A stretch of 64,000 bases of DNA from Burkholderiales bacterium (GTDB taxonomy: Bacteria > Pseudomonadota > Gammaproteobacteria > Burkholderiales > Burkholderiaceae_C): assembly GCA_017307855.1 (NCBI GenBank), contig JAFKGD010000002.1:248001-312000 (forward strand), read 5' to 3'. The stretch's first letter is position 1, and each line of letters opens with the position of its first letter. The notes beneath the pieces are model-generated. The model ran no database searches. It was given only the letters and a program-made list of their open reading frames with translations, and was not told the origin of the DNA. Shown piece after piece: positions 1 through 64,000 of the stretch. Both the position numbers and the translations under genes were made by a program.

Positions 1-360
1 CGGCTGAAGGGCCTCCTCCAACCGCTTCAGCAGGCCGTTATCCGCCGTCAGGATGTCTGCCAGAGCCTTGTTCGTACGCGGCCAATCCAGTGGAGCAGAC
101 TTGTCCTCCATCACGCAGAGCGACCAGAATGGGTCGTCTTTGAGCAAGGTCCAGATCTGTTCGGCAATGGAGAACGTGTGCACGTCCCAGCCTTCCTGGT
201 GGAGCTTGGCCACCCAGGCAGGCGTTTGCCGCTTGACCTCGAGGATCTGCTCTGGAGGAAAGACGAGGTAGTAAATCGGCTCGAAGCTCGCATGACCGAG
301 CTCACGCCCGTGCCGGATGCGCTCGCGCAATTCGTCGAAATCAGCTTTGAGTGAGGACAT
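1..360 (-). CDS. brxB: BrxB (DUF1788), BREX phage-defence component, partial
   Basis: This is the N-terminal 120 codons; the rest lies beyond the left window edge. The product has the DUF1788 signature, with the stretch PIYYLVFPPEQILEVKR at about residues 28-44 followed by a segment reading W(D)VHTFSIAEQIW. BrxB is a core component of BREX systems and is not an enzyme by known motifs. The ATG at 360 lies inside brxA (20-bp overlap), so the two are translationally coupled. The order brxE-brxA-brxB is typical of BREX type 6. If so, brxC, pglX, pglZ and others should follow leftward outside this window. Confidence 0.85.
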   Translation of the reverse strand, partial: MSSLKADFDELRERIRHGRELGHASFEPIYYLVFPPEQILEVKRQTPAWVAKLHQEGWDVHTFSIAEQIWTLLKDDPFWSLCVMEDKSAPLDWPRTNKALADILTADNGLLKRLEEALQP

Positions 361-1135
361 CGCAGAGCGCCTCCATGTCTTGTTGTTTCCAACTGATTCG
401 AATCACATCACCCGCCGCCTGGACGATGAGTAATCCTTTCAGCGAAAGCCGCTTGATCTCTTCCAGCACGTCTTCACGCGCCAGGCCAAACAGATGCCAG
501 TCTTCGTGCGTCAGCAGAGCGTTGTCACCGACGCCGGAAGAGTGCAGCTCGTAGGCAAGGTAAGCGGCCACTGATGGTGAGATGCGGAACGGCAGAATGC
601 GACGGCTCGAACGCAATCCTCGTTCAAGCATTCCGTAGTCGGCACAACATCCGGTCAGATAGGCGGAGACACGCCGAACCGTAGTTTCGGACCAGTGCTT
701 GACCGTCTTGCCATCGTCAATGCCCCGCTCGACAAAGGTGCGAGCGTCGTCATTGGTGACATGCGTGTAACCACCGGCATACCGCGTCCAGTACACGTGT
801 CGCACGAAGTCGCCGAGAATCGGGTTCGCTCGGCTCGTAAACACGAGCATGAGCTGCGTCAGGTCAGCGGTTGAAATCGTTGCGGACAGTCGCTTGAGGT
901 GTGCGGCTGGTGCGCCACCGGCCACCAAGTAGCGCGGAGCAAAGCATTCGACGACGATGTTGCGAAGCCGGCGTGCGGTGACGGTGGGGAATCGCCCCGA
1001 TTCCAGCGCGGCCTGATGTAACTGGTTCGCCGACATGCCGGGCGACCACAGGTCGAGCAGCGTCTTGGTCTCATTGACGAGTCCAAGGCCTGCTTGTAAC
1101 TGTGTCGTATAGGGCTTGTTGTCGGCCACGATCAA
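341..1135 (-). CDS. brxA: BrxA (DUF1819), BREX component
   Basis: The product is 264 aa, the usual size for DUF1819/BrxA, a small DNA-binding helical protein of BREX systems. The probable start is the TTG at 1135, whose TTGA overlaps the brxE stop by 4 bp; a GTG two codons in (1129) is an alternative. The protein is mostly helical, without membrane segments or catalytic motifs, and contains the conserved ARRLRNIVVECFAPRYL segment near residue 56. It sits between brxE and brxB with overlaps on both sides, so it belongs to one polycistronic unit. The role (assembly or DNA binding in the BREX complex) is known for the family, not shown here. Confidence 0.82.
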   Translation of the reverse strand: MIVADNKPYTTQLQAGLGLVNETKTLLDLWSPGMSANQLHQAALESGRFPTVTARRLRNIVVECFAPRYLVAGGAPAAHLKRLSATISTADLTQLMLVFTSRANPILGDFVRHVYWTRYAGGYTHVTNDDARTFVERGIDDGKTVKHWSETTVRRVSAYLTGCCADYGMLERGLRSSRRILPFRISPSVAAYLAYELHSSGVGDNALLTHEDWHLFGLAREDVLEEIKRLSLKGLLIVQAAGDVIRISWKQQDMEALCDVLTQS

Positions 1136-1632
1136 CCCACCAGATACGGATACGTTTTGGCGTTCTGCTTGAACGCCGACAGGTAGGCTGCCGCAATGGC
1201 CTTCAGGGTGTCAGTGGAATCGATATCCTTGATGCTGCCGACTGCTGTAGGTCCCACACCAGGCGTGCCGCTCGTCGCGGCCAAGCGCTTCAACGCATCC
1301 ATTGCAGCCTCTTTGCTTTGTGCAACCTGGCTGGCGAGTTCCTCGCCCCCACCGCCTTGCACCATCGCGTGCAGGTCTTGTTCGATCTCTTCCGGCAAAC
1401 GGAATAGGTGGTAGCTGCCGACGCTCAAATGCTCATCGTGCAATCGTCTAGCTGCCTCCAGCACACCGTGGTACTGAGCGAGCCGGGAAGTTTTGGAGAA
1501 GACAGGCTCCAGGAAGAGCCTGCTTGACGCTTCATAAAACGCCGTTGGCCACCAAGCGCATTGAGCACGCTCACCAAGGAAGCCGACGATCAACCTCATT
1601 TGCAGCAATGTCGATAGGTAGGATTCCTTCAT
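1132..1632 (-). CDS. brxE: BrxE-like BREX accessory protein
   Basis: This 166-aa protein starts MKESYLSTLLQMRLIVGFLG and contains AQCAWWPTAFYEASSRLFLE, which I recognise as the BrxE family seen at the head of BREX type 6 loci. No catalytic motif is visible and its biochemical role is unknown. An in-frame extension reaches about 1677, but the ATG at 1632 has a purine-rich Shine-Dalgarno stretch (AGAGAG) and better matches family length. It lies 62 bp downstream of the WYL regulator on the same strand and overlaps brxA by 4 bp. Assignment to BREX-6 rests on this gene and the brxA-brxB order. Confidence 0.72.
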   Translation of the reverse strand: MKESYLSTLLQMRLIVGFLGERAQCAWWPTAFYEASSRLFLEPVFSKTSRLAQYHGVLEAARRLHDEHLSVGSYHLFRLPEEIEQDLHAMVQGGGGEELASQVAQSKEAAMDALKRLAATSGTPGVGPTAVGSIKDIDSTDTLKAIAAAYLSAFKQNAKTYPYLVG

Positions 1633-1694
1633 CTCATCTCTCTTTGTTCGTTGGTTCTGCCGGCGCGATCGACGCAAGCAGAGGTATCCGTTGT

Positions 1695-2609
1695 TCAGTC
1701 AAATTCCGCCCCTGCGCCAGCGGTATCGGGTGCCGAATACCCTGGAGCCAACACGGCATTGCGCACCCCATAGATGGCGAGATGATCCTTCAACCAGAGC
1801 CGGTACTCATGGCCGCGCAGGCTGTGGTCGGGGGAGCAGTCCACACTCCACTTGCGCAGGATGTATCCGGCCGTGGCGGCACGCAGCTTCATCCGCAGCA
1901 CGCCGTCGCGCATGCTGTAGTCCATTTCCGTGATCTCCGGCCGGGGTTGATCCGGATGCGGAACCAACTCCAGCTCGACGATTCGGGTCCACTGAATGTC
2001 TTGATCGCTAAGCTCGTGGGGCGCCACTGGCTGACCCTTGAGCACGACGGGGCGTCTGATCCGGGTGATGACGAAATCTCGGAACTCCTGGGACTTCCGG
2101 TCGAAGGCGCGAACGTGCCAGCGAAGGCCGTTATCGATCAGCGCGAAAGGGACGATCTCCCGCTCAGTGCGGCCACTGGAGATGGAGTGATACTCAATGC
2201 CGAGCGGACAGCCCTGGTGGATCGCCCGGGTCACGTTCGCCAGCACATCCAGATCCGGATGCGTGAGACGTGACGGGCTCTCGCTGGCCACCCACGCCTT
2301 AAGCCGCATTGGCTCGCCATCGCCAAAGCCCTGGGTCAGCCACGACAGCACCCGCTCCGGGGGGAAGTCGAAGACCGACTGAAAGCTCGGCCCAAGGACG
2401 TAGGACTTGCCCTTGGAGTCGTAGTCGATGTTGCCGGGGGCCAATTCCTTGTAAAGCGCAAGATCCCTCGATGCCGCGGCGGACTGGATGCCGAAGCGCG
2501 TCACCAAGTCCTGGCGGCGTATCTCCCCGATGAAGCGCACGCGCAACTCCACGAACGCGAGCCGGTCGCGTTGTGGCTGGGTTAGATCTGCAAGCTGTTC
2601 GTTCGACAT
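1695..2609 (-). CDS. brxR: WYL-domain transcriptional regulator (BrxR-like)
   Basis: The product is 304 aa. The N-terminal winged helix (about residues 10-70) has a recognition-helix region reading RFGIQSAAASRDLALYKE. A central WYL domain spans about 120-200 (IEYHSISSGRTEREIVPFAL, then NGLRWHVRAFD), and a C-terminal WCX-like domain follows. This architecture matches BrxR/CapW-type repressors that sit at the front of BREX and other defence operons and respond to an unidentified ligand through WYL. It is the first gene of the leftward BREX operon and is divergent from jetA, so it is well placed to control both. See the two operator-like elements at 2639-2652 and 2719-2735. Confidence 0.85.
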   Translation of the reverse strand: MSNEQLADLTQPQRDRLAFVELRVRFIGEIRRQDLVTRFGIQSAAASRDLALYKELAPGNIDYDSKGKSYVLGPSFQSVFDFPPERVLSWLTQGFGDGEPMRLKAWVASESPSRLTHPDLDVLANVTRAIHQGCPLGIEYHSISSGRTEREIVPFALIDNGLRWHVRAFDRKSQEFRDFVITRIRRPVVLKGQPVAPHELSDQDIQWTRIVELELVPHPDQPRPEITEMDYSMRDGVLRMKLRAATAGYILRKWSVDCSPDHSLRGHEYRLWLKDHLAIYGVRNAVLAPGYSAPDTAGAGAEFD

Positions 2610-2638
2610 CCTGGCTAGCTCGTTCGGGTTAGCGAATG

Positions 2639-2652
2639 CTTGTGTGGGTTAT
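2639..2652. promoter_or_regulatory. Operator-like element, WYL/BREX side
   Basis: CTTGTG followed by TGGGTTAT resembles, in inverted orientation, the dyad at 2719-2735 (whose complement reads CTTGTGGTTATCACAAC). It lies just downstream of the predicted -10 of the WYL/BREX promoter, at the expected transcription start, a position suited to repression. The match is imperfect (a 2-base insertion and a degenerate right half). It is a candidate only. Confidence 0.4.
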
Positions 2653-2659
2653 TGCGGAA

Positions 2660-2688
2660 AGTATATTGTCTGCTCTAGAATCTGTCTA
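2660..2688 (-). promoter_or_regulatory. Predicted sigma-70 promoter of the WYL regulator/BREX operon
   Basis: Read on the minus strand, TAGACA (2688-2683) and TATACT (2665-2660) are separated by exactly 17 bp. This is close to the -35/-10 consensus. It would start transcription near 2653, giving a leader of about 45 nt before the regulator's ATG at 2609. Confidence 0.55.
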
Positions 2689-2698
2689 TCAGTTGTTT

Positions 2699-2728
2699 TT
2701 GATGCGTGTATGCGTCGTGTTGTGATAA
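2699..2728 (+). promoter_or_regulatory. Predicted promoter of the jetABCD operon
   Basis: TTGATG (2699-2704) and TGATAA (2723-2728) are separated by 18 bp on the plus strand. The -10 lies inside the TTGTG-N5-CACAA dyad, so a bound repressor would block it. The implied start near 2735 leaves about 30 nt of leader, with GGAG at 2755-2758 before jetA. The motif match is moderate. Confidence 0.42.
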
Positions 2729-2735
2729 CCACAAG
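2719..2735. promoter_or_regulatory. Operator-like inverted repeat TTGTG-N5-CACAA upstream of jetA
   Basis: TTGTG (2720-2724) and CACAA (2730-2734) form a perfect 5-bp dyad with spacer ATAAC. It overlaps the predicted jet -10 element. A related, more degenerate copy lies at 2639-2652 by the divergent promoter. The encoded WYL regulator is the obvious candidate binder; this is inference. Confidence 0.5.
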
Positions 2736-2765
2736 GCGGGCGAGACGCGCACTTGGAGCACAGGA

Positions 2766-4226
2766 GTGAAAGCAGACAAAGCCATCGCGACGTACCGGCG
2801 CATGCGGGCGCAGCCGCTGTGGCGCCTGCTTGCCTCGAACACTGGACCTACCGTCATTGGCCTGCTTCAGGCCCATCTTTACGAGAGTGAGCGAAGTCTT
2901 CCTGCCTCCATTTTTCACGAACGAATCGCAAGAGATCTGGAAGAGCTACGCGCCCAAGGCGAAGACTTCCCCCAAACGGCACAAGCGTACGTCGCCAGCT
3001 GGCTTGCCGATGGGTACCTGGAGCGACGCTTCCCGGCTGGGGCTTCAGAGGAGGAATATGAACTCTCCACGGCCGCCGTCGAAGCCATTCGATTTGTCTC
3101 TGGCCTGGAGCAGCCGCACTCAGCCGCAACCGAAAGCCGCCTGACGCTTGTTATCGAGGCACTAGCCCGGCTTGCCGAGGACACCGACACCGACAAATTC
3201 CGTCGCATAGACCGGCTCATGGCCGAGCAAGCCCGCATCGATAAGGAGATAGACGCCATCCAGAAGGGGCAGATGCGCGTGCTGCCCCACGCAACGGCGC
3301 TGGAGCGCACGCGGGAGATCATCACGTTGGCTGATGATCTTGCAGGTGATTTCCGACGCGTCCGCGATCAGTTCGACCAGCTCAATCGAGATCTCCGTGA
3401 ACGCATCATGGACAACGATGGCAATCGGGGGGATGTGCTGGATTCACTGTTCGCCGGAATCGACCTGATTTCAGAGAGCGACGCCGGAAGGACTTTCTCC
3501 GCTTTCTGGCGATTGCTTACGGACCCAGAACAGGCCGCTACGCTTGATCAGGCCCTTGATAGCGTCATGTCGCGGGAGTTCGTGGGGCAGCTCGAAGCCA
3601 AGGAGCGACGATTCCTTCTTCGGCTGACGCGGACCCTTCTCGAGCAGGGCGGCATGGTTCACGAGGTGCTCCAGACCTTCGCGCGCAGCCTGAAGCACTT
3701 CGTCCAGAGTCGTGAATACCTCGAGCAACGCCGACTCAATCACCTTCTGAAAGACGCTCAGCGAGCAGCACTCGCCCTGAAGGACGAAGTCAGGGCCACA
3801 GAAACCCTCCAGTACACGCTTGAGCTCACGAGCAGCCGTTTGCGCTCCTTGTCTCAATGGGTGCTGTACGACCCCTCCCTACAAGCTTTGCCCGGCCAAA
3901 TGGCGGAAGGGGATGCCCCGCCAATCGACCTGGAGTCCGTCAGCGAACTGGTCGCCCAGTCCGAGATCGACTTCCGAACATTGAAGGCCAACGTGCTGGC
4001 GGTCCTGGAGCAACGGTCCCAGGCATCCATCGCTGACGTGCTGGAGCAGTTCCCCGCTGCACAGGGTTTGGGCAGCGTCGTCGGCCTGCTTGCATTGGGC
4101 AGTCGGCATGGTTTCAAAGCCGACCATAGCGAAACCGTAGGCTGGGTTGGAGGCGACGACGAGCGTCGTAGCGCCCGAATTCCAAAGATCTTCTTTTTGA
4201 GGGAGCGGGCCAATGAACTGGTCTGA
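2766..4226 (+). CDS. jetA: Wadjet subunit JetA (DUF3375, kleisin-like)
   Basis: The product is about 486 aa, starting at the GTG at 2766 (VKADKAIATYRRMRAQPLW) with GGAG 7 nt upstream. The same frame is open back to 2706, but that would place coding sequence over the promoter and operator. DUF3375 is the MukF/kleisin-like subunit that bridges the JetC SMC heads in type I Wadjet, the condensin-like system that extrudes and cleaves closed circular plasmid DNA. It is highly helical, with a winged-helix-like N-terminus and long helices around residues 140-200. Its end overlaps jetB by 14 bp. Confidence 0.9.
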   Translation: MKADKAIATYRRMRAQPLWRLLASNTGPTVIGLLQAHLYESERSLPASIFHERIARDLEELRAQGEDFPQTAQAYVASWLADGYLERRFPAGASEEEYELSTAAVEAIRFVSGLEQPHSAATESRLTLVIEALARLAEDTDTDKFRRIDRLMAEQARIDKEIDAIQKGQMRVLPHATALERTREIITLADDLAGDFRRVRDQFDQLNRDLRERIMDNDGNRGDVLDSLFAGIDLISESDAGRTFSAFWRLLTDPEQAATLDQALDSVMSREFVGQLEAKERRFLLRLTRTLLEQGGMVHEVLQTFARSLKHFVQSREYLEQRRLNHLLKDAQRAALALKDEVRATETLQYTLELTSSRLRSLSQWVLYDPSLQALPGQMAEGDAPPIDLESVSELVAQSEIDFRTLKANVLAVLEQRSQASIADVLEQFPAAQGLGSVVGLLALGSRHGFKADHSETVGWVGGDDERRSARIPKIFFLRERANELV

Positions 4227-4920
4227 GAACGACGAAGCGGCAATGCCAGCCGAAGCACAAGCGCCAGATGCTTCGCAGGCATCTGCTAACACCCTTTTCA
4301 TGGGTGACAGCGGCGAGTTGGCGCTGGATACCCGGCGCGCCCTGGTGCAGCTACTTGCGGGACCTTCGCTCGACGGACGTCGACATCCAAAGCTCTGGCC
4401 GATATTGGTGCGAGACGAAGCGGTGATACGTCGGCGCCTTGCCGAACTGTTTCTCGAACTGGTCATCGACCGGGACGTACAAGTTGCCTTCACCCGTCAG
4501 GCTGATACCGGCGACCTTGAAGTGCCACTCCTGCTGCGTCGCGCGCAGCTGACCTTCATTGACTCCATTCTGCTGCTTCACCTTCGCCAGCGATTGACCC
4601 AAGCGGACTCGCAGGGCGATCGTGCCGTGGTGTCGACTGACGAGATCATGGAGTTTCTTACCCTCTATGAGCGTGCCTCCAACACCGACCGCGCAGGGTT
4701 CGTGAAACGTGTTCATGCATCCATCGAGAAGATCAAGAAGCACAGCATCCTCCAGAAAATTCGCTCGAGTGAAGATCGTTTCGAGATTTCGCCAACGCTG
4801 AAGCTCCTCTTCTCTGCAGAAGAAATACAAGCCCTGACCCACTTGTATCAGCGCATGGCCGCCGGTGAGACGCCAGCGCAACTGGCTCAGACTGAGTCCG
4901 ATGAGGAGGCCGACCAATGA
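4213..4920 (+). CDS. jetB: Wadjet subunit JetB (DUF4194, KITE/MukE-like)
   Basis: This 235-aa DUF4194 protein is the MukE-like KITE subunit of Wadjet that binds JetA. Its middle carries HPKLWPILVRDEAVIRRRLA and, further on, a winged-helix region (DEIMEFLTLYERASNTDRAGF). It starts inside the end of jetA (14-bp overlap) and its stop overlaps the jetC ATG (ATGA), so translation is coupled. The acidic C-terminus (ESDEEADQ) is typical. There is no enzymatic motif. Confidence 0.9.
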   Translation: MNWSENDEAAMPAEAQAPDASQASANTLFMGDSGELALDTRRALVQLLAGPSLDGRRHPKLWPILVRDEAVIRRRLAELFLELVIDRDVQVAFTRQADTGDLEVPLLLRRAQLTFIDSILLLHLRQRLTQADSQGDRAVVSTDEIMEFLTLYERASNTDRAGFVKRVHASIEKIKKHSILQKIRSSEDRFEISPTLKLLFSAEEIQALTHLYQRMAAGETPAQLAQTESDEEADQ

Positions 4921-7900
4921 TCTCGGAACCCCAAACCGCGTCCTTGTTCGCCCGGGAGCAATTCCGGATGACTCGCCTGCAGGTTTACAACTGGGGCACT
5001 TTTTCTGACCTGCATGACATACCGATCAGCGAACGAGGCTTTCTGTTTGTCGGTCGATCAGGGGCTGGGAAATCGACGCTTCTCGACGCTTTTTCGGCGT
5101 TGCTGGTGCCACCTCGCTGGATTGACTTCAACGCTGCCGCGCGGGAGGCTGACCGCAGTGGCCGTGACCGAAACCTCGTCACCTACGTACGTGGGGCATG
5201 GGCCGAACAGAAGGATGGAGAGTCGGGTGAGATCGCCACCCGCTACTTGCGCTCGGGGACAACGTGGTCTGCCCTGGCACTGACCTACCAGAACGCATTG
5301 GGCCAGTCTGTGGTGCTGGTTCAGGTGTTCTGGCTTCGCGGCAATGCGAATGGAAGCACCGACGTCAAACGCCACTACCTTGTCCTGGAGCGGGCCTTTG
5401 ACCTGCGCGAGCTGGAGGACTTCGGTCAATCCAACTTCGACATCCGAAAGCTCAAGCAGTCTTTCCCCGAGGCGTTCGCTCGCGACGAGTTTCGTCCCTA
5501 TTGCGAACGATTCTGCCGCCTGCTCGGTATCGAGAGCGAAATGGCGTTGCGTTTGCTGCACAAAACCCAGTCGGCCAAGAATCTCGGCGACCTCAATACC
5601 TTCCTGCGCGACTTCATGCTCGACAAGCCCGAGACCTTCGAGGTGGCGGATCGCTTGGTCAGCGAATTTGGTGAACTCAATGCTGCCCACCAGGCGGTAG
5701 TGACAGCTCGCGAGCAGGTTCAAACGCTCGCGCCAGCGCGGGAGCAGTATCAGCGCAGAGATTCGTTGATGCTGCAACGCAATGGGCTGGATGAGCTTCG
5801 GCTGGGCGTTGATGGCTACCGCGAAACCCGCCGCATTGAACTCCTCAAGCAGCATGTCGAGTCCCTGGAGGTGCAAGCCAGCGGCTCGGAAGGTGAAGTA
5901 AGTCGACGTCAGAGCATCCTGGATAACCACACCACAACCTTGCGCAATCTGGAGCGACAGCACCGTGAAGCAGGCGGTGATCAGATCGAGCAATGGGAAG
6001 CAGAGAAATCTGGTCTGGAGGGCCAGCGCACGGATCGCCTGCGCAAACGCGGCCAGGCTGAAGATGCGTGCAAGAAGCTTGGCTGGAGCCTCCCGGATTC
6101 GCCTCAGGCCTTCGCTGAACTGTTGGGAAACGCGCGGCAGGAAGTCGAAAACTGGGAGCAGCGCAGCAACGAGAACCGCGAAGAACAGTTCCGCTTGGCA
6201 GGTCAAAAGAAAGACGCTGAGACGGCATTTTCGCAAGCGGTGAAGGAGGTGCAGGCACTCCAGCGCCAGCCATCGAGCATTCCTGCCGATATGCTCGAAA
6301 TGCGCCGAGACATCGCCGCAGCTATTGGGATATCAGAATCGGCTCTGCCCTTCGTCGGCGAACTCATTGAGGTGAAGTCTGACGAGGCCGAGTGGCAAGG
6401 TGCCATCGAGCGCGTACTGCACGGATTTGCGCTCTCACTCTTGGTGGACGAACGCCAGTATTCGGCGCTGGCCAATTACATCAACAACACCCATCTTGGG
6501 CAGCGTCTGGTGTACTACCGAACTGGCCGCTCGGAGACCTGGCAGGCGAAGCCCATCGGCGCTAACTCGCTCGTCCTGAAGCTGAACGTCAAGGAGGGTA
6601 CGTATGCCGATTGGCTGCAGGCCGAGCTACGGCAACGATTCGATTACGCGTGCGTCGACTCCATTCAGTCGTTCAGGAGCGCTGATCGAGCCATCACCCG
6701 TGAGGGCCAGGTCAAGCACAGCAAAACCCGGCACGAGAAAGACGACCGGAGAAGTGTCGGCGACCGACGAAACTGGGTGCTCGGGTTCGATAACCGCGAG
6801 AAGCTTGGGCTCTTTCAAGCACAGGCCCAGGAGCTGGCTGCGACGATTACGCGCCTCGGGGGAGAAATCGAAACCCTCGCCGACCAAGACAAGAATCGTG
6901 CGACCCGAGCGATTCAGTGCCAAACCTTGGTGAATCTCCAGTGGCAGGAAATTGATGTAGTACCGTTGCTTGACCGCATTTCCACCATCGAACAACAGAT
7001 TCGCGAAGCGCGGGAGGGCAATACAGCCCTACTGCAAATCAGTGAGCGGATCGACAAGCAAAAGAACTTGGTTGATCAAGCAGACAAGGACCTCCGAGAA
7101 GCCAAGGTCGCGCATGACTCAGTTCTCAAGCAGATCAACGACAGCACGCAGAAGCTTGAATCGCTCCTTCAAGATGCTTCCAGAGTTCCATTGACTCCCC
7201 ACCAGATCAAGGGGCTCGACGAACGATTCACCAAGCAGTCAGACGCGATCAGGCTCGAAAGCCTCGACAAGGTAGCAACCGCTGTTGAGAGAGGGCTCAA
7301 CACAGAAATCGGTGAGATCAAAGATGAGATCGGCGATTGCGAGAAGGAAATTGAAGCACGCTTTGCCGATTTCAAACGGCAGTGGCCAATGGATGCTGTG
7401 GACATGGACACGAGCCTAGCCAGCGCAGCGGACTTTTTCGCCAAGTTGGTTCGACTGGAAACGGATGGCCTGCCCGCCTATGAGCAGCGATTCTTCGAAC
7501 TGCTGCAGAACCAAAGCCACCAGAATCTGGCGGCACTGTCCACCTACCTGAACGATGCGCGCAAAGCCATCCTAGAGCGGATGGATCTGGTCAACGACAG
7601 TCTTGGCCAGGTGCCGTTCAACCAAAGCGCCAATCAACGTACCTATCTCCACATCGACGCCAGTGACCGGCAGCTTGTCGACGTCAAGGAGTTCAAGCAG
7701 GAGATCCAGCAGGCACTTAGCCATGCGTGGACGGAGGATCGCGAGTTTGCCGAGGCGCGGTTCCTGGCCCTGCGGCGACTTGTTGATCGACTCGCCAGTC
7801 AGGACCCCGAGCAGAAACGCTGGCGCGAGACTGTGCTCGACGTTCGACAGCATGTTGAGTTTATCGGACGGGAGATTGATGAAAGCGGCGTGGAGGTCGA

Positions 7901-8291
7901 AATTTACCGCAGCGGTGCTGGCAAATCAGGCGGTCAACGGCAGAAGCTGGCCACCACGTGCTTGGCCGCAGCCCTGCGGTATCAGCTGGGAGGGAACGAC
8001 CACGGCGTGCCGATGTATGCGCCCGTCGTGCTTGATGAAGCCTTCGACAAGGCCGACAACGAGTTCACCGCTTTGGCGATGAACATCTTTACCAATTTCG
8101 GATTTCAAATGGTGGTCGCTACGCCGCTGAAGTCCGTCATGACCCTCGAACCATTCATCGGTGGCGCCTGCTTCGTAGATATCAGCGACCGGCGGGTGTC
8201 AGGCGTCCTGTTGATCGAGTACGACGGTGACCGCCAGCGGTTGAAGCTGCCGGAGCACGCTCGAGAGGAGGCTAGCGTTGAAGCTTCCTGA
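4917..8291 (+). CDS. jetC: Wadjet SMC-like ATPase JetC
   Basis: The product is 1124 aa, the full length expected for a MukB-like Wadjet motor. Walker A is GRSGAGKST at residues 46-54; long coiled coils flank a hinge-like middle region (about 440-590). The ABC signature SGGQRQK is near residue 1004 and Walker B VVLDEAFDKAD near 1037, with the catalytic Glu present. All ATPase motifs are intact, so the motor should be functional. It loops DNA by extrusion and presents it to JetD. Short overlaps join it to jetB (4 bp) and jetD (14 bp). Confidence 0.93.
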   Translation: MISEPQTASLFAREQFRMTRLQVYNWGTFSDLHDIPISERGFLFVGRSGAGKSTLLDAFSALLVPPRWIDFNAAAREADRSGRDRNLVTYVRGAWAEQKDGESGEIATRYLRSGTTWSALALTYQNALGQSVVLVQVFWLRGNANGSTDVKRHYLVLERAFDLRELEDFGQSNFDIRKLKQSFPEAFARDEFRPYCERFCRLLGIESEMALRLLHKTQSAKNLGDLNTFLRDFMLDKPETFEVADRLVSEFGELNAAHQAVVTAREQVQTLAPAREQYQRRDSLMLQRNGLDELRLGVDGYRETRRIELLKQHVESLEVQASGSEGEVSRRQSILDNHTTTLRNLERQHREAGGDQIEQWEAEKSGLEGQRTDRLRKRGQAEDACKKLGWSLPDSPQAFAELLGNARQEVENWEQRSNENREEQFRLAGQKKDAETAFSQAVKEVQALQRQPSSIPADMLEMRRDIAAAIGISESALPFVGELIEVKSDEAEWQGAIERVLHGFALSLLVDERQYSALANYINNTHLGQRLVYYRTGRSETWQAKPIGANSLVLKLNVKEGTYADWLQAELRQRFDYACVDSIQSFRSADRAITREGQVKHSKTRHEKDDRRSVGDRRNWVLGFDNREKLGLFQAQAQELAATITRLGGEIETLADQDKNRATRAIQCQTLVNLQWQEIDVVPLLDRISTIEQQIREAREGNTALLQISERIDKQKNLVDQADKDLREAKVAHDSVLKQINDSTQKLESLLQDASRVPLTPHQIKGLDERFTKQSDAIRLESLDKVATAVERGLNTEIGEIKDEIGDCEKEIEARFADFKRQWPMDAVDMDTSLASAADFFAKLVRLETDGLPAYEQRFFELLQNQSHQNLAALSTYLNDARKAILERMDLVNDSLGQVPFNQSANQRTYLHIDASDRQLVDVKEFKQEIQQALSHAWTEDREFAEARFLALRRLVDRLASQDPEQKRWRETVLDVRQHVEFIGREIDESGVEVEIYRSGAGKSGGQRQKLATTCLAAALRYQLGGNDHGVPMYAPVVLDEAFDKADNEFTALAMNIFTNFGFQMVVATPLKSVMTLEPFIGGACFVDISDRRVSGVLLIEYDGDRQRLKLPEHAREEASVEAS

Positions 8292-9441
8292 AGATGTTTG
8301 GCAGTTTCTTGCCCGTCGCTTTCAGAGCAAACACCGCGAGTGGTTGATCGGTGATGCTGGCGAGAGCCAATGGCCGCTGGAAGTTCCGCTCGGCATACCG
8401 ACGGAACAGGCTGCGCTAAGGCAAGTCGACGGCGTTCGCGCTTGGGTGAGTGCATGGCAAGGCTGGCAAGGAGTCGGCACCCTGTCCTGGTGTGAGCGCC
8501 GGTGGAAAGCGCTTGGCGTCCAGCGACTGCCTGAGAAACTGGCGTTACGAGGCCCTGAAGATGTTGCCCTGTGGATTGGGGAATCCGCACGGTGGGTGCG
8601 TGCCCAGTCTCGCTATCAGACGCTCACTGCTCGCTGGCCGGTACTGGCGCAGCAGTTGCCGAGATATTTTGATGTCCTCGCTGACTACGGCGATGCCGAT
8701 TTTAGTCGGCTGGCAGAGATGCTGGATTGGATCAGTCTCAATCCGAAATCGAATCTCTACCCACGACAAATTCCGGTTGCCGGGGCCGACAGCAAGTGGC
8801 TGGATTCTAGAAAGGGCCTCATCTCTGACTTGGTTGCGACGCTCCAGGGTGACCCGACAGGAGAGCGCGACTTTTTTAGACGCTGCGGTTTGAGGGCACA
8901 GCCGCAGTTAATGCGCATGCGCGTTCTAGACCCAGAGCTGAGAGCCCGTTTGGGCGGTCTTGGCGATATCTCTGCTCCTTGTGAGGAGGTGGCAAGCATT
9001 GGCATACGACCAAAGAATGTCTTCGTTGTTGAGAACCTTCAAACCGGACTTGCCTTTGATGACCTGCCAGGGGCGGTTGTGATCATGCGATTGGGTTACG
9101 CGGTTGACGTTTTGGGACAGCTTCCATGGCTACAACAGGCGCAATGTATCTACTGGGGTGACATTGATACGCATGGCTTTTCCATTCTTAATCGAGCCAG
9201 AACATACATCCCTAGCCTGAAGACTGTGCTTATGGATGAGTCAACGCTGATGAGTCATCGTGATTTATGGGTCGAAGAGAAAGACCAGCACTCTTCCACA
9301 GAACTCCCACTACTCAAAAGTACCGAACAAAAGCTCTATCAGTCGATCAAGGGAAATGCCTGGGGTCAACAAGTCCGCCTCGAACAGGAGCGGATACGCT
9401 GGGATGTGGCGTGGAATGCCATACAGGCAAGTATTCGATGA
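8278..9441 (+). CDS. jetD: Wadjet nuclease JetD (DUF3322/DUF2220, Toprim)
   Basis: The product is 387 aa and starts with TTG at 8278 inside jetC. The N-terminal part is DUF3322. The C-terminal DUF2220 part is a topoisomerase VI/Spo11-like Toprim domain with its metal-binding residues: Glu in VVENLQT (residue about 252) and the Asp pair in GDIDTHG (294-300). JetD cuts the DNA once the JetABC motor has reeled in a circle. The catalytic residues are intact. Base composition is visibly AT-richer here than in the flanking ICE backbone, fitting independent acquisition of the island. Confidence 0.92.
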   Translation: MKLPEDVWQFLARRFQSKHREWLIGDAGESQWPLEVPLGIPTEQAALRQVDGVRAWVSAWQGWQGVGTLSWCERRWKALGVQRLPEKLALRGPEDVALWIGESARWVRAQSRYQTLTARWPVLAQQLPRYFDVLADYGDADFSRLAEMLDWISLNPKSNLYPRQIPVAGADSKWLDSRKGLISDLVATLQGDPTGERDFFRRCGLRAQPQLMRMRVLDPELRARLGGLGDISAPCEEVASIGIRPKNVFVVENLQTGLAFDDLPGAVVIMRLGYAVDVLGQLPWLQQAQCIYWGDIDTHGFSILNRARTYIPSLKTVLMDESTLMSHRDLWVEEKDQHSSTELPLLKSTEQKLYQSIKGNAWGQQVRLEQERIRWDVAWNAIQASIR

Positions 9442-9462
9442 CCCAGGATCGGGAGGTCAGTC

Positions 9463-9972
9463 GTGAATGGAAATCGATGGGACCAGCCGGGCGTGCCCCA
9501 CAAGGGATGGCACTGCGTGGATGTCGTCGATCTGCGGGCCGACGGCGAGCCGGCAGACGAAACCGATTACGCGACCTGCCAGATGTCCGGCAACGAGAAG
9601 ATCCGCTACGTCCACATCATGGAGCACCCGGATCTGGACGAGAATTTCGAAGTCGGGTGCGTCTGCGCCGAGAAGATGAGCGGCGACTACGAGGGGCCGA
9701 AGCGGCGTGAGGCCAAGCTGCGCAACCGCGCCGTCCGACGCACTCGATGGCTACAGCGCAAGTGGCGGGTCTCCGCCAAGGGCAACAGCTTTCTGAATGT
9801 CGACGGCCATAACCTCGGCGTGCATCCGACGAAGACAAAGCGATGGGGATATCGGATCGACAGCCGTTTCAGTGCAAAGACCTATGCCTCCAAGGACGAG
9901 GCGAAGCTGGCGCTGTTCGATGACTTCTGGGCGGCGACCCAGGATGACGAGCGGTTGTGGGCTAGCGACTGA
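9463..9972 (+). CDS. Unrecognised 169-aa protein, fifth gene of the jet operon
   Basis: It starts at the GTG at 9463 with GGAGG 6 nt upstream, only 21 bp after jetD, so it is probably co-transcribed with jetABCD. The N-terminal half has potential metal ligands (C in ATCQMS, H in RYVHIMEH, paired Cys in GCVCAEKM). The basic linker RREAKLRNRAVRRTRWLQRKW follows in the middle. The C-terminal part (GNSFLNVDGHNLGVHPTKTK and on) looks like a small beta-rich domain. I have seen similar small proteins scattered in mobile and defence regions but cannot name a function. Its base composition is more GC-rich than jetD, so it may not be an original part of the system. Confidence 0.7.
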   Translation: MNGNRWDQPGVPHKGWHCVDVVDLRADGEPADETDYATCQMSGNEKIRYVHIMEHPDLDENFEVGCVCAEKMSGDYEGPKRREAKLRNRAVRRTRWLQRKWRVSAKGNSFLNVDGHNLGVHPTKTKRWGYRIDSRFSAKTYASKDEAKLALFDDFWAATQDDERLWASD

Positions 9973-10167
9973 GCAAGGAAATAGTTTGATGGTCGAAGCG
10001 GGTAAGGAGGGATTGCTTGCCCTGCTACGTGACAGTAGATAGAGCGTTGGCTAGCAGATCAAGCAACACTTCTGAAATACGGTTGACCACCGGTTCCGTT
10101 TGATTGCGGCGCGAGCCGAGCAAGGGACACAGCATCAAGGCCATTCGCTTCACTTGGGAATGGCACG

Positions 10168-10533
10168 ATGGGACAGACCAACCGCCGCGCATCCGCCTGG
10201 CCTTCGCTGGCCGTGCTGCTGGCCGTGTCGCTCTCGGCCCTGCAACCCGCCATTGCCGAGGACACTCCGGAGCGTGAGCAGATCGCCGCGCTCGCCCGCC
10301 AGCTCAATCTGATCGACCGCCTCGCCGAGCACGCCGCCAGTACCGCTCCGCAGGAACGCGCCCGCTATCACTTCGACTACGCCCGACTGCGCGCAGACCT
10401 GAAGCGCGTTCGCGCCGGCCTGCAGGACTACCTCGTGCCCCAGCGCGCCCAGCCGCGCGATCCCGTCCCGCTGGCCGGCGATTACGTCCGCCGTGACCGC
10501 GCCGACGACGACGACGAGGAGCCATCGCCATGA
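10168..10533 (+). CDS. ICE conjugation protein, RAQPRD family (TIGR01690)
   Basis: This 121-aa exported protein has a signal peptide (about residues 10-31, ending AIAEDT), and the diagnostic RAQPRD motif is literally present near residue 91. It opens the first secretion block of the ICE; its function in mating-pair formation is not known in detail. It ends by overlapping the next gene by 4 bp. About 195 bp of gene-free sequence precedes it, and the operon promoter was not recognisable there. Confidence 0.92.
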   Translation: MGQTNRRASAWPSLAVLLAVSLSALQPAIAEDTPEREQIAALARQLNLIDRLAEHAASTAPQERARYHFDYARLRADLKRVRAGLQDYLVPQRAQPRDPVPLAGDYVRRDRADDDDEEPSP

Positions 10534-10769
10534 CGCCCTCTGCCGATCAGGTCGCCGCCTTCCAGGCCAACGGCGGCTTCGCGCCTTCGGCCGTCTCTGC
10601 CGTGGTGCTCGCTTTCGTGTTCGCCGTGTTGCTGCTGTGGGGCGTGTGGGCCATGCGCACCGCCTACGTCGGCTGGGCCGAGCACCGCATCACCGAGCGT
10701 CAGTTTCTCGCCGTCGTCGTGCGCTTCGTGGCGATTTACCTGGTACTGACCTTCTTCCTCCTCTCCTGA
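10530..10769 (+). CDS. ICE membrane protein TIGR03758 (DUF3262)
   Basis: This 79-aa protein has two hydrophobic segments (about residues 22-42 and 60-79) separated by a short polar loop containing GWAEHRITE. The size, topology and place directly after the RAQPRD gene match family TIGR03758 of clc-type ICEs. It is probably a small inner-membrane component of the type IV secretion channel. Confidence 0.85.
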   Translation: MTPSADQVAAFQANGGFAPSAVSAVVLAFVFAVLLLWGVWAMRTAYVGWAEHRITERQFLAVVVRFVAIYLVLTFFLLS

Positions 10770-10791
10770 CCGTCACGAAAGGCCAAACGCC

Positions 10792-11160
10792 ATGAACACG
10801 TCATCGACATCCCATCGCATTCCGTCCCGCATCGCCGCACCGCTGCTGCCGCTGGCGCTCGCGGGCCTGCCGCTGTCGGCCTTCGCGCAGGGCCTGCCGA
10901 CCATGGAGGACCCTTCGCGCGGCCAGGGCAGCGGCATCCTGCAGACCTTGCAGAACTACGGCTACGACATCGTGCTGCTGATCGCGCTGCTGGTGGTCGC
11001 CTCGATGTTCGTCGGTGTCTGCTATCACGCCTACACGCGCTACTCGGAGATCCACACCGGCCGCGCCACCTGGGGCCAGTTCGGCCTGACGGTCGCCGTG
11101 GGCGCGATCCTGCTGGTGGTCGGCATCTGGCTGCTCACCAAGGCCACCGGCGTGCTGTGA
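10792..11160 (+). CDS. ICE membrane protein TIGR03745 (DUF2976)
   Basis: This 122-aa protein has a signal sequence ending near SAFAQGLP and then two membrane segments (about 58-78 and 97-118). The layout is pilin-like, as in TIGR03745 ICE proteins, and it could be the conjugative pilin precursor, though this is not proven for the family. It is preceded by a GAAAGG-type ribosome site and followed 12 bp later by the next T4SS gene. Confidence 0.87.
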   Translation: MNTSSTSHRIPSRIAAPLLPLALAGLPLSAFAQGLPTMEDPSRGQGSGILQTLQNYGYDIVLLIALLVVASMFVGVCYHAYTRYSEIHTGRATWGQFGLTVAVGAILLVVGIWLLTKATGVL

Positions 11161-11172
11161 GGGCGGCAAGCG

Positions 11173-11583
11173 ATGGCCGTCCCTCCGGAGACCCCGCGCG
11201 ACACGCTGGTGACGTTCCTGCCGCACCGGCTGAACCGCCAGCCGGTGGTCGTGCGCGGGCTGACCGCCGACGAGTTGTGGATCTGCACCGGCCTGTCGGC
11301 CGCAGCCGGATTCGCGCTCGGCCTGCCGCTGGCCTGGCTCACGCACAGCATCGCCATGGTGCCCACGCTGATCGTCGCGGGCATCGCGTTGGGCGTCTTT
11401 GTCGGCGGCGGCTTCCTGCGCGCGCAGAAGCGCGGCCGGCCCGACACCTGGCTGTACCGGCAGCTCCAGTGGCGGCTGGCATTGCGGCACCCGGCGCTGG
11501 CGGCACTCCTGGGCGGGCAGCGCCTCATCACCCGCTCGGGCTACTGGACTACCCGGCGCAACGCCGATCGAGGTGCGCCATGA
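11173..11583 (+). CDS. ICE conjugal transfer protein TIGR03750 (DUF3487)
   Basis: The product is 136 aa. A soluble N-terminus (FLPHRLNRQPVVVRGLTADE) precedes two adjacent membrane segments (about 40-85), and the C-terminus is basic (RRNADRGAP). This is the TraL/VirB3-like small membrane protein of clc-type ICEs. It overlaps the following gene by 4 bp. Confidence 0.87.
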   Translation: MAVPPETPRDTLVTFLPHRLNRQPVVVRGLTADELWICTGLSAAAGFALGLPLAWLTHSIAMVPTLIVAGIALGVFVGGGFLRAQKRGRPDTWLYRQLQWRLALRHPALAALLGGQRLITRSGYWTTRRNADRGAP

Positions 11584-12272
11584 GCCGTTTCAAGAACGAG
11601 GTTGCGCACCTGCAGGCGCACGTGAAGACGCTGCGTCTGGGGGCCGGCGCGCTGTTCGTAGTGGCGCTGCTGCTCGGCTTCGGCTGGTGGAGTGCGCCGA
11701 AGAGTCTCACCATCCATGTGCCGCCGGACCTGCGCTCGGGCAGCACGCGCAAGTGGTGGGACGTGCCGCCCGAGAGCGTGTATGCCTTCTCGTTCTACAT
11801 CTGGCAGCAGGTACAGCGCTGGCCCACGAACGGCGAAGAAGACTATCCGCGCAACCTGCGCGCGCTGTCGGCCTACCTGACGCCGAGCTGCCGGGCCTTC
11901 CTGCAACAGGACTACGAGTACCGGCGCGCCAGTGGCGAGCTGCGTCAGCGCGTGCGTGGCATCTACGAGATTCCCGGCCGCGGCTACGGCGATGATCCGG
12001 CCACGCGCGTCAAGGTGGTCTCCGACCGCGATTGGATCGTCACGCTCGACGTGAGCGCGGACGAATACTACGGCTCCGAGCAGGTCAAGCGCGCCCTGGT
12101 GCGCTACCCCATCAAGGTCGTCCGGCTGGACATCGACCCCGAGCGCAACCCCTTCGGCTTGGCGCTGGACTGCTACGCCGGCGCACCCCAGCGCATCGAA
12201 CCGCCGCCGACGCCGACCCAGGCCGGCGCGCCCGCCAACGCCTCCGGCCATCTGCAGGGAGACTCCCCATGA
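11580..12272 (+). CDS. ICE conjugation protein TIGR03746 (DUF2895)
   Basis: The product is 230 aa, starting MSRFKNEVAHLQAHVKTLRL at the ATG at 11580 (overlapping the previous stop); the frame is open further upstream but that part is only a shadow. One N-terminal membrane anchor (about 21-40) is followed by a periplasmic domain. The topology and position are those of the TraE/VirB8-like component that nucleates the secretion channel. It ends with a 4-bp overlap into the next gene. Confidence 0.88.
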   Translation: MSRFKNEVAHLQAHVKTLRLGAGALFVVALLLGFGWWSAPKSLTIHVPPDLRSGSTRKWWDVPPESVYAFSFYIWQQVQRWPTNGEEDYPRNLRALSAYLTPSCRAFLQQDYEYRRASGELRQRVRGIYEIPGRGYGDDPATRVKVVSDRDWIVTLDVSADEYYGSEQVKRALVRYPIKVVRLDIDPERNPFGLALDCYAGAPQRIEPPPTPTQAGAPANASGHLQGDSP

Positions 12273-13183
12273 AGTCCATTGCCTTGTCGGCCCTGGCCGG
12301 CGTCCTGCTGATCCTCGGTGTCGTGCCGGCCAGCCAGGCCGTGGAAATCCTGCGCTGGGAGCGGCTGCCCCTGCCGGTGCCGCTGGTGGTCGGCCAGGAG
12401 CGCGTGGTCTTCATCGACCGCAATGTGCGCGTCGGCGTGCCGGCCAGCGTCGGCGACCACCTGCGCGTGCAGAGTGCCGGCGGCGCGATCTACCTGCGGG
12501 CGAGCGAGCCGATTCCGCCCACGCGGCTGCAACTGCAGGACGTGGAATCCGGCGCGCTGATCCTGCTCGACATCGCCGCCGAGCCGGCGAAGGACGGTCA
12601 GGCGCCGCTGGAGCCGGTGCGCATCGTGGAAGCGGAAGCCCCCGCGAAGCGCTACGGCGGCGGTGCGGCAAGCGGCGCGGACGAGCAGGCCGACGCGCCC
12701 GCAGACAAATCCGTTCCCCGGCGCGAAACGCCGGTACCGGTCGTGCTGACGCGCCATGCCGCACAGAACCTGTACGCGCCGCTGCGCACCGTCGAGCCGG
12801 TCGCCGGCATCGGGCGCGTGAACCTGCGCCGTGGCCTCGCGCTGGACACCTTGCTGCCGACGCTGCCGGTGCACGCGCGGGCACTGGCCGCGTGGCGCCT
12901 GGAAGACCAGTGGGTGACGGCCGTGCGACTCACCAACACCGCCGCGCGCTGGCTCGAACTCGACCCGCGCGCCCTGCAGGGGAACTTCGTGGCGGCGACC
13001 TTCCAGCATCCGAACCTGGGGCCGGCCGGCACCCCGTCCGACACCACGGTGCTCTATCTGGTCACGCGCGGCCACGGCCTGGCCGAGTCGCTGCTGCCGG
13101 CGCTGAGCCCGATCGACGCCAGCGTGAACCTGCCGCCGGCCGCCGCGGCCGGCTCGACCGGAGGAGCGCGCGATGAAGAGTAA
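12269..13183 (+). CDS. ICE conjugation protein TIGR03749 (DUF3438)
   Basis: This 304-aa exported protein has a signal peptide ending at PASQAVE (about residue 23). It corresponds to TIGR03749, the TraK/VirB9-like periplasmic component, recognisable from the start of the mature protein (EILRWERLPLPVPLVVGQER). The true start is the ATG at 12269, which overlaps the stop of the VirB8-like gene. A low-complexity linker (GGGAASGADEQADAPADK) lies near residue 130. The end overlaps the next gene by 11 bp. Confidence 0.87.
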   Translation: MKSIALSALAGVLLILGVVPASQAVEILRWERLPLPVPLVVGQERVVFIDRNVRVGVPASVGDHLRVQSAGGAIYLRASEPIPPTRLQLQDVESGALILLDIAAEPAKDGQAPLEPVRIVEAEAPAKRYGGGAASGADEQADAPADKSVPRRETPVPVVLTRHAAQNLYAPLRTVEPVAGIGRVNLRRGLALDTLLPTLPVHARALAAWRLEDQWVTAVRLTNTAARWLELDPRALQGNFVAATFQHPNLGPAGTPSDTTVLYLVTRGHGLAESLLPALSPIDASVNLPPAAAAGSTGGARDEE

Positions 13184-14606
13184 TCCGCTGCTCAAGTGGC
13201 TGCTGATCCCGATGGCGCTGCTGCTGGTGTTCGTCGGCATCAAGCTGTTCTCCGGCGCCCCCGGCGGCCAGCCCGCCCCCAAGGGCGCGGCCGGTACGCT
13301 CACGCCCGAGGAGATGAAATCCCTGGGCATCGCTGGCGACACGCCGCGCGATACCGTCGCCACGCTGGTGGCCCAGGTGAAGCAGTTGCGCACCGAGCTG
13401 CAGAGCGCGCTCGGCGACAACAAGCAGCACAAGGCCGAGAACGAGCGCCTGCGTGCGCGGGAAGGCGCGATCGACCAACGCATCCAGAGCGCGCTGGAAG
13501 GCGAACGCAATCGCCTGGAGCAGGAGCGCACCCAGGTGGCCAGCGACAGGCAGCAGACCCAGGGGCTGCTGCAGGATCTGCAGCGGCAACTGGACGGCCT
13601 TTCCGGCAAGGGTGGCCCGTCCGACCTGCCGGTCGGGTTGGGGCTGGAAGAGGGTGATGGCCAGCGCTTCACCCGCGGCGCCGGTGGCACGCAGTGGGTC
13701 GAGCCCGACGATGCCAAGGTCGACGCCAAGAACGGCAGCAAGGAGCCGAGCTTTCCCCTGAGCTTCGGGCCGGCCCAGAAAAGCCTGTCGGCCGCAGTGG
13801 AATCCGTCGCCGACGTCGGCAGCCGCGCGGTGGGCGCCTCCACGAAGGCGGTCTACACCGTGCCGTCGAACTCGACGCTCATGGGGTCGATTGCCATGAC
13901 GGCGCTGATCGGGCGTGTGCCGATCGATGGAACCGTCAACGATCCCTATCCGTTCAAGGTGCTGATCGGCCCGGACAACCTCACGGCCAACGGCATCGAC
14001 ATCCCCGACGTGGCCGGCGCCGTGGTCAGCGGCACGGCCTCGGGCGACTGGACGCTCTCGTGCGTGCGCGGGCAAATCCGCTCGGTCACGTTCGTGTTCC
14101 AGGACGGCACCATCCGCACGGTGCCGGAGGACAGCAGCAAGGGCAGTAGCAGCGGCGGCAACTCGGGGCACAACGGCGCCAGCATCCAAGGCGGCCTGGG
14201 CTGGATCAGCGACCCCTACGGCATTCCCTGCGTCAGCGGCGAGCGGCGCAGCAACGCCCAGCAGTACCTGGGCAGCCAGGCACTCATCACCGCGGCCGGC
14301 GCCGGCGCGGCCTCGCTCATCAAGTCCGACAACGGCAGCGTGGCCGTGGTCGCCAACAGCAACGGCTCGCTGGGCACCGTCGGCATCAGCGGCAACGAAG
14401 CGATGGGCCGCATCCTCGCGGGCGGCGTGCGCGACATGGCCGATTGGGTCAACAAGCTCTACGGCCAGGCCTTCGCGGCGGTCTACGTGCAGCCTGGCGC
14501 CAGGGTGGCCGTGCATCTGGAGCAGCCGCTCGACATCGACTACGACGCCAAGGGGCGTCGGGTCCACCAACGCACCGGAGAAGCCCATGCCTCGGATCTG
14601 GATTGA
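13173..14606 (+). CDS. ICE conjugation protein TIGR03752 (TraB/VirB10-like)
   Basis: The product is 477 aa. It has an N-terminal membrane anchor (about 7-25) and a coiled coil (about 60-145, rich in Q/E/R). The C-terminal domain includes TKAVYTVPSNSTLMGSIAMTALIGRVPIDG, typical of the VirB10/TraB fold that spans both membranes and gates the channel. A glycine/serine-rich stretch interrupts the domain near 325-340. It overlaps both neighbouring genes. Confidence 0.9.
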   Translation: MKSNPLLKWLLIPMALLLVFVGIKLFSGAPGGQPAPKGAAGTLTPEEMKSLGIAGDTPRDTVATLVAQVKQLRTELQSALGDNKQHKAENERLRAREGAIDQRIQSALEGERNRLEQERTQVASDRQQTQGLLQDLQRQLDGLSGKGGPSDLPVGLGLEEGDGQRFTRGAGGTQWVEPDDAKVDAKNGSKEPSFPLSFGPAQKSLSAAVESVADVGSRAVGASTKAVYTVPSNSTLMGSIAMTALIGRVPIDGTVNDPYPFKVLIGPDNLTANGIDIPDVAGAVVSGTASGDWTLSCVRGQIRSVTFVFQDGTIRTVPEDSSKGSSSGGNSGHNGASIQGGLGWISDPYGIPCVSGERRSNAQQYLGSQALITAAGAGAASLIKSDNGSVAVVANSNGSLGTVGISGNEAMGRILAGGVRDMADWVNKLYGQAFAAVYVQPGARVAVHLEQPLDIDYDAKGRRVHQRTGEAHASDLD

Positions 14607-15021
14607 CACGGCCGCCGTGCTGCTGGCGGCCACTCTGCTCGGCGGCTGCGCCACCAGCAAGGAGAAGCTGCTGCCGCACGGCGACAGCACCATGCTCGAC
14701 ATCTGGCATCAGGAGACCGGCGGCAGCGCGGGCGGCGGCCAAGCCGCCCGGCAACTGCTCGATGCGCGCCAGGGCCTGCGCCGGCCGCTGACCGAGGCCG
14801 CTGTGCAGGCAACGCCCGGCATGCAGGCGCGCTACACCCGTACCGCGCAGAACGAGATTTACCGCCAGTTCCACCGCCTGCCGAACCCCGACCTGGTGAT
14901 GTACGTATTCCCGCACCTGGTGGGCACCGACCCGGTGCCGGTGCCCGGCTACAGCACGGTGTTCCCGCTCTACCAGCGCGTGCAGTACGCGATGCCGGGC
15001 GAGCGCGTGGAGGACTACTGA
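14587..15021 (+). CDS. ICE lipoprotein TIGR03751
   Basis: This 144-aa lipoprotein has lipobox LLGGC with the acylated Cys at residue 21. It corresponds to the TraV/VirB7-like lipoprotein of clc-type ICEs that stabilises the outer-membrane part of the channel. The conserved NEIYRQFHRLPNPDLVMYVF is near residues 82-101. It starts inside the previous gene (20-bp overlap), and its last base is the first base of the ATPase gene. Confidence 0.88.
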   Translation: MPRIWIDTAAVLLAATLLGGCATSKEKLLPHGDSTMLDIWHQETGGSAGGGQAARQLLDARQGLRRPLTEAAVQATPGMQARYTRTAQNEIYRQFHRLPNPDLVMYVFPHLVGTDPVPVPGYSTVFPLYQRVQYAMPGERVEDY

Positions 15022-17900
15022 TGGCCTGGTGGTCACGCAAGCCCGGCGCATCGCCTGCTGACGCCGTGGATGCGGCCGATGATGCCTGGGCACGGCACGT
15101 AACGGCCTTGGCGGCACAGGGTGTCGCCGAGCCGGGCAGCGCGCTCGGCCGGGGCCAGCGCAGGCCGGCCACCCAGGCCGACCACGATGCGCTCTATGGC
15201 GTCGCGCCGTCGTTCGCGGACTTGCTGCCCTGGGTCGAGTACCTGCCCGGCAGCAAGTGCATGCTGCTGGAAGACGGCCAGTCGGTGGCGGCCTTCTTCG
15301 AGCTGGCGCCGGTCGGCACCGAGGGCCGCGAGATGGCCTGGCTATGGCAGGCGCGCGATGCGCTGGAGAACGCCCTGCAGGACTCCTTCGACGAGTTGGA
15401 CGACAACCCATGGGTGGTGCAGCTCTACGCCCAGGACGAGGCCGACTGGGACAACTATCTGCGCTCCCTGGCGAACTATCTGCAGCCACGTGCGCAGGGC
15501 AGCGCGTTCAGCGACTTCTACCTGCGCTTCTTCGCCCATCACCTGCGGGCCATCGCCAAGCCGGGTGGCCTGTTCGAAGACACCACGGTGACGCGCCTGC
15601 CGTGGCGCGGCCAGGTGCGGCGCGTGCGCATGGTGGTCTACCGCCGCACGTCCGCGGCCCCGACCCCACGGCGCGGCCAGTCGCCCGAGCAGGCGCTGAC
15701 CACGATCTGCGACCGCCTCGTCGGCGGGCTGGCGAATGCCGGCGTGAAGGCCCGGCGTCTCGGCGCGGCGGACATTCACGCCTGGCTGCTGCGCTGGTTC
15801 AACCCGAATCCGACCTTGCTCGGCGCCACTGCCGAAGACCGGGAACGCTTCTACGCGCTGACCCGCTATCCGGAAGAGCGGGAGGAGGGCGAGATCGAAC
15901 TCGCCAGCGGCACCGACTTCGCACAACGGCTGTTCTTCGGCCAGCCCCGTTCGGACGTGCCCAACGGCCTGTGGTTCTTCGACGGCATGCCGCATCGGGT
16001 GATCGTGATGGATCGCCTGCGCACGCCACCCGTGACGGGCCATCTGACGGGCGAGACGCGCAAAGGCGGCGATGCCATGAACGCGCTGTTCGACCAGATG
16101 CCCGAGGACACCGTGATGTGCCTGACGCTGGTCGCCACACCCCAGGACGTGCTGGAGGCACACCTCAACCACCTCGCCAGGAAGGCCGTCGGCGAGACCC
16201 TGGCCTCGGAGCAGACGCGGCAGGACGTGCAGCAGGCGCGCGGCCTGATCGGCAGCGCGCACAAGCTCTACCGCGGCGCGCTGGCGTTCTACCTGCGCGG
16301 CCGCGACTTGGCCCAGCTCGATGCGCGCGGCCTGCAGCTCGTCAACGTGATGCTCAACGCCGGCCTGCAACCGGTACGCGAAGAGGACGAGGTGGCGCCG
16401 CTGAACAGCTATCTGCGCTGGCTGCCGTGCGTGTTCGATCCGGCTGCCGACAAGCGCCAGTGGTACACCCAGCTCATGTTCGCGCAACATGCGGCGAACT
16501 TGGCGCCGGTCTGGGGCCGCAGCCAGGGCACGGGGCATCCGGGCATCACGTTCTTCAACCGCGGCGGCGGCCCGATCACCTTCGATCCGTTGAACCGCCT
16601 CGACCGGCAGATGAACGCGCATCTATTCCTGTTCGGCCCCACGGGTTCGGGCAAGAGCGCGACGCTCAACAACATCCTGAACCAGGTGACGGCGATCTAC
16701 CGGCCGCGCCTGTTCATCGTCGAGGCGGGCAACAGCTTCGGCCTGTTCGGCGACTTCGCGGCACGGCTGGGCCTCACCGTGCATCGCGTGAAACTTGCGC
16801 CGGGCGCGGGCGTCAGTCTGGCTCCGTTCGCCGACGCCTGGCGCCTGGTCGATACGCCGAGCCAGGTACAGACGCTGGACGCCGATGCCCTCGACGAAGA
16901 CCAGCCCGATGCCGGCATGGCCGTGGAAGGCGACGAGCAGCGCGACGTGCTCGGCGAACTTGAGATCACTGCACGGCTGATGATCACCGGCGGCGAGGAC
17001 AAGGAAGAAGCGCGCATGACGCGCGCCGACCGCAGCCTGATCCGCCAGTGCATTCTCGATGCGGCACAGCATTGCGTGGCGGACAGACGCACGGTGCTCA
17101 CGCGCGATGTGCGCGACGCGCTTCGCGAGCGCGCCCGCGACGCCACGCTGCCGGAGATGCGGCGCGCACGGCTGCTGGAGATGGCCGACGCCATGGACAT
17201 GTTCTGCCAGAACGTGGACGGCGAGATGTTCGACCGCTCCGGCACGCCGTGGCCCGAGGCGGACATCACCATCGTGGACCTGGCCACCTTCGCGCGCGAG
17301 GGCTACAACGCCCAACTCTCGATTGCCTACATCTCGCTCATCAACACCGTCAACAACATCGCCGAGCGCGACCAGTTCCTGGGCCGCCCGATCATCAACG
17401 TGACGGACGAAGGCCACATCATCACGAAGAACCCGCTGCTCGCGCCCTACGTGGTCAAGATCACCAAGATGTGGCGCAAGCTCGGCGCCTGGTTCTGGCT
17501 CGCCACGCAGAACCTGGACGACCTGCCGAAAGCGGCCGAGCCCATGCTCAACATGATCGAGTGGTGGATCTGCCTGTCGATGCCACCCGATGAAGTCGAG
17601 AAGATCGCGCGCTTCCGCGAACTCAACGCTTCGCAGAAGGCGCTGATGCTCTCGGCACGCAAGGAAGCCGGCAAGTTCAGCGAGGGCGTCATCCTGTCCA
17701 AGTCGATGGAGGTGCTGTTCCGCGCCGTGCCGCCCAGCCTCTACCTGGCGATGGCGATGACCGAACCCGAGGAGAAGGCCGAACGCTTCCAGTTGATGCA
17801 GCAGCACGGCATCAGCGAACTGGATGCCGCCTTCCGCGTGGCCGAGAAGATCGACCGTGCGCGGGGCATCGAACCCCTGGCGCTGGACACGTTGGCCTGA
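15021..17900 (+). CDS. Conjugative transfer ATPase TIGR03744 (TraC/VirB4-like)
   Basis: This 959-aa protein is the main motor ATPase of the mating-pair system. Walker A GPTGSGKS is at residues 539-546; Walker B is near 790-797 (PIINVTDE with the catalytic Glu). An N-terminal VirB4 domain carries no membrane segments. The length fits the family (about 900-960). A short acidic insertion near residue 630 (DADALDEDQPDAG) is common in this family. It follows the lipoprotein gene without a gap. Confidence 0.93.
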   Translation: MAWWSRKPGASPADAVDAADDAWARHVTALAAQGVAEPGSALGRGQRRPATQADHDALYGVAPSFADLLPWVEYLPGSKCMLLEDGQSVAAFFELAPVGTEGREMAWLWQARDALENALQDSFDELDDNPWVVQLYAQDEADWDNYLRSLANYLQPRAQGSAFSDFYLRFFAHHLRAIAKPGGLFEDTTVTRLPWRGQVRRVRMVVYRRTSAAPTPRRGQSPEQALTTICDRLVGGLANAGVKARRLGAADIHAWLLRWFNPNPTLLGATAEDRERFYALTRYPEEREEGEIELASGTDFAQRLFFGQPRSDVPNGLWFFDGMPHRVIVMDRLRTPPVTGHLTGETRKGGDAMNALFDQMPEDTVMCLTLVATPQDVLEAHLNHLARKAVGETLASEQTRQDVQQARGLIGSAHKLYRGALAFYLRGRDLAQLDARGLQLVNVMLNAGLQPVREEDEVAPLNSYLRWLPCVFDPAADKRQWYTQLMFAQHAANLAPVWGRSQGTGHPGITFFNRGGGPITFDPLNRLDRQMNAHLFLFGPTGSGKSATLNNILNQVTAIYRPRLFIVEAGNSFGLFGDFAARLGLTVHRVKLAPGAGVSLAPFADAWRLVDTPSQVQTLDADALDEDQPDAGMAVEGDEQRDVLGELEITARLMITGGEDKEEARMTRADRSLIRQCILDAAQHCVADRRTVLTRDVRDALRERARDATLPEMRRARLLEMADAMDMFCQNVDGEMFDRSGTPWPEADITIVDLATFAREGYNAQLSIAYISLINTVNNIAERDQFLGRPIINVTDEGHIITKNPLLAPYVVKITKMWRKLGAWFWLATQNLDDLPKAAEPMLNMIEWWICLSMPPDEVEKIARFRELNASQKALMLSARKEAGKFSEGVILSKSMEVLFRAVPPSLYLAMAMTEPEEKAERFQLMQQHGISELDAAFRVAEKIDRARGIEPLALDTLA

Positions 17901-17913
17901 CGGGAGCAACACG

Positions 17914-18657
17914 ATGCGCATGCCTTCATTCGCCCGCCGTCATCCCTGGATCGGTCTGCTGATCGTGGCGACGATTGGGGTTGCCTCGTGGATGCTGCTG
18001 CGCGCGCCGCATCCGGCAACCGAGTCCATGCCCCTGGCCGCCGCCGGGTCCGAAGCGTCGAAACCGGCTGGCCCGCCCTGGCTGTATGGCCGTGCCGATG
18101 CGCGCTTCACGGTGGTCGGGTACGCCGACCTGGAGTGTCCGTACTGCCGGGCCTACTTCCCCGCGCTCAAGCGCTGGATCGACGCCCATCCCGAGGTGAA
18201 CTGGCAGTGGCACCACCTGCCGCTGTCCATGCACGAGCCGGCCGCGACTGCCGAGGCACGCCTGGCCGAGTGCGCGGGCGAGACTGGCGGACATGCCGCG
18301 TTCTGGCAGGCCGTGGCGTGGCTCTACGCGCACACCCGTGGCGACGGCCAGGGCCTGCCGGAGGGCCTGCGCTATCCCGACCTCACGCCAGCCATGCAGG
18401 GTTGTCTCGACAGCGAGCGCCCCGATGCCGTCATCCGTGCCCAGGCGGTGGAAGCAGCACAGCAGGGCATCGCGGCCACGCCAGCCTTGCAACTGCGCGA
18501 CCGCGAGTCCGGCAAGACCCTCCTGCTGCACGGTCCCGTCGAAGGCGATGCCTTGCTGTCGGCCATCGACCTGCTCGCCGCCGGCAGCACGACCGTAGCC
18601 GAACCCGCCCATTCCCCAGACATGCCCGCCGGCGTTGCCGGTGACATGCCCAGGTAG
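17914..18657 (+). CDS. DsbA-family periplasmic thiol-disulfide protein of the ICE
   Basis: The product is 247 aa, starting at ATG 17914 with GGGAG upstream. A single N-terminal membrane segment or uncleaved signal (about 12-28) is followed by a thioredoxin fold with active site CPYC at residues 75-78 (family DsbA/DsbC-like, YADLECPYC). It probably forms or shuffles disulfides in the Cys-rich secretion proteins of the element (for example the TraU-like protein). It is the last gene of this block, 13 bp after the ATPase gene. Confidence 0.85.
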   Translation: MRMPSFARRHPWIGLLIVATIGVASWMLLRAPHPATESMPLAAAGSEASKPAGPPWLYGRADARFTVVGYADLECPYCRAYFPALKRWIDAHPEVNWQWHHLPLSMHEPAATAEARLAECAGETGGHAAFWQAVAWLYAHTRGDGQGLPEGLRYPDLTPAMQGCLDSERPDAVIRAQAVEAAQQGIAATPALQLRDRESGKTLLLHGPVEGDALLSAIDLLAAGSTTVAEPAHSPDMPAGVAGDMPR

Positions 18658-18795
18658 CCATCGATCTTCAAGGCTGCGGCGCGGCTTGTCCGCGTTGATC
18701 GAAACCCGTTCGCATCGCATCCCTTGACGCGAACAGCCACCGCATCCGCGGTGGTGGATGCCCGCTCGTCACCTGTTCCATCCCCATCGTCCCCA

Positions 18796-18811
18796 GGAGG
18801 GTTTGCCCTCC
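18796..18811 (+). other. Hairpin in the leader of the RadC-like gene
   Basis: GGAGGG-TTTG-CCCTCC forms a perfect 6-bp stem with a 4-nt loop within the 195-bp gene-free stretch upstream of the RadC-like gene, 41 bp before its start. There is no T-run, so it is unlikely to be a terminator. The stem contains an anti-Shine-Dalgarno-like CCCTCC and could affect translation, but this is speculative. Confidence 0.35.
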
Positions 18812-18852
18812 AGGGGCAGGCGCCCTCCGATCTCATCCATTGGAGGTTCGCC

Positions 18853-19347
18853 ATGTCTCTCGTCATCGCCGACTCCCGCCCGGAGTCGCTCACCCTGATC
18901 GCCGCCCAGCACGAAGACTGGATCATCCGGCAGGCCATTACCCTGCTGGAGAACCGCGTGTTCAAGGCCGGTCCAGCGCTGGGCAGTCCCGCCGCCGTGC
19001 GCGACTACCTGCGCCTGAAACTGGTCGCGGAGCCGAACGAAATCTTCGCCGTCGTATTTCTCGACAGCCAGCACCAGGTGCTCGCCTTTGAGCCGCTGTT
19101 CAAGGGCACGGTCGACCAGACTTCGGTGTATCCGAGGGTGGTTGTCCAGCGTGCGCTGGCGCTCAACGCTTCGGCGCTGATCCTGGCGCATCAGCACCCC
19201 TCGGGGACCACTGAGCCCTCGGCCGCTGATCGCGCGATCACCGAGCGGCTGAAGAGCGCCCTGGCCACCGTCGATGTCCGGGTGCTGGATCACTTCATCG
19301 TCGGCAAGGGCAGCCCGTACTCGTTCGCCGAAGCCGGCTTGTTGTAG
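18853..19347 (+). CDS. RadC-family JAMM domain protein of the ICE
   Basis: This 164-aa protein consists almost only of the RadC JAB/MPN domain. The metal-binding signature HxH-x7-S-x2-D is intact: H113, H115, S123, D126 ([14 protein letters not shown]). Stand-alone RadC-like proteins are very common in conjugative elements and genomic islands. Despite the name, a DNA repair role is unproven; peptidase-like activity is possible. It is preceded by GGAGG 7 nt upstream of ATG 18853 and followed by a hairpin at 19352-19377. Confidence 0.88.
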
Positions 19348-19351
19348 TCCG

Positions 19352-19377
19352 CAGGCGCCCCTTTCGGGGGGCGCCTG
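19352..19377 (+). terminator. Stem-loop after the RadC-like gene
   Basis: CAGGCGCCCC and GGGGCGCCTG form a perfect 10-bp GC-rich stem with a 6-nt loop, starting 5 bp after the stop codon. It lacks a clear U-tract, so it may work as a weak or factor-assisted terminator. It separates the secretion block from the inverted chromate cargo. Confidence 0.5.
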
Positions 19378-19497
19378 TGCCTCTTGCCCCTCTCCACAAG
19401 AACTGCCGTGGACAGTTCCGGTTGCCACGTTCGCGATGCGCTCTGTCTGATGGTCACGATTTTCGGAAGCGCGCCATGTGCTTGCGCGCGAGCGCTC

Positions 19498-20709
19498 TCA
19501 AGAGGAGGGTTCCTCGTACTTCCGAAACGCGCGCCAAAGTGCAACGTCATAGGCGATCTTGAGCAGGCCGCAGGCCACCAGCGGCGCCGCCAGCCAGCCA
19601 GCGGCGAACAAGGCGCCGCCAATGGCGGGGCTCGCTGCGGCGGCGAGGCTCCTGGGGACGGCGGTGAAGCTTGCCGCCGCGGCGCGCTCGGCCGGCGTTA
19701 CCACCGCCATGACGAAGGCCGAGCGCGTCGGCACGTCCATCTGCGACAGGGCGCTGCGCAGGAACAGCAGCGCGAGCGCCACCGGCAGGCTGTCGGCGAA
19801 GGCGGCGAGGATCAGACAGACGCTCGACGGGATGTGGGTAAACACCATCGTGTTGATCAGGCCAATGCGGCGCGCCACCCAGGGCGCGGCGAGCTGGGAG
19901 CCGGCCGACAGCAGCCCGGCCCAGAAGAAGAACTGGCCGGCGGCGGCGAGCGAAAGGTCGAAACGCTCGAACAGCCAGAGCGCGAGCAAGGTATTGACGA
20001 TCAACCCGCCGGCGAAGGCATCGACCGAGAACAGCGCCGCCAGTTTGATCACGATGCCGCGCGAAGGCCCCAGCGGCGCGGGTGCCGCCTGCGCATGCAC
20101 ACGGTGGTCCGGCAAGGCGCGATACAGGACGAAGATCACGACGCCGGTCAGCCCGTAGGCGACGAACATCAGACGCAACGCGTCGAGCTGGGCCAGGCCG
20201 GCATCGGTCAGCACTTGCGGGATCACTGTCGCCAGCGAACCGGTCGCGGCACACAAGGCGCCGACGAAGGTATAGCGCGCGAACAGGAAGGTGCGCGCCT
20301 CGCCCTGCGCCGATTCGGCCAGCCGCGCATGCTCCAGCGGCAGGAAGACGCTGACGTCGCCGGCACTGGGGTTCATCGTACCGACGAAGGCGACGACCAG
20401 CAGCGGCCAGGAGGCGCCGATGCCGCCCAGGCCGGCCAGCAGCAAACCAGTTGCGGCCATCAGCCAGGCGGCGGCGAGCAACAGCCGGCGCTGCCCGAAG
20501 CGATGTCCCCACTGCCCGACGGCCAGGGTCGCCAGCGCCGATCCGAGCAGGGTGGCGGTGCTGATCAGCCCGACTTCCCACATGCCCAGCCCCAGGGCCA
20601 GCAGATAGACCGGCAGCAGGATGGCGATGAAGCCGTCGGTGAAGGCCCGCAGGGCGCGACCGATCAGCAGCAGGCGCGCCTCGGGCGCAGCTCCGGCGGG
20701 CAGCAGCAT
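19498..20709 (-). CDS. MFS transporter in the chromate-resistance cluster
   Basis: This 403-aa protein has about 12 hydrophobic segments and the MFS-type loop GQWGHRFGQRRLLL between TM2 and TM3. The start (ATG 20709) overlaps the upstream stop by one base (TGATG), indicating coupling with the ChrB-domain gene. MFS pumps with a ChrB-domain partner are found in chromate/arsenate-type clusters. The substrate is unknown, probably an oxyanion or a conjugate. Confidence 0.8.
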   Translation of the reverse strand: MLLPAGAAPEARLLLIGRALRAFTDGFIAILLPVYLLALGLGMWEVGLISTATLLGSALATLAVGQWGHRFGQRRLLLAAAWLMAATGLLLAGLGGIGASWPLLVVAFVGTMNPSAGDVSVFLPLEHARLAESAQGEARTFLFARYTFVGALCAATGSLATVIPQVLTDAGLAQLDALRLMFVAYGLTGVVIFVLYRALPDHRVHAQAAPAPLGPSRGIVIKLAALFSVDAFAGGLIVNTLLALWLFERFDLSLAAAGQFFFWAGLLSAGSQLAAPWVARRIGLINTMVFTHIPSSVCLILAAFADSLPVALALLFLRSALSQMDVPTRSAFVMAVVTPAERAAAASFTAVPRSLAAAASPAIGGALFAAGWLAAPLVACGLLKIAYDVALWRAFRKYEEPSS

Positions 20710-21164
20710 CACTTCAAACCAAGCAGGCGAGCGACCTTCTTCAGTGGCGTGTCGGCGCACCAGGCGTAGAGCGCGTCGTACATCACCATGCCTGCCTTCA
20801 GCATCTCGTGGTCGTCGGCGAAGTTGAGCGACAGCCCTTTCGAGATGGCGAGCAGGCCGGCCGCTTCCTTCGCCAGTTGCGGCTGGGCGCAGTCGGCGGC
20901 GCGCACGATGATGGCCAGCTTCTGCACGGACGGGTCCGTCAGCTGGTATTTGGCGATGAAAGCATCGAAGCTGCATTGATCGCCCTGGTGACCCAGTTCC
21001 GCCCCGGAGACGTCATAGGGGGTAGCCCCGGTCTCGGCGGCGATCCTCATGACGTCGCCCGACGGCACGTAGAGAAACTCCGGGCTTTCGTCGATGAAGC
21101 GGGCAATCAGCCAGGGACAGGCGATGCGGTCGATTTTCGGGCGTTCACGGGTAATCCATTGCAT
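20709..21164 (-). CDS. Stand-alone ChrB C-terminal domain protein
   Basis: The product is 151 aa. Its sequence PKIDRIACPWLIARFIDESP parallels the second half of the full-length ChrB in the same cluster (PWVDRLASAWLIRRFIDPKA), including a later Cys/His region (ELGHQGDQCSFD). It lacks the N-terminal DNA-binding part, so it is probably a sensing or resistance-accessory domain rather than a repressor. It lies at the distal end of the chr operon, one base from the MFS gene. Confidence 0.82.
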   Translation of the reverse strand: MQWITRERPKIDRIACPWLIARFIDESPEFLYVPSGDVMRIAAETGATPYDVSGAELGHQGDQCSFDAFIAKYQLTDPSVQKLAIIVRAADCAQPQLAKEAAGLLAISKGLSLNFADDHEMLKAGMVMYDALYAWCADTPLKKVARLLGLK

Positions 21165-21265
21165 GACGGTCTCCTACTCTTGTTCCTGAGCGTTCGAACT
21201 GCCAGCCCTCGCCGCAACCAGGCAAGCCACGAGGCAGGGCAAAGAGCGCCAGGGGCCGGCCCGCG

Positions 21266-22168
21266 TCATTTCACGGCCTTCTGTGCGTCCAAAGTCCTTT
21301 TCAACGACTGCGCCAGCTCCGCCGCTTTGCCTTTGCCCCAGTAGTGCAGAAAGACGTAGCGCGGCTCCTCGTGCGTCATGTGGTTGTGGATCGCCACGAT
21401 GTTGATTCCTTCTCGCCGCAACACCTTGAGTACGGTCTGGAGTTCCTCCTCACGCATCGCGAAGTCACCGTCCACCACGGCCCGCTCGTCGGTCCCTGCA
21501 AACGCAGCCCAGGTGTTGACGCCCATCTCATTGCCGACGGGTGTGCCGTGCATCTTCGCCTCGCGCCCGAAGCTCACCTTGACCATGCCGTCCTTCACTT
21601 GCGCCTTGGCGCCGAGGATTTCCTCGATGCGCGCCGCGGTGATGCTGCTGGGCGTGGGAATGCTGCCGCCAAAGGCCTTTGCGGGTTTGGGTTGGCTTGC
21701 TCGCACCTGCGCGACCCGGTCATACACAGCCTTGACCCCTGTGGCCAGTTGCCGCGCATCGCCCATCCCGCCGATGTGCATGAAGTAAACCTTGGGCTGG
21801 TCGAAGAAAAAGTGGTTGTGCAGCGCCGTCACTTCCAGGCCGGCTTCAAGAGCGGCGCTCATGGCCGGATTGACCTCGTCCTCGAACAGCACCGTGTCGC
21901 CCATCATCATCGTGCTGCCGCCCATCGGCGTGAATGCAGCCCACGATGTCAGGCCCATGAAGGGGGGCATCGTCCAGCGATCCACGCTGATCTTCACGTC
22001 ATCGCGCGGCTTGCTGACCTTGAAGACGTTCTCGGTCTTGTTGTAGTTGCCCTTGAGTCCCGTCACGGACTCGATCGTTGCCGTGTCGACCGTCGGTCCG
22101 GCCGCAACGGCCATTTGCATGCAGACTGCTGTTGCTGCGGCGAAAAGGATTCGGGTTTTACGGGTCAT
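21266..22168 (-). CDS. DUF1259 (LppY/LpqO-like, ChrL-like) secreted protein
   Basis: The product is 300 aa with a signal peptide (MTRKTRILFAAATAVCMQM, cleavage near AVAAG). Two DUF1259 repeats each carry a His cluster (HNHFFFDQPKVYF and HNHMTHEEPRYVF). An LppY/LpqO homologue named ChrL has been linked to chromate resistance in Arthrobacter; this one sits in the same context. The start at 22168 has a perfect AGGAGG; an in-frame ATG at 22288 would add 40 residues before the signal peptide and is less likely. Confidence 0.82.
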   Translation of the reverse strand: MTRKTRILFAAATAVCMQMAVAAGPTVDTATIESVTGLKGNYNKTENVFKVSKPRDDVKISVDRWTMPPFMGLTSWAAFTPMGGSTMMMGDTVLFEDEVNPAMSAALEAGLEVTALHNHFFFDQPKVYFMHIGGMGDARQLATGVKAVYDRVAQVRASQPKPAKAFGGSIPTPSSITAARIEEILGAKAQVKDGMVKVSFGREAKMHGTPVGNEMGVNTWAAFAGTDERAVVDGDFAMREEELQTVLKVLRREGINIVAIHNHMTHEEPRYVFLHYWGKGKAAELAQSLKRTLDAQKAVK

Positions 22169-22290
22169 ATTGCCTCCTGGTGGGGATAAGCGATCAACAC
22201 ATCGTTTCGGGCGCATCCCTCCCGCAGCAGGATTGAACGTGCTGGCGAGTTCGGATTTCGGGGTTTCGGGTTTGATGGTGCGGTCCATGT

Positions 22291-22884
22291 TCAGGCTCCC
22301 AATCGGGTGAAAGCCGCTTCGGCGGTGGTCCAGGACAAGTCTTGCATGAAGGCGTCCACGTAAGCCCCGGCCTTGGCGCCGAAGTCCATGTGGTAGCTGT
22401 GCTCGTACATGTCGAGGGCGATCAGCGGCGTGGCGCCGGCCAGGTTGTGGGCGTGGTCGGCGGCCCAGGCGTTCACGAGACGCCCCCGGCGCGGACTCCA
22501 CACCAACAGGGTCCAGCCGGAGCCGCCGCCCTGGGCCTTGCCCATGGCCGTGAATTGGGCGCGCCAGGCGTCCATGGAGCCGAAATCGCGCTCGATGGCC
22601 GCCTTCAGCGTCCCGCCAGGGTCGCCTCCCGCGCCACCGAGGGAATCGAAGTACACCTCGTGCAGGATCATGGAACCGCTGGCGATCATCTCCTCGCGCT
22701 TGAGGCCGTTGATCTCGAACACCGGCGCCGCTCCCCAGTTCAATTGCGCCAGCTCTTGCTCGATGGCGTTGAGACGCTTGACAGCGCCGCCGTAGTTGTT
22801 CTCCCAATGGCTGACGATGAGTTTCTCAGACAGGCCGGTGAGTTTGGCCGGATCGCATGAAAGGGACTTCAGTTCGTAAGGCAT
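22291..22884 (-). CDS. chrC: ChrC-type iron/manganese superoxide dismutase
   Basis: This 197-aa Fe/Mn-SOD-family protein has the C-terminal ligand motif DMYEHSYHMDFG near residues 160-171 and the N-terminal HWENNYGG. ChrC enzymes accompany ChrA/ChrB and are thought to remove superoxide made during chromate reduction. It lies 59 bp downstream of chrA on the same strand. The in-frame sequence upstream of 22884 is a shadow over chrA. Confidence 0.88.
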   Translation of the reverse strand: MPYELKSLSCDPAKLTGLSEKLIVSHWENNYGGAVKRLNAIEQELAQLNWGAAPVFEINGLKREEMIASGSMILHEVYFDSLGGAGGDPGGTLKAAIERDFGSMDAWRAQFTAMGKAQGGGSGWTLLVWSPRRGRLVNAWAADHAHNLAGATPLIALDMYEHSYHMDFGAKAGAYVDAFMQDLSWTTAEAAFTRLGA

Positions 22885-22943
22885 CTTGGCTTCCTCAGCA
22901 AGGTGGATCGGAAACGGCGCGACGAAGGCTGACTCGATCAGGT

Positions 22944-24176
22944 TCAGCCTTGGCCCGGAAACACCAGCCACCCCGCCAGTCCCGCCGCGAGGATCACGAC
23001 GACGACGTTGAGCTTGTTCTTCCAGACATAAAGGAATGCCAGGGCCGCGGCGAAGATCGACATGCCCGCCGTCAGCGATGGCACGCGTTCGGCAGTGACC
23101 CGCGCCAAGTCGATTGTGGTTGCGCCGATCAGGCCGACTACCCCAGCCGCGACGCCGTCCAGAAAGGCGTGTAGCCGTTTGTTCTCCACGACCGCCTCCA
23201 GCCGATCGTAGAAAATCAGCGAGAACGCAAAGGCCGGAAGAAACACACCCACCGTCATGGCCACCGCCCCGATCGCCCCCCCCGCCACATAGCCGACGAA
23301 CGTGGCGAAGATGATGAGCGGTGCCGGCAGCACACCGGACAGCGCCAGGCCGTCCAGGAACTGCCCATCCGTCATCCACCCGCGCCCGACGGCGTCGTTG
23401 CGAACGAACGGAATCGCTGTGTAGGCGCCGCCGAAGGTGAGCAAGCCGGCCTTGAGGCCTGAGGCGAAGATGAGCAACACCGAGGCTTGGCCCCGAACGA
23501 CCGTTTCCACCAGCTTTGCTGTTGGCTCAGCCCAAAATGCCATGGCCGTGGCCAGCGCCACCGCTGCCAGCGTCACTAGCAGTGCTGAGGCCCGATGCTT
23601 GAGCACGAGCAGGGCGTACACAAGCCCACCCGCCGGCAGGGTGATCCAAAAGTCGACACGAACTATGGCTGCCAGCGCGCAAACGATGGCAATGGCCCAC
23701 AACCAGCGATCGAGCAGGATGTGCTCGCCGATGCGGTGCACGGCGCGTACGATCAGGGCGATCACGGCCGCCTGCACGCCAAGGAACGCAGCGCCCAGCG
23801 CGGTACCCACGATGTCAATCTGGAAGTACAACCAGGACAGCGCGAACATCAGCAAGAATCCGGGAAGCATGAACCCGAGTCCCGCCAGCATGCCACCCAG
23901 CCGCCCTTTCGCTCGGATGCCCAAATGAACGCATAATTCGTGGGCTTCGGGTCCGGGCAGCACCTGCATCACCGCAAGCAGCTTGTTGAAGCGTTTGACG
24001 GAGATCCAGCGTTCCTCGTCCACGAGCTCGCGGCGCAACATGCCGATCTGAGCCACAGGCCCGCCCCATGCGAGCAAGCCGAACTTGAGGAAGCGAACGA
24101 AGAGCTGCAGGTAGCTCATCGCTGGAGGGACGGCTTCAGTCGTGGCATCCGTCTGAGGACGGGTCAGGGTGTTCAC
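22944..24176 (-). CDS. chrA: Chromate efflux transporter ChrA
   Basis: The product is 410 aa with two homologous halves, each starting with a glycine-rich segment (FLKFGLLAWGGPVAQIGML near residue 25; FASGLKAGLLTFGGAYTAIP near 235), the hallmark of long-chain CHR transporters. It is an inner-membrane protein that exports chromate. The GTG at 24176 overlaps the chrB stop as GTGA. ChrB probably represses this operon in the absence of chromate. Confidence 0.92.
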   Translation of the reverse strand: MNTLTRPQTDATTEAVPPAMSYLQLFVRFLKFGLLAWGGPVAQIGMLRRELVDEERWISVKRFNKLLAVMQVLPGPEAHELCVHLGIRAKGRLGGMLAGLGFMLPGFLLMFALSWLYFQIDIVGTALGAAFLGVQAAVIALIVRAVHRIGEHILLDRWLWAIAIVCALAAIVRVDFWITLPAGGLVYALLVLKHRASALLVTLAAVALATAMAFWAEPTAKLVETVVRGQASVLLIFASGLKAGLLTFGGAYTAIPFVRNDAVGRGWMTDGQFLDGLALSGVLPAPLIIFATFVGYVAGGAIGAVAMTVGVFLPAFAFSLIFYDRLEAVVENKRLHAFLDGVAAGVVGLIGATTIDLARVTAERVPSLTAGMSIFAAALAFLYVWKNKLNVVVVILAAGLAGWLVFPGQG

Positions 24177-25117
24177 GTTGTTTTTTCCTCGTAACTCTTC
24201 AACAGCCAATCAAAAACTTCGCACGCGCGAACAAGCAGCGCGTCGTCGTCGGATTCGGATGCCCTCAGGCCCGCGAGCAGTTGTTCGATGCCCGGCGCTT
24301 CCGGTACCGGCAGTCCGCCCACGTCCAGGCAATGCACCACTTCGCCCAGGCGCGTCAGCGCCCGGTCGTCTTCCAGGCCAAAACTCGCCAGCAGCGTCTC
24401 GAAGGTGACCTTGGTACCGACGTGGCTGAACGTCGCACCGTCGAAATCGAAGCCGAGCCAATCGGCTTTGCAGTCGGCGGGACTCGTCAGCCAGACGATG
24501 CGGGCCTTCGGGTCGATAAACCGGCGGATCAGCCAGGCCGAGGCGAGCCGGTCGACCCACGGACGGGCCCGCGTGGCCCAGACACGGCCCCGATAGTCGG
24601 CCCGCTCCAGTCGCGGAATGTCAGCCTGCCGAGGGGTCGGCTCGTCGGGAGAAAGCCGGCGGGTGAGCGCGTCGCGCAGGTCGTCGAGCAGGCTCAAGGT
24701 CTGCCGCTGCGCCTCGCCGGGGAAGAAGTCGATGCGCGCCACCTGCTCGAAGCGGCGCACGAGCGGCTGGAGCTTGCGCGCGGCGGCTGCGCCGTCCAGG
24801 GATGCCAGGCTCCGTCCGAGCCCTTTGATCTCCTCGACGATGCCCGCGTACTCCTCGCCCCGGTCGAACAGGGCGCGCAGCGCGGCTTCCTGAGCTTCGT
24901 CACACCCCGACAGTCGATAGACCTCGCCGCTGCCCCCGGCCTCGACCGACTGCGCCGCCACTTCGTCCAGCGCCGTAGCGCTATCGGCCGAGTCGGGCAG
25001 CAGATAGACCCCATCGCGCAGCGTCGCGCAGCCCAGCGCCTTGACGGAGCGCCAGACGCGCATGCGGCCGGTCGATGCCTTGGTGGGCAGGCTGACGAAT
25101 AGGGCAATAAATCTCAA
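24173..25117 (-). CDS. chrB: Chromate-sensing regulator ChrB
   Basis: This 314-aa full-length ChrB has an N-terminal regulatory half (LPTKASTGRMRVWRSVKALG) and a C-terminal chromate-resistance domain (RPWVDRLASAWLIRRFID onward). In characterised clusters ChrB acts as a chromate-responsive repressor of chrBAC. It is the first gene of the leftward operon chrB-chrA-chrC-DUF1259-ChrB domain-MFS. It is preceded by an AT-rich promoter region with an inverted repeat at 25150-25167. Confidence 0.9.
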   Translation of the reverse strand: MRFIALFVSLPTKASTGRMRVWRSVKALGCATLRDGVYLLPDSADSATALDEVAAQSVEAGGSGEVYRLSGCDEAQEAALRALFDRGEEYAGIVEEIKGLGRSLASLDGAAAARKLQPLVRRFEQVARIDFFPGEAQRQTLSLLDDLRDALTRRLSPDEPTPRQADIPRLERADYRGRVWATRARPWVDRLASAWLIRRFIDPKARIVWLTSPADCKADWLGFDFDGATFSHVGTKVTFETLLASFGLEDDRALTRLGEVVHCLDVGGLPVPEAPGIEQLLAGLRASESDDDALLVRACEVFDWLLKSYEEKTT

Positions 25118-25445
25118 GCACGGGCTCCTTGGTCAGCAAGCAGTGAAGTATGTAATAGATTCTACATCGAGTTATAGTTAAAACTCAATTGTAGCTGAAG
25201 CGTCAATTCAAGGCATCGAATGCAAACGCTCCAAGCCGTCGATGCCGATTCGCCCACATCGCGTTTCTTGGGTTCGCGGGCACCTCAGAGCCACGCACCT
25301 GACCTCCGCCTCCGACAGGGGGCAAACACAACGCCCACAGCGGCGTAGCGCATGAAACCGGCAGGGGCCGAATGCGGTTTCCTTGTCGCGTCAGATCGGC
25401 ACTTGAAGTCGACTGTGACCTTGATCGACTCCAAGGACGCCCGAT
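25118..25445. other. Gene-free region between chrB and the second secretion block
   Basis: These 328 bp hold no convincing gene. The left third is strikingly AT-rich compared with its surroundings and contains a dyad ATGTA-N8-TACAT at 25150-25167, about 35 bp before the chrB start, a plausible ChrB operator. The right part is GC-rich again and probably carries the promoter of the TIGR03757 gene, but I could not assign -35/-10 boxes. The composition jump marks the probable edge of the chromate cargo. Confidence 0.45.
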
Positions 25446-25889
25446 ATGCCGGCCCCCTTCTTCAAGGCTTCGCACTGGCTGCCGACCATCCGCATTGCCC
25501 CCGGACTGTGGGCAGTGCTGTTCATGTTCACCCAGACTGCAGCAGCCGATGTGCTCGTCGTCACCGACAGCCGTCATCCGGTGCAGGCCCCGGCCGGCGT
25601 GCGGGTCATCGAGCTGGACCAGGCCACGCGCATCGAGGGCGAACTCGCGGCGCACCTGCCGGCCGACCCCCAACAGGCCGCGGCCCTGGTGCGGCAGCGG
25701 TTGCATGACGGCGGCGAGGCCCTGCAGCGCCGCATCGGCCATGCCTACCAAGGTGTCGCGGATGCCTGGGGGTTGGGCATCGCCAAGATTCCCGCCGTGG
25801 TGGTCGATCGACGCTACGTGGTCTACGGCGAGCCCGACGTGCCCCGCGCCGTCGCGCGCATCAACGCCTACCGGAGCACGCAGCCATGA
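25446..25889 (+). CDS. ICE conjugation protein TIGR03757
   Basis: The product is 147 aa with an N-terminal signal (ending near TQTAAADVLV) and a thioredoxin-like small domain containing GIAKIPAVVVDRRYVVYG, the TIGR03757 hallmark, comparable to TrbC/TraW-type proteins. It opens the second secretion block and overlaps the next gene by 4 bp. Confidence 0.88.
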   Translation: MPAPFFKASHWLPTIRIAPGLWAVLFMFTQTAAADVLVVTDSRHPVQAPAGVRVIELDQATRIEGELAAHLPADPQQAAALVRQRLHDGGEALQRRIGHAYQGVADAWGLGIAKIPAVVVDRRYVVYGEPDVPRAVARINAYRSTQP

Positions 25890-26830
25890 GCCTCCTGCTG
25901 GCATCCCGGCGCCTGCGCGCTACCGTCGCCTCGCTGCTGCTGAGCGCGGCCACGTCGACGTTCGCCCTGGACACCGCCACCATCGTCTCGTCGGCGCTGT
26001 CCCCCGACTGCCTGGAGTACCGCGTCGCGGGTATTTGCTACTGGCTGTACTGCACGCCATTCGGCTGCTCGGTTCGCACGTCCGTCAAGGTGCGCCACTA
26101 CGTCCCCGATGCGGTGGTGTCGAGCTACTCGAACACCGGCGAAAACCCGTGGCTGGAAGTCAGGGCGATGAGCATGCCCAACCCGACCGCCAAGGCTGGC
26201 GGTGACGGCACGACCAATCACGACAACGAGAACAACCTCGCCAAGTTCAAGAACGCCGATGTCATCGGCCATCCGGCCGGGATGGTGTTCAGCCAGTTCG
26301 CCAGCGCCTCCGGCTACACCTGCGAAGGCGCGGGCACGGTCTTCATGCCGTATCTGCTGAGCACGCTCGACACACTGGCCTGGCGCTACAACATCCCGGA
26401 AGCGCTCTACCCCGAAGCGCTCATCCCCGGCCGGCGCGAAATCGGTACGCGCACCGGCCTGAACCTCTGGGGCAACGTGTATCCCCGCGGGGGCTTCCTA
26501 CACCAGACCGACGACCACAAGAGCGGCGCCGTGGTCGCACAGCGCGCGGGCGACATCGTGACGCGCCGCGGCCAGATCCACGTGTACCAGCCGCTGCTGG
26601 CCAACGCCCGCGACGGCTACTGGCCGGCCGGCGCGCTGATGGAGACCGACGCCTCGACGGGCAAGTGGCAGGAGCTGACGCCAACGCTCTCGAACAGTTG
26701 CGAGGTCTTCCCGCACAGCCGCACCCGCGTGCAGGCCCAGCAAGGCGACTACGCCTGGGCCTTGTGGCGGCCGTACTCCTGCTGCCGGCGTCGTGGCCAG
26801 GTCTTCCTCGGCAGCGTCGATTTCATGTGA
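25886..26830 (+). CDS. ICE conjugation protein TIGR03756 (TraU-like)
   Basis: This 314-aa exported, Cys-rich protein begins with a signal peptide (cleavage near STFALD, about residue 29). Cysteines cluster early (DCLEYRVAGICYWLYCTPFGC) and late (RPYSCCRRR), typical of TraU family proteins, which need disulfide formation; the DsbA-like protein of the element may assist. It works in the periplasm in pilus assembly and DNA transfer. Confidence 0.9.
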   Translation: MSLLLASRRLRATVASLLLSAATSTFALDTATIVSSALSPDCLEYRVAGICYWLYCTPFGCSVRTSVKVRHYVPDAVVSSYSNTGENPWLEVRAMSMPNPTAKAGGDGTTNHDNENNLAKFKNADVIGHPAGMVFSQFASASGYTCEGAGTVFMPYLLSTLDTLAWRYNIPEALYPEALIPGRREIGTRTGLNLWGNVYPRGGFLHQTDDHKSGAVVAQRAGDIVTRRGQIHVYQPLLANARDGYWPAGALMETDASTGKWQELTPTLSNSCEVFPHSRTRVQAQQGDYAWALWRPYSCCRRRGQVFLGSVDFM

Positions 26831-26840
26831 GGAACCCACG

Positions 26841-28247
26841 ATGAACGCCTCCCTTCCTGACTTCCTGCGCCGTGCGAAGTCGCCCCTGCGGGCCACGCTG
26901 CTCGTGGCGGCCATCACGCTGGTCGTCGGCGCCGCCTGGGCGCAGACGCGCATCGACCCCAATGGCGTGAACGTCAGCGGCAGCGTGATCGGCGACGACG
27001 TGCTCTACAGCATCGGCGGCGGCCGGGCCGTGTCGATGGGTGGTGCCGGCAACATGCAGAGCATCGGCGTGGGGATCGGCTGGAACAGCAACCTGATCTG
27101 CGGCGACATGAGCATCACCACGACGCTGCAGAACCAGCTCAACGGCATCACCAACGGCTTCCAGACGATCATGAGCAACGTGATCCAGAACGCCACCAGC
27201 GCCGTGGCCTCGCTGCCGGCCCTGATCATCCAGCGCGCCGACCCGGGGCTCTACAACCTGCTGACCAACGGCATCCTCCAGGCGCGCCTGGATTTCGACC
27301 GCTCGAAGATGACCTGCCGGGCCATCGCCAATCGGATGGCGGACATGGCCGGTGGCCAAGCCGGCTGGGACCAGCTCGCTGAGGGGATGGCGCTGCGGGA
27401 TGCGGTCAGCAGCACCGATGCCGTCTCCGCCATCGAGCAGGCCGAGTCCAACAAAGGGAACAACGGCGTGCCCTGGGTCGGCGGCGGCAACGCGGGCGGC
27501 TCCGGTCAGAGTTCGATCAAGGTGGTCGGCGACGTGACGCGCGCGGGCTACAACCTGCTCAACGGGCGCAGCGCCACCGATACCTCGTCGATCGCGCGCA
27601 ACGCCTGCGGCAACGGCCTGACCTGCCAAACCTGGTCCTCGCCCCAGGCGGCCGCGGACTGGGCGACCCGCGTGTTGGGTGAACGTGAGCAGCGCACCTG
27701 CGAAAACTGCACGAAGACCCAGACCACGCCTGGCGTCGGGCTCACGCCAATGATCCAGGAAGAGTACGAGACCAAGCTGCAGGCGCTGCAGGAACTGGTG
27801 ACGGGCACCCGGCCGACGACGCTGGCCAATCTCGACGCGGCCGGCAGCAGCTCGCTGCCGATCACCCGCGGCGTGATCGAGGCCCTGCGTGACGAACCCG
27901 ACCAGGACGTGCTGGGCAAGCGCCTGGCGTCGGAGGCGGCGCTGTCCAGCGTGCTGGAGAAGGCCCTGCTGCTGCAACGCACGTTGCTCACTGGCAAGAA
28001 GGAGCCGAACGTCGCCGCCAACGAACTGGCCGTGCAGGCGGTAGACCAGGAGAACAGCGCGCTGGAGCAGGAGATCAACAACCTCAAGACCGAACTGGAG
28101 CTGCGGCGCACGCTGGCCGGCAACTCGGCGATGGCGATCATCCAGCGCCACAGCACCCGCGCTGCCGGTTCGCGCGGCGTCTTCGAGGGCGACACCACGC
28201 GCGACCGTCTGCGGGAAGTCCAGAGGCCGCGGAGCGGTACGCCATGA
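26841..28247 (+). CDS. ICE conjugation protein TIGR03755
   Basis: The product is 468 aa, starting at ATG 26841, 10 bp after the TraU-like gene. It has a signal peptide (about residues 17-34, ending GAAWAQTR) and a long periplasmic domain with Cys pairs (TCENCTKTQTT). The C-terminal part is predicted coiled coil (EINNLKTELELRRTLA). It corresponds to TIGR03755, a mating-pair stabilisation or channel protein of clc-type ICEs with no known enzyme activity. Confidence 0.88.
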   Translation: MNASLPDFLRRAKSPLRATLLVAAITLVVGAAWAQTRIDPNGVNVSGSVIGDDVLYSIGGGRAVSMGGAGNMQSIGVGIGWNSNLICGDMSITTTLQNQLNGITNGFQTIMSNVIQNATSAVASLPALIIQRADPGLYNLLTNGILQARLDFDRSKMTCRAIANRMADMAGGQAGWDQLAEGMALRDAVSSTDAVSAIEQAESNKGNNGVPWVGGGNAGGSGQSSIKVVGDVTRAGYNLLNGRSATDTSSIARNACGNGLTCQTWSSPQAAADWATRVLGEREQRTCENCTKTQTTPGVGLTPMIQEEYETKLQALQELVTGTRPTTLANLDAAGSSSLPITRGVIEALRDEPDQDVLGKRLASEAALSSVLEKALLLQRTLLTGKKEPNVAANELAVQAVDQENSALEQEINNLKTELELRRTLAGNSAMAIIQRHSTRAAGSRGVFEGDTTRDRLREVQRPRSGTP

Positions 28248-28597
28248 GCCGGCTGGCCTGGCTGCGGCTGCCATGGCTGTTCAACCGCCGCGTCGGTGTG
28301 GCGCTGCTGTGGACCTTGCTCGTGGTCGCCGCCGCGGTGGCGGTGAACATCGCCGGCATCCACGTGGTCGGCGGCGTCGAGGGCTGGCAGCACTGGCTGC
28401 AGGCGCACGCCGGCCACTTCTTCGTGTGGCGGCTGTGCCTCTACGGAGCGACGGCTTACGGCTGGTGGTGGATGCGTCGGCGCCTGTTGCGGCGGGAGCC
28501 GTCCCGCGAGACGCATCAGCGCCTGCTGCGCACGGAGATCGCGGCCGTGATCTCCGTGGTCGCGCTGGAAGCCAGCCAACTGCTGCGGCACGGCTGA
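28244..28597 (+). CDS. Small ICE membrane protein
   Basis: This 117-aa protein is encoded with a 4-bp overlap after the TIGR03755 gene. It has two hydrophobic segments (about 18-40 and 63-78) and a basic stretch MRRRLLRREPSRETHQR. A gene of this size is regularly found between the TIGR03755 and TraG genes in these elements. No function is recognised. Confidence 0.75.
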   Translation: MSRLAWLRLPWLFNRRVGVALLWTLLVVAAAVAVNIAGIHVVGGVEGWQHWLQAHAGHFFVWRLCLYGATAYGWWWMRRRLLRREPSRETHQRLLRTEIAAVISVVALEASQLLRHG

Positions 28598-28612
28598 GAC
28601 CGGGAGGCAGGC

Positions 28613-30136
28613 ATGACGCTCTACACCACGGACTACCTGGAGTATTACCTGACCCTGGTAGCTTGGGTGGTCAACAACGGCATCTGGAGCATTCTCGTGG
28701 CCAGCGGCGTGTTCGCGCTGCCGTTCGTGGCCATCGTGATCCAGGAGTGGCTCAAGGCCCGCAGCGAAGGTGCGGACGAAGGCAACAAGGGCGTGCTGTC
28801 GTCGATGCGCATCGAGAACCGGGTGTGGGTGGCGATCGTGGTCATCATGTTCGCCGGCATCCCGTTCATCCCGGTGGATCTCGCCACGATCAGGTTCGAC
28901 ACCACGCGCTCCGCGCAATGCCAGGTCAGTGTCCCGCTGCCCAACGACACGGGCTGGTCCAACGTCTACACGGCGCTCAACGACCAGAGCGCGCTGGTGC
29001 CGGTGTGGTGGTTCTTCATGCACGCGCTGTCGAAAGCCGTGACGGGCTCCGCGGTGGCGGCGATTCCCTGCGGCACGGACCTGCGTCAGATTCGCATGGA
29101 TGTGGATGCCACGCGCATCGACGATCCGGTGCTGGCACAGGAGGTCGCCGACTTCACGCACGACTGCTACGGGCCGTCGCGCGCCAAGCTGTTCATGAAC
29201 CGGCCGACGCTCTCCGACGAGCAGATGAACGACGTCACCTGGATCGGGTCGAGTTACTTCCTCGACACGCCCGGCTTCTATGACACCTATCGCGCCAGGA
29301 CCCCACGCACGGCCTGGCCCTACGACGCGACCCGCGATGCGGGGCTGGCACAGGTGGACAGCGGCGGCGGCTATCCGTCCTGCCGGCAGTGGTGGGCCGA
29401 TGGCGGCCAGGGACTGCGCAGCCGGCTGCTGGCACAGGTCGACCCGGACCTGCTGACCCGCATCGGGCGCTGGGTGGGCTTCCTGTCGCAGAGCGAGGTC
29501 AATGACTCGGTGATCCGCGCCGTCGTCTCACCGCGGCAGCAGAAGATGAACCAGGGCGCCGTCTACACCGATTACGGCGGCCAGATCGACAAGACGCTGC
29601 CGAACATCGTCACGCGCGGCGCGAGCGACCTGGGGCTGACCGTCGGCTCGCTGGGCTTCTTTCCGGCGATGGACGTGGTGCGCCAGGCGCTGCCGATGGT
29701 GCTGACGATGCTCAAGATGGCGCTCGTCATCTGCATCCCGCTGGTGCTGCTGATCGGCACCTACGACCTGAAGACGGTGGTGACGGTGAGCTGCGTCCAG
29801 TTCGCGCTGTTCTTCGTGGACTTCTGGTTCCAGCTCGCGCGCTGGATCGACAGCACGATCCTGGACGCGCTCTACGGCTGGGGGTTTGGCGCCGACAGGC
29901 CGCACACGAACTTCGATCCGCTGATCGGCTTGAACAACGCCTTTGGCGACATGCTGCTCAACTTCGTCATGGCGATGATGTTCATCGTGCTGCCGACGTT
30001 TTGGGTCATGGCATTGGCTTGGGCAGGCGTTCGCACGGGAAATATCGTGCAGGGGTTGTCCACCGCCACCTCGGACGCCAAGGGCGCTGGGGGGCGTGGC
30101 GCTGGTATGGCAATGAGCGCCGTATCGAAGAAGTGA
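28613..30136 (+). CDS. TraG N-terminal-domain conjugation protein
   Basis: The product is 507 aa and corresponds to the TraG N-terminal family: membrane segments near 15-45, 70-90 and a cluster around 355-415 and 445-480, with a large periplasmic loop between. In F-like systems this part supports pilus assembly and mating stabilisation. GGGAGG lies 7 nt before ATG 28613. It is the last gene of the second secretion block and is followed by the convergent DUF3742 gene. Confidence 0.88.
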   Translation: MTLYTTDYLEYYLTLVAWVVNNGIWSILVASGVFALPFVAIVIQEWLKARSEGADEGNKGVLSSMRIENRVWVAIVVIMFAGIPFIPVDLATIRFDTTRSAQCQVSVPLPNDTGWSNVYTALNDQSALVPVWWFFMHALSKAVTGSAVAAIPCGTDLRQIRMDVDATRIDDPVLAQEVADFTHDCYGPSRAKLFMNRPTLSDEQMNDVTWIGSSYFLDTPGFYDTYRARTPRTAWPYDATRDAGLAQVDSGGGYPSCRQWWADGGQGLRSRLLAQVDPDLLTRIGRWVGFLSQSEVNDSVIRAVVSPRQQKMNQGAVYTDYGGQIDKTLPNIVTRGASDLGLTVGSLGFFPAMDVVRQALPMVLTMLKMALVICIPLVLLIGTYDLKTVVTVSCVQFALFFVDFWFQLARWIDSTILDALYGWGFGADRPHTNFDPLIGLNNAFGDMLLNFVMAMMFIVLPTFWVMALAWAGVRTGNIVQGLSTATSDAKGAGGRGAGMAMSAVSKK

Positions 30137-30143
30137 CCGCCGT

Positions 30144-30515
30144 TCAGTCGTCGTCGGTCACATGCGGGTCGATGCGCCAGTCGCTCTTGTCATAAAGCCC
30201 GAAGCCGTTGGGGCCTTCCCTCCACTCGGGTTGCGGTTCCTCTTGATCAGAGTCGTCGTGCTGCACGAGCCATGCAGCAGTCACCGCAAAGGCAAGCAGC
30301 AGGGCCAGCCAGAACGCGGAGTAGAGCAGCGCACCGAGCACGGCGAGCTTGACGATCCAGAGCACCGCCGTCGCCGCGCCCGCGGGCACCCCGCGCGTCA
30401 CCAGCCAGCCGGCGACACGCTGCTCGCGGCGCAGGTATCCACGCCAGGCACGGCCAGCCCCCCGGCCCAGCCGGTGGCTCCAGCGCCCGTTGTGCGTGTT
30501 GGTGGTCATGCTCAT
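30144..30515 (-). CDS. DUF3742 ICE membrane protein
   Basis: The product is about 123 aa (ATG 30515 or 30509). A basic N-terminus (RWSHRLGRGAGRAWRGYLRREQRVAGWLV) precedes two hydrophobic segments (about 55-90), and the C-terminus is acidic. This matches DUF3742, found between traG and the relaxase in clc-type ICEs on the opposite strand. Function unknown. Confidence 0.82.
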   Translation of the reverse strand: MSMTTNTHNGRWSHRLGRGAGRAWRGYLRREQRVAGWLVTRGVPAGAATAVLWIVKLAVLGALLYSAFWLALLLAFAVTAAWLVQHDDSDQEEPQPEWREGPNGFGLYDKSDWRIDPHVTDDD

Positions 30516-30670
30516 ATGCCTCGGCTTCAGTGGTGCCTCACCTCGCGGAGCGGCCGGTCGTGGCCTGCCCTCCAGCATAGACCGCGATCAGGAGGGCGGG
30601 TTGCGGCCGGCAGAGCCGGGTTGGCTCGGGTCGCAGGTCGATTAGATTCTGCACTATAAATCAAACCTTA

Positions 30671-30739
30671 TGCTACTTTCCATGCACGTTCCTGCGATAG
30701 CTCTAGGGGCTGATTGGATTCCGTGCTATTTTTATAGCA
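30671..30739. promoter_or_regulatory. Two related 16-bp dyads upstream of abiEi
   Basis: The copy at 30724-30739 is TGCTAT-TTTT-ATAGCA, a perfect 6-bp inverted repeat ending on the first base of the abiEi start codon. The copy at 30671-30686 (TGCTACTTTCCATGCA) matches it at 11 of 16 positions, 53 bp upstream. AbiEi antitoxins are known to repress their own operon by binding two inverted repeats, so these are likely operator sites. A TATAAA at 30655-30660 could be the -10 of the promoter. Confidence 0.5.
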
Positions 30740-31497
30740 TGGATGGAAATTCTAGGCACCAGGTAATCAAGCGGCTGCAGGCGGGACTTCCCCGCGGGGC
30801 GCCGTTCGACCTTGCCACCCTGAGCCAGTTCGGGGTGTCGCCCCAGCTCGCCGCCCACTATGCCGACGGCGGGTGGCTCGTGCGCCTGGCCCATGGCGTC
30901 TATGCCTTCCCGAACGATGAATTCGGGGTCTACGGTGCGCTGAAGTTCCTGCAACAGCGCGTGCCCGGCCTGCACGTCGGCGGCAAGAGCGCCCTGGCCC
31001 TGCAGGGTGTGCGGCACAACCTGGGCAGCCGGGAGGCGCTGGTGCTGTGGGGCGACGGTCGTTTCGTGTTGCCGGCCTGGTTCACCTCGCGCTTTCCGGC
31101 CCGCTACGTCCACGCCCGCCTGTTCGACTGGCCGGACACGGCGCTGGCCAGCAAGACCCTGACCACGCCGCCTGGCCTGCCCGAGGATCTGCGGGTGGCT
31201 GCCTCCGAGCGTGCCGTTCTGGAGCTGCTGTACGAAGCCGGCGTCAAGCAGAGCCTCGAAGAGGCCCGCAACATCTTCGATGGACTGCGTTCCCCCCGCA
31301 AGGACTTGCTCGGACAACTGCTGTCCTGCTGCGCCAGCGTGAAGGCCGTGCGCCTGTTCCTCACCTGGGCGCGCGAGACCAGCCTCGTGGATGTCGATGC
31401 CCTGCTGGAGCAGTACCCGGTTCGCACCGGCAGCAACACGCGCTGGATGAGCCGGCTCGATGACGGCACCTTGCTGAGCCTGAGACCTCATGGATAA
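30739..31497 (+). CDS. abiEi: AbiEi-family antitoxin and autorepressor
   Basis: The product is 252 aa with an N-terminal winged helix (about 5-55: RGAPFDLATLSQFGVSPQLAAHYADGG) and an AbiEi-type C-terminal domain. It is the antitoxin of a type IV toxin-antitoxin pair, in which it does not bind the toxin but counteracts its effect and represses the operon. ATG 30739 was chosen from family length; the frame is open to 30670. It overlaps abiEii by 8 bp. Confidence 0.88.
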   Translation: MDGNSRHQVIKRLQAGLPRGAPFDLATLSQFGVSPQLAAHYADGGWLVRLAHGVYAFPNDEFGVYGALKFLQQRVPGLHVGGKSALALQGVRHNLGSREALVLWGDGRFVLPAWFTSRFPARYVHARLFDWPDTALASKTLTTPPGLPEDLRVAASERAVLELLYEAGVKQSLEEARNIFDGLRSPRKDLLGQLLSCCASVKAVRLFLTWARETSLVDVDALLEQYPVRTGSNTRWMSRLDDGTLLSLRPHG

Positions 31498-32410
31498 GAC
31501 CTACGCGGACACCGTTCGCCTGCTGCTGGCCGTCGCGCCCGACGTGTTCGCCAACGACATCTTCGCCATGAAGGGCGGCACGGCCATCAACCTCTTCGTG
31601 CGGGACATGCCGCGCCTGTCGGTGGACATCGACGTGGTATACCTCCCGTGGCAGACGCCGCGCGACGAAGCGCTGCAAGCCATCAACCAGGAGCTGGCCG
31701 CCATCGCCGCGCGCCTTGCACCGCTGGGCGTGCAGACACGCCTGGTTCGCGCCAAGGACCTGGGGGACACCAAGCTGATCGTCGAGAACGATGCCAGCCA
31801 GGTGAAGATCGAGGTCAACGTCGTGTTCCGAGGCAGCGTGCTGCCCGTCGAGCGGCGGCCGCTGAGCGCCAAGACCAGCGATCTGTTCGGCGTCGAGTTC
31901 GAGCTGCCGGTTCTGGCACCGGACGAGCTGTACGCCAGCAAGCTGGTGGCCGCGCTGGATCGGCAGCACCCCCGCGACCTGTTCGACGTGTGGCAGCTCT
32001 ACGAATCGGGCGACATCAGCGACGGCATGGTCGAGTGCTTCGTGATCTATCTGGCGGGCCACAACCGGCCGCCCCACGAAGTGCTGTTCGGCAACGACAA
32101 GGACATCGCCGGCGAGTACGAGCGGGCCTTTGTCGGCATGACCGAAGTGGACTGCTCCCTGGAGACACTGCTCGATGCTCGCGCCAGGATGCGGCGCGAG
32201 CTGCCACAGCGACTGAGCACCGCGCACAAGCAGTTTCTGAGCGGGCTGGCGCGCGCAGAACCGGACTGGTCGCTGGTGCAGTGCCAGCACGCCGCGCAAC
32301 TGCCGGCACTGCGCTGGAAGCTCGCCAATCTCGAAACCTTCCGCAAGCGCCGTCCCGACGACTTCGCAGCGCAATCCGCCGCCCTCGACACCGGCTTGGG
32401 CCAGAGCTGA
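31490..32410 (+). CDS. abiEii: AbiEii nucleotidyltransferase toxin
   Basis: This 306-aa DNA polymerase beta-type nucleotidyltransferase has MKGGTAINLF (about 24-33) followed by RLSVDIDVVYL (about 42-52), giving the GG...D-x-D catalytic signature, and a later conserved Lys/Asp region (YASKLVAALDRQHPRDLFDVW). AbiEii/AbiGii toxins modify tRNA or use nucleotides to stop growth, giving abortive infection or ICE maintenance. The catalytic residues are intact. Confidence 0.9.
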   Translation: MDKTYADTVRLLLAVAPDVFANDIFAMKGGTAINLFVRDMPRLSVDIDVVYLPWQTPRDEALQAINQELAAIAARLAPLGVQTRLVRAKDLGDTKLIVENDASQVKIEVNVVFRGSVLPVERRPLSAKTSDLFGVEFELPVLAPDELYASKLVAALDRQHPRDLFDVWQLYESGDISDGMVECFVIYLAGHNRPPHEVLFGNDKDIAGEYERAFVGMTEVDCSLETLLDARARMRRELPQRLSTAHKQFLSGLARAEPDWSLVQCQHAAQLPALRWKLANLETFRKRRPDDFAAQSAALDTGLGQS

Positions 32411-32502
32411 CGAGCGTCCCGCAGCGCCCCACTTGCCGGGATTGCCCCATGCCGCATTCATCGTGGCGCCCGCGCAGCAGCGGCCCTATACCCAAAGGCT
32501 TC

Positions 32503-32597
32503 CGATAAAGGCCAAAGGGCTGGGAAGGGGCAAAGGAAGGGCGCCAAGGGGAAAGGCCCTATCCTGAAAAGGCCAAAAGGCGCCCCGAGCAGCCCGT
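32503..32597 (+). other. Possible origin of transfer (oriT) region upstream of the relaxase
   Basis: The 202-bp gap between abiEii and the relaxase contains an extremely purine-rich strand with repeated AAAGGC-type units (near 32508, 32552, 32567 and 32573). A 7-bp inverted repeat, GGGCGCC (32539-32545) and GGCGCCC (32579-32585), encloses two of them. Repeats plus a dyad next to the relaxase gene are what an oriT looks like, and oriT lies near traI in ICEclc. There is no nick-site homology that I can confirm. Confidence 0.4.
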
Positions 32598-32612
32598 CAT
32601 CCGGGGTTCGCC

Positions 32613-34463
32613 ATGCTCTCGCTGTTCCAGCGCAAAAGGGTGCCACCCACCGCCGGCACGCCGCCCACCTCCGCCATCGAAACTCCGAAAGGGTCGATGC
32701 GGCCGGAGTCGGCCGCATCGCTGCTGGCCACGCCGCGCCGGCAGAAACTGCTGGAACACATCTGGCAGCGCACATCGCTCTCGCGCCGGCAGTTCGCCAC
32801 GCTCTACCTCGCCCCACTGGAGCGCTACGCCGAGCTGGTCCAGCAGTTCCCGGCTTCCGAGAACCACCACCACGCCTATCCGGGCGGCATGCTGGACCAC
32901 GGCCTGGAGATCGTCGCCTATGCGCTGAAGCTGCGGCAGTCATACCTGCTGCCTGCGGGCGTCACGCCGGAGGCACAGGCGGCCCAGGCCGAAGCCTGGA
33001 CCGCAGGCACGGCCTACGCGGCCCTGCTGCACGACATCGGCAAGATTGCCGTCGATCTGCACGTCGAACATGCCGACGGCAGCGTCTGGCATCCCTGGCA
33101 CGGCCCGCTGCGAAAGCCCTACCGCTTCCGTTACCGAAAGGAGCGCGAGTACCGCCTGCACAGCGCCGCCACCGGGCTGCTCTACGCGCGCCTTCTCGAT
33201 CGGGACATCTTCGACTGGCTCAGCGGCTATCCCGACCTCTGGGCCGCGCTGCTGTACGTGCTGGCCGGCCAGTACGAGCACGCTGGCACGCTCGGCGAAC
33301 TGGTCGTGCAGGCCGACCAGGCATCGGTCGCCCAGGAACTCGGCGGCGATCCCAGCAAGGCGCTGGCGGCGCCCAAGCATGCGCTGCAACGCAAATTGCT
33401 CGACGGCTTGCGCTACCTGCTCAAGGAAGAATTCAAGTTGAACCAAGCCGGTCCGGCGGACGGTTGGCTGACCCAAGACGCTCTGTGGCTGGTGAGCAAG
33501 ACCGTCTCCGACAAGCTGCGCGCACATCTGCTGTCGCAGGGCATCGACGGCATCCCGGCGAGCAATACGGCGGTGTTCAACGTGCTGCAGGATCACGGCA
33601 TCGTGCAACCGACGCCGGATGGCAAGGCGATCTGGAAGGCTACCGTCACCAGCGACGCCGGCTGGTCGCACGCCTTCACCTTCCTGAAACTCTCGCCGGC
33701 CATGATCTGGGATGCCGCCGACCGGCTGGCGCCGTTCGCAGGCCGTGTGCAGGTCGAAGAGGAACAGGCGGAGCCGCCGCCGCTGGCGCCGGCGGTGGCC
33801 GATGGGCCGCGCGTGGAAGGCACCGAAGCTGCACCCGCGAGCACGGCGCCGATCGCATCCATAGCCACAGACACCGGCGTGGCCGCGCTGCTCGATCTGC
33901 TGGGCGACACCGCTCCACCCACAGCATCGGAGACCCCGACTTGCCCTGTTGCCGAGGCCGAGCCGGCCCCTTCGATCGTGCCCACGCCAGGAATGAGCCT
34001 CGCGCCTTCCCAGGATCGCGCGGAGCCCTCCGGGGCGCACTTCATGGCCTGGCTGCGCCAGAGCATCCAGACGCGCAAGCTCATCATCAACGACGCCAAG
34101 GCCCTGGTGCATACCGTCGCCGGTACGACCTACCTCGTCAGCCCCGGCGTGTTCCAGCGCTACGCGCAGGAGTACCTTCAAGTCGCCGCGCTGGCCAAGC
34201 AGGAGAAGCTGGAGGGGTGGCAGTGGGTACAGAAGCGCTTCGAGAAGCTGGGACAGCACCGCAAGCAGCCGAGCGGGCTGAACATCTGGACCTGCGAAGT
34301 CACGGGGCCGCGCAAGTCGCGCCGGCTGCACGGCTACCTGCTCGTCAGCCCGGATGCGCTGTTCCAGGAGACGCCGCCAGACAACCCATACCTGCGGCTC
34401 CTCAACGAGGCCGCAAAGCGCGATGATTCAGCCCTTGGGGGCAAGGACGACGATCAGGCGTAG
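32613..34463 (+). CDS. traI: MOBH-family relaxase (TraI_2 domain)
   Basis: The product is 616 aa. The N-terminal TraI_2 domain has a metal-binding His cluster HHHAYPGGMLDHGLE (about 85-99) and the HD motif LLHDIGK (about 138-144), the diagnostic signature of MOBH relaxases. A disordered, Pro/Ala-rich linker spans about 385-475, followed by a C-terminal DUF1528-like domain. It nicks oriT and leads the strand into the recipient. The start ATG 32613 follows the possible oriT. Confidence 0.92.
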   Translation: MLSLFQRKRVPPTAGTPPTSAIETPKGSMRPESAASLLATPRRQKLLEHIWQRTSLSRRQFATLYLAPLERYAELVQQFPASENHHHAYPGGMLDHGLEIVAYALKLRQSYLLPAGVTPEAQAAQAEAWTAGTAYAALLHDIGKIAVDLHVEHADGSVWHPWHGPLRKPYRFRYRKEREYRLHSAATGLLYARLLDRDIFDWLSGYPDLWAALLYVLAGQYEHAGTLGELVVQADQASVAQELGGDPSKALAAPKHALQRKLLDGLRYLLKEEFKLNQAGPADGWLTQDALWLVSKTVSDKLRAHLLSQGIDGIPASNTAVFNVLQDHGIVQPTPDGKAIWKATVTSDAGWSHAFTFLKLSPAMIWDAADRLAPFAGRVQVEEEQAEPPPLAPAVADGPRVEGTEAAPASTAPIASIATDTGVAALLDLLGDTAPPTASETPTCPVAEAEPAPSIVPTPGMSLAPSQDRAEPSGAHFMAWLRQSIQTRKLIINDAKALVHTVAGTTYLVSPGVFQRYAQEYLQVAALAKQEKLEGWQWVQKRFEKLGQHRKQPSGLNIWTCEVTGPRKSRRLHGYLLVSPDALFQETPPDNPYLRLLNEAAKRDDSALGGKDDDQA

Positions 34464-34489
34464 GCATGCGACCGCTGTGCGGGCCGGCT

Positions 34490-34789
34490 TCAATCCGCGG
34501 ATGGGGCCGACTCTGCCAGCTTGGCTTCGGTCAGAGTCATCAAGTGGGCGGAACTGCATTTCAGCGCACGGGCGATCTTGAGGATGAGAGGGAGCGTGGG
34601 GACATGCTCGCCGCGCTCGATCTTGCCCATGTGCGACCGTTCGATGCCGGCCATGTGGGCCAGCGTTTCCTGAGCGATACCCTGGTTGGTTCTTTCTTCC
34701 CGCACGGCAGCCCCAAACGCGATGGCTGGTTCCGCTTCGTAGGTAGTGGTGCCGGTGGGGCGGCCCCTTTGGATCGAACGCTTTGGCAT
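34490..34789 (-). CDS. XRE-family helix-turn-helix regulator
   Basis: This 99-aa protein has a Cro/CI-type helix-turn-helix at about 27-80 (GAAVREERTNQGIAQETLAH, then MAGIERSHMGKIERGEHVP). The ATG at 34789 is preferred to an upstream TTG. Such a regulator next to the relaxase and integrase genes is common in this ICE group. It may control transfer or integrase expression. The gene is divergent from the LysR-type gene, with a dyad at 34827-34838 between them. Confidence 0.85.
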   Translation of the reverse strand: MPKRSIQRGRPTGTTTYEAEPAIAFGAAVREERTNQGIAQETLAHMAGIERSHMGKIERGEHVPTLPLILKIARALKCSSAHLMTLTEAKLAESAPSAD

Positions 34790-34826
34790 TGCCAAGAGCG
34801 TCGAACACGGTCACGATTTAAACCAC

Positions 34827-34838
34827 GTTAAACTTAAC
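34827..34838. promoter_or_regulatory. Short dyad GTTAA-AC-TTAAC in the XRE/LysR-type divergent region
   Basis: The perfect 5-bp inverted repeat with a 2-bp spacer sits 38 bp upstream of the XRE start and 58 bp upstream of the LysR-type start, within an AT-richer patch. It is suited to autoregulation by the XRE protein. Candidate only. Confidence 0.35.
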
Positions 34839-34895
34839 TCATTCAACGGATTCGAGATCAGTTGCCACGAGTTCACCGCCTGGGGGGAGCTGGAC

Positions 34896-35522
34896 GTGGA
34901 ATCGAGTGACATCACCGCCGAAATTCGCATGGCCGTCCTCGGCGAATGGGTGCCTCCCCAGCTCGCCGACGTGCTCGCCCTGCAGCGTGCCGAAGAGCCG
35001 GAGACTCATGCCGTCCTGGCCGGCTGGACAGATCCCGGTCGAGGCGCGGAGCTGCCGGGCGACGGCTTCGACTTCGCCTTGTCTGCGGTTGCCCGGCAGT
35101 GGCCTGGCTGGGTATGCGAGCCGCTGTGGCATGACACGCTGGCGGTCGCCGTGGCCAAGCGCTCCCACCTGCTGGCCTACCGTGAAGTGCCGTGCCAGGA
35201 AGTGCTCAAGCAGCCGTTGATCTGCTCGCAGTCCACGGCCGATGAACCATGGCGCATGACCGTGCAGCGCGTGTTCGAGAACGCGCTGCAGGAGCGGGAG
35301 CAAACGGTGGAGACATTCGATGTGGTGATGACGCTGGTTGCCGCCGGGTACGGGATCACCATTGCGCCCGCCGCGAGACTGGCGAGCTACCTACGCCGAG
35401 GCATCGCCATGCGGCCGCTGGCCGGCGCACCAACGATCGTGATGGCTTACCTGCTCCGTCGCGAGGCTTCCTTGTCGGACACCCAGGCAAGATTCGCCCG
35501 CCGCGCGCGCTTGGTGTCCTGA
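34896..35522 (+). CDS. LysR-type substrate-binding domain protein without HTH
   Basis: The product is 208 aa (GTG 34896 behind GGGGAG). It aligns in pattern with the ligand-binding part of LysR regulators (HDTLAVAVAKRSHLLAYREV; TFDVVMTLVAAGYGITIAPA), but the usual about 60-residue N-terminal DNA-binding domain is absent and cannot be found in any frame upstream. It may be a remnant or a dedicated ligand sensor or co-regulator. Similar HTH-less proteins occur near the integrase in related elements. Confidence 0.75.
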   Translation: MESSDITAEIRMAVLGEWVPPQLADVLALQRAEEPETHAVLAGWTDPGRGAELPGDGFDFALSAVARQWPGWVCEPLWHDTLAVAVAKRSHLLAYREVPCQEVLKQPLICSQSTADEPWRMTVQRVFENALQEREQTVETFDVVMTLVAAGYGITIAPAARLASYLRRGIAMRPLAGAPTIVMAYLLRREASLSDTQARFARRARLVS

Positions 35523-35569
35523 CGGACGCGCGGGGATCGCGGTTTCGCCACGATCCCGCATTCCTGCTG

Positions 35570-37423
35570 CTAGGCGACCCCGACTCGCGGCGGGGTCCAT
35601 TCGCTCTCCTTCACGGCTGTGCTCACTGCCATGACGAGCTTGTCGAGATTGCCGGCCGTCACGCCCTCCAGTGCCGAACGCCCCCGCAGCATCGAGCGCG
35701 GTTGCAGCAGTGCATGGTAGATCTGCCAGGGGTCCGCACCCCTGGTCAGCTTCAGGACGGACTGGATCAGCTCGTGCTTGAGTGGGTCGAGGTGCCAGTC
35801 CGGCACGCGCTGGCCGCGGTTGCCTACGTTCAACGCCAGCAAGTTGCCCGCCTTGATCTCGTAGCTGATCCACCTGCGGGACTTGCCCGCCATCTTGGCA
35901 AACGCCGCGACGGGAAGGTTGTGCGGCGCTTCGAAGACATCGAACAGTTCCATCCTCTCGCGCTGAATGTCCGAAGGCACCAGCGGCGCGGCTGATCGAG
36001 GGGTCGGAACCGCCGGCAGCCGATGTGCGGCGGCAGAAACCAACGGCATGGCGTCACCCGGCTTCGTCACCAGCAGGATTGGCGAAGCGCTAACCGGCGT
36101 GGAGGGTGCATTTGCGGTTTGCTCACTCGGGAATGCGGGCACGCCTTCCAGATGCACGGTGAGTGGCATGCTGGCCGCCTCGACCTGGTTCTGCTCGAAG
36201 AGGTCGAGCCGATCGGCCCAGTCCTGCATCATGCGGCGACGCTGCTCCACGTACTCGGCATGGTTGTAGGTCGCGCTGACCTTGTTGGGATCGACATGCG
36301 AGAGCTGTGCATCCACCCAGACCTTCGGGTAGCCGATCTCGTTGAGCGCAGTGGACATCGTGCCGCGGATACCGTGTCCGGTCAGGCGTTCCTGATAGCC
36401 CATGCGTTTGAGCGCACCATTGAGCGTGTTCTCGCTGATGCGCTTCTTCAAGTCGCTGTCGTGTCGGAACAGGTGGCGCTGGGCCGGCTTGAACTCATCC
36501 AGCAGGTGCCGGACGATCTCCATGGCCTGAATCGACAGCGGCACGATGTAGGGCGGGATGTCCTTTGGCTGCTGCCGCTTCTTGCGCATATCCAACTGGA
36601 GTTGCTTCACGACGTCGGGCGGGATGATCCACAGCCCGCGGTCCAGATCGAATTGATCCGGCGTCGCCTGTCGCAGCTCGCCGGTTCGCACGCCGGTCAG
36701 CAGCAATAGCCGCAGCCCGAGCTGGGTCTGCCGCCTGCCGCGATAGCTGCGCAGCCTCTGCAACAGCTTCGGCAGCTCGGCCATGCGCAGGAACGGGTTG
36801 TGGTTGACGGGTGGCAGCGGCAGCGCCACCACATCGAGATCGGAGGCAGGGTTCTGCTCCAGGCCCGGCACGATCACCAGCGCGTAGCGGAACAGTTGGT
36901 TGAACCACGTCCTGACTTTCTCGGCGACGGAGAGCGCCCTGCGCTTCTCGATCTTGGCGATCACCTCCAAGAGGTCGGGACGCTTGATCTCATAGATCGA
37001 CCGTTTGCCCAAGGTGGGCAGCACATCCTTGTCGAAGATGCGCGGAAGTATCGAGAGGGTCGTCTGCCGGCCTTCCTTGAGGGTGAGCCCGCGATGCTTG
37101 AGCCACTTGCGATACACCGCCTCGAAGGTGTTTTCGTCGGCGAGCCGGACAGCAGTGCGCTTCTGCTTGCGGTGTACGCGAGGATTGGTGCCTTTGGCCA
37201 GCAGGGCGCGCGCTTCGTCGCGCAGGCTGCGGGCCTCGCGAAGCGTCACCTCCGGGTAGGTGCCGAGCGACATCCGCTTCTGCTTGCCCGCCCAGTAGTA
37301 GCGGAAGTGCCAAGTCCTGCCCCCTGCAGCGGTGACGGCCAGGGAGAGGCCATCCAAGTCAGGGAGGGTGTATGCCTTGCCGGTTGCCTTGGCCTGTCGA
37401 ACGGCCAGGTCTGAGAGTGCCAT
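35570..37423 (-). CDS. ICE tyrosine integrase (P4/IntB13-like)
   Basis: The product is 617 aa. The N-terminal DUF4102/arm-binding part (MALSDLAVRQAKATGKAYTL) is followed by a core-binding domain and a catalytic domain with Arg in GVRTGELR (about 245), HxxR in GHGIRG (about 349) and nucleophile Tyr in SATYNHAEY (about 386). A C-terminal extension of some 200 residues, as in IntB13 of ICEclc, is present. ATG 37423 has AGGAG 7 nt upstream; an ATG at 37441 is possible. It lies next to tRNA-Gly, its likely target. Confidence 0.93.
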   Translation of the reverse strand: MALSDLAVRQAKATGKAYTLPDLDGLSLAVTAAGGRTWHFRYYWAGKQKRMSLGTYPEVTLREARSLRDEARALLAKGTNPRVHRKQKRTAVRLADENTFEAVYRKWLKHRGLTLKEGRQTTLSILPRIFDKDVLPTLGKRSIYEIKRPDLLEVIAKIEKRRALSVAEKVRTWFNQLFRYALVIVPGLEQNPASDLDVVALPLPPVNHNPFLRMAELPKLLQRLRSYRGRRQTQLGLRLLLLTGVRTGELRQATPDQFDLDRGLWIIPPDVVKQLQLDMRKKRQQPKDIPPYIVPLSIQAMEIVRHLLDEFKPAQRHLFRHDSDLKKRISENTLNGALKRMGYQERLTGHGIRGTMSTALNEIGYPKVWVDAQLSHVDPNKVSATYNHAEYVEQRRRMMQDWADRLDLFEQNQVEAASMPLTVHLEGVPAFPSEQTANAPSTPVSASPILLVTKPGDAMPLVSAAAHRLPAVPTPRSAAPLVPSDIQRERMELFDVFEAPHNLPVAAFAKMAGKSRRWISYEIKAGNLLALNVGNRGQRVPDWHLDPLKHELIQSVLKLTRGADPWQIYHALLQPRSMLRGRSALEGVTAGNLDKLVMAVSTAVKESEWTPPRVGVA

Positions 37424-37518
37424 GCTCTTGCTCCTGAACATGAGTCAGGAACCAGATGCTGGTCACGTCGACCTCGCCCCTCCATCAACAATCCGGAATC
37501 AGCCGCGCCCGCAAAAAT

Positions 37519-37653
37519 GGACTTGTTTGTGGACTTAAAAGTCCCGGCTGTAGGCGGATCGCAGTGGACCGCGGCAGAACGTCAAAGAGAGGAAAAGTCC
37601 TTGTGTGGCAACGACTTGCAGACTCTCTTGGACTTCTGCGGAAGTCCGCAGAA
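37519..37653. other. Presumed attR arm region: repeated GGACTT/AAGTCC and a 20-bp palindrome
   Basis: Between the integrase start and tRNA-Gly there are three GGACTT (37519, 37531, 37630) and three AAGTCC (37539, 37595, 37642) hexamers, as expected for integrase or directionality-factor arm sites. The last pair is adjacent to the palindrome TTCTGCGGA-AG-TCCGCAGAA at 37634-37653, 8 bp from the tRNA 3' end. Binding by the integrase is inferred from position only. Confidence 0.5.
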
Positions 37654-37661
37654 TGATGCAG

Positions 37662-37735
37662 TGGAGCGGGCGATGGGAATCGAACCCACGTCTTGAGCTT
37701 GGGAAGCTCAGGTCCTGCCATTGAACGACGCCCGC
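37662..37735 (-). tRNA. tRNA-Gly (anticodon CCC)
   Basis: This is a 74-nt cloverleaf read on the minus strand. The 7-bp acceptor stem GCGGGCG/CGCCCGC is perfect; the anticodon stem GAGC/GCTC holds loop TTCCCAA; the T-arm carries the loop TTCGATT. CCA is encoded. The 3' end points to the ICE, and its last bases (37662 upward) should form the attachment core. The gene looks intact after integration, as expected when the element restores the tRNA end. Confidence 0.95.
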
Positions 37736-37791
37736 AGGATGAAGACTGCGCATTCTAGCGGGCGCGCCACCCGCGCGCACCCGGCACAGGC

Positions 37792-38421
37792 TCAGTACGG
37801 CAGCGCGAATCCGCTGCGGCCGACGTTGGCACGCAAGGCGGTGGGTACACCATCGATCATGCGCGCGGCGATGGAGACGCTGGCGCCCGGCACGAGCAGG
37901 CTGCGGTCGGCCGGGCGGAAGGTGACGACGGGCGCGTCGGCGGGCACCACCACGGCCTTCTCGCCATCGGCATAGCGCAGGCGCAGCGTGCGGCCGGTGG
38001 GCGCGGCGGCCACGTCGGCCACGGTGGCGTTGGTCATGGTGGCCTGGGGTGCGAGGTCGAAGCGGCGGTGGCCCTCGCCCGCGCCGCGCGCGGAATCGGG
38101 GAAGACGGTCACGGCGATGGCGCGTTGCGTGCCGTCGGGCTGCGGCATGGCGCCCACGCCGACGTAGCTGCCGGCGCGGATGTCGTCGAGCTGGATGGGA
38201 TAGACCTCGGCCAGGGTCATCGAGGGCGGCGTGGCCAGCGCGATGATTTCGTTGGTGCCGCGCTCGCGCACGACGATCTCGCCGGGCGACACCTTGTCCA
38301 ACGTGCCGCGCACACGAACCACGGGTGCGCCCTCCTGCGCGGATTCCTGCGCCTGCACGCACGAGGTGAAGGTGATGACGAGGGCGAAGGCAGCCGAAAC
38401 GAGGAGCCTGCAGCGATCCAT
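37792..38421 (-). CDS. Exported protein of unknown function
   Basis: The product is 209 aa with a signal peptide (MDRCRLLVSAAFALVITFTS, cleavage near VQAQ). The mature part is beta-rich with short repeating modules (VRVRGTLDKVSPGEIVVRER; AGSYVGVGAMPQPDGTQRAI), resembling the OB-like DUF5666-type domains of periplasmic proteins. It is the first chromosomal protein gene beyond the tRNA. No function assigned. Confidence 0.7.
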   Translation of the reverse strand: MDRCRLLVSAAFALVITFTSCVQAQESAQEGAPVVRVRGTLDKVSPGEIVVRERGTNEIIALATPPSMTLAEVYPIQLDDIRAGSYVGVGAMPQPDGTQRAIAVTVFPDSARGAGEGHRRFDLAPQATMTNATVADVAAAPTGRTLRLRYADGEKAVVVPADAPVVTFRPADRSLLVPGASVSIAARMIDGVPTALRANVGRSGFALPY

Positions 38422-38487
38422 GGCGATGTCCTTGGGTGCGATGTGTTGTAGGTTGGAATTCGCTCGAAGCGGGCCGCGCGCGCGGCC

Positions 38488-39066
38488 TCAGGAAGGATAC
38501 CGCGCAATCGTCTCGTAGGGCCTGGGATAGGCGGGCGAATGCACCATCTCGAACGCATCGCAGCGCCAGTTCATGCGCAGCGAAGGCATTCGGCGCGGGC
38601 TGGCCGCCGGGTGACGCGCCACGGTGACGTGGGCCGTGCCCGGCGCTTTCGGCCTGGCCTTCACGCCGGCGCGGCGGGCCGCCAGCGCCACCTGCCGACT
38701 CAGGGCCGCGAGCGGGCCTTGCGTGGTGGGCAACAACGCGGCGACGCCGTGCTCCCACGGCGCGGGCAGGAAGTCCTGCAGCGTGAGCGACTCAAACCGC
38801 ACCTGTCTGAGCTCGTGCTGGATGGCAGCGACCTGCCCGGTGTGCAGCGCCGGGCAATACAGCAGCGTGAGGTGCAGCCGGTGCCCGACGGTGCGGCCCC
38901 GCTCGGGCAGGTCGGGGCACAGGCTCATGTAGTCCTCCAGCAGTTGCTGCACACGGCGCGGCGGACGCAGGCACACCAGCAGGCGCTGGCTACCCTCGTC
39001 GGGACCGGGCGGCAGGTCGAGCAGTTGCTGCGCGGGCAGTTGGGGCGGATCGGATGGGCGGCGCAT
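38488..39066 (-). CDS. 2'-5' RNA ligase-like (2H phosphoesterase) protein
   Basis: The product is 192 aa. Two H-x-T motifs (HLTLLY near residue 73; HVTVARH near 150) mark the 2H phosphoesterase fold of the LigT/ThpR family, which acts on RNA ends or cyclic phosphates. It lies 47 bp downstream of dnaE2 on the same strand, so it may be part of the SOS-induced operon. Substrate unknown. Confidence 0.8.
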   Translation of the reverse strand: MRRPSDPPQLPAQQLLDLPPGPDEGSQRLLVCLRPPRRVQQLLEDYMSLCPDLPERGRTVGHRLHLTLLYCPALHTGQVAAIQHELRQVRFESLTLQDFLPAPWEHGVAALLPTTQGPLAALSRQVALAARRAGVKARPKAPGTAHVTVARHPAASPRRMPSLRMNWRCDAFEMVHSPAYPRPYETIARYPS

Positions 39067-39113
39067 GGAGGTGTCCTGTTCGGTTCGGTGTGGTTTGCAG
39101 GGCTGTCGGGATG

Positions 39114-42100
39114 TCAATGGAAGTCACGGCTCTTGCTGGCCTGCTGGCCCAGGCGGCCCAGCAGCGGCGTGAGGTCGACCAGCCGCTCGGCCACCAGATG
39201 GCTCACGCGGCCGTCGCTGGCCTCGTCGCGCTGCCAGGTGCCGCGCACGGCCAGCAGGCGCGAGCGCAGCAGCGCGTCGCGCTGGGCCTCTCGCACGCGG
39301 CGCCAGACGATGACGTTGACCGGGCCGGTCTCGTCTTCGAGCGTGACGAAGATCGTGCCGTTGGCCGTCTGCGGCTGCTGGCGCACGGTGACGATGCCGC
39401 AGGCCGTGGCGCGCTGGCCGTCGCGCAGCGCGGCCAGGTCGCTCGCACTCTGGATGCCGCGCCGGCCCAGGCGTTCGCGCAGCAGCGCCAGCGGATGGCG
39501 GCGCAGCGTGAAGCCGAGCGCGGCGTAGTCGAAGACGATTTCCTCACCTTCTGGCGCGGCGGGCAGGCAGAGTTGCGCCTCGCCCAAGGGCGCGTCGTGC
39601 AGCAGGCGCGAGGGCCGCTTGTGCGCCGCCGCGTCCCAGATCTGCTGGCGCCGGTGGCCCGAGAGCGAGGCCAGGGCATCGGCCGAGGCCAGCGCGTGCA
39701 TCTCGCGCGGCTCCAGCGCGGCGCGCAGGGCGAGGTCTTCGGCATCGGCGAAGGGCGCCTGCGCGCGCGCCTGCACGATGCGCTCGGCTGCAAGCTTGTT
39801 GAAGCTACCCACCAGCCGCAAGCCCACGCGCACGGCGCGCAGCGGGCGGCCATCGACGCTGCAGCGCGTACCGCTGGCGGTTTCCAGCGTGCAGTCCCAG
39901 TCGCTGTGCGACACGTCGGCCGCGCGCACTTCGATGCCGCTGCGGGTCGCGTCCTGGATCAGTTGCGATGGCGAGTAGAAACCCATCGGGTGCGAGTTGA
40001 GCAGCGCGGCCAGGAAGCAGTCGGGCTCGTGGCACTTGAGCCAGCTGCTGGCCCAGGCCAGCAGCGCGAAGCTGAAGGCATGGCTCTCGGGAAAGCCGTA
40101 TTCGCCGAAACCCAGCATCTGCTGGAAGATGCGCTCGGCGAACTCGGGCGCATAGCCGTTGCCCCGCATGCCGCCGATGAGCCGGTCGCGCCATCGCTCC
40201 ACCCCGCCCTTGCGCTTCCACGCGGCCATCGAGCGGCGCAGGCCGTCGGCCTCGGCACCCGTGAAGTTGGCGGCCAGCATGGCGATCTCCATCACCTGCT
40301 CCTGGAAAATGGGCACGCCCAGCGTGCGCTTGAGCGCCTTCTGCAGGCGTGATGGCAGCCCGAGACGCTTCTCGGTGTCGGTCTTCTCGTATTCGATCTG
40401 CTCCGGCTTCAATGCCCGAGCCCTGAGGTACGGGTGCACCATGCCGCCCTGGATCGGGCCCGGCCGCACGATGGCGACTTCGACCACCAGGTCGTAGAAG
40501 ACCTTGGGCTTGAGGCGCGGCAGCATCGACATCTGCGCGCGGCTCTCGATCTGGAACACGCCGACGGTGTCGGCGGCCCGGATCATCCTGAAGGTTTTCT
40601 CGTCATCGTCCTGCGGGATCTGCCGCAGCGTCATCGATTCGCCCGTCAGCGCCTGGCGAAAATCCAGGCAGCGGCGCAGCGCCGTGAGCATGCCCAGCGC
40701 CAGCACGTCGATCTTGAGCAGGCCCATGTCTTCGAGATCGTCCTTGTCCCACTGGATGATGGAGCGGTCTTTCATGGCCGCGTTTTCCACCGGCACCAGG
40801 CTCGTGAGTTTCTTTTCCGTGAGGACGAAGCCGCCCACGTGCTGGCTCAGGTGGCGCGGGAAACCCTTGAGCGTCTCGACCAGCTCCAGCCACAGCGCGG
40901 CGGTGTGGCGCGGCAGGTCGATGCCGGTCATCTGCGCCAGCGCGCCGAGCTTGTCCACGGCCAGCGTGTCGTCGAACCAGAAATGCTCTCTGGCGAAGGC
41001 TTCGATCAGGGGCTCGGGCACGTTCAGGGCCATGCCCACGTCGCGGATCGCGCTGCGCGTGCGGTATCCGATGACCACGGCGGCGATGGCGGCGCGCTGG
41101 CGTCCGTACTTGTTGTAGATGTACTGGATGACTTCTTCGCGGCGTTCATGCTCGAAGTCGACGTCGATGTCGGGCGGCTCGTCCTTGCGGTTCTCGCTGA
41201 TGAAGCGTTCGAGCAGCGGATGCGATTTGCGCGGGTCGGCCGCCGTGATGCCCAGGCAGTAGCAGACGATGGAATTGGCGGCCGAGCCGCGGCCCTGGCA
41301 GAGGATGCCCTTGTCTTCCGCAAAGTTGACGATGTCGCGCACGGTCAGGAAGAACATCTCCCAGCCGTGCGTCAGGATCAGATCGAGTTCATGCTTTGCA
41401 GAGCGGCGGATCTTGTACGGGATCTTTCCTTCGAAGCGCCGATGCGCGCCGCGCCAGGTGAGGTGGCGCAACGCGAATGCTGGCGTCATGCCTTCGGGGA
41501 CGGTTGCCTCAGGAAAGTTGTAGTGCGGGCGCAGTTCTTCGAGCCTGAACGTGCAGGCTCCAATCACTTTCAGCGTCTCGTCCATGAGCTCTCGCGGATA
41601 GATGCGCGCCAGCATCATGCGCCGCCGCAGGTGGCGTTCGGCATTGGGCTCAAGGGCCTGGCCGCAATCGGCCACAGGTTTGCCCAGCCGCACGGCACTG
41701 ATGACGTCCTGCATCGGCTTGCGCGAGCGCACGTGCATCTGCACGCCGCCCGCTGCGACCAGGCGCACGCCGGTCGCCTCGCTGGCCTGGCGCAAGGTGG
41801 CGAGCCAGAGGCTGTCGTCGGCGAGACCGGGCTGTTCGACCGCCAGCCAGAGACGGTCGGCAAAACGCGCCTGGAGCATCGACAGCCGCTCGATCAATGC
41901 CGCACGGCCCGCGTCATCCACGAAGCGCCGCGGCGCGAACAGGATCTGGCAGCCCGCCAGCAGAGACAGATCGCTGCGCTCCCAGCCGATGTCGTAGCTG
42001 CCCTTCTCCGAATGCATGCGCGCCGCCGAGATGAACTCGCACAGGCCGCTCCAGCCGGCCATGTCGCGCACCAGCGCCACCAGGCGGCCGTCGCCGAAGT

Positions 42101-42443
42101 CGAATTCGCTGCCGTAGACCAGCCGGAAGTCGTGGCGCACGTAGCGGTGGCCGGGATGATGCTTCTCGAGTTGCTCCGCCAGGCGCGCGTAGTCCTTCAA
42201 TCCGCTCCAGGCGCGCACCACGCCGGCCAGCGAGCATTCGTCGGTGATGGCGAGCGCGTCGTAGCCCAGGTCCCAGGCCTGCCACACCAGCTCTTGCGGA
42301 TGGGAGGCGCCGCGCTGGAAGCTGAAGTTGCTGATGCAGTGAAGCTCGGCATGGCGTGGCAGATCGGCAGCGTGGTCGGCCAGCCGGGCGGGCTGCCATT
42401 CGACGCCGTTGCCGACGCGGGGCTTCTCGTGTGTTTCGGGCAT
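39114..42443 (-). CDS. dnaE2: Error-prone DNA polymerase DnaE2 (ImuC)
   Basis: This 1109-aa C-family polymerase has an N-terminal PHP domain (about 30-240, beginning ELHCISNFSF), a catalytic palm motif PDIDVDFEHERR near residue 430, and a C-terminal OB fold. It lacks the clamp/tau-binding tail of the replicative enzyme and is of the usual DnaE2 length. It does translesion synthesis with ImuA and ImuB after DNA damage. It follows imuB by 9 bp. Confidence 0.95.
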   Translation of the reverse strand: MPETHEKPRVGNGVEWQPARLADHAADLPRHAELHCISNFSFQRGASHPQELVWQAWDLGYDALAITDECSLAGVVRAWSGLKDYARLAEQLEKHHPGHRYVRHDFRLVYGSEFDFGDGRLVALVRDMAGWSGLCEFISAARMHSEKGSYDIGWERSDLSLLAGCQILFAPRRFVDDAGRAALIERLSMLQARFADRLWLAVEQPGLADDSLWLATLRQASEATGVRLVAAGGVQMHVRSRKPMQDVISAVRLGKPVADCGQALEPNAERHLRRRMMLARIYPRELMDETLKVIGACTFRLEELRPHYNFPEATVPEGMTPAFALRHLTWRGAHRRFEGKIPYKIRRSAKHELDLILTHGWEMFFLTVRDIVNFAEDKGILCQGRGSAANSIVCYCLGITAADPRKSHPLLERFISENRKDEPPDIDVDFEHERREEVIQYIYNKYGRQRAAIAAVVIGYRTRSAIRDVGMALNVPEPLIEAFAREHFWFDDTLAVDKLGALAQMTGIDLPRHTAALWLELVETLKGFPRHLSQHVGGFVLTEKKLTSLVPVENAAMKDRSIIQWDKDDLEDMGLLKIDVLALGMLTALRRCLDFRQALTGESMTLRQIPQDDDEKTFRMIRAADTVGVFQIESRAQMSMLPRLKPKVFYDLVVEVAIVRPGPIQGGMVHPYLRARALKPEQIEYEKTDTEKRLGLPSRLQKALKRTLGVPIFQEQVMEIAMLAANFTGAEADGLRRSMAAWKRKGGVERWRDRLIGGMRGNGYAPEFAERIFQQMLGFGEYGFPESHAFSFALLAWASSWLKCHEPDCFLAALLNSHPMGFYSPSQLIQDATRSGIEVRAADVSHSDWDCTLETASGTRCSVDGRPLRAVRVGLRLVGSFNKLAAERIVQARAQAPFADAEDLALRAALEPREMHALASADALASLSGHRRQQIWDAAAHKRPSRLLHDAPLGEAQLCLPAAPEGEEIVFDYAALGFTLRRHPLALLRERLGRRGIQSASDLAALRDGQRATACGIVTVRQQPQTANGTIFVTLEDETGPVNVIVWRRVREAQRDALLRSRLLAVRGTWQRDEASDGRVSHLVAERLVDLTPLLGRLGQQASKSRDFH

Positions 42444-42452
42444 GGCACGGGC

Positions 42453-43799
42453 TCAGGCGTAGTAGCCCTGCAGGAACCAGCGATGCGTGCGCACCGGCGG
42501 CGTGTCGAACAGGGGCGACTGCGGGTCGGCCGTATCGCCGCTGCATGTGGCGAGCGCCGATTCACGGTAGATGAACAGCAGACCGGACGAGGCGCTCTCG
42601 GCCACGTAGTAGTCGCGCCGTGGTGGCGCGGAGGACTCCCACCAGGCCGTGTGCACCTGCCAGGCCCGCGAGAGCAGACGCAGCGGCCTTCCGCGGTGAT
42701 GCGGGCGGTTGCCCCGCACGTCGAGCAACTCGGGGGCCGGCAGCAGCCAGGTGGGCAGCAGCGCGTCGGGCATGCAGGCGGCGGCATCGCGCAATGGACC
42801 TTGCCGCCGCCGCGCCGGCACCCAGCGCTGCATGCGTTCGGGCCGGTGGTCGTCGCCGGGCGCAGGCACGAGCACGTGCGATTCGCCCAGCCGCGTACTC
42901 ACACGCTCGACGAATTCGTGCAGCCGCTCGCCACGCACGTTGTCCTCGGGCAGCAGGCTGGTGCTGGCGCCGGCCCAGGCCACGGTGTCGATCGCACGCA
43001 GGCGCAGGTGATTGGCCGGCGCGGCCAGCGGCGTGCGCGCCAGCCGCTCGGCCAGCAGGCGGCGCAGATGGGCCATGTCCTGCGTGGGCCGGGCCGTGCG
43101 GATGTCGATGTGGTCGGTGGGCGGCAGCTCGACGCCGTCCAGCCGCTTGAGGTCGTGCGTCCATTCGAGCTGCACCGCCAGCGCGCCCTGCTGTCGCGCA
43201 CCCAGCCAGGCCTGCAGTTGGCCCAGCAGGCGCTGGGCGGCCCACATCAGTTCGGGGGCGGCCGTGGCCAGGGCGGGCAGCTCGACACGCACGTCGAAGG
43301 TTTGGGGCGCGGCGCACCAGTCGTAGCGCTCGGGCCGGCGGCCCCAGGCCGCGTCGAGCGCATCGAGCAGTTCGCCGCCGAAGCGCCGCGCCAGTCCGCC
43401 GCGCGGCAAGGCATGCAGGTCGCCCCAGGTGCGGCATCCCATGCGCTCGAGCAGCGTCAGGTGGGCCGCGGCGGCGTCGAGCGTGTCCAGCGGCAGGCCG
43501 CCAGGCAGGTCGCGAGGTTCGGCCTCGCCGCGCGCGGCCAGCCGCATCCGCGCCAGTGCGACGCGCGAGGTGGGCCCCCATGACCAGGCCCGCGGCGGCA
43601 GCAGGCCTTCGGGCTGCACGAGGCGACGCGCGAGCTGCGACCGCCCGCCCCACAGCGTGGTACTGGCAGCCACTTCGAGCAGCAGCGCATCGCCCAGCCG
43701 CGCCACGCGAGGCGTGAAGCGCAGGGCGTGCCACAGCCATGGCTCGCGCTCGTCGCGGCCGGCCTGTGCCTCAGGCGGCAGCAGTGCGATCCAGAGCAT
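42453..43799 (-). CDS. imuB: ImuB, inactive Y-family polymerase-like adaptor
   Basis: The product is 448 aa (ATG 43799, MLWIALLPPEA; an ATG at 43904 is possible). Y-family fold, but the catalytic acidic residues are absent: the N-terminus has no Asp at the usual site, and the motif equivalent to SxDE reads EVAASTT. This is typical of ImuB, which recruits DnaE2 to the clamp. It overlaps the end of imuA by 29 bp. Confidence 0.92.
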   Translation of the reverse strand: MLWIALLPPEAQAGRDEREPWLWHALRFTPRVARLGDALLLEVAASTTLWGGRSQLARRLVQPEGLLPPRAWSWGPTSRVALARMRLAARGEAEPRDLPGGLPLDTLDAAAAHLTLLERMGCRTWGDLHALPRGGLARRFGGELLDALDAAWGRRPERYDWCAAPQTFDVRVELPALATAAPELMWAAQRLLGQLQAWLGARQQGALAVQLEWTHDLKRLDGVELPPTDHIDIRTARPTQDMAHLRRLLAERLARTPLAAPANHLRLRAIDTVAWAGASTSLLPEDNVRGERLHEFVERVSTRLGESHVLVPAPGDDHRPERMQRWVPARRRQGPLRDAAACMPDALLPTWLLPAPELLDVRGNRPHHRGRPLRLLSRAWQVHTAWWESSAPPRRDYYVAESASSGLLFIYRESALATCSGDTADPQSPLFDTPPVRTHRWFLQGYYA

Positions 43800-44628
43800 G
43801 TGCGGCCCCTCGGGCAGCCAGGGGCACGGCCGCAGGCGCAATGGATCGCGCCGCGGCCGGCATCCCCAGAGCGACCGGCACGCCGGACAGGGCGATGGGT
43901 TCATGCGGCGGCCGCACGCGTGCCGGCTCTACCCGTGCCGGGGGCACGCCACGCGTAGCCAGCAGCGCCTGCAGGCGCGCGGCCCGCGCCGGCACGGGAA
44001 TCGGCTGCACGCACGGTGGCCCGCGTCGCTTGACGATGCGCACCTGAAGGCTGTCGCCATCGGTCTCCAGGGCCAGCCGCAGCCGTGCCGGCGAGCCGCC
44101 TGCCTCGGCCTGCAGCGGACGCAGCGCGAACAACAGGCGCGGCCGGTCCGACCCGGCCAGTTGCAGGCGGCGCATCGCGTCATCGCGCACATGCGGCTCG
44201 TGCGGCAGCCAGGCCAGCACGGCCGGCACGTCGGCACAGCGCAGGGCCTGCTCGGCGGCCCAGAGCCGCTCAGCCGGACGCTCGGCACGGATGCACAGCA
44301 GCCGGTCGGCCTGAAGGCCCTGGGCGGCCAGCGCGGGCGAGAATGGCGCGTGCGGTGGTGCCACCAGCACCACCGGCCCGCGCTGCTGGTCAAGGCTTTG
44401 AACCAGCGCGGGCAGCAGCAGTTGCCAGAACGGCTGGCCGGCCGAGGGTTGCAGCAGCTCGACCATGGCATCCAGCGGCCAGCCCCCACCTGGCAACTGC
44501 GCGTCGAGCGCGGCATGCCCGCTGGCCAGCACCGGCCCCGAACGAGAGGCCAGAGCCTGGCCGCGCCATACCGCGGCCAGGGGGCCGCTGGTGGCCTCCA
44601 GCGCGGAGATGGAACGGACGGCTGGCAC
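43771..44628 (-). CDS. imuA: ImuA, RecA-like SOS mutagenesis protein
   Basis: The product is about 285 aa with the GTG start at 44628 (AGGGG 8-9 nt upstream). The frame is open back to 44706, but that extension is encoded by the LexA box itself (44669-44690), so it must be non-coding. The RecA/SulA-like fold includes SGHAALDAQLPGGGWPLDA near residue 35. It is the first gene of the imuA-imuB-dnaE2 operon for damage-induced mutagenesis. Confidence 0.88.
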   Translation of the reverse strand: MPAVRSISALEATSGPLAAVWRGQALASRSGPVLASGHAALDAQLPGGGWPLDAMVELLQPSAGQPFWQLLLPALVQSLDQQRGPVVLVAPPHAPFSPALAAQGLQADRLLCIRAERPAERLWAAEQALRCADVPAVLAWLPHEPHVRDDAMRRLQLAGSDRPRLLFALRPLQAEAGGSPARLRLALETDGDSLQVRIVKRRGPPCVQPIPVPARAARLQALLATRGVPPARVEPARVRPPHEPIALSGVPVALGMPAAARSIAPAAVPLAARGAAHALDRTAAA

Positions 44629-44668
44629 GGGCAGATCCCCTTTTTCTAGTGGTTGGTCTGGCGGCAGA

Positions 44669-44690
44669 ATACTGTATTTATGTACAGTAT
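44669..44690. promoter_or_regulatory. LexA (SOS) box of the imuA-imuB-dnaE2 operon
   Basis: The sequence has CTGT (44672-44675), 8 bp, then ACAG (44684-44687), with matching flanks ATA/TAT, giving a near-perfect match to the enterobacterial-type SOS box. It lies 41-62 bp upstream of the imuA GTG. It may also affect the divergent ABC transporter gene (start 44793), about 100 bp away. Confidence 0.92.
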
Positions 44691-44792
44691 TCAATGCCAT
44701 TTCCACCCGCCTTGATCGGGCCGGGGTTATCGGCGGCGGCGGCCCGACCTGTCACGCCGAAGGTCTAACATGGCGCCCCTCCAGGAGACCCC

Positions 44793-46655
44793 GTGCCCTA
44801 TCGCTTCTTCGAAAACCGCATCCCCCCCTACCCGCCCGGCGAGCCGGTTCCGCCGCCCAAGGGCTTCATCGCCTTCGTGTGGGCCTGTACCCAGGGCACC
44901 CGCGGCTACGTGGCCGGGCTGGCCCTGCTGTCGGCCGCCATCGCCGCCTACGAGGCCTTCCTGTTCGCGGCGCTGGGCAAGCTGGTGGACTGGCTCGTGC
45001 AGGTGCCTGCCGGCGAACTGTGGGCCGAGCGCGGCGGCATGCTCACGGTGCTGATCGCTGTGCTGCTGGGCAGCACGGTGATCGTGGCGCTGCAGACCAT
45101 CGTCAAGCACCAGGCGCTGGCCATCAATTTCCCGATGCGGCTGCGCTGGAACTTCCACCGGCTGATGTTGGGCCAGAGCATGTCGTTCTATGCCGACGAG
45201 TTCGCCGGCCGCATCACCACCAAGGTGATGCAGACGGCCCTGGGCGTGCGCGACATGATCTTCACCAGCACCGACGTGCTGGTGGGCATCGGCGTGTACT
45301 TCATCACGATCGTGGTGCTGGCCGGCGGGTTCGACCTGCGCCTCGTCATCCCGTTCGCGGCCTGGGCCGTGCTCTACGGCCTGTCGGTGGCGTACTTCGT
45401 GCCGCGCCTGGGCAAGGTGAGCCGCGCGCAGGCCGATGCGCGCTCGATGATGACGGGCCGCATCACCGACGCGTACACCAACATCTCCACCGTCAAGCTG
45501 TTCTCGCACACACACCGCGAAGCCAGCTTTGCGCGCGCGGCCATGCAGGACTTCACGCAGACCGGCTACAAGCAGATGCGCCTGGTCAGCAGCTTCGAGA
45601 TCGTCAACCATGCGCTTGTGGTGGCGCTGATCCTGTCATCGGGCGGCGCCGCGCTGTGGCTGTGGCAGCAGGGCCTGGTGGGCATCGGCGCGGTGGCCGC
45701 CGTCACCGCCATGGCGCTGCGCATCAGCGGCATGTCGCACTGGATCATGTGGGAGATGACCAGTCTGTTCGAGAACGTGGGCACGGTGCAGGACGGCATC
45801 AACACCCTCACGCGACCGCGTGCCGTGGTCGATGCGCCGGATGCGAAGGCTCTCACCGTGCCGCGCGGCGAGGTGAAGTTCGACGACGTGAGCTTCCGCT
45901 ATGGCGAGGCCGGTCCGCGCGTGATCGACCGGCTGCAACTCACCGTCAAGCCCGGCGAGAAGATCGGCCTGATCGGCCGCTCGGGCGCGGGCAAGTCCAC
46001 GCTGGTCAACCTGCTGCTGCGCTTCCACGACGTGGAAAGCGGCCGCGTGCTGATCGACGGCCAGGACATCGCGCACGTCACGCAGGACAGCCTGCGCGCG
46101 CACATCGGCATGGTCACGCAGGACACTTCGCTGCTGCACCGCTCGATGCGCGACAACATCGTCTACGGCCGCCCCGACGCGAACGACGCCGACATGGAAG
46201 TGGCTGCGCAACGCGCCGAGGCGCACGATTTCATCCAGGGCCTGTCGGATCTGAAAGGCCGCACCGGTTACGACGCGCACGTGGGCGAACGCGGCGTCAA
46301 GCTCTCAGGCGGCCAGCGCCAGCGCGTGGCCATCGCGCGTGTGATGCTGAAAGACGCGCCCATCCTGCTGCTCGACGAAGCCACCAGCGCGCTCGACTCC
46401 GAAGTCGAGGCGGCGATCCAGGCCAGCCTGGTTACGTTGATGGAGGGCAAGACCGTGATCGCCATCGCGCACCGGCTCTCCACCATCGCGGCGATGGACC
46501 GGCTCATCGTGCTCGACGCCGGCCGCATCGTCGAGGAAGGCGACCACCGCAGCCTGCTGGCGCAGGGCGGCCTGTACGCGCGCCTGTGGGCGCACCAGAG
46601 CGGCGGGTTCCTGGGCGAGGAAGAGGATCAGGACGACGTGGCCACGGCAGGCTGA
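44793..46655 (+). CDS. ABC exporter (fused permease and ATPase)
   Basis: The product is 620 aa with a GTG start. The N-terminal half has six membrane segments (about 30-310). The ATPase has Walker A GRSGAGKST at 395-403, signature LSGGQ near 504, and Walker B ILLLDEATSALDSE near 526. It belongs to the MsbA/multidrug-type homodimeric exporters; the substrate (lipid, drug or peptide) cannot be told. It is divergent from imuA. Confidence 0.9.
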   Translation: MPYRFFENRIPPYPPGEPVPPPKGFIAFVWACTQGTRGYVAGLALLSAAIAAYEAFLFAALGKLVDWLVQVPAGELWAERGGMLTVLIAVLLGSTVIVALQTIVKHQALAINFPMRLRWNFHRLMLGQSMSFYADEFAGRITTKVMQTALGVRDMIFTSTDVLVGIGVYFITIVVLAGGFDLRLVIPFAAWAVLYGLSVAYFVPRLGKVSRAQADARSMMTGRITDAYTNISTVKLFSHTHREASFARAAMQDFTQTGYKQMRLVSSFEIVNHALVVALILSSGGAALWLWQQGLVGIGAVAAVTAMALRISGMSHWIMWEMTSLFENVGTVQDGINTLTRPRAVVDAPDAKALTVPRGEVKFDDVSFRYGEAGPRVIDRLQLTVKPGEKIGLIGRSGAGKSTLVNLLLRFHDVESGRVLIDGQDIAHVTQDSLRAHIGMVTQDTSLLHRSMRDNIVYGRPDANDADMEVAAQRAEAHDFIQGLSDLKGRTGYDAHVGERGVKLSGGQRQRVAIARVMLKDAPILLLDEATSALDSEVEAAIQASLVTLMEGKTVIAIAHRLSTIAAMDRLIVLDAGRIVEEGDHRSLLAQGGLYARLWAHQSGGFLGEEEDQDDVATAG

Positions 46656-46805
46656 GGCGCTGCCCTTCCGGCGGGCGCGCAAGGTGTACGCCAACGGCTG
46701 ACACGCACACAGGGTGTGCACCGTCGGCGCACCGGGTGGCCGGCCCCTTAGAGTGGTGCTAGACCGCTTGCCGTACAACACGTACAACGATCCGGAGGCA
46801 TTGCC

Positions 46806-47495
46806 ATGGCCCTGTCCAACTCTCACCCTGCACCCGCCAATGACGCCGCACCCGTGCGCCGCCGGCCGCGCCATTTCTCGATGGTGCGCGACTTCCACCT
46901 GGCGGACTTCTTCACGCTGGGCAATGCGGCATGCGGCGTCGCGGCGATCTTCGTCGCCATGCTGGCCCTGGCGAGCGGCATCGCCGGGCCCGATCCGCGC
47001 CTGCTGTTGATCGCAGCCGCCTTCGCACCGGCGGCGTTTATCTTCGACGTGCTCGACGGCCGCATCGCGCGCTGGCGCCAGCAGCATTCGGCCCTGGGGC
47101 GCGAGCTGGATTCACTGGCGGACGTGATCTCGTTCGGTGTAGCGCCGGCCACCCTCGCCTTCGCGGCCGGCATGCAGGGCGGATGGGATGCCGTGGTGCT
47201 TGCTTATTTCGTGTGCTGCGGCGTGAGCCGGCTGGCGCGCTTCAACGTGACGGCCGAGGCGCTGGCCGGCGAGGACGCGGGCGGCAAGGTGAAGTACTTC
47301 GAAGGCACGCCCATCCCGACCAGCGTGCTGCTCACCGGCCTGCTGGCCATCGCCGCCTGGCAAGGGCGCGTGGGCGATCAGCTCTGGGGCGGCAGCTGGT
47401 CGCTGCTGGGCTGGCAGTTGCACCCGATGGTGCTGCTGTTCGCGCTGTCGGGCTCGCTGATGATCAGCAAGACGATCCGCATTCCGAAGTTCTGA
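46806..47495 (+). CDS. pssA: CDP-alcohol phosphatidyltransferase (phosphatidylserine synthase-like)
   Basis: The product is 229 aa. The CDP-alcohol phosphotransferase signature DG-x2-AR-x8-G-x3-D-x3-D is complete (DGRIARWRQQHSALGRELDSLAD near residues 81-103). It has several membrane segments and FVMLTGL-type hydrophobic stretches. It most likely makes phosphatidylserine from CDP-diacylglycerol, though phosphatidylcholine synthase-like use is possible. Upstream (46705-46719) lies a GCACAC-AGG-GTGTGC dyad of unknown use. A strong terminator follows. Confidence 0.85.
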   Translation: MALSNSHPAPANDAAPVRRRPRHFSMVRDFHLADFFTLGNAACGVAAIFVAMLALASGIAGPDPRLLLIAAAFAPAAFIFDVLDGRIARWRQQHSALGRELDSLADVISFGVAPATLAFAAGMQGGWDAVVLAYFVCCGVSRLARFNVTAEALAGEDAGGKVKYFEGTPIPTSVLLTGLLAIAAWQGRVGDQLWGGSWSLLGWQLHPMVLLFALSGSLMISKTIRIPKF

Positions 47496-47506
47496 AGCCA
47501 GGGCCT

Positions 47507-47543
47507 GAATCCGCCGCGCGCAGTGCATGCGCCCGGCGGATTC
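47507..47543 (+). terminator. Stem-loop terminator after pssA
   Basis: GAATCCGCCG (47507-47516) and CGGCGGATTC (47534-47543) form a perfect 10-bp stem with a loop that itself can pair partly, followed by TCTTTG. It is placed 11 bp after the pssA stop. Confidence 0.75.
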
Positions 47544-47563
47544 TCTTTGTCCGGGTGTAGTTA

Positions 47564-47594
47564 TTTTCATGGAACTACAATAGTTCCATGAAAA
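47564..47594. promoter_or_regulatory. Perfect 31-bp operator overlapping the Rrf2 start codon
   Basis: TTTTCATGGAACTA and TAGTTCCATGAAAA are perfect 14-bp inverted arms separated by CAA. The right arm contains the ATG (47588) of the Rrf2 gene, and the left arm contains the upstream sequence mirroring it. Such a long perfect dyad is almost certainly the binding site of the Rrf2 protein itself, giving tight autorepression of the regulator-oxidoreductase operon. Confidence 0.8.
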
Positions 47595-48067
47595 GAGACA
47601 GCCGACTCTCCGGCGTTCTGCACTGCCTGCTGCACATGGCCGAGCAGCCGGGGCCCGTCACCTCCGAGTGGCTGGCCCAGGCCATGCAGACCAACCCCGT
47701 CGTCGTGCGCCGCCTGATGGCCGGCCTCAGGGAGGCGGGCTTCGTTGCCTCGGCCAAGGGTCATGGCGGGGGCTGGGTGATCAGCTGTCCGCTGGAGCAC
47801 ATCACGATGCGCGACATCCACGAGGCCGTCGGCGCGCCCGAGCTGCTGGCCGTAGGACACCGCGAGGAGAGCCCCGGCTGCCTGGTCGAGCAGGCGGTCA
47901 ACGCCTCGCTCGGGCAGGCCTACGACGACGCGCGCGCGCTCATCCTGGAACAGCTGTCTCAGGTGACGCTGGCCGAACTGTCGCGCGACTTCCACCGCCG
48001 CTTCGCGCAACGCGGCGCCCACACGCAGGAGAGCTTCCATGCCCACGCCCACCCCTCCGATGTTTGA
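47588..48067 (+). CDS. Rrf2-family transcriptional regulator
   Basis: This 159-aa winged-helix protein (TSEWLAQAMQTNPVVVRRLM recognition region, then a wing with KGHGGGWVIS). It has one Cys (about residue 98, ESPGCLVEQ) rather than the three-Cys cluster of Fe-S sensors such as IscR/NsrR, so it may respond to thiol state or a ligand, like the YwnA/Rrf2 type. It overlaps the next gene by 29 bp. Confidence 0.88.
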   Translation: MKRDSRLSGVLHCLLHMAEQPGPVTSEWLAQAMQTNPVVVRRLMAGLREAGFVASAKGHGGGWVISCPLEHITMRDIHEAVGAPELLAVGHREESPGCLVEQAVNASLGQAYDDARALILEQLSQVTLAELSRDFHRRFAQRGAHTQESFHAHAHPSDV

Positions 48068-48959
48068 CGCCGCCATCATCGGCGGCAGCTATGCCGGCAT
48101 CTCGGCGGCGATGCAACTGGCCCGCGGCCACCGGCGGATTGCCGTGTTCGACGCCGGCCAGCGCCGCAACCGCTTCGCCTCGCATTCGCACGGTTTCCTC
48201 GGCCAGGACGGCCGCCCGCCCGCCGACATCGCACGCGATGCGCGCGAGCAGTTGCTGCGCTACCCGACGGTGACGTGGATCGATGCCGCCGTGACCGCCG
48301 TCAGCGGCACCGCAGGTGAGTTCGTGCTGCAGGACGACGGGGACGGCACGCACCGCGCCGCACGCGTGCTGCTGGCCACTGGCGTGGTGGATCACCTGCC
48401 CGACGTGCCGGGACTGCGCGAACGCTGGGGCCGCTCGGTCTTCCACTGTCCCTATTGCCATGGATACGAATTGGGCCGCCGCGCCATAGGCGTCCTGGCC
48501 ACGGGACCGATGTCGCTGCACCAGGCCCAGTTGCTGCCCGAATGGGGCGCGGTCACGTTCTTCCTGAACGGCGCGATCGAGCTCACGCCCGAGCAGTCGG
48601 CCGAGCTCGCGGCGCGCGGTGTGACAGTCGAGCCCGTGCCGGTGCGTGCGCTGTCCGGCCCTGACGCTGGCGACGTGACGGTGGAGCTGCAGGACGGCCG
48701 CTCGGTGACGCTGGCCGGCCTGTTCACCACCAGCCGGACCGAGCCCCAGGGCACACTGGCGCAGCAGTTGGGTTGCGAGCATGAAGACAGCCCGGTCGGC
48801 CGCTTCGTGCGGACGGATGCAATGAAGGCGACCAGCGTGGCCGGCGTATTCGCGTGCGGTGATGCCGGCCGTGCCATGGGCAACGTGGCGCTGGCCGTGG
48901 GCGATGGCGCGCTGGCTGGTGCCGGCGTGCACCGCTCGCTGGTGCTCGGGCTGGGTTGA
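48039..48959 (+). CDS. Thioredoxin-reductase-like FAD/NAD(P) oxidoreductase
   Basis: The product is 306 aa (ATG 48039, or ATG 48060 at MFDAAIIGGSYAG). The N-terminal FAD-binding GGSYAG, the redox-active-looking CPYCHGYE near residue 145, and the C-terminal ACGDAG motif (about 270) define the thioredoxin reductase-like class II flavoprotein family. The active-site C-x2-C is followed by H, as in homologues often regulated by Rrf2. Probably a disulfide or flavin reductase controlled by the preceding gene. Confidence 0.85.
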   Translation: MPTPTPPMFDAAIIGGSYAGISAAMQLARGHRRIAVFDAGQRRNRFASHSHGFLGQDGRPPADIARDAREQLLRYPTVTWIDAAVTAVSGTAGEFVLQDDGDGTHRAARVLLATGVVDHLPDVPGLRERWGRSVFHCPYCHGYELGRRAIGVLATGPMSLHQAQLLPEWGAVTFFLNGAIELTPEQSAELAARGVTVEPVPVRALSGPDAGDVTVELQDGRSVTLAGLFTTSRTEPQGTLAQQLGCEHEDSPVGRFVRTDAMKATSVAGVFACGDAGRAMGNVALAVGDGALAGAGVHRSLVLGLG

Positions 48960-48963
48960 GCCT

Positions 48964-49335
48964 TCAGTCGAGCGGCCGCGGCAGCAGCTTGCGCAGCGCC
49001 GCCAGTTCGACGGGCTTGCGCAGGAAGTGATCGCACAGCTGGATGGTGCCGGCCGCGCGGTCGGACTTGTCGCCCCAGCCGGTCATCGCAATGAGCACGA
49101 TTTCGTGGCCGAACTCTTCGCGCAGGCGGCGCGCCAGCTCGAGCCCGTCCATGCCCGGCATGGCGATGTCCAGCAGCACGCAGTGCGGGCGGCGCTCCGC
49201 GGCCAGCTTCAGGGCGTGTTCACCTCCGGTGGCGACGCGGACGGTGTAGCCGTCCATGGCGATGGCTTCTGCCATCACCTGGGCGGCATCGATCACGTCG
49301 TCGACCACCAACACTTGCACTTCTTCGTTCGTCAC
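48964..49335 (-). CDS. Receiver-only response regulator
   Basis: The product is about 123 aa (GTG 49335, AAGGAG upstream). A single REC domain has an acidic pair VVDD near residue 11, phospho-acceptor Asp in VLLDIAMPGMDGLE, and conserved Lys in HFLRKPVE. There is no output domain; it likely acts by protein contact, CheY-like. It has no kinase neighbour. It ends 5 bp from the convergent oxidoreductase gene. Confidence 0.85.
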   Translation of the reverse strand: MTNEEVQVLVVDDVIDAAQVMAEAIAMDGYTVRVATGGEHALKLAAERRPHCVLLDIAMPGMDGLELARRLREEFGHEIVLIAMTGWGDKSDRAAGTIQLCDHFLRKPVELAALRKLLPRPLD

Positions 49336-49478
49336 CGAGCTCGGCTCCTTGGGTTCGGGCGAGTTTATCGGTGCCCGGGGCCTGCCGGAGCGCGCATGAG
49401 CGTAGTCGCGGCTCCGTCCTACGCGTGGCATCGCGTCCAGCGTCGGGCGGGCCGGCGCCCGTTCCGGAACAGCCCCTG

Positions 49479-49697
49479 TCAGGGCAAACGGCGGATGTCT
49501 GCGGTGGGCGAAACCGCGCTCTCATGGAACAGGTCGAACAGGTACTGCTCGAGTTCGTCCTCGCCCACGAAGTCCGGGATCACGAAGCCTGCCGGTGCCC
49601 GCTTGCCGTCGGTGCCGACCGAGCGGACATCCCAGCGCGTGCCCTGCCGTTCGATGGCGACGATGCGTCCGAAGACATTGAAACGATGGACGGCCAT
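49479..49697 (-). CDS. Small DUF7661-like protein
   Basis: The product is 72 aa, starting MAVHRFNVFGRIVAIERQGT and containing FVIPDFVGEDELEQYLFDLF. This matches in pattern the small conserved proteins (about 70 aa) of the DUF7661 type. It lies 25 bp after the TPM gene on the same strand, so it is probably the last gene of the lemA operon. Function unknown. Confidence 0.65.
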   Translation of the reverse strand: MAVHRFNVFGRIVAIERQGTRWDVRSVGTDGKRAPAGFVIPDFVGEDELEQYLFDLFHESAVSPTADIRRLP

Positions 49698-49722
49698 GTA
49701 CAGATCCAGACGACCTTGCGCG

Positions 49723-50247
49723 TCAGCCCACGGCAGGCTCGTCGGGCAGTTCGTTGACGCGCACGGCGCCCTCGACCGCCGGGTGATGGCGCTGGAGCAG
49801 CGCGCAGGTCTCGTCGATGGCCTGCGCCAGTCCGTCTTCGAAACGGCCGCCAGCCAACGCACCGCCGAGCCGCGCCACCAGCGCATCCCACTGCGGCTGT
49901 GGCACATGCCGCGCCAGCCCCCGGTCGGCCACGATTTCGATGGCGTGCTCGGCCAGCAGGAGGTAGATCAGCACGCCGTTGTTGTGCTCGGTGTCCCACA
50001 CGCGCAGCTTGCCGAACAGGGTGACGGCGCGCTCGCGCGGCGTGGCATTGCGGCGCAGGTAGCTCCAGGGCAGGCCGGCCTCGATGCACAGGCGGATTTC
50101 GCCCGTGTGCAGCCGCTCGCTTGCGGCCACGCGCTGTGTGAGGCGATCGAGCATGTCGGCCGGCACGGTCTTGGTGGCATCGGGCTCCAGCCAGCGGTGG
50201 CGCAGCAAGCGCGCGAAAAAACCCGGCGTGTGCGACACCATCACCAT
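49723..50247 (-). CDS. TPM-domain protein (soluble or peripheral)
   Basis: The product is about 174 aa. A TPM (TLP18.3/Psb32/MOLO-1) domain without a signal peptide starts after residue 25 (LTQRVAASERLHTGEIRLCIEAGLP) and contains VLIYLLLAEHAIEIVADRGL. ATG 50247 overlaps the ygcG-like stop (ATGGTGATGG); ATG 50241 is an alternative. It pairs with the membrane TPM protein upstream; such pairs recur next to lemA. Confidence 0.82.
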   Translation of the reverse strand: MVMVSHTPGFFARLLRHRWLEPDATKTVPADMLDRLTQRVAASERLHTGEIRLCIEAGLPWSYLRRNATPRERAVTLFGKLRVWDTEHNNGVLIYLLLAEHAIEIVADRGLARHVPQPQWDALVARLGGALAGGRFEDGLAQAIDETCALLQRHHPAVEGAVRVNELPDEPAVG

Positions 50248-51194
50248 CCTCCCGAGGCGCCACCGCCGCCAAAGCTGCCACCGCCGCCCGACCGGAAGCC
50301 GCCGCCGCCGAAGCCGCCGCTGCGGCCGCGGCCGCCGCCACTCCATCCGCCGCCCGGACCACCCCAGCCACCGCCGCTCCAGCCACCCCTGCGCCCCACG
50401 GGCGCCGCGCCCGACAGCAGGGCGAACAACAATGCCACCACGCCTACGACACCGCCGGCCACGATGCTCGCAGTGAGAGCCCAGGCGATGGCGCCCGCGC
50501 CGCCGCCCGTGACCAGCGCACCGAGCTTGCGGCCGAGCATGGCGCGCAGCACACCGGCCGCCACCGGCACGGCGAACACGATGAAGACCAGCGCATGGCT
50601 GAGGTCGAAGCCGCTGCCCGAGCGGCCGCCTTCGGCCTGCGGTCGGGCCGGCCCGGGCAACGCCTCGCCGCGGATGAGCGCCATCAGCGCATCCGTGCCG
50701 GCCTGGAGGCCACCCGCGTAGTCGCCCGTGCGGAAGGCTGGCGTGATGCGCTCCTCGATGATGCGGCTGGCCGCCAGGTCGGGCACGGCGCCTTCCAGCG
50801 CCCGCGCCACCTCGATGCGCACGCGGCGATCCTCCTTGGCCACGATGAGCAGCACGCCGTCGCCCACGTCGCGGCGGCCGATCTTCCAGGTGTCGGCGAC
50901 GCGCCAGGCGTAGGCGGCGATGTCTTCCGGCTTCGTGGTGGGCACCATGAGCACCACCAGCTGCGAGCCCTTGTCGCGCTCGAATGCGGCCAGGCTGTCG
51001 TCCAGCGCCTGGCGCTGCCCGGCGGACAACGTACCGGTGGTGTCGATCACGCGCGCGGCAAGCTCCGGCACCGGCAGCACACCGCCCGCCGTCTGCGCCA
51101 GGACGGCCCCCGCGAGGCAGCAGGCCAGCGCCAGCCAGGCCATGCCTGCGCGCAGCGCGATCCGGAAAAGCCGGCTCATCGGACAGGCGGACAT
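50241..51194 (-). CDS. YgcG-like TPM-domain membrane protein
   Basis: The product is 317 aa (or 312 from ATG 51179). A signal peptide (ending VLAQTAG) is followed by a TPM domain (about 45-170, with VPTTKPEDIAAYAWRVADTW) and two or three membrane segments. The extreme Gly/Ser/Trp-rich tail (from about residue 270) ends GGASGGW. This architecture is the YgcG family, usually paired with lemA. Role unclear (membrane homeostasis or photosystem-like repair in plants). Confidence 0.88.
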   Translation of the reverse strand: MSACPMSRLFRIALRAGMAWLALACCLAGAVLAQTAGGVLPVPELAARVIDTTGTLSAGQRQALDDSLAAFERDKGSQLVVLMVPTTKPEDIAAYAWRVADTWKIGRRDVGDGVLLIVAKEDRRVRIEVARALEGAVPDLAASRIIEERITPAFRTGDYAGGLQAGTDALMALIRGEALPGPARPQAEGGRSGSGFDLSHALVFIVFAVPVAAGVLRAMLGRKLGALVTGGGAGAIAWALTASIVAGGVVGVVALLFALLSGAAPVGRRGGWSGGGWGGPGGGWSGGGRGRSGGFGGGGFRSGGGGSFGGGGASGGW

Positions 51195-51210
51195 GCGCGC
51201 GCGGCCCCGC

Positions 51211-51807
51211 TCAATTCTTCGTGCCGGTGCCGAAGTCCACCGTGGGTGGCGTGGAGATCTGGGCTTCGTTCTGCACCGTGAAGCTGGGCTTGGGCTCGTA
51301 GCTGAAGACCATGGCCGTGAGGTTGGAGGGAAAGCTTCGCGCCAGCACGTTGTATTGCTGCACGGCCTGGATGTACTGGTTGCGCGCGACGGTGATGCGG
51401 TTCTCGGTGCCTTCGAGCTGCACGCGCAGATCGCGGAAGCCCTGGTTGGCCTGCAGCGTGGGGTAGCGCTCCACCGTCACCATCAGGCGGCTGAGCGCGC
51501 TGGAGAGCTCGCCCTGCGCCTGCTGGAAGCGGTTGAATGCCTCGGGGTCGTTGAGCGTCTCGGGCGTCACCTGCATCGACGTAGCCTTCGCACGCGCCTC
51601 GACCACCCGTGTGAGCGTCTCCTGCTCGAAAGCGGCTTCGCCTTTGACGGTGGCGACGATGTTGGGGATGAGGTCGGCGCGGCGCTGGTACTGGTTGAGC
51701 ACTTCGGCCCAGGCCGATTTGGTCTGTTCGTCCAGGCGCTGGAAGTCGTTGTAGCCGCAGCCTGTGAGGGCAAATGCGGTGGCAAGGATGAGCAGCAGTC
51801 GCTTCAT
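51211..51807 (-). CDS. lemA: LemA-family lipoprotein
   Basis: This 198-aa LemA-family protein starts with a lipobox (LTGCGYND, Cys at residue 17). The conserved helical hairpin follows: QTKSAWAEVLNQYQRRADLIPNIVATVKG. It is the first gene of lemA-ygcG-TPM-DUF7661 (gap of 16 bp to ygcG). The function of LemA in bacteria is unknown; it often pairs with TPM proteins. Confidence 0.9.
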   Translation of the reverse strand: MKRLLLILATAFALTGCGYNDFQRLDEQTKSAWAEVLNQYQRRADLIPNIVATVKGEAAFEQETLTRVVEARAKATSMQVTPETLNDPEAFNRFQQAQGELSSALSRLMVTVERYPTLQANQGFRDLRVQLEGTENRITVARNQYIQAVQQYNVLARSFPSNLTAMVFSYEPKPSFTVQNEAQISTPPTVDFGTGTKN

Positions 51808-51900
51808 GGGGCGGTCCCTCGTTGGCAAGTCAGGCGGCGATGGTAGCGCGCGCACGGGGCCCCGGCTGACCTGCTCCGCAGCTCCGGGCGCGCCACCCGG

Positions 51901-53280
51901 CTAGGGCCACGACGCCGCGTGGCTGCCCGGCGGCATGGAGGGGCGCGGCCAGCCCGCCGGCGTGCGTGCCAGCCGTGCGCTGTGCCGCACGGCCGAAAGC
52001 CGGCCGAAGCCCGAGTCCACCGTATCGACAAACGGCGCGATGTCCGGCCGGGCCACGGCCAGGCCGCCGGGCACGCGGCCCAGGCCCCGCAGCCAGTGTC
52101 CGGTCTGGGCCAGCGACACCTGCACATGCCAGCTGCCGCCCTCGCGCTGCTGGTGCCACAGGGCAGCCGCCGCCCCGAAGGCCATGAGGTAACCCGTGGC
52201 TTCGTCGAGGATCTGCATGGGCAGCGCGCGCGGCTTCGCGTCGCCCGCCGCCTCGCCCTCGGCGTGATTGAAGCCCATGGCCGTCTGCACCAGCGAGTCG
52301 AAGCCACGCCGCGCCGCCCACGGCCCCTGCGTGCCGTAGGCGGTCAGCGACACGTACACGATGCCGGGCCGGCGCGCAGCCACGTCGTCCGGGCCGAAAC
52401 CCAGGGCCGCCAGGCCGCCGGGCCGGTAGCCCTGCGTGAACACGTGCGCGCCCTCCACCAGCCGCCACAGCGCCTCGATGCCTGCGCGCGTGCGCAGGTC
52501 CACGTGCGTGCTGAGCTTGCCGCGGCTGGTGTCGGCGATGGCGTCGATGTTGGGCAGATGGGGCGAATTGACCAGCAGCACGTCGGCCCCGTATGCCGCG
52601 AGTGCCCTGCCACCCACCGGGCCGGCCAGGATGCGCGTGAGATCGAGCACGCGCAGGCCGGCGAGCGGTCGCTGGTCCTGCTGCAGCGAAGGCAGCGCCA
52701 GCGGCGGCGCGTCGCCGATGCGCGTGAGGGTGAACAGCGGCTGCGCGGCGATGGCGCGGCCCTGTGGCGTGGCGTCCCACGCATCGAAGCTGCGCAGGGC
52801 GGTGGCGACGAGCTTGCGCTCGGCAGCGGCGCTCTCGAAGTCGATCGCGCGCCACGACTTCATGGCGCGCGCTGCGTCGTCCCGCGTGGCCGTGGCCGGA
52901 TCGAGCCCCAGCAGCCGCAGCGCGCCCTCGCGGTGATGCGCGAAGTTGGCGTGCACGCGCACGTGGCCGTCGCTGGTTTCATACAGACCCGAGAACGTAT
53001 CCCACAGATCGGGCGCCGTGCCGTCGATGGCAAACCAGCCCGTGCATTCGGCTGCGGCGTGCAGCGCATCGACAGCCACCGCCTGCCGGGGCTGGCCCCG
53101 CACGTGGCCGAGTTCGCTGGCGGCGAGCGCAGCCGCCGCAATGGTGGACTGTGCGGCCACGCCGATGGCGAAGGACGAGGGGAACACCGGATCGCCGCCC
53201 GACAGCTGCGCGCAGGCCAGTGCGTCCTGCGGCAGGGCCGCGTCGTTCCAGAGATGTTGCAGGGCAAGCGTGGCGTTCAT
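51901..53280 (-). CDS. CaiB/BaiF-family CoA transferase
   Basis: The product is 459 aa. It has the family III CoA-transferase pattern GLRVLDLTRILAGPVGGRALAAYGADVLLV near residue 200 and later GFDSLVQTAMGF. The N-terminal half shows a second, partial copy of the fold (LYETSDGHVRVHANFAHHRE), so this is the long two-domain type. The acyl-CoA substrate cannot be told. It is divergent from the methyltransferase gene. Confidence 0.85.
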   Translation of the reverse strand: MNATLALQHLWNDAALPQDALACAQLSGGDPVFPSSFAIGVAAQSTIAAAALAASELGHVRGQPRQAVAVDALHAAAECTGWFAIDGTAPDLWDTFSGLYETSDGHVRVHANFAHHREGALRLLGLDPATATRDDAARAMKSWRAIDFESAAAERKLVATALRSFDAWDATPQGRAIAAQPLFTLTRIGDAPPLALPSLQQDQRPLAGLRVLDLTRILAGPVGGRALAAYGADVLLVNSPHLPNIDAIADTSRGKLSTHVDLRTRAGIEALWRLVEGAHVFTQGYRPGGLAALGFGPDDVAARRPGIVYVSLTAYGTQGPWAARRGFDSLVQTAMGFNHAEGEAAGDAKPRALPMQILDEATGYLMAFGAAAALWHQQREGGSWHVQVSLAQTGHWLRGLGRVPGGLAVARPDIAPFVDTVDSGFGRLSAVRHSARLARTPAGWPRPSMPPGSHAASWP

Positions 53281-53363
53281 GGTGCGGCAGGTTCGAGCAT
53301 TGCGCGGGCCGCCGCATCGTACGCCCGCGGCAGGGCAGGCGCACGTGGCGCAGAATGCGCCGC

Positions 53364-53975
53364 ATGCAATCCGCCACCGCCGACAGCTTCGACGAAGCCT
53401 ACTACCAGCGCTATTACTTCGACAGGAAAACCCGCGTGCTCGATCCGCAGCATGCCGAGCGGCTGGGCGCTTTCGTTTGCGCCTACCTGCGCTACCTGCG
53501 CGTGCCGGTGGAGCGTGTGCTGGACATGGGCTGCGGCATCGGCGTGTGGCGCGACACGATGGCGCGGCAGTTCCCGGGCGCGAGTTACCAGGGCGTCGAG
53601 CTGAGCGACTACCTGTGCCGGCGCTACGGCTGGACCCAGGGCTCGGTGGTGGACTGGCACAGCGCCGACGGCCAGCCGTTCGACTTCGTGATCTGCCAGG
53701 GCGTGCTGCCCTACCTGTCGCCGCCCGACCTCAAAAGCGCGCTGGCCAACCTGGGCCGCCAGTGCCGCGGCGCGCTCTACCTGGAGGCGGTGTCACGCGA
53801 GGACTACGAGCGCGACATCGTCGACGAAGACCTGACCGATGCGCACATCTACCGCCACCGCGCAGCGCTCTACCGCCAGGGGCTGGCGCCTCACTTCATC
53901 GAGATGGGTGGCGGCCTGTGGCTCAGCCGCCAGGCCGAGGTGCCGGTGTTCGCGCTGGAGTGCGCGGGGGACTGA
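53364..53975 (+). CDS. Class I SAM-dependent methyltransferase
   Basis: The product is 203 aa (ATG 53364; ATG 53355 possible). Motif I VERVLDMGCGIGVWRD (about residues 49-64) is followed by VELSDY (motif II) and FVICQGVLPYLS (motif IV). It is a stand-alone methyltransferase with unknown substrate. The N-terminal EAYYQRYYFDRKTRV is typical of a small-molecule methyltransferase group. It ends 16 bp before the convergent scoB. Confidence 0.82.
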   Translation: MQSATADSFDEAYYQRYYFDRKTRVLDPQHAERLGAFVCAYLRYLRVPVERVLDMGCGIGVWRDTMARQFPGASYQGVELSDYLCRRYGWTQGSVVDWHSADGQPFDFVICQGVLPYLSPPDLKSALANLGRQCRGALYLEAVSREDYERDIVDEDLTDAHIYRHRAALYRQGLAPHFIEMGGGLWLSRQAEVPVFALECAGD

Positions 53976-53990
53976 GCCCCCGGCCCGCGA

Positions 53991-54629
53991 TCAGCGGATC
54001 AGCGTCACGCCCGTCTTGGCCTGCACGGCCTCGAAGGTGACGCCATCGGCCAGTTCGACCAGCTTCAGGCCTTCGGGTGTGACGTCCATCACGGCCAGAT
54101 CGGTGATGATGCGGTCGACCACGCCCACGCCGGTGAGCGGCAAGGTGCAGGCCGGCAGGATCTTCAGGTCTTCGGTGCCGTCCTTCTTCTTCGCAACGTG
54201 CTCCATCAGCACGATCACGCGCTTGACGCCGGCCACCAGGTCCATGGCGCCGCCCATACCCTTGACCATCTTGCCGGGGATCATCCAGTTGGCCAGGTCG
54301 CCCTTCTCGCTGACCTGCATGGCGCCGAGGATCGACAGGTTGATCTTGCCGCCGCGGATCATGGCGAAGCTCTGGTCGCTGCCGAAGATGGCCGAGCCGG
54401 GGATGGTGGTCACCGTCTGCTTGCCGGCGTTGATGAGGTCGGCATCGACCTCGTCTTCCGTCGGGAACGGGCCGATGCCCAGCATGCCGTTCTCGCTCTG
54501 CAGCCACACCTCCTTGTCGCCCGTGTGATTGGCCACCAGCGTGGGAATGCCGATGCCGAGGTTGACGTAGAAGCCGTCCTCGAGTTCCTGCGCCGCGCGT
54601 GCGGCCATTTGGTCCTGGGTCCACGGCAT
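53991..54629 (-). CDS. scoB: Succinyl-CoA:3-ketoacid CoA transferase subunit B
   Basis: This 212-aa type I CoA transferase beta subunit has the catalytic Glu in [13 protein letters not shown] (near residue 51) and the family [16 protein letters not shown] region. With ScoA it transfers CoA from succinyl-CoA to acetoacetate or similar 3-oxoacids. It starts 1 bp after scoA, with GGGAG in the scoA end. Confidence 0.93.
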
Positions 54630-54630
54630 G

Positions 54631-55338
54631 TCAGGCTCCCTTCTTTTCGGTCAAGGTGCGCTTCTCGATGCGCTTTTCGGGTGTGGCATTGAGCACGATG
54701 CGATGCACGTAGATGCCCGGCAGGTGGATGTCGTCGGGGGCCAGTTCGCCCACCTCGACTACCTTCTCCACTTCGACGATGCAGACCTTGCCGGCCGTCG
54801 CAGCCGCCGGGTTGAAGTTGCGTGCGGTGAGGTTGAAGCGCAGGTTGCCGGCCTTGTCGGCCACGTCGGCCTTGACCAGGGCCACGTCGGGCACCAGCGA
54901 GCGCTCCATCACGTAGGTCTCGCCGTCGAATTCGCGCAGTTCCTTGCCCTCGGCGATCACCGTGCCCACGCCGGTCTTGGTGAAGAAGGCCGGGATGCCG
55001 GCGCCGCCTGCGCGCAGCTTCTCGGCCAGCGTGCCCTGGGGCGTGAATTCGAGTTCGAGCTCGCCGGCCAGGAACTGGCGCTCGAACTCCTTGTTCTCGC
55101 CCACGTAGCTGGCGATCATCTTTTTTACCTGGCGCGTTTCCAGTAGCTTGCCGAGGCCGAAGCCGTCGACGCCCGCATTGTTGGAAATGCAGGTGAGGTT
55201 TTTCACGCCGCTGTCCTTGAGCGCTTCGATCAGCGCCTCGGGAATGCCGCAGAGGCCGAAGCCGCCCACCGCCAGCAGTTGGCCGTCCGCCACGACGCCG
55301 TCGAGCGCCGCCTTCGCGGAAGGAAAGAGTTTGTTCAT
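54631..55338 (-). CDS. scoA: Succinyl-CoA:3-ketoacid CoA transferase subunit A
   Basis: This 235-aa alpha subunit begins [20 protein letters not shown]; its [20 protein letters not shown] (about 24-43) is the family glycine loop. It is the first gene of scoAB, divergent from the PAS-LuxR regulator at 55461. The 122-bp gap contains an imperfect 22-bp dyad at 55384-55405. Confidence 0.93.
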
Positions 55339-55383
55339 GTGGAAAGTCTCCTGGGAAAGAAGAGGGAGTCGCGCGGCTACGAT

Positions 55384-55405
55384 ACTACCTATCGGGATAC
55401 GTAGT
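55384..55405. promoter_or_regulatory. Imperfect 22-bp dyad in the scoA/PAS-LuxR divergent promoter
   Basis: ACTAC-C-TATC on the left mirrors GATA-C-GTAGT on the right around a GG centre, 9 of 11 base pairs matching. It lies midway between the two start codons (46 bp from scoA, 56 bp from the regulator). It is a plausible binding site of the PAS-LuxR protein. Confidence 0.55.
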
Positions 55406-55460
55406 TCTTCGTAAAGAGCATCCCTGAGACAACGGCCATCCGCACTGACAAGGGCATGCC

Positions 55461-56015
55461 ATGGAAATCGACTACCGCCTGGCCTTCGACCTGGCTCCCG
55501 TGGGCATGGTGCTCTCGCGCAACCGGGCCATTGTGGACTGCAACCAGCGCCTGTGCGAGATGTTCGGTGCCTCGCGCGAGCGGCTGGTGGGTCAGCTGTT
55601 CCTGGTGCTCTACCCCTCGGCCGACGAGTACGAACGCATCGGCCGGCGCATCGCGCCCATCATGAATGCGCGCGGCCACTATGCGGACGACCGCATCATG
55701 AAGCGCGTGGACGGCCGCTTCAAGGGCGAAACCTTCTGGTGCCACGTGACCGGCCGCGCGCTCGACCGCGACGCGCCTCATGCCGCCGGCATCTGGACCT
55801 TCGAAGACCTGAGTTCGCGCCGCAGCGTCAAGGCCGAACTCACCGGCCGAGAGCGCGAAGTGGCCGCGCACCTGATGGACGGCCTCACCTCCAAGGAAAT
55901 CGGCCGCGCCTTGGGCATCAGCCACCGCACGGTGGAGATCTACCGCGCGCGGCTGATGCGCAAGTACGGCGCGACTGGCGCGGCCGATCTGGCGCGCCGC
56001 CTCACGCTGGGCTGA
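55461..56015 (+). CDS. PAS-LuxR transcriptional regulator
   Basis: This 184-aa protein has an N-terminal PAS domain (about 1-115, LAFDLAPVGMVLSRNRAIVDCNQ) and a C-terminal LuxR/GerE HTH (about 125-180, LTGREREVAAHLMDGLTSKE, then IGRALGISHRTVEIYRARLM). It probably senses a ligand or redox state and controls the divergent scoAB operon. Its last 14 bp overlap the end of the convergent gene at 56002. Confidence 0.88.
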   Translation: MEIDYRLAFDLAPVGMVLSRNRAIVDCNQRLCEMFGASRERLVGQLFLVLYPSADEYERIGRRIAPIMNARGHYADDRIMKRVDGRFKGETFWCHVTGRALDRDAPHAAGIWTFEDLSSRRSVKAELTGREREVAAHLMDGLTSKEIGRALGISHRTVEIYRARLMRKYGATGAADLARRLTLG

Positions 56016-56742
56016 GGGCGCCGGGAGGCATGAGGTCCAGCCGCGGCGCGGGCCGCGTGGCTGCCGCCACGTCCGCGTGGTCCACGCGGCAGGCGAAGCG
56101 GTAGCGGCTGTGCCATACCCAGCCGGGGCGCCGGGATGGCGCCAGCGCGTCGAGCCGCCGCGTCACGCAGTCCGCCAGCGCATCGAGCGCCGCCGCGTCG
56201 GACGATTCGGCCAGGCACAGGAACTCTTCTCCGGCCGGCGCTTCGTCGTGGTTGGCAATGGCCTGCGCGCCCGCCGCCACCACCTGCTGGATGCGCACGC
56301 GGCTCATGCACGCTGGCGCGCCGTCGGCCAGCAGGCCTGCGGCAAACGCAGGCCAGTCCGGCGCGGCGCCTGGCGCACCCAGCCAGACCATGCGCACGGC
56401 GGCGAGCACCGCGCCCTGCACGCTGCCGGCCGAGGCCACCACGTTGCCGGTCTTGCGCAGGAAGTCGCGCATCGACAGCCGCATCGATGCGCTCCAGGGC
56501 GAGGGATGCGCGACCAGGTCCTGGTAGGCCGGGCTGTCCAGGCAGTCGAGCGACTCGAGTTCGTAGAGCGTGAAGTAGCGCGTCTGCCCCGGCGCTTCGC
56601 CCACGTATCGTGTGCCCGACACGAATCCCGGAACCCACACGCGCTCCGGCACATGCTCCAGCGTGTGCCAGCGGTCGTATTCCGCGATGCGCCGTTCTTC
56701 GACACCGTTCCACAGCGAGAGCAGCGCCGTGGGTGTGCTCAT
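56002..56742 (-). CDS. Conserved protein of unknown function (possible EthD-like dimeric barrel)
   Basis: The product is 246 aa. The first half has a pattern seen in EthD/DUF4286-type dimeric alpha-beta barrels (VEERRIAEYDRWHTLEHVPE; ARYFTLYELESLD-like). No clear catalytic motif, no signal. ATG 56742 overlaps the stop of the carboxymuconolactone decarboxylase-like gene (ATGA), so the two are co-translated and may act on the same substrate. Confidence 0.65.
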   Translation of the reverse strand: MSTPTALLSLWNGVEERRIAEYDRWHTLEHVPERVWVPGFVSGTRYVGEAPGQTRYFTLYELESLDCLDSPAYQDLVAHPSPWSASMRLSMRDFLRKTGNVVASAGSVQGAVLAAVRMVWLGAPGAAPDWPAFAAGLLADGAPACMSRVRIQQVVAAGAQAIANHDEAPAGEEFLCLAESSDAAALDALADCVTRRLDALAPSRRPGWVWHSRYRFACRVDHADVAAATRPAPRLDLMPPGALSPA

Positions 56743-57149
56743 GCACCTGCTCCGGCCTGCGGCGCGTCCACCACGGAGGCGGCCGTGCGGAAAGCTTCCA
56801 CCGCCGTCGGCACGCCGCAATAGATGCTGGCGTGCAGCAGCACCTCGCGGATCTCTTCGGGTGTGGCGCCGTTGTTGAGCGCGCCACGCACGTGGCCCTT
56901 GAGCTCATGCTGCTTGCCCAGCGCCGTGAGGAAGGCCACGGTGATCAGGCTGCGCGTCTTCAGATCCAGTCCGGGGCGCTGCCACACGTCGCCCCAGGCG
57001 TTGGCGGTGATGTAGTGCTGCATCGGCAGCGTGAAATCCGTGGCTGCGGCGAAGGCTGCATCGACGAAATCGTCCCCCATCACCTGACGGCGCGTGGCGA
57101 GGCCACGCTCGTAGTGCTTGGTGTGATCTGGCGGCGGCGGTGCGGTCAT
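56739..57149 (-). CDS. Carboxymuconolactone decarboxylase family protein
   Basis: The product is 136 aa, all helical, resembling 4-carboxymuconolactone decarboxylase PcaC: RRQVMGDDFVDAAFAAATDF near residue 20 and HVRGALNNGATPEEIREVLLHASIYCG near 85-111. It lacks the AhpD-type C-x2-C, so it is more likely a decarboxylase than a peroxidase. GAGGAG precedes the ATG 57149. Confidence 0.82.
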   Translation of the reverse strand: MTAPPPPDHTKHYERGLATRRQVMGDDFVDAAFAAATDFTLPMQHYITANAWGDVWQRPGLDLKTRSLITVAFLTALGKQHELKGHVRGALNNGATPEEIREVLLHASIYCGVPTAVEAFRTAASVVDAPQAGAGA

Positions 57150-57186
57150 GGTGGCTCCTCGAATGGAGCGCCGATCGTACCGGCCC

Positions 57187-57309
57187 TCAGCCGCCCCAGC
57201 CCTGCGCCACGTGGGACAGCATGATCGCCAGGCCCGAGCCCGAGATGGCAAAGCCGACGGAGCGCCGCATGGGCAGGCGGACGGCAAGGTTCAGGGTGCG
57301 ATGAATCAT
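57187..57309 (-). CDS. Possible 40-aa membrane peptide
   Basis: A short reading frame (MIHRTLNLAVRLPMRRSVGF onward) has AGGAG 6 nt before the ATG at 57309 and a hydrophobic C-terminal half (FAISGSGLAIMLSHVAQG). A basic N-terminus followed by a hydrophobic stretch could give a membrane peptide. It lies immediately downstream of a Fur-box-like dyad (57340-57352) on that strand. It may be real but could be chance. Confidence 0.4.
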   Translation of the reverse strand: MIHRTLNLAVRLPMRRSVGFAISGSGLAIMLSHVAQGWGG

Positions 57310-57339
57310 GGAATCTCCTGTTGGCTGGAAGTGGAGGAT

Positions 57340-57352
57340 GAGAATAATTCTC
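57340..57352. promoter_or_regulatory. Fur-box-like dyad GAGAAT-A-ATTCTC
   Basis: A perfect 6-bp inverted repeat around one base matches the core of Fur boxes (repeats of GATAAT-like hexamers). It lies between the 40-aa frame (minus strand) and the AhpD-like gene (plus strand, start 57411). A related site precedes the iron-binding protein at 58055-58071. Probably binds Fur. Confidence 0.6.
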
Positions 57353-57410
57353 GCCAAGCCTGGACCTTGCGCCAAGCCAATTCGTTTCATCCACCCGATA
57401 GGGATTCCAA

Positions 57411-57995
57411 ATGAGCCGCTACCCCCTGCCCGATCTGGACACGTTGCCCGATGACATCCGCGCCCGCATCGTGGAGGTGCAGGAAAGGTCGGGCTTCATT
57501 CCCAATGTGTTCCTCGCACTGGCGCGCCGGCCGGCCGAGTGGCGCGCGTTCTTCGCGTACCACGACGCATTGATGCTCAAGGAAGAAGGCTCATTGTCCA
57601 AGGGCGACCGCGAGATGATCGTCACGGCCACGAGTGCCACCAACCAGTGCCTGTACTGCGTGGTGGCTCACGGCGCATTGCTGCGCATCTACGAGAAGAA
57701 GCCCCTCGTCGCCGACCAGGTGGCGACCAACTGGCGCAAGGCCGACATCACACCGCGCCAGCGGGCGATGCTGGGCTTCGCGATGAAGGTGTGTCAGGCC
57801 GCGCACGAGGTGGACGACGCCGACTTCGAGGCGCTGCACGCCCATGGCTTCGACGACGAGGACATCTGGGACATCACGGCGATCACGGCCTTCTTCGGCC
57901 TGTCCAACCGCATGGCCAACGTGACGGGCATGGTGCCCAACCCCGAGTTCTACCTGCTGGGCCGCCTGCCACGAGAGAGAAAACCGTCTGCCTGA
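57411..57995 (+). CDS. Peroxidase-related AhpD-like (CMD family) protein
   Basis: The product is 194 aa. It carries the AhpD-type active site C-x2-C followed by His (CLYCVVAHGALL, near residues 80-91), with upstream Glu (REMIVTATSATNQ), typical of the uncharacterised peroxidase-related enzymes (TIGR01926 group). It likely reduces hydroperoxides with a thiol partner. A Fur-box-like dyad about 60-70 bp upstream suggests expression under iron limitation. Confidence 0.85.
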   Translation: MSRYPLPDLDTLPDDIRARIVEVQERSGFIPNVFLALARRPAEWRAFFAYHDALMLKEEGSLSKGDREMIVTATSATNQCLYCVVAHGALLRIYEKKPLVADQVATNWRKADITPRQRAMLGFAMKVCQAAHEVDDADFEALHAHGFDDEDIWDITAITAFFGLSNRMANVTGMVPNPEFYLLGRLPRERKPSA

Positions 57996-58054
57996 GCGCA
58001 TTCCCCTGAACGCCGGCTGACCGCGCGGCAAGGCACGGCAGGACGAGGGGTATT

Positions 58055-58071
58055 CATGAGAATGATTCGTG
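58055..58071. promoter_or_regulatory. Fur-box-like site upstream of the Fe(III)-binding protein
   Basis: CATGAGAATGATTCGTG contains the GAGAATGATTC core of Fur boxes with partial dyad symmetry. It lies 64 bp upstream of the ferric-binding protein gene, the classical target of Fur. Confidence 0.65.
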
Positions 58072-58134
58072 TTCTGAGGCTATGATGACCGCGAATTTTT
58101 CCATCCATACCCTTCATCGGAGAAACCCGACACC

Positions 58135-59187
58135 ATGCGCATCCGCTTCAAACCCCTGGCCGCCGCCCTGCTCGTGGCCTCGTCCACGCTGGCCATGGCC
58201 CAGCAACAGGTGGTCAACCTGTATTCGGCCCGCCATTACGCGACCGATGAAGCGCTGTACTCGGGTTTCACGCAAGCCACCGGCATCCGTATCAACCGCG
58301 TGGATTCCGACGACGCCGGCATCGTCGCGCGCCTGAAGGCCGAAGGCGCCGCCTCGCCTGCCGACGTGATCCTCATGGTGGATGCGGCGCGCCTCTACCG
58401 GGCCGAGGCCGATGGTCTGTTCCTGCCGATCCGCTCGACGCTGCTGGAGAACGCCATCCCCGCCAACCTTCGCAGCAACGCGGCGGCAGACGGCGGCATT
58501 TCGTGGTTCGGCTTCTCCACCCGCGCCCGCGTTGTCGTCTACGACAAGGCCCGCGTGAAGCTCGAAGATGTCGACACCTACGAGAAGCTGGCCGCCCCGG
58601 TCAACAAGGGCAAGATCTGTATCCGCTCGGGCTCGCATCCGTACAACCTCAGCCTGTTCGGCGCCGTCACCCAACACATGGGCGAGGCCAAGGCCGAAGA
58701 GTGGCTCAAGGGTGTCAACGCCAACCTGGCGCGCGCACCGAAGGGCGGCGACACCGACCAGATAAAGGGCGTGGCCGCCGGCGAATGTGCCATCGCCATC
58801 ACCAACAGCTACTACCTCGCCCGCCTGATGCGCTCGGACAAGGCCGAGGACCGCGCCGTGGCCGAGAAGGTCAGCGTGGTGTTTCCCAACCAGGCCAGCT
58901 GGGGCACCCACCTGAACATCGCCGGCGGCGGCGTGGCGCGCCATGCCAAGAACAAGGACAACGCCGTCAAGCTGCTCGAATACCTGGCCAGTCCGGCGGC
59001 GCAGAACTACTTCGCCAACGGCAACAACGAATGGCCCGTGGCCAAGGGCGTGACCACCGACAACCCGGCGCTCAAGGCCATGATGGGCCCGGCGGGCACG
59101 TTCAAGAGCGAGACCATCCCGATCGGCGCCGTGGGCGCCAACCAGACCAAGGTGCAGCAGATGCTGGATCGCGTGGGCTTCAAGTAA
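58135..59187 (+). CDS. Fe(III) ABC transporter substrate-binding protein (FbpA/FutA-like)
   Basis: The product is 350 aa with a signal peptide (MRIRFKPLAAALLVASSTLA, cleavage near AMAQQ). The mature N-terminus (VVNLYSARHYATDEALYSGF) and the paired Tyr ligands in NSYYLARL (about residue 222) are those of periplasmic ferric-iron-binding proteins. The ABC permease and ATPase are not adjacent, so they lie elsewhere. Expected to be Fur-repressed. Confidence 0.9.
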   Translation: MRIRFKPLAAALLVASSTLAMAQQQVVNLYSARHYATDEALYSGFTQATGIRINRVDSDDAGIVARLKAEGAASPADVILMVDAARLYRAEADGLFLPIRSTLLENAIPANLRSNAAADGGISWFGFSTRARVVVYDKARVKLEDVDTYEKLAAPVNKGKICIRSGSHPYNLSLFGAVTQHMGEAKAEEWLKGVNANLARAPKGGDTDQIKGVAAGECAIAITNSYYLARLMRSDKAEDRAVAEKVSVVFPNQASWGTHLNIAGGGVARHAKNKDNAVKLLEYLASPAAQNYFANGNNEWPVAKGVTTDNPALKAMMGPAGTFKSETIPIGAVGANQTKVQQMLDRVGFK

Positions 59188-59210
59188 CCGGCGCTCCGGT
59201 TGCAAACAAG

Positions 59211-59241
59211 AACGGCGGACCACGGTCCGCCGTTTTCTTTT
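59211..59241 (+). terminator. Strong intrinsic terminator after the Fe(III)-binding protein gene
   Basis: AACGGCGGACC (59211-59221) and GGTCCGCCGTT (59224-59234) form a perfect 11-bp stem, followed by a T-rich TTCTTTT. On the other strand the A-rich left flank gives some U-tract too, so it may also stop the convergent eptA transcript. Confidence 0.88.
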
Positions 59242-59256
59242 GGCGCGCCGCCACGA

Positions 59257-60960
59257 TCAGGAACGGCGTGCCAGCAACTGCCCGCCGCCCGCCCGGCAGG
59301 GGCCGAACAGATCCAGCGCCGGCCGATAGGTGGGCGACGCCACGTCGAGCAGGCCCAGCAGCGTGGGGTAGAGGTTGTCGTGGCTGGCCGGCGCGTCGAG
59401 CTGGCCCGCCAGGCAGCCCGCGTCCACACCCGTGCGCGATGCCAGCGTGCCGGCCCAGAAGACCAGCGGCACGTGCTTCTGCTGCGCGGGCGCGAAGGCG
59501 TAGGGCATGCCGTGCAGGTACAGGCCGTATTCGCCCAGCGATTCGCCGTGATCGCTCATGTAGAGCATGGCCACCTGATGGTCGGACTGCCGCGCACGCA
59601 GCCAGTCGATCACACCCGCGAGGAAATGGTCCGTGTAGGCGATCGAATGGTCGAACGCATTCACCAGCTCGCCCGGCGCGCAGCGGTCCAGCGCGATGTC
59701 GCGGCATTCGGTGCCCAGGCGCTTGCGCGCCGCGTCGGAGCGGCGGTAGTACGCGGGGCCGTGGCTGCCCATCTGGTGCAGCACCACCACCGTGCCACGG
59801 GCGCGCCGCTCGGCCGGCAACTGGGCGATGCGTTCGTCCAGGCCTTCGAGCAGCATGTCGTCGAGGCACTCGCCGCCTTCGCACAGCGCTCGGCCACGGG
59901 GCGTGTCCTGCCGATCGGCGGTGGACGCATGCGGCACGCGGTCGCACACGCCCTTGCAGCCGGCCTGGTTGTCCACCCACAGCACCGCCAGGCCCGCGGC
60001 CTGCAGCACGTCCAGAAGGTTCTCGGACTCGCCGCGCCGCGCCTCGAAGGCTTCGCGCCCCAGGTGCGAGAACATGCACGGCACCGATGCTGCCGTGCTG
60101 GTGCCGCACGATTGCGCCTGCCGCCAGCTCAGCACGCTGGCACGCGCCAGTTCGGGCGTGGTGTCGCGTGCATAGCCATTCAGACCGAAGTGATCGGCGC
60201 GCGCGGTCTCGCCCACCACCAGCACGAACAGCGGCGGCGGCTGTCCCGCCGCATAGCTCGGTCCCGCCGTGGTGCCGGCGCTGATGGTGGCCAGCGCCTG
60301 TGCGCTGCGCGCGCCGGAGCGGCTGCCCTGGCGCAGCAGCGAGTACGCCGGTGCCAGCGGATTGATCATGTAGCGCAACTGCGGTTCGTTGCGCATGAGC
60401 GGCGCAAGCTGGCGGTAGCTGGCGAACACGCCGGCCACCATCACGCCCACGGCTGCCAGCACCAGCAGGGCGTTGCGCCCCAGCTGGCGCGGCCAGGGCA
60501 GTGCCTGCAGTTCCACCCGCCACAGCCACACGGCGGGCGGACCGGCCACCAGCAGCAGATCGCGCAGCAGGCGCCAGCCGAGCAGGTCGCGCACCTCGGT
60601 CACGTTGGTCTGCATCACGTTGGCCACCATCGTGGGATCGATGACCACGTGGTAGGCCAGCATGTAGTGCTGCACGCCCGCGGCGACCAGGATCACCAGC
60701 AGCCACCACAGGTGCGCCACACGTGCGAACGCGCCCAGCGCCAGAAGCGCCGCCGATCCGCAGGCCACCACCAGCGCCAGCCCCGGTAGCTGCGGCGCAT
60801 AGAGGCTGGGCGCGCCGCCCGCGCGTGCCACGGCCAGCCACAGTGGCCAGTTGGCCGCCACCAGCAACCAGAGGGCCAGCAGCAGCACCGCGCGGGTCAG
60901 CGACACCGGCGCGCGCGGCGTCGTGCGCACGCCAGTCTCGATGTCAGAGATCATGCCCAT
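59257..60960 (-). CDS. eptA: Lipid A phosphoethanolamine transferase (EptA/MCR family)
   Basis: The product is 567 aa with ATG 60960 (GGAGGT 5 nt upstream). Five membrane segments (about 20-190) precede a periplasmic sulfatase-fold domain. The nucleophile Thr lies in VVGETARADHFGLNG (near 250), with conserved Cys in SCGTSTAASVPCMF and metal ligands in YMSDHGESLGEYG (near 455). It adds phosphoethanolamine to lipid A, lowering sensitivity to cationic peptides such as polymyxin. It overlaps the PAP2 gene by 17 bp. Confidence 0.9.
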   Translation of the reverse strand: MGMISDIETGVRTTPRAPVSLTRAVLLLALWLLVAANWPLWLAVARAGGAPSLYAPQLPGLALVVACGSAALLALGAFARVAHLWWLLVILVAAGVQHYMLAYHVVIDPTMVANVMQTNVTEVRDLLGWRLLRDLLLVAGPPAVWLWRVELQALPWPRQLGRNALLVLAAVGVMVAGVFASYRQLAPLMRNEPQLRYMINPLAPAYSLLRQGSRSGARSAQALATISAGTTAGPSYAAGQPPPLFVLVVGETARADHFGLNGYARDTTPELARASVLSWRQAQSCGTSTAASVPCMFSHLGREAFEARRGESENLLDVLQAAGLAVLWVDNQAGCKGVCDRVPHASTADRQDTPRGRALCEGGECLDDMLLEGLDERIAQLPAERRARGTVVVLHQMGSHGPAYYRRSDAARKRLGTECRDIALDRCAPGELVNAFDHSIAYTDHFLAGVIDWLRARQSDHQVAMLYMSDHGESLGEYGLYLHGMPYAFAPAQQKHVPLVFWAGTLASRTGVDAGCLAGQLDAPASHDNLYPTLLGLLDVASPTYRPALDLFGPCRAGGGQLLARRS

Positions 60961-61711
60961 GGCGCACCTCCATCGTCGCGGCCGCCCGGGCGAAACCGTT
61001 GAGCGACGCCCTCGCCTGTGCCCGGCCGATCTGCCAGAGCGTGCGCAGCACGTCCGACAGCCAGGCCACGCACCAGCAGATCCAGGCCGTCCACAGCGTA
61101 TGGCTCATGTAATGCGCGCCACGCACCTGCTGCGCCAGGCCGAGCACGGCGCCCGCGAGCAGCGCGCAGGCCAGCCAGGCGCGCGCGGCGCCCGGTGCGT
61201 GGCGCCGCAAGGCGAACCAGCCGGCCACCCACGCGAAGGCGCTCGACGCATGGCCGGCCGGAAAGCAATGGCCGCCACCGCCGTCGACCACGCCCGCGAT
61301 CCAATGCGACACGTAGGCGGCCGTTCCGCCGAACTCGCGCAGATCCCATGGGCAGCTGGTGGCACTGGTGCGCTTGAGCCAGGCCACGGCGGCCAGCGCG
61401 GCGAAGATCGTCAGCACCAGCCACACGCGGTCCGCCCGCGGGATGCGCCGGAGCACGCCCGCAGGCCAGCGCACCATCACGCAGAGCGCCGCCACGGCCA
61501 GCCACGCCAGCCAACGAGGTGCCTCATGCAGCGCACCGAACAGCCACGGGTCGTCGCGCAGCGCGAAGCCGGCGGCGCTGCCGAACAGCCGTGCCGCCTG
61601 AAGATCGAGCCCGCTGGCGTCCCAGGCGAGCACGCAGGCCAGGGCCGCCAGCGTCCACGCCGCGGCCTGCACCTGCGGGCCGGCTTTCCTGATTCCATTG
61701 GATGTCATCAT
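60944..61711 (-). CDS. PAP2-family membrane phosphatase
   Basis: The product is 255 aa with six membrane segments. The PAP2 motifs are present: K-x6-RP-like KRTSATSCPWDL, PAGH in CFPAGHASSAF (about 160), and R-x5-H in RGAHYMSHTLW (about 208). It probably removes phosphate from a lipid (undecaprenyl or lipid A precursor). Co-transcribed with eptA, an association often seen in lipid A modification loci. Confidence 0.87.
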   Translation of the reverse strand: MMTSNGIRKAGPQVQAAAWTLAALACVLAWDASGLDLQAARLFGSAAGFALRDDPWLFGALHEAPRWLAWLAVAALCVMVRWPAGVLRRIPRADRVWLVLTIFAALAAVAWLKRTSATSCPWDLREFGGTAAYVSHWIAGVVDGGGGHCFPAGHASSAFAWVAGWFALRRHAPGAARAWLACALLAGAVLGLAQQVRGAHYMSHTLWTAWICWCVAWLSDVLRTLWQIGRAQARASLNGFARAAATMEVRHGHDL

Positions 61712-61818
61712 GGAACGCGAGGCTAGGGGGTGGCGATGAACGCAACCTGAACCGCCCGCCGCCGGCACCGCGCGGCGCGCCTACACTTGGCGCAGCCCCT
61801 CACCCGGAAAACCCCCTC

Positions 61819-62499
61819 GTGCGAATCCTGCTCGTCGAAGATGACCGGCCCCTGGCCGATGCGGTGTGCGCCTACCTGCGGGCCAAGGCCTTCGCCGTGG
61901 ATGTGGCGTACGACCTGGCCGGCGCCCGCGCCTGCCTGCCGGCCGCGCGCTACGGTGCCGTGCTGCTCGACCTGCACCTGGGCGACGGCGACGGCCTCGC
62001 GTTGCTGCCGCAGATCGGCGTGCAGTCCGAGCGCCCCATCGTCATCGTGCTCACCGCACGCGATCAGGTGAGCGACCGCATCCGCGGGCTGGACGCCGGG
62101 GCCGACGACTACCTCGTCAAGCCCTATGACCCGGCCGAACTGCTGGCCCGCCTGCGCGCGGTGGAACGCCGCCGCGCCGGCACGGCGCCGGTGCTGCGGC
62201 TGCACGAGGCGGTGGAGATCGACCTCGCGCGCGACGAGGTGCGGCGCGGCGGCGAAGTCGTCGTCCTCACGCACAAGGAATGGGCGCTGCTGCGTGCCAT
62301 GGCCGCGCGGCCCGAACGCATCCACACGCGCGAAACCTTGCAGGACGCGCTCTACGCCTTCGACGACGAGGCCGACAGCAACACGCTGGAAGTATTCGTG
62401 AGCCGGCTGCGCCGCAAGCTCGGGCGCGACGCCATCCAGACGCTGCGCGGCCTGGGCTACCGGCTGGTGCCCGACGCACCACGCGCGGAGGCGCCATGA
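61819..62499 (+). CDS. OmpR-family response regulator (PmrA/QseB-like)
   Basis: The product is 226 aa (GTG 61819). The receiver has acidic pocket VEDD (about 6-9), phospho-Asp in VLLDLHLGDGDG (about 51), Lys in YLVKPYDP, and a C-terminal winged helix (LTHKEWALLRAMAARPERIH; SNTLEVFVSRLRRKL). Divergent from PAP2-eptA, it is likely their activator in the manner of PmrA. It overlaps the kinase gene by 4 bp. Confidence 0.9.
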   Translation: MRILLVEDDRPLADAVCAYLRAKAFAVDVAYDLAGARACLPAARYGAVLLDLHLGDGDGLALLPQIGVQSERPIVIVLTARDQVSDRIRGLDAGADDYLVKPYDPAELLARLRAVERRRAGTAPVLRLHEAVEIDLARDEVRRGGEVVVLTHKEWALLRAMAARPERIHTRETLQDALYAFDDEADSNTLEVFVSRLRRKLGRDAIQTLRGLGYRLVPDAPRAEAP

Positions 62500-63848
62500 A
62501 GGCGCTGGTGCGACCCGCGACGCTGGCCGGCCAGCTCACGCGCACGCTGGTGCTGTGGGTGGGTGGCGTCTGGATCGCCTGCGTTGCGGGCACGGTGTGG
62601 TACGTGGATCGCGAGATCAACTTCAACTTCGACCACGAACTGGTCGAGGTGTCGCACCGCATGTTCGACATCGCGCTCGACACACTGGACCGTTCTGCGC
62701 CAGCCGAAGGTCCGGTGGTACTCGCTCCGCCACCCACCTTCGACGATGCCGCCGTGCGCTTCCAGATCGTCGCGGCCAGCGGCCACGTGCTGATGCGCTC
62801 GGCCGACACGCCCGCCACCCTGTTCGATGCGCCGCTGGCCGCAGGCTTCGCCGATGCGGGCGAGTGGCGGCTCTACACCGTGCGGCATCCGTCGCGCCCG
62901 CTGTTCCTGCAGGTGGCCGATCCGCTCGAAGAGCGGAGCACGGCGGTCAACCGCACGCTCTACGGCCTGATCGTTCTGCTGTGCGCGGTGCTGCCGCTGC
63001 TCGCGTTGCTGCTGTGGCGCATCGCCCGCGCGCAGTTGCACAGCCTCGAGCGCCTGTCGGGCGAGATCGCCCTGCGCGACGGCCTGCAACTGCAGCCGAT
63101 CGCCCTGGAGGGCCTGCCACGCGAACTGCAACAGGTCTGCGACCACGTCAACCGCCTGCTCGAAAGGCTGGCCCATGCGCTGGACGTGGAACGCGCGCTC
63201 GCGGCCAACGCCGCGCACGAATTGCGCACGCCGCTGTCGGCCGCGCGGCTGCGCCTGCAGACCGTGATCGAGTCTCCGGCGACGCACACGCAGGACACGG
63301 TGCCGCACGTGCGCGCCGCGCTTCAGTCGCTGGAAGCGCTGAGCCAGCGTGCCGAAAAGCTGCTCCAGCTCTCGCGCGCCGAATCGGGCCGGGCCTTCGC
63401 GCGCGACGCCGTGGATCTGCCCCGCGTGGCCGCTGCCGTGGCGGAGGATTTCTGGGCCGTGCACGGCCCCGGCTGCCTTACGCTGCACGTGGACGACGGC
63501 GACCTGCAGCCCACGCTCGGTGACGCCGACGTGCTGGCCATCGCGCTGCGCAATCTGGCCGAGAACGCGCTGCGCCACGGGCGTGGCGCACCGGTGCAGA
63601 TCGAAGTGATGGCGCCGGCCACCCTGGTGGTGCGAGACGCCGGACCCGGGGTGCCTGCGTCGCAGATCGGCACCCTGGTGCAGCGCCACGTGCGCCAGAG
63701 CGCCGACCGCGCCGGCTACGGGCTGGGCCTGTCGATCGTGCTCACGGTCGTCGAACGGCACGGCGCGAAGCTCGAACTTCTGTCTCCGCCTCCCGGCCAC
63801 GCGCAGGGGCTGGAGGCACGCATCGTGCTGCCGCCCGCGCCGCACTGA
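62496..63848 (+). CDS. Sensor histidine kinase (PmrB/QseC-like)
   Basis: The product is 450 aa with two membrane segments (about 14-36 and 158-178) flanking a periplasmic sensor of about 120 residues. It has a HAMP-like linker, H-box AANAAHELRTPLSAARL (His near 248), N-box LRNLAENALRHG, and G-boxes RDAGPGVP and GYGLGLSIV. It pairs with the preceding regulator and may sense cationic peptides, iron or pH. Confidence 0.9.
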   Translation: MKALVRPATLAGQLTRTLVLWVGGVWIACVAGTVWYVDREINFNFDHELVEVSHRMFDIALDTLDRSAPAEGPVVLAPPPTFDDAAVRFQIVAASGHVLMRSADTPATLFDAPLAAGFADAGEWRLYTVRHPSRPLFLQVADPLEERSTAVNRTLYGLIVLLCAVLPLLALLLWRIARAQLHSLERLSGEIALRDGLQLQPIALEGLPRELQQVCDHVNRLLERLAHALDVERALAANAAHELRTPLSAARLRLQTVIESPATHTQDTVPHVRAALQSLEALSQRAEKLLQLSRAESGRAFARDAVDLPRVAAAVAEDFWAVHGPGCLTLHVDDGDLQPTLGDADVLAIALRNLAENALRHGRGAPVQIEVMAPATLVVRDAGPGVPASQIGTLVQRHVRQSADRAGYGLGLSIVLTVVERHGAKLELLSPPPGHAQGLEARIVLPPAPH

Positions 63849-63866
63849 CGACACCTCGACCACGCC

Positions 63867-64000
63867 ATGACGACCACCGCTACCTCCTCCGGCCAGACCA
63901 ACGTCAACCTCCTCGTCGCGGCCCAGGCGCTGGGAGCCGCTTCGCCGCCCATCATCATTTCCCTGGGTGGCATCGTCGGCCAGACGCTGGCCACCGACCC
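63867..64000 (+). CDS. MFS transporter, N-terminal fragment at the window edge
   Basis: The first 44 codons are visible: a Ser/Thr-rich start (MTTTATSSGQTN) and then a first hydrophobic segment (NLLVAAQALGAASPPIIISL) followed by GGIVGQTLA, a pattern typical of MFS transporters. The start lies 18 bp after the kinase stop, so it may be in the same operon. The rest is beyond the window. Confidence 0.6.
   Translation, partial: MTTTATSSGQTNVNLLVAAQALGAASPPIIISLGGIVGQTLATD

Follow-up and report, generated by a model that had tools for sequence, protein, structure and literature searches.

In the BrxR-controlled BREX island of pEFER, as in the locus studied here, a WYL repressor lies directly ahead of brxA, brxB and brxC, a DUF262 gene lies within the operon, and a palindromic operator with a five-base spacer is described upstream of the regulator (PMC9122601). 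CapW, the WYL repressor of CBASS, belongs to the same protein family, and its palindromes are reported to overlap the -10 (PMC9122588). RptR islands likewise carry one repressor ahead of changing defence genes, with the operator conserved alongside (PMC12255303). GI-Hotspot 8 resembles our site in its traD and RAQPRD borders and its variable defence content.

We analysed a window of 64,000 nucleotides. The first-pass annotation described a leftward BREX head (WYL, brxE, brxA, brxB) facing a complete jetABCD operon over 156 bp, and coordinates, PADLOC and NCBIfam agree with it. Our main reading, which we hold at a probability of roughly 60%, is that a BrxR-type repressor forms the constant hub of a defence cassette with two exchangeable arms, which would be jointly controlled; the cassette is here borne by an ICE. 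The features are as follows, from left to right.

L002:2031-4187, traD, left side of the hotspot (TIGR03754).
L004:2117-4219, brxL, the gene as far as which the BREX operon continues (PADLOC).
1..360, minus strand, brxB, continuing beyond the window (L003:13785-14360; PADLOC BrxB 1e-115).
341..1135, minus strand, brxA (PADLOC BrxA 6e-136).
1132..1677, minus strand, brxE-family gene, first of the left arm, 17 bp past the WYL stop (NF033447 1.9e-52).
1695..2609, minus strand, WYL regulator, BrxR/CapW kin, the hub (Pfam WYL; 7qfz E=8.4e-84; CapW and BrxR chains).
2610..2765, divergent control region, 156 bp, between the WYL gene and jetA.
2660..2688, minus strand, predicted WYL promoter TAGACA-17-TATACT, kept among relatives.
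2699..2726, plus strand, candidate outward (jet) promoter TTGATG-16-TGTGAT, weak, 8/12.
2720..2734, palindrome TTGTG-N5-CACAA (WYL strand TTGTGGTTATCACAA), probable WYL operator.
2766..4226, plus strand, jetA (PADLOC JetA 3e-206; Pfam DUF3375).
4213..4920, plus strand, jetB (PADLOC JetB 6e-98; Pfam).
4917..8291, plus strand, jetC (PADLOC JetC E=0).
8278..9441, plus strand, jetD (PADLOC JetD 3e-138; Pfam).
9463..9972, plus strand, orf169, companion gene of the right arm.
10168..10533, plus strand, RAQPRD gene of the ICE, right border of the hotspot (TIGR01690).

Extended leftward, the BREX operon was expected to contain brxC, pglX, pglZ, brxD and brxHI. The first three are present, but neither brxD nor brxHI was found among the genes of the extended operon, which has brxL instead. 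Leftward of the window lie brxC (PADLOC BrxC E=0), a UvrD-like helicase, pglX (as two ORFs that overlap at TAATG), a GmrSD gene, pglZ and brxL. The Type I set (brxA, brxB, brxC, pglX, pglZ, brxL) is thus all present by PADLOC, and the possibility that BREX is cut off right outside the window is excluded, as the operon is complete as far as brxL. The gene list of BREX Type 6 is brxE, brxD and brxHI. BrxE is described as exclusive to Type 6 (PMC12839542); that type is excluded here by brxL in place of brxD/brxHI and by a BrxE-family gene that scores above the NCBIfam BrxE-family cut-off but below the BREX-6 cut-off.

On the other side, jetA, jetB, jetC and jetD lie within one operon with open frames, which identifies a Wadjet system. 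The mechanical ORF of jetA runs from 2706; we adopted 2766, since the PADLOC JetA match opens at residue 22 of that ORF and AGGAG stands just ahead. The orf169 product had no match in PADLOC, Pfam or NCBIfam. Between the two arms, the WYL protein is akin to solved BrxR and CapW across wHTH, WYL and WCX, and by sequence belongs with them. Its residues 3-292 align to 7qfz, the best solved match, which we take to be the pEFER BrxR; Acinetobacter BrxR 7t8k matches at 1e-22.

The proposal that both systems sit back to back behind one WYL gene inside an ICE also held. TraD and TIGR03747 lie on the left side, and RAQPRD, TIGR03758, 03745, 03750 and 03752 on the right; TraI, an integrase and tRNA-Gly are further marks. 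A search for the left attachment repeat found no second exact copy of the 15 bases of the tRNA-Gly end over 88 kb leftward. The insertion site, between traD and the ICE's RAQPRD gene, is the published GI-Hotspot 8.

The same WYL/jetA junction occurs in other genomes: among 200 family and 399 order genomes, the WYL gene was divergently adjacent in four out of four genomes with JetA of at least 98% identity. Chance neighbours confined to the source genome are excluded by recurrence. Eleven of 18 JetA loci had no WYL match in the flanking stretch examined. Of 546 WYL relatives, 80 were kept. We compared 84 loci with this WYL gene, 83 of them distinct. Downstream (left) arms were BREX, restriction-modification, PsyrTA or helicase, with 11 unrecognised. 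Divergent (right) arms were Wadjet (19), an ADP-ribosylglycohydrolase gene (8), Tiamat-like (7), IetAS (6), CBASS (5), LysR only (12), orf169 only (4) and unrecognised (23); 19 of the 84 loci have orf169 upstream of the hub. The unrecognised right arms are partly annotated, 8 of the 10 proteins examined having come from them.

The BREX and Wadjet arrangement is real and recurs, but the pair is not the unit: both arms vary, with 16 pairings among the 47 loci where both are named. Wadjet was found opposite five recognised left-arm classes, and the nine BREX-I arms lay opposite Wadjet (5), a LysR gene (1) or unrecognised genes (3). The unit is the regulator hub, of which BREX with Wadjet is one case among many. 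Orientation is strict: every one of the 45 arms recognised as Wadjet, CBASS, IetAS, Tiamat-like or c24 diverges from the WYL gene, and all recognised left arms are co-directional with it. Could the WYL gene instead be part of Wadjet, with BREX inserted behind it? Three more WYL/jet pairs, in three genomes, are divergent with a distant WYL (33-35%); in two of these, L140 and L142, no recognised system comes after WYL. Against this, 65 of the 84 hub loci lack Wadjet in the flanking stretch examined (some short), which excludes WYL as a purely Wadjet part and makes this origin very improbable. We set aside a methyltransferase split between arms: 52 lay downstream and one upstream across 60 loci, a count that is partly circular because the queries came from downstream arms, and a motif search by an insensitive method gave 18 downstream versus one upstream.

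Within the WYL gene, the 5' end goes with the right arm and the 3' end with the left. None of 500 permutations reached this gradient, which marks arm exchange by recombination. The arms change where the conserved stretch ends. Both patterns would also be expected if that stretch were mainly a homologous anchor for island recombination and right-arm regulation incidental. A pure anchor, however, requires neither a palindrome with co-varying half-sites, nor fixed spacing, nor strict orientation, so we consider this quite improbable as a full account; anchor and regulatory roles are compatible.

The palindrome is conserved in sequence and place. Of 83 upstream regions, 70 carried its core where expected (69 at -119 to -122; 4.7 expected by chance) and 11 had no core at all in the scan; its distance to the WYL start was unchanged in 69. 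Across 47 non-redundant regions it carried 1.17 bits per column versus 0.30 beyond it, conservation dropping sharply at the palindrome, in the jet-proximal part of the gap. Its half-sites pair more than in shuffles (138 versus 123.1, reached in 2 of 2000), and they are set five bases apart, as in published BrxR sites and the pEFER site. Its uniqueness in the genome by itself proves nothing, since a reversed control pattern also matched once with two mismatches allowed. Upstream of the 18 less related WYL loci from the family search, nine had a palindrome, at a threshold under which the 2720-2734 site itself falls, being listed only at a lower one. In five of the nine, three of them from one genome (G105), it is TCATCA-N3-TGATGA, located around -95 to -98 and unlike our site. 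Conservation, spacing and paired half-sites make the palindrome at 2720-2734 a candidate operator, which a WYL dimer would bind.

Only 31 bp separate the end of the palindrome from jetA, and an ordinary jet promoter would therefore have to overlap it or read through it. A strong outward promoter is unsupported: outward promoter scores come to 7.74, barely above a null of 7.28 that shuffles the flank only. An ordinary BrxR, controlling its own promoter and left operon only, with Wadjet as a separately expressed neighbour in a crowded hotspot, would agree with that weakness and with the published repression by BrxR of its own operon. The palindrome may also serve WYL alone, because its spacing to the WYL promoter is constant whatever the right arm. 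CBASS, LysR and IetAS arms begin 230-400 bp from the WYL start, with room for their own promoters. Yet 31 bp is too short for a separate ordinary promoter, right arms invariably face outward, and conservation ends on the jet side, so we consider an ordinary BrxR unlikely. Joint control of both arms is likely, to judge from the conserved palindrome, though the outward promoter match is weak.

Under joint control by the hub, the WYL promoter would drive the WYL gene and left operon (here BREX Type I), and a WYL dimer on 2720-2734 would also keep the right operon, here jetABCD, from being transcribed outward, since jetA can ordinarily be transcribed only from a stretch that the palindrome occupies or closely follows. 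We infer binding, repression of both arms and a releasing signal. Release might follow when the WYL domain binds that signal, which could be single-stranded DNA if PafBC and DriD are a guide; arrival of the ICE in a cell without repressor might have the same effect. Both arms would then switch on together. A new arm would land beside the regulator because arms exchange through the WYL gene.

The wider result concerns the regulator's place as a hub: in related bacteria WYL and its probable switch remain fixed while the flanking immune systems are exchanged. This suggests how an island may gain a new immune system yet keep control of it. Joint control of anti-phage and anti-plasmid systems becomes testable on an element itself bound to enter new hosts, and uncharacterised right-slot genes are candidates for new defence genes. 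More tentatively, and at somewhat less than even odds, this BrxR lineage may be a dedicated platform with two slots. Its regulator would travel together with an operator that faces outward; the slot in operon with it would take DNA-marking systems such as BREX and restriction-modification, and the divergent slot non-marking ones such as Wadjet, CBASS, IetAS, Tiamat and an ADP-ribosylglycohydrolase gene. One signal would switch both slots, and recombination within the regulator gene would refill them.

The main text of the GI-Hotspot 8 publication does not mention WYL, BrxR, a regulator or transcription, and the hub, unlike that hotspot, also occurs in stretches without any ICE gene of the tested set. 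RptR, as described, lies outside the WYL proteins, has direct repeats as its binding sites and comes with one arm (PMC12255303). The reported pEFER half-sites differ (CTG-N5-CAG), and the operator is placed between promoter and gene, whereas here it lies on the far side (PMC9122601); the annotated genes of the 11-kb pEFER plasmid stretch include no Wadjet. CapW is described with one operon, whereas here two are opposed, and its partner CBASS is itself among the right arms of the hub (PMC9122588).

The 4.99-Mb genome places a BREX arm and a Wadjet arm on opposite sides of one BrxR-type WYL regulator gene (the hub), within mobile-element genes, as follows (window positions):

1695-2609, minus strand: WYL regulator, followed on the same strand by a brxE-family gene, brxA, and brxB
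2610-2765: 156-bp gap, with the palindrome TTGTG-N5-CACAA at 2720-2734
2766-9441, plus strand: jetA, jetB, jetC, and jetD, divergent from the WYL gene
32688-33341: TraI relaxase match
36251-36793: integrase match
37662-37735: tRNA-Gly

Beyond the window, the left arm continues with brxC, a UvrD-like helicase, pglX (two ORFs), a GmrSD-type gene (brxU), pglZ, and brxL. The first-pass annotation had expected brxC, pglX, pglZ, brxD, and brxHI at this place; the first three are present and the BREX is complete, but it is a Type I system with brxL, accompanied by extra genes. Farther left, at L002:4991-10536, capP, capH, and a CBASS operon (phospholipase, cyclase, and E1-E2 genes) form a third system in the same hotspot, with its own regulators. 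TIGR03747 and TraD lie left of CBASS, and orf169 (9463-9972), RAQPRD, and TIGR037xx genes lie right of jetD. With traD and RAQPRD as its borders, the site matches the published GI-Hotspot 8 (PMC12629846). The two pglX ORFs (L003:3546-7444) meet at a TAATG junction, and the pglX of L148 is a single 1307-aa frame. Since the C-terminal half of pglX is 98% identical in Dyella (L144) versus 60%–61% in L145, L146, and L147 (the last partial), while the adjoining brxU stays at 98%–99% in the three relatives whose stretch includes it, this specificity half seems to have been exchanged on its own.

The WYL/jet unit recurs with other left arms. WYL matches at E≤1e-40 occurred in 21 of 200 family genomes, this one included, and five of the 21 had at least 83% identity. 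Two of the four others at that level, G135 and G151, carry the divergent WYL/jetABCD unit with different left arms, namely GmrSD and type I restriction-modification genes in G135 and type III-like restriction genes in L082, which corresponds in place to G151. JetA searches across 200 family and 399 order genomes (E limits 1e-30 and 1e-100) gave 18 loci in total. The divergent WYL/jetA junction, proposed earlier as something to seek in other genomes, was found in all four genomes with JetA of at least 98% identity (this one, G135, G151, and G275). Three of the 18 loci, with JetA at 56%–59% identity, had a distant WYL gene (33%–35%) at the corresponding place, and the remaining 11 had no WYL match within the stretch examined, mostly 1.5 kb of flank. 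One of the three, L141:172-11506, repeats the two-armed layout under another regulator: its distant WYL gene (33%) has a jet operon (JetA 59%) on one side and, on the other, zorA, zorB, and zorC, which follow it on its own strand.

To the best 80 of 546 relatives found by matching a six-row WYL alignment to genome contigs, we added the window, G114, G133, and G135, giving 84 hub loci. G114 and L133, whose arms match, very probably represent a single genome, leaving 83 distinct loci; the hub is also near-identical among some other loci (e.g., L108 versus L109), and L055 comes from a MAG, so that its identity with the window could reflect contamination. System names come from one representative of each cluster, matched against PADLOC and Pfam. 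Among these 84 loci (best 80 of 546 plus four), right arms were Wadjet (19), LysR only (12), c24 (8), Tiamat-like (7, meaning a TmtA-like gene or its neighbor c36, with G114/L133 counted twice), IetAS (6), CBASS (5), orf169 only (4), and unrecognized (23). Alone, c36 had no PADLOC or Pfam match. Cluster c24 is a 646-aa protein with an ADP-ribosylglycohydrolase domain (PF03747), the lone gene of the right slot in 8 of the 84 loci (L059:1212-3152 and seven others); it had no PADLOC match and is a candidate new defense gene. The gene orf169 matched none of the families searched. It occurs upstream of the hub in 19 of 84 loci, with c24 as one of its neighbors, and by itself in the right slot of L066 and L078.

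Left arms of the 84 loci were PsyrTA (18 in all, nine with type I restriction), pglXI-type BREX, which we take to be BREX-III (17, plus five behind PsyrTA), type III-like restriction (15), BREX-I (9, of which the one in L069 is fragmented), a helicase with PADLOC matches to PDC-S37 and Hhe (7, four also carrying type I restriction), another BREX (4, plus one behind PsyrTA), type I restriction (3), and unrecognized (11, several on short contigs). Both arms could be named in 47 loci, in 16 pairings, or in 35 loci and 13 pairings with the LysR class excluded. Opposite the 19 Wadjet arms stood BREX-I (5), the helicase class (4), type I restriction (3), type III-like restriction (1), another BREX (1), and unrecognized genes (5). 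All 45 Wadjet, CBASS, c24, IetAS, and Tiamat-like arms are encoded opposite to the WYL gene, and all recognized left arms share its strand, as does one LysR hit. Left-type genes appeared on the right side in two loci (L090 at 4.2 kb and L106 at 2.6 kb). Genes of the tested ICE set (orf169 excluded) fell within the stretch examined in 6 of 84 loci, and the hub is not bound to this ICE.

For 47 loci, we took the identity of the 118 bp upstream of the WYL gene plus its first 300 coding bases, minus that of bases 601–885. This gradient was +0.032 for the 135 pairs that share a right arm but not a left one, and −0.043 for the 117 pairs that share a left arm but not a right one. None of 500 label permutations, which take no account of relatedness, reached this difference; exchange of arms by recombination within the WYL gene is the most direct interpretation. 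Among the 60 loci with 8 kb or more on each side, relatives of the downstream methyltransferases lay downstream in 52 and upstream in one (L106), a partly circular count as the queries came from downstream arms; an insensitive motif search gave 18 downstream and one upstream (L066). A division of labor between the arms is a lead that these counts suggest.

Of 83 usable regions, 70 had the core of TTGTG-GTTAT-CACAA in the slot −130 to −90 upstream of the WYL start, versus 4.7 expected, and 69 of these 70 had it at −119 to −122; two further regions carried it at −133 and −134. In exact form, the palindrome is unique in the genome, and allowing two mismatches gave no second site; because a reversed control also matched only once, this uniqueness is weak evidence. 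Across 47 non-redundant regions, bits per column were 1.17 for the palindrome, 1.06 for the WYL promoter, 1.02 for the leader, 0.60 for the stretch between, and 0.30 for the right-arm side. Half-site pairing was 138 versus 123.1 in shuffles and was reached in 2 of 2000, with relatedness ignored. Two repeats lie in the leader (2613-2660): an imperfect inverted one, CATTCG-N6-CGAACG, which is conserved, and a direct one of 14 bp with copies 20 bp apart. Less related WYL genes (50%–59% identical; L019, L020, L021, L031, and L032) have a different palindrome in common, TCATCA-N3-TGATGA, near −95 to −98, a pattern to be expected if the operator and the DNA-binding domain had changed in step.

Between the end of the palindrome and jetA there are 31 bp. 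A sigma-70 promoter up to its start point takes about 31 bp, and the ribosome-binding site must come after. Any ordinary jet promoter within the gap would therefore have to overlap the palindrome or read across it. This geometry is the main argument that Wadjet may be under WYL control; it fits jet but not arms that start farther off (CBASS, LysR). The candidate outward (jet) promoter is weak. In PMC9122588, CapW is reported to bind sites that overlap the −10 of the repressed promoter. WYL control of both arms is likely. Single-stranded DNA, which the WYL proteins PafBC and DriD are reported to bind (PMC11804915, PMC12340889), could be the signal for the hub regulator too, and entry into a repressor-free cell may release both arms.

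Among the titles and abstract openings covered, where subscription journals are mostly absent, none described a WYL gene acting as a hub for two opposed, exchangeable arms, and the main text of PMC12839542 makes no mention of Wadjet. Defense systems are reported on both sides of 29 of 347 BrxR homologues, and Wadjet is named among the co-localized systems (PMC9122601). The five-base spacer of the window palindrome equals that of published BrxR sites, and the pEFER site, read in its sequence, likewise has five bases. The parts are known from before; what appears new is their arrangement as a hub whose opposed arms can be exchanged.
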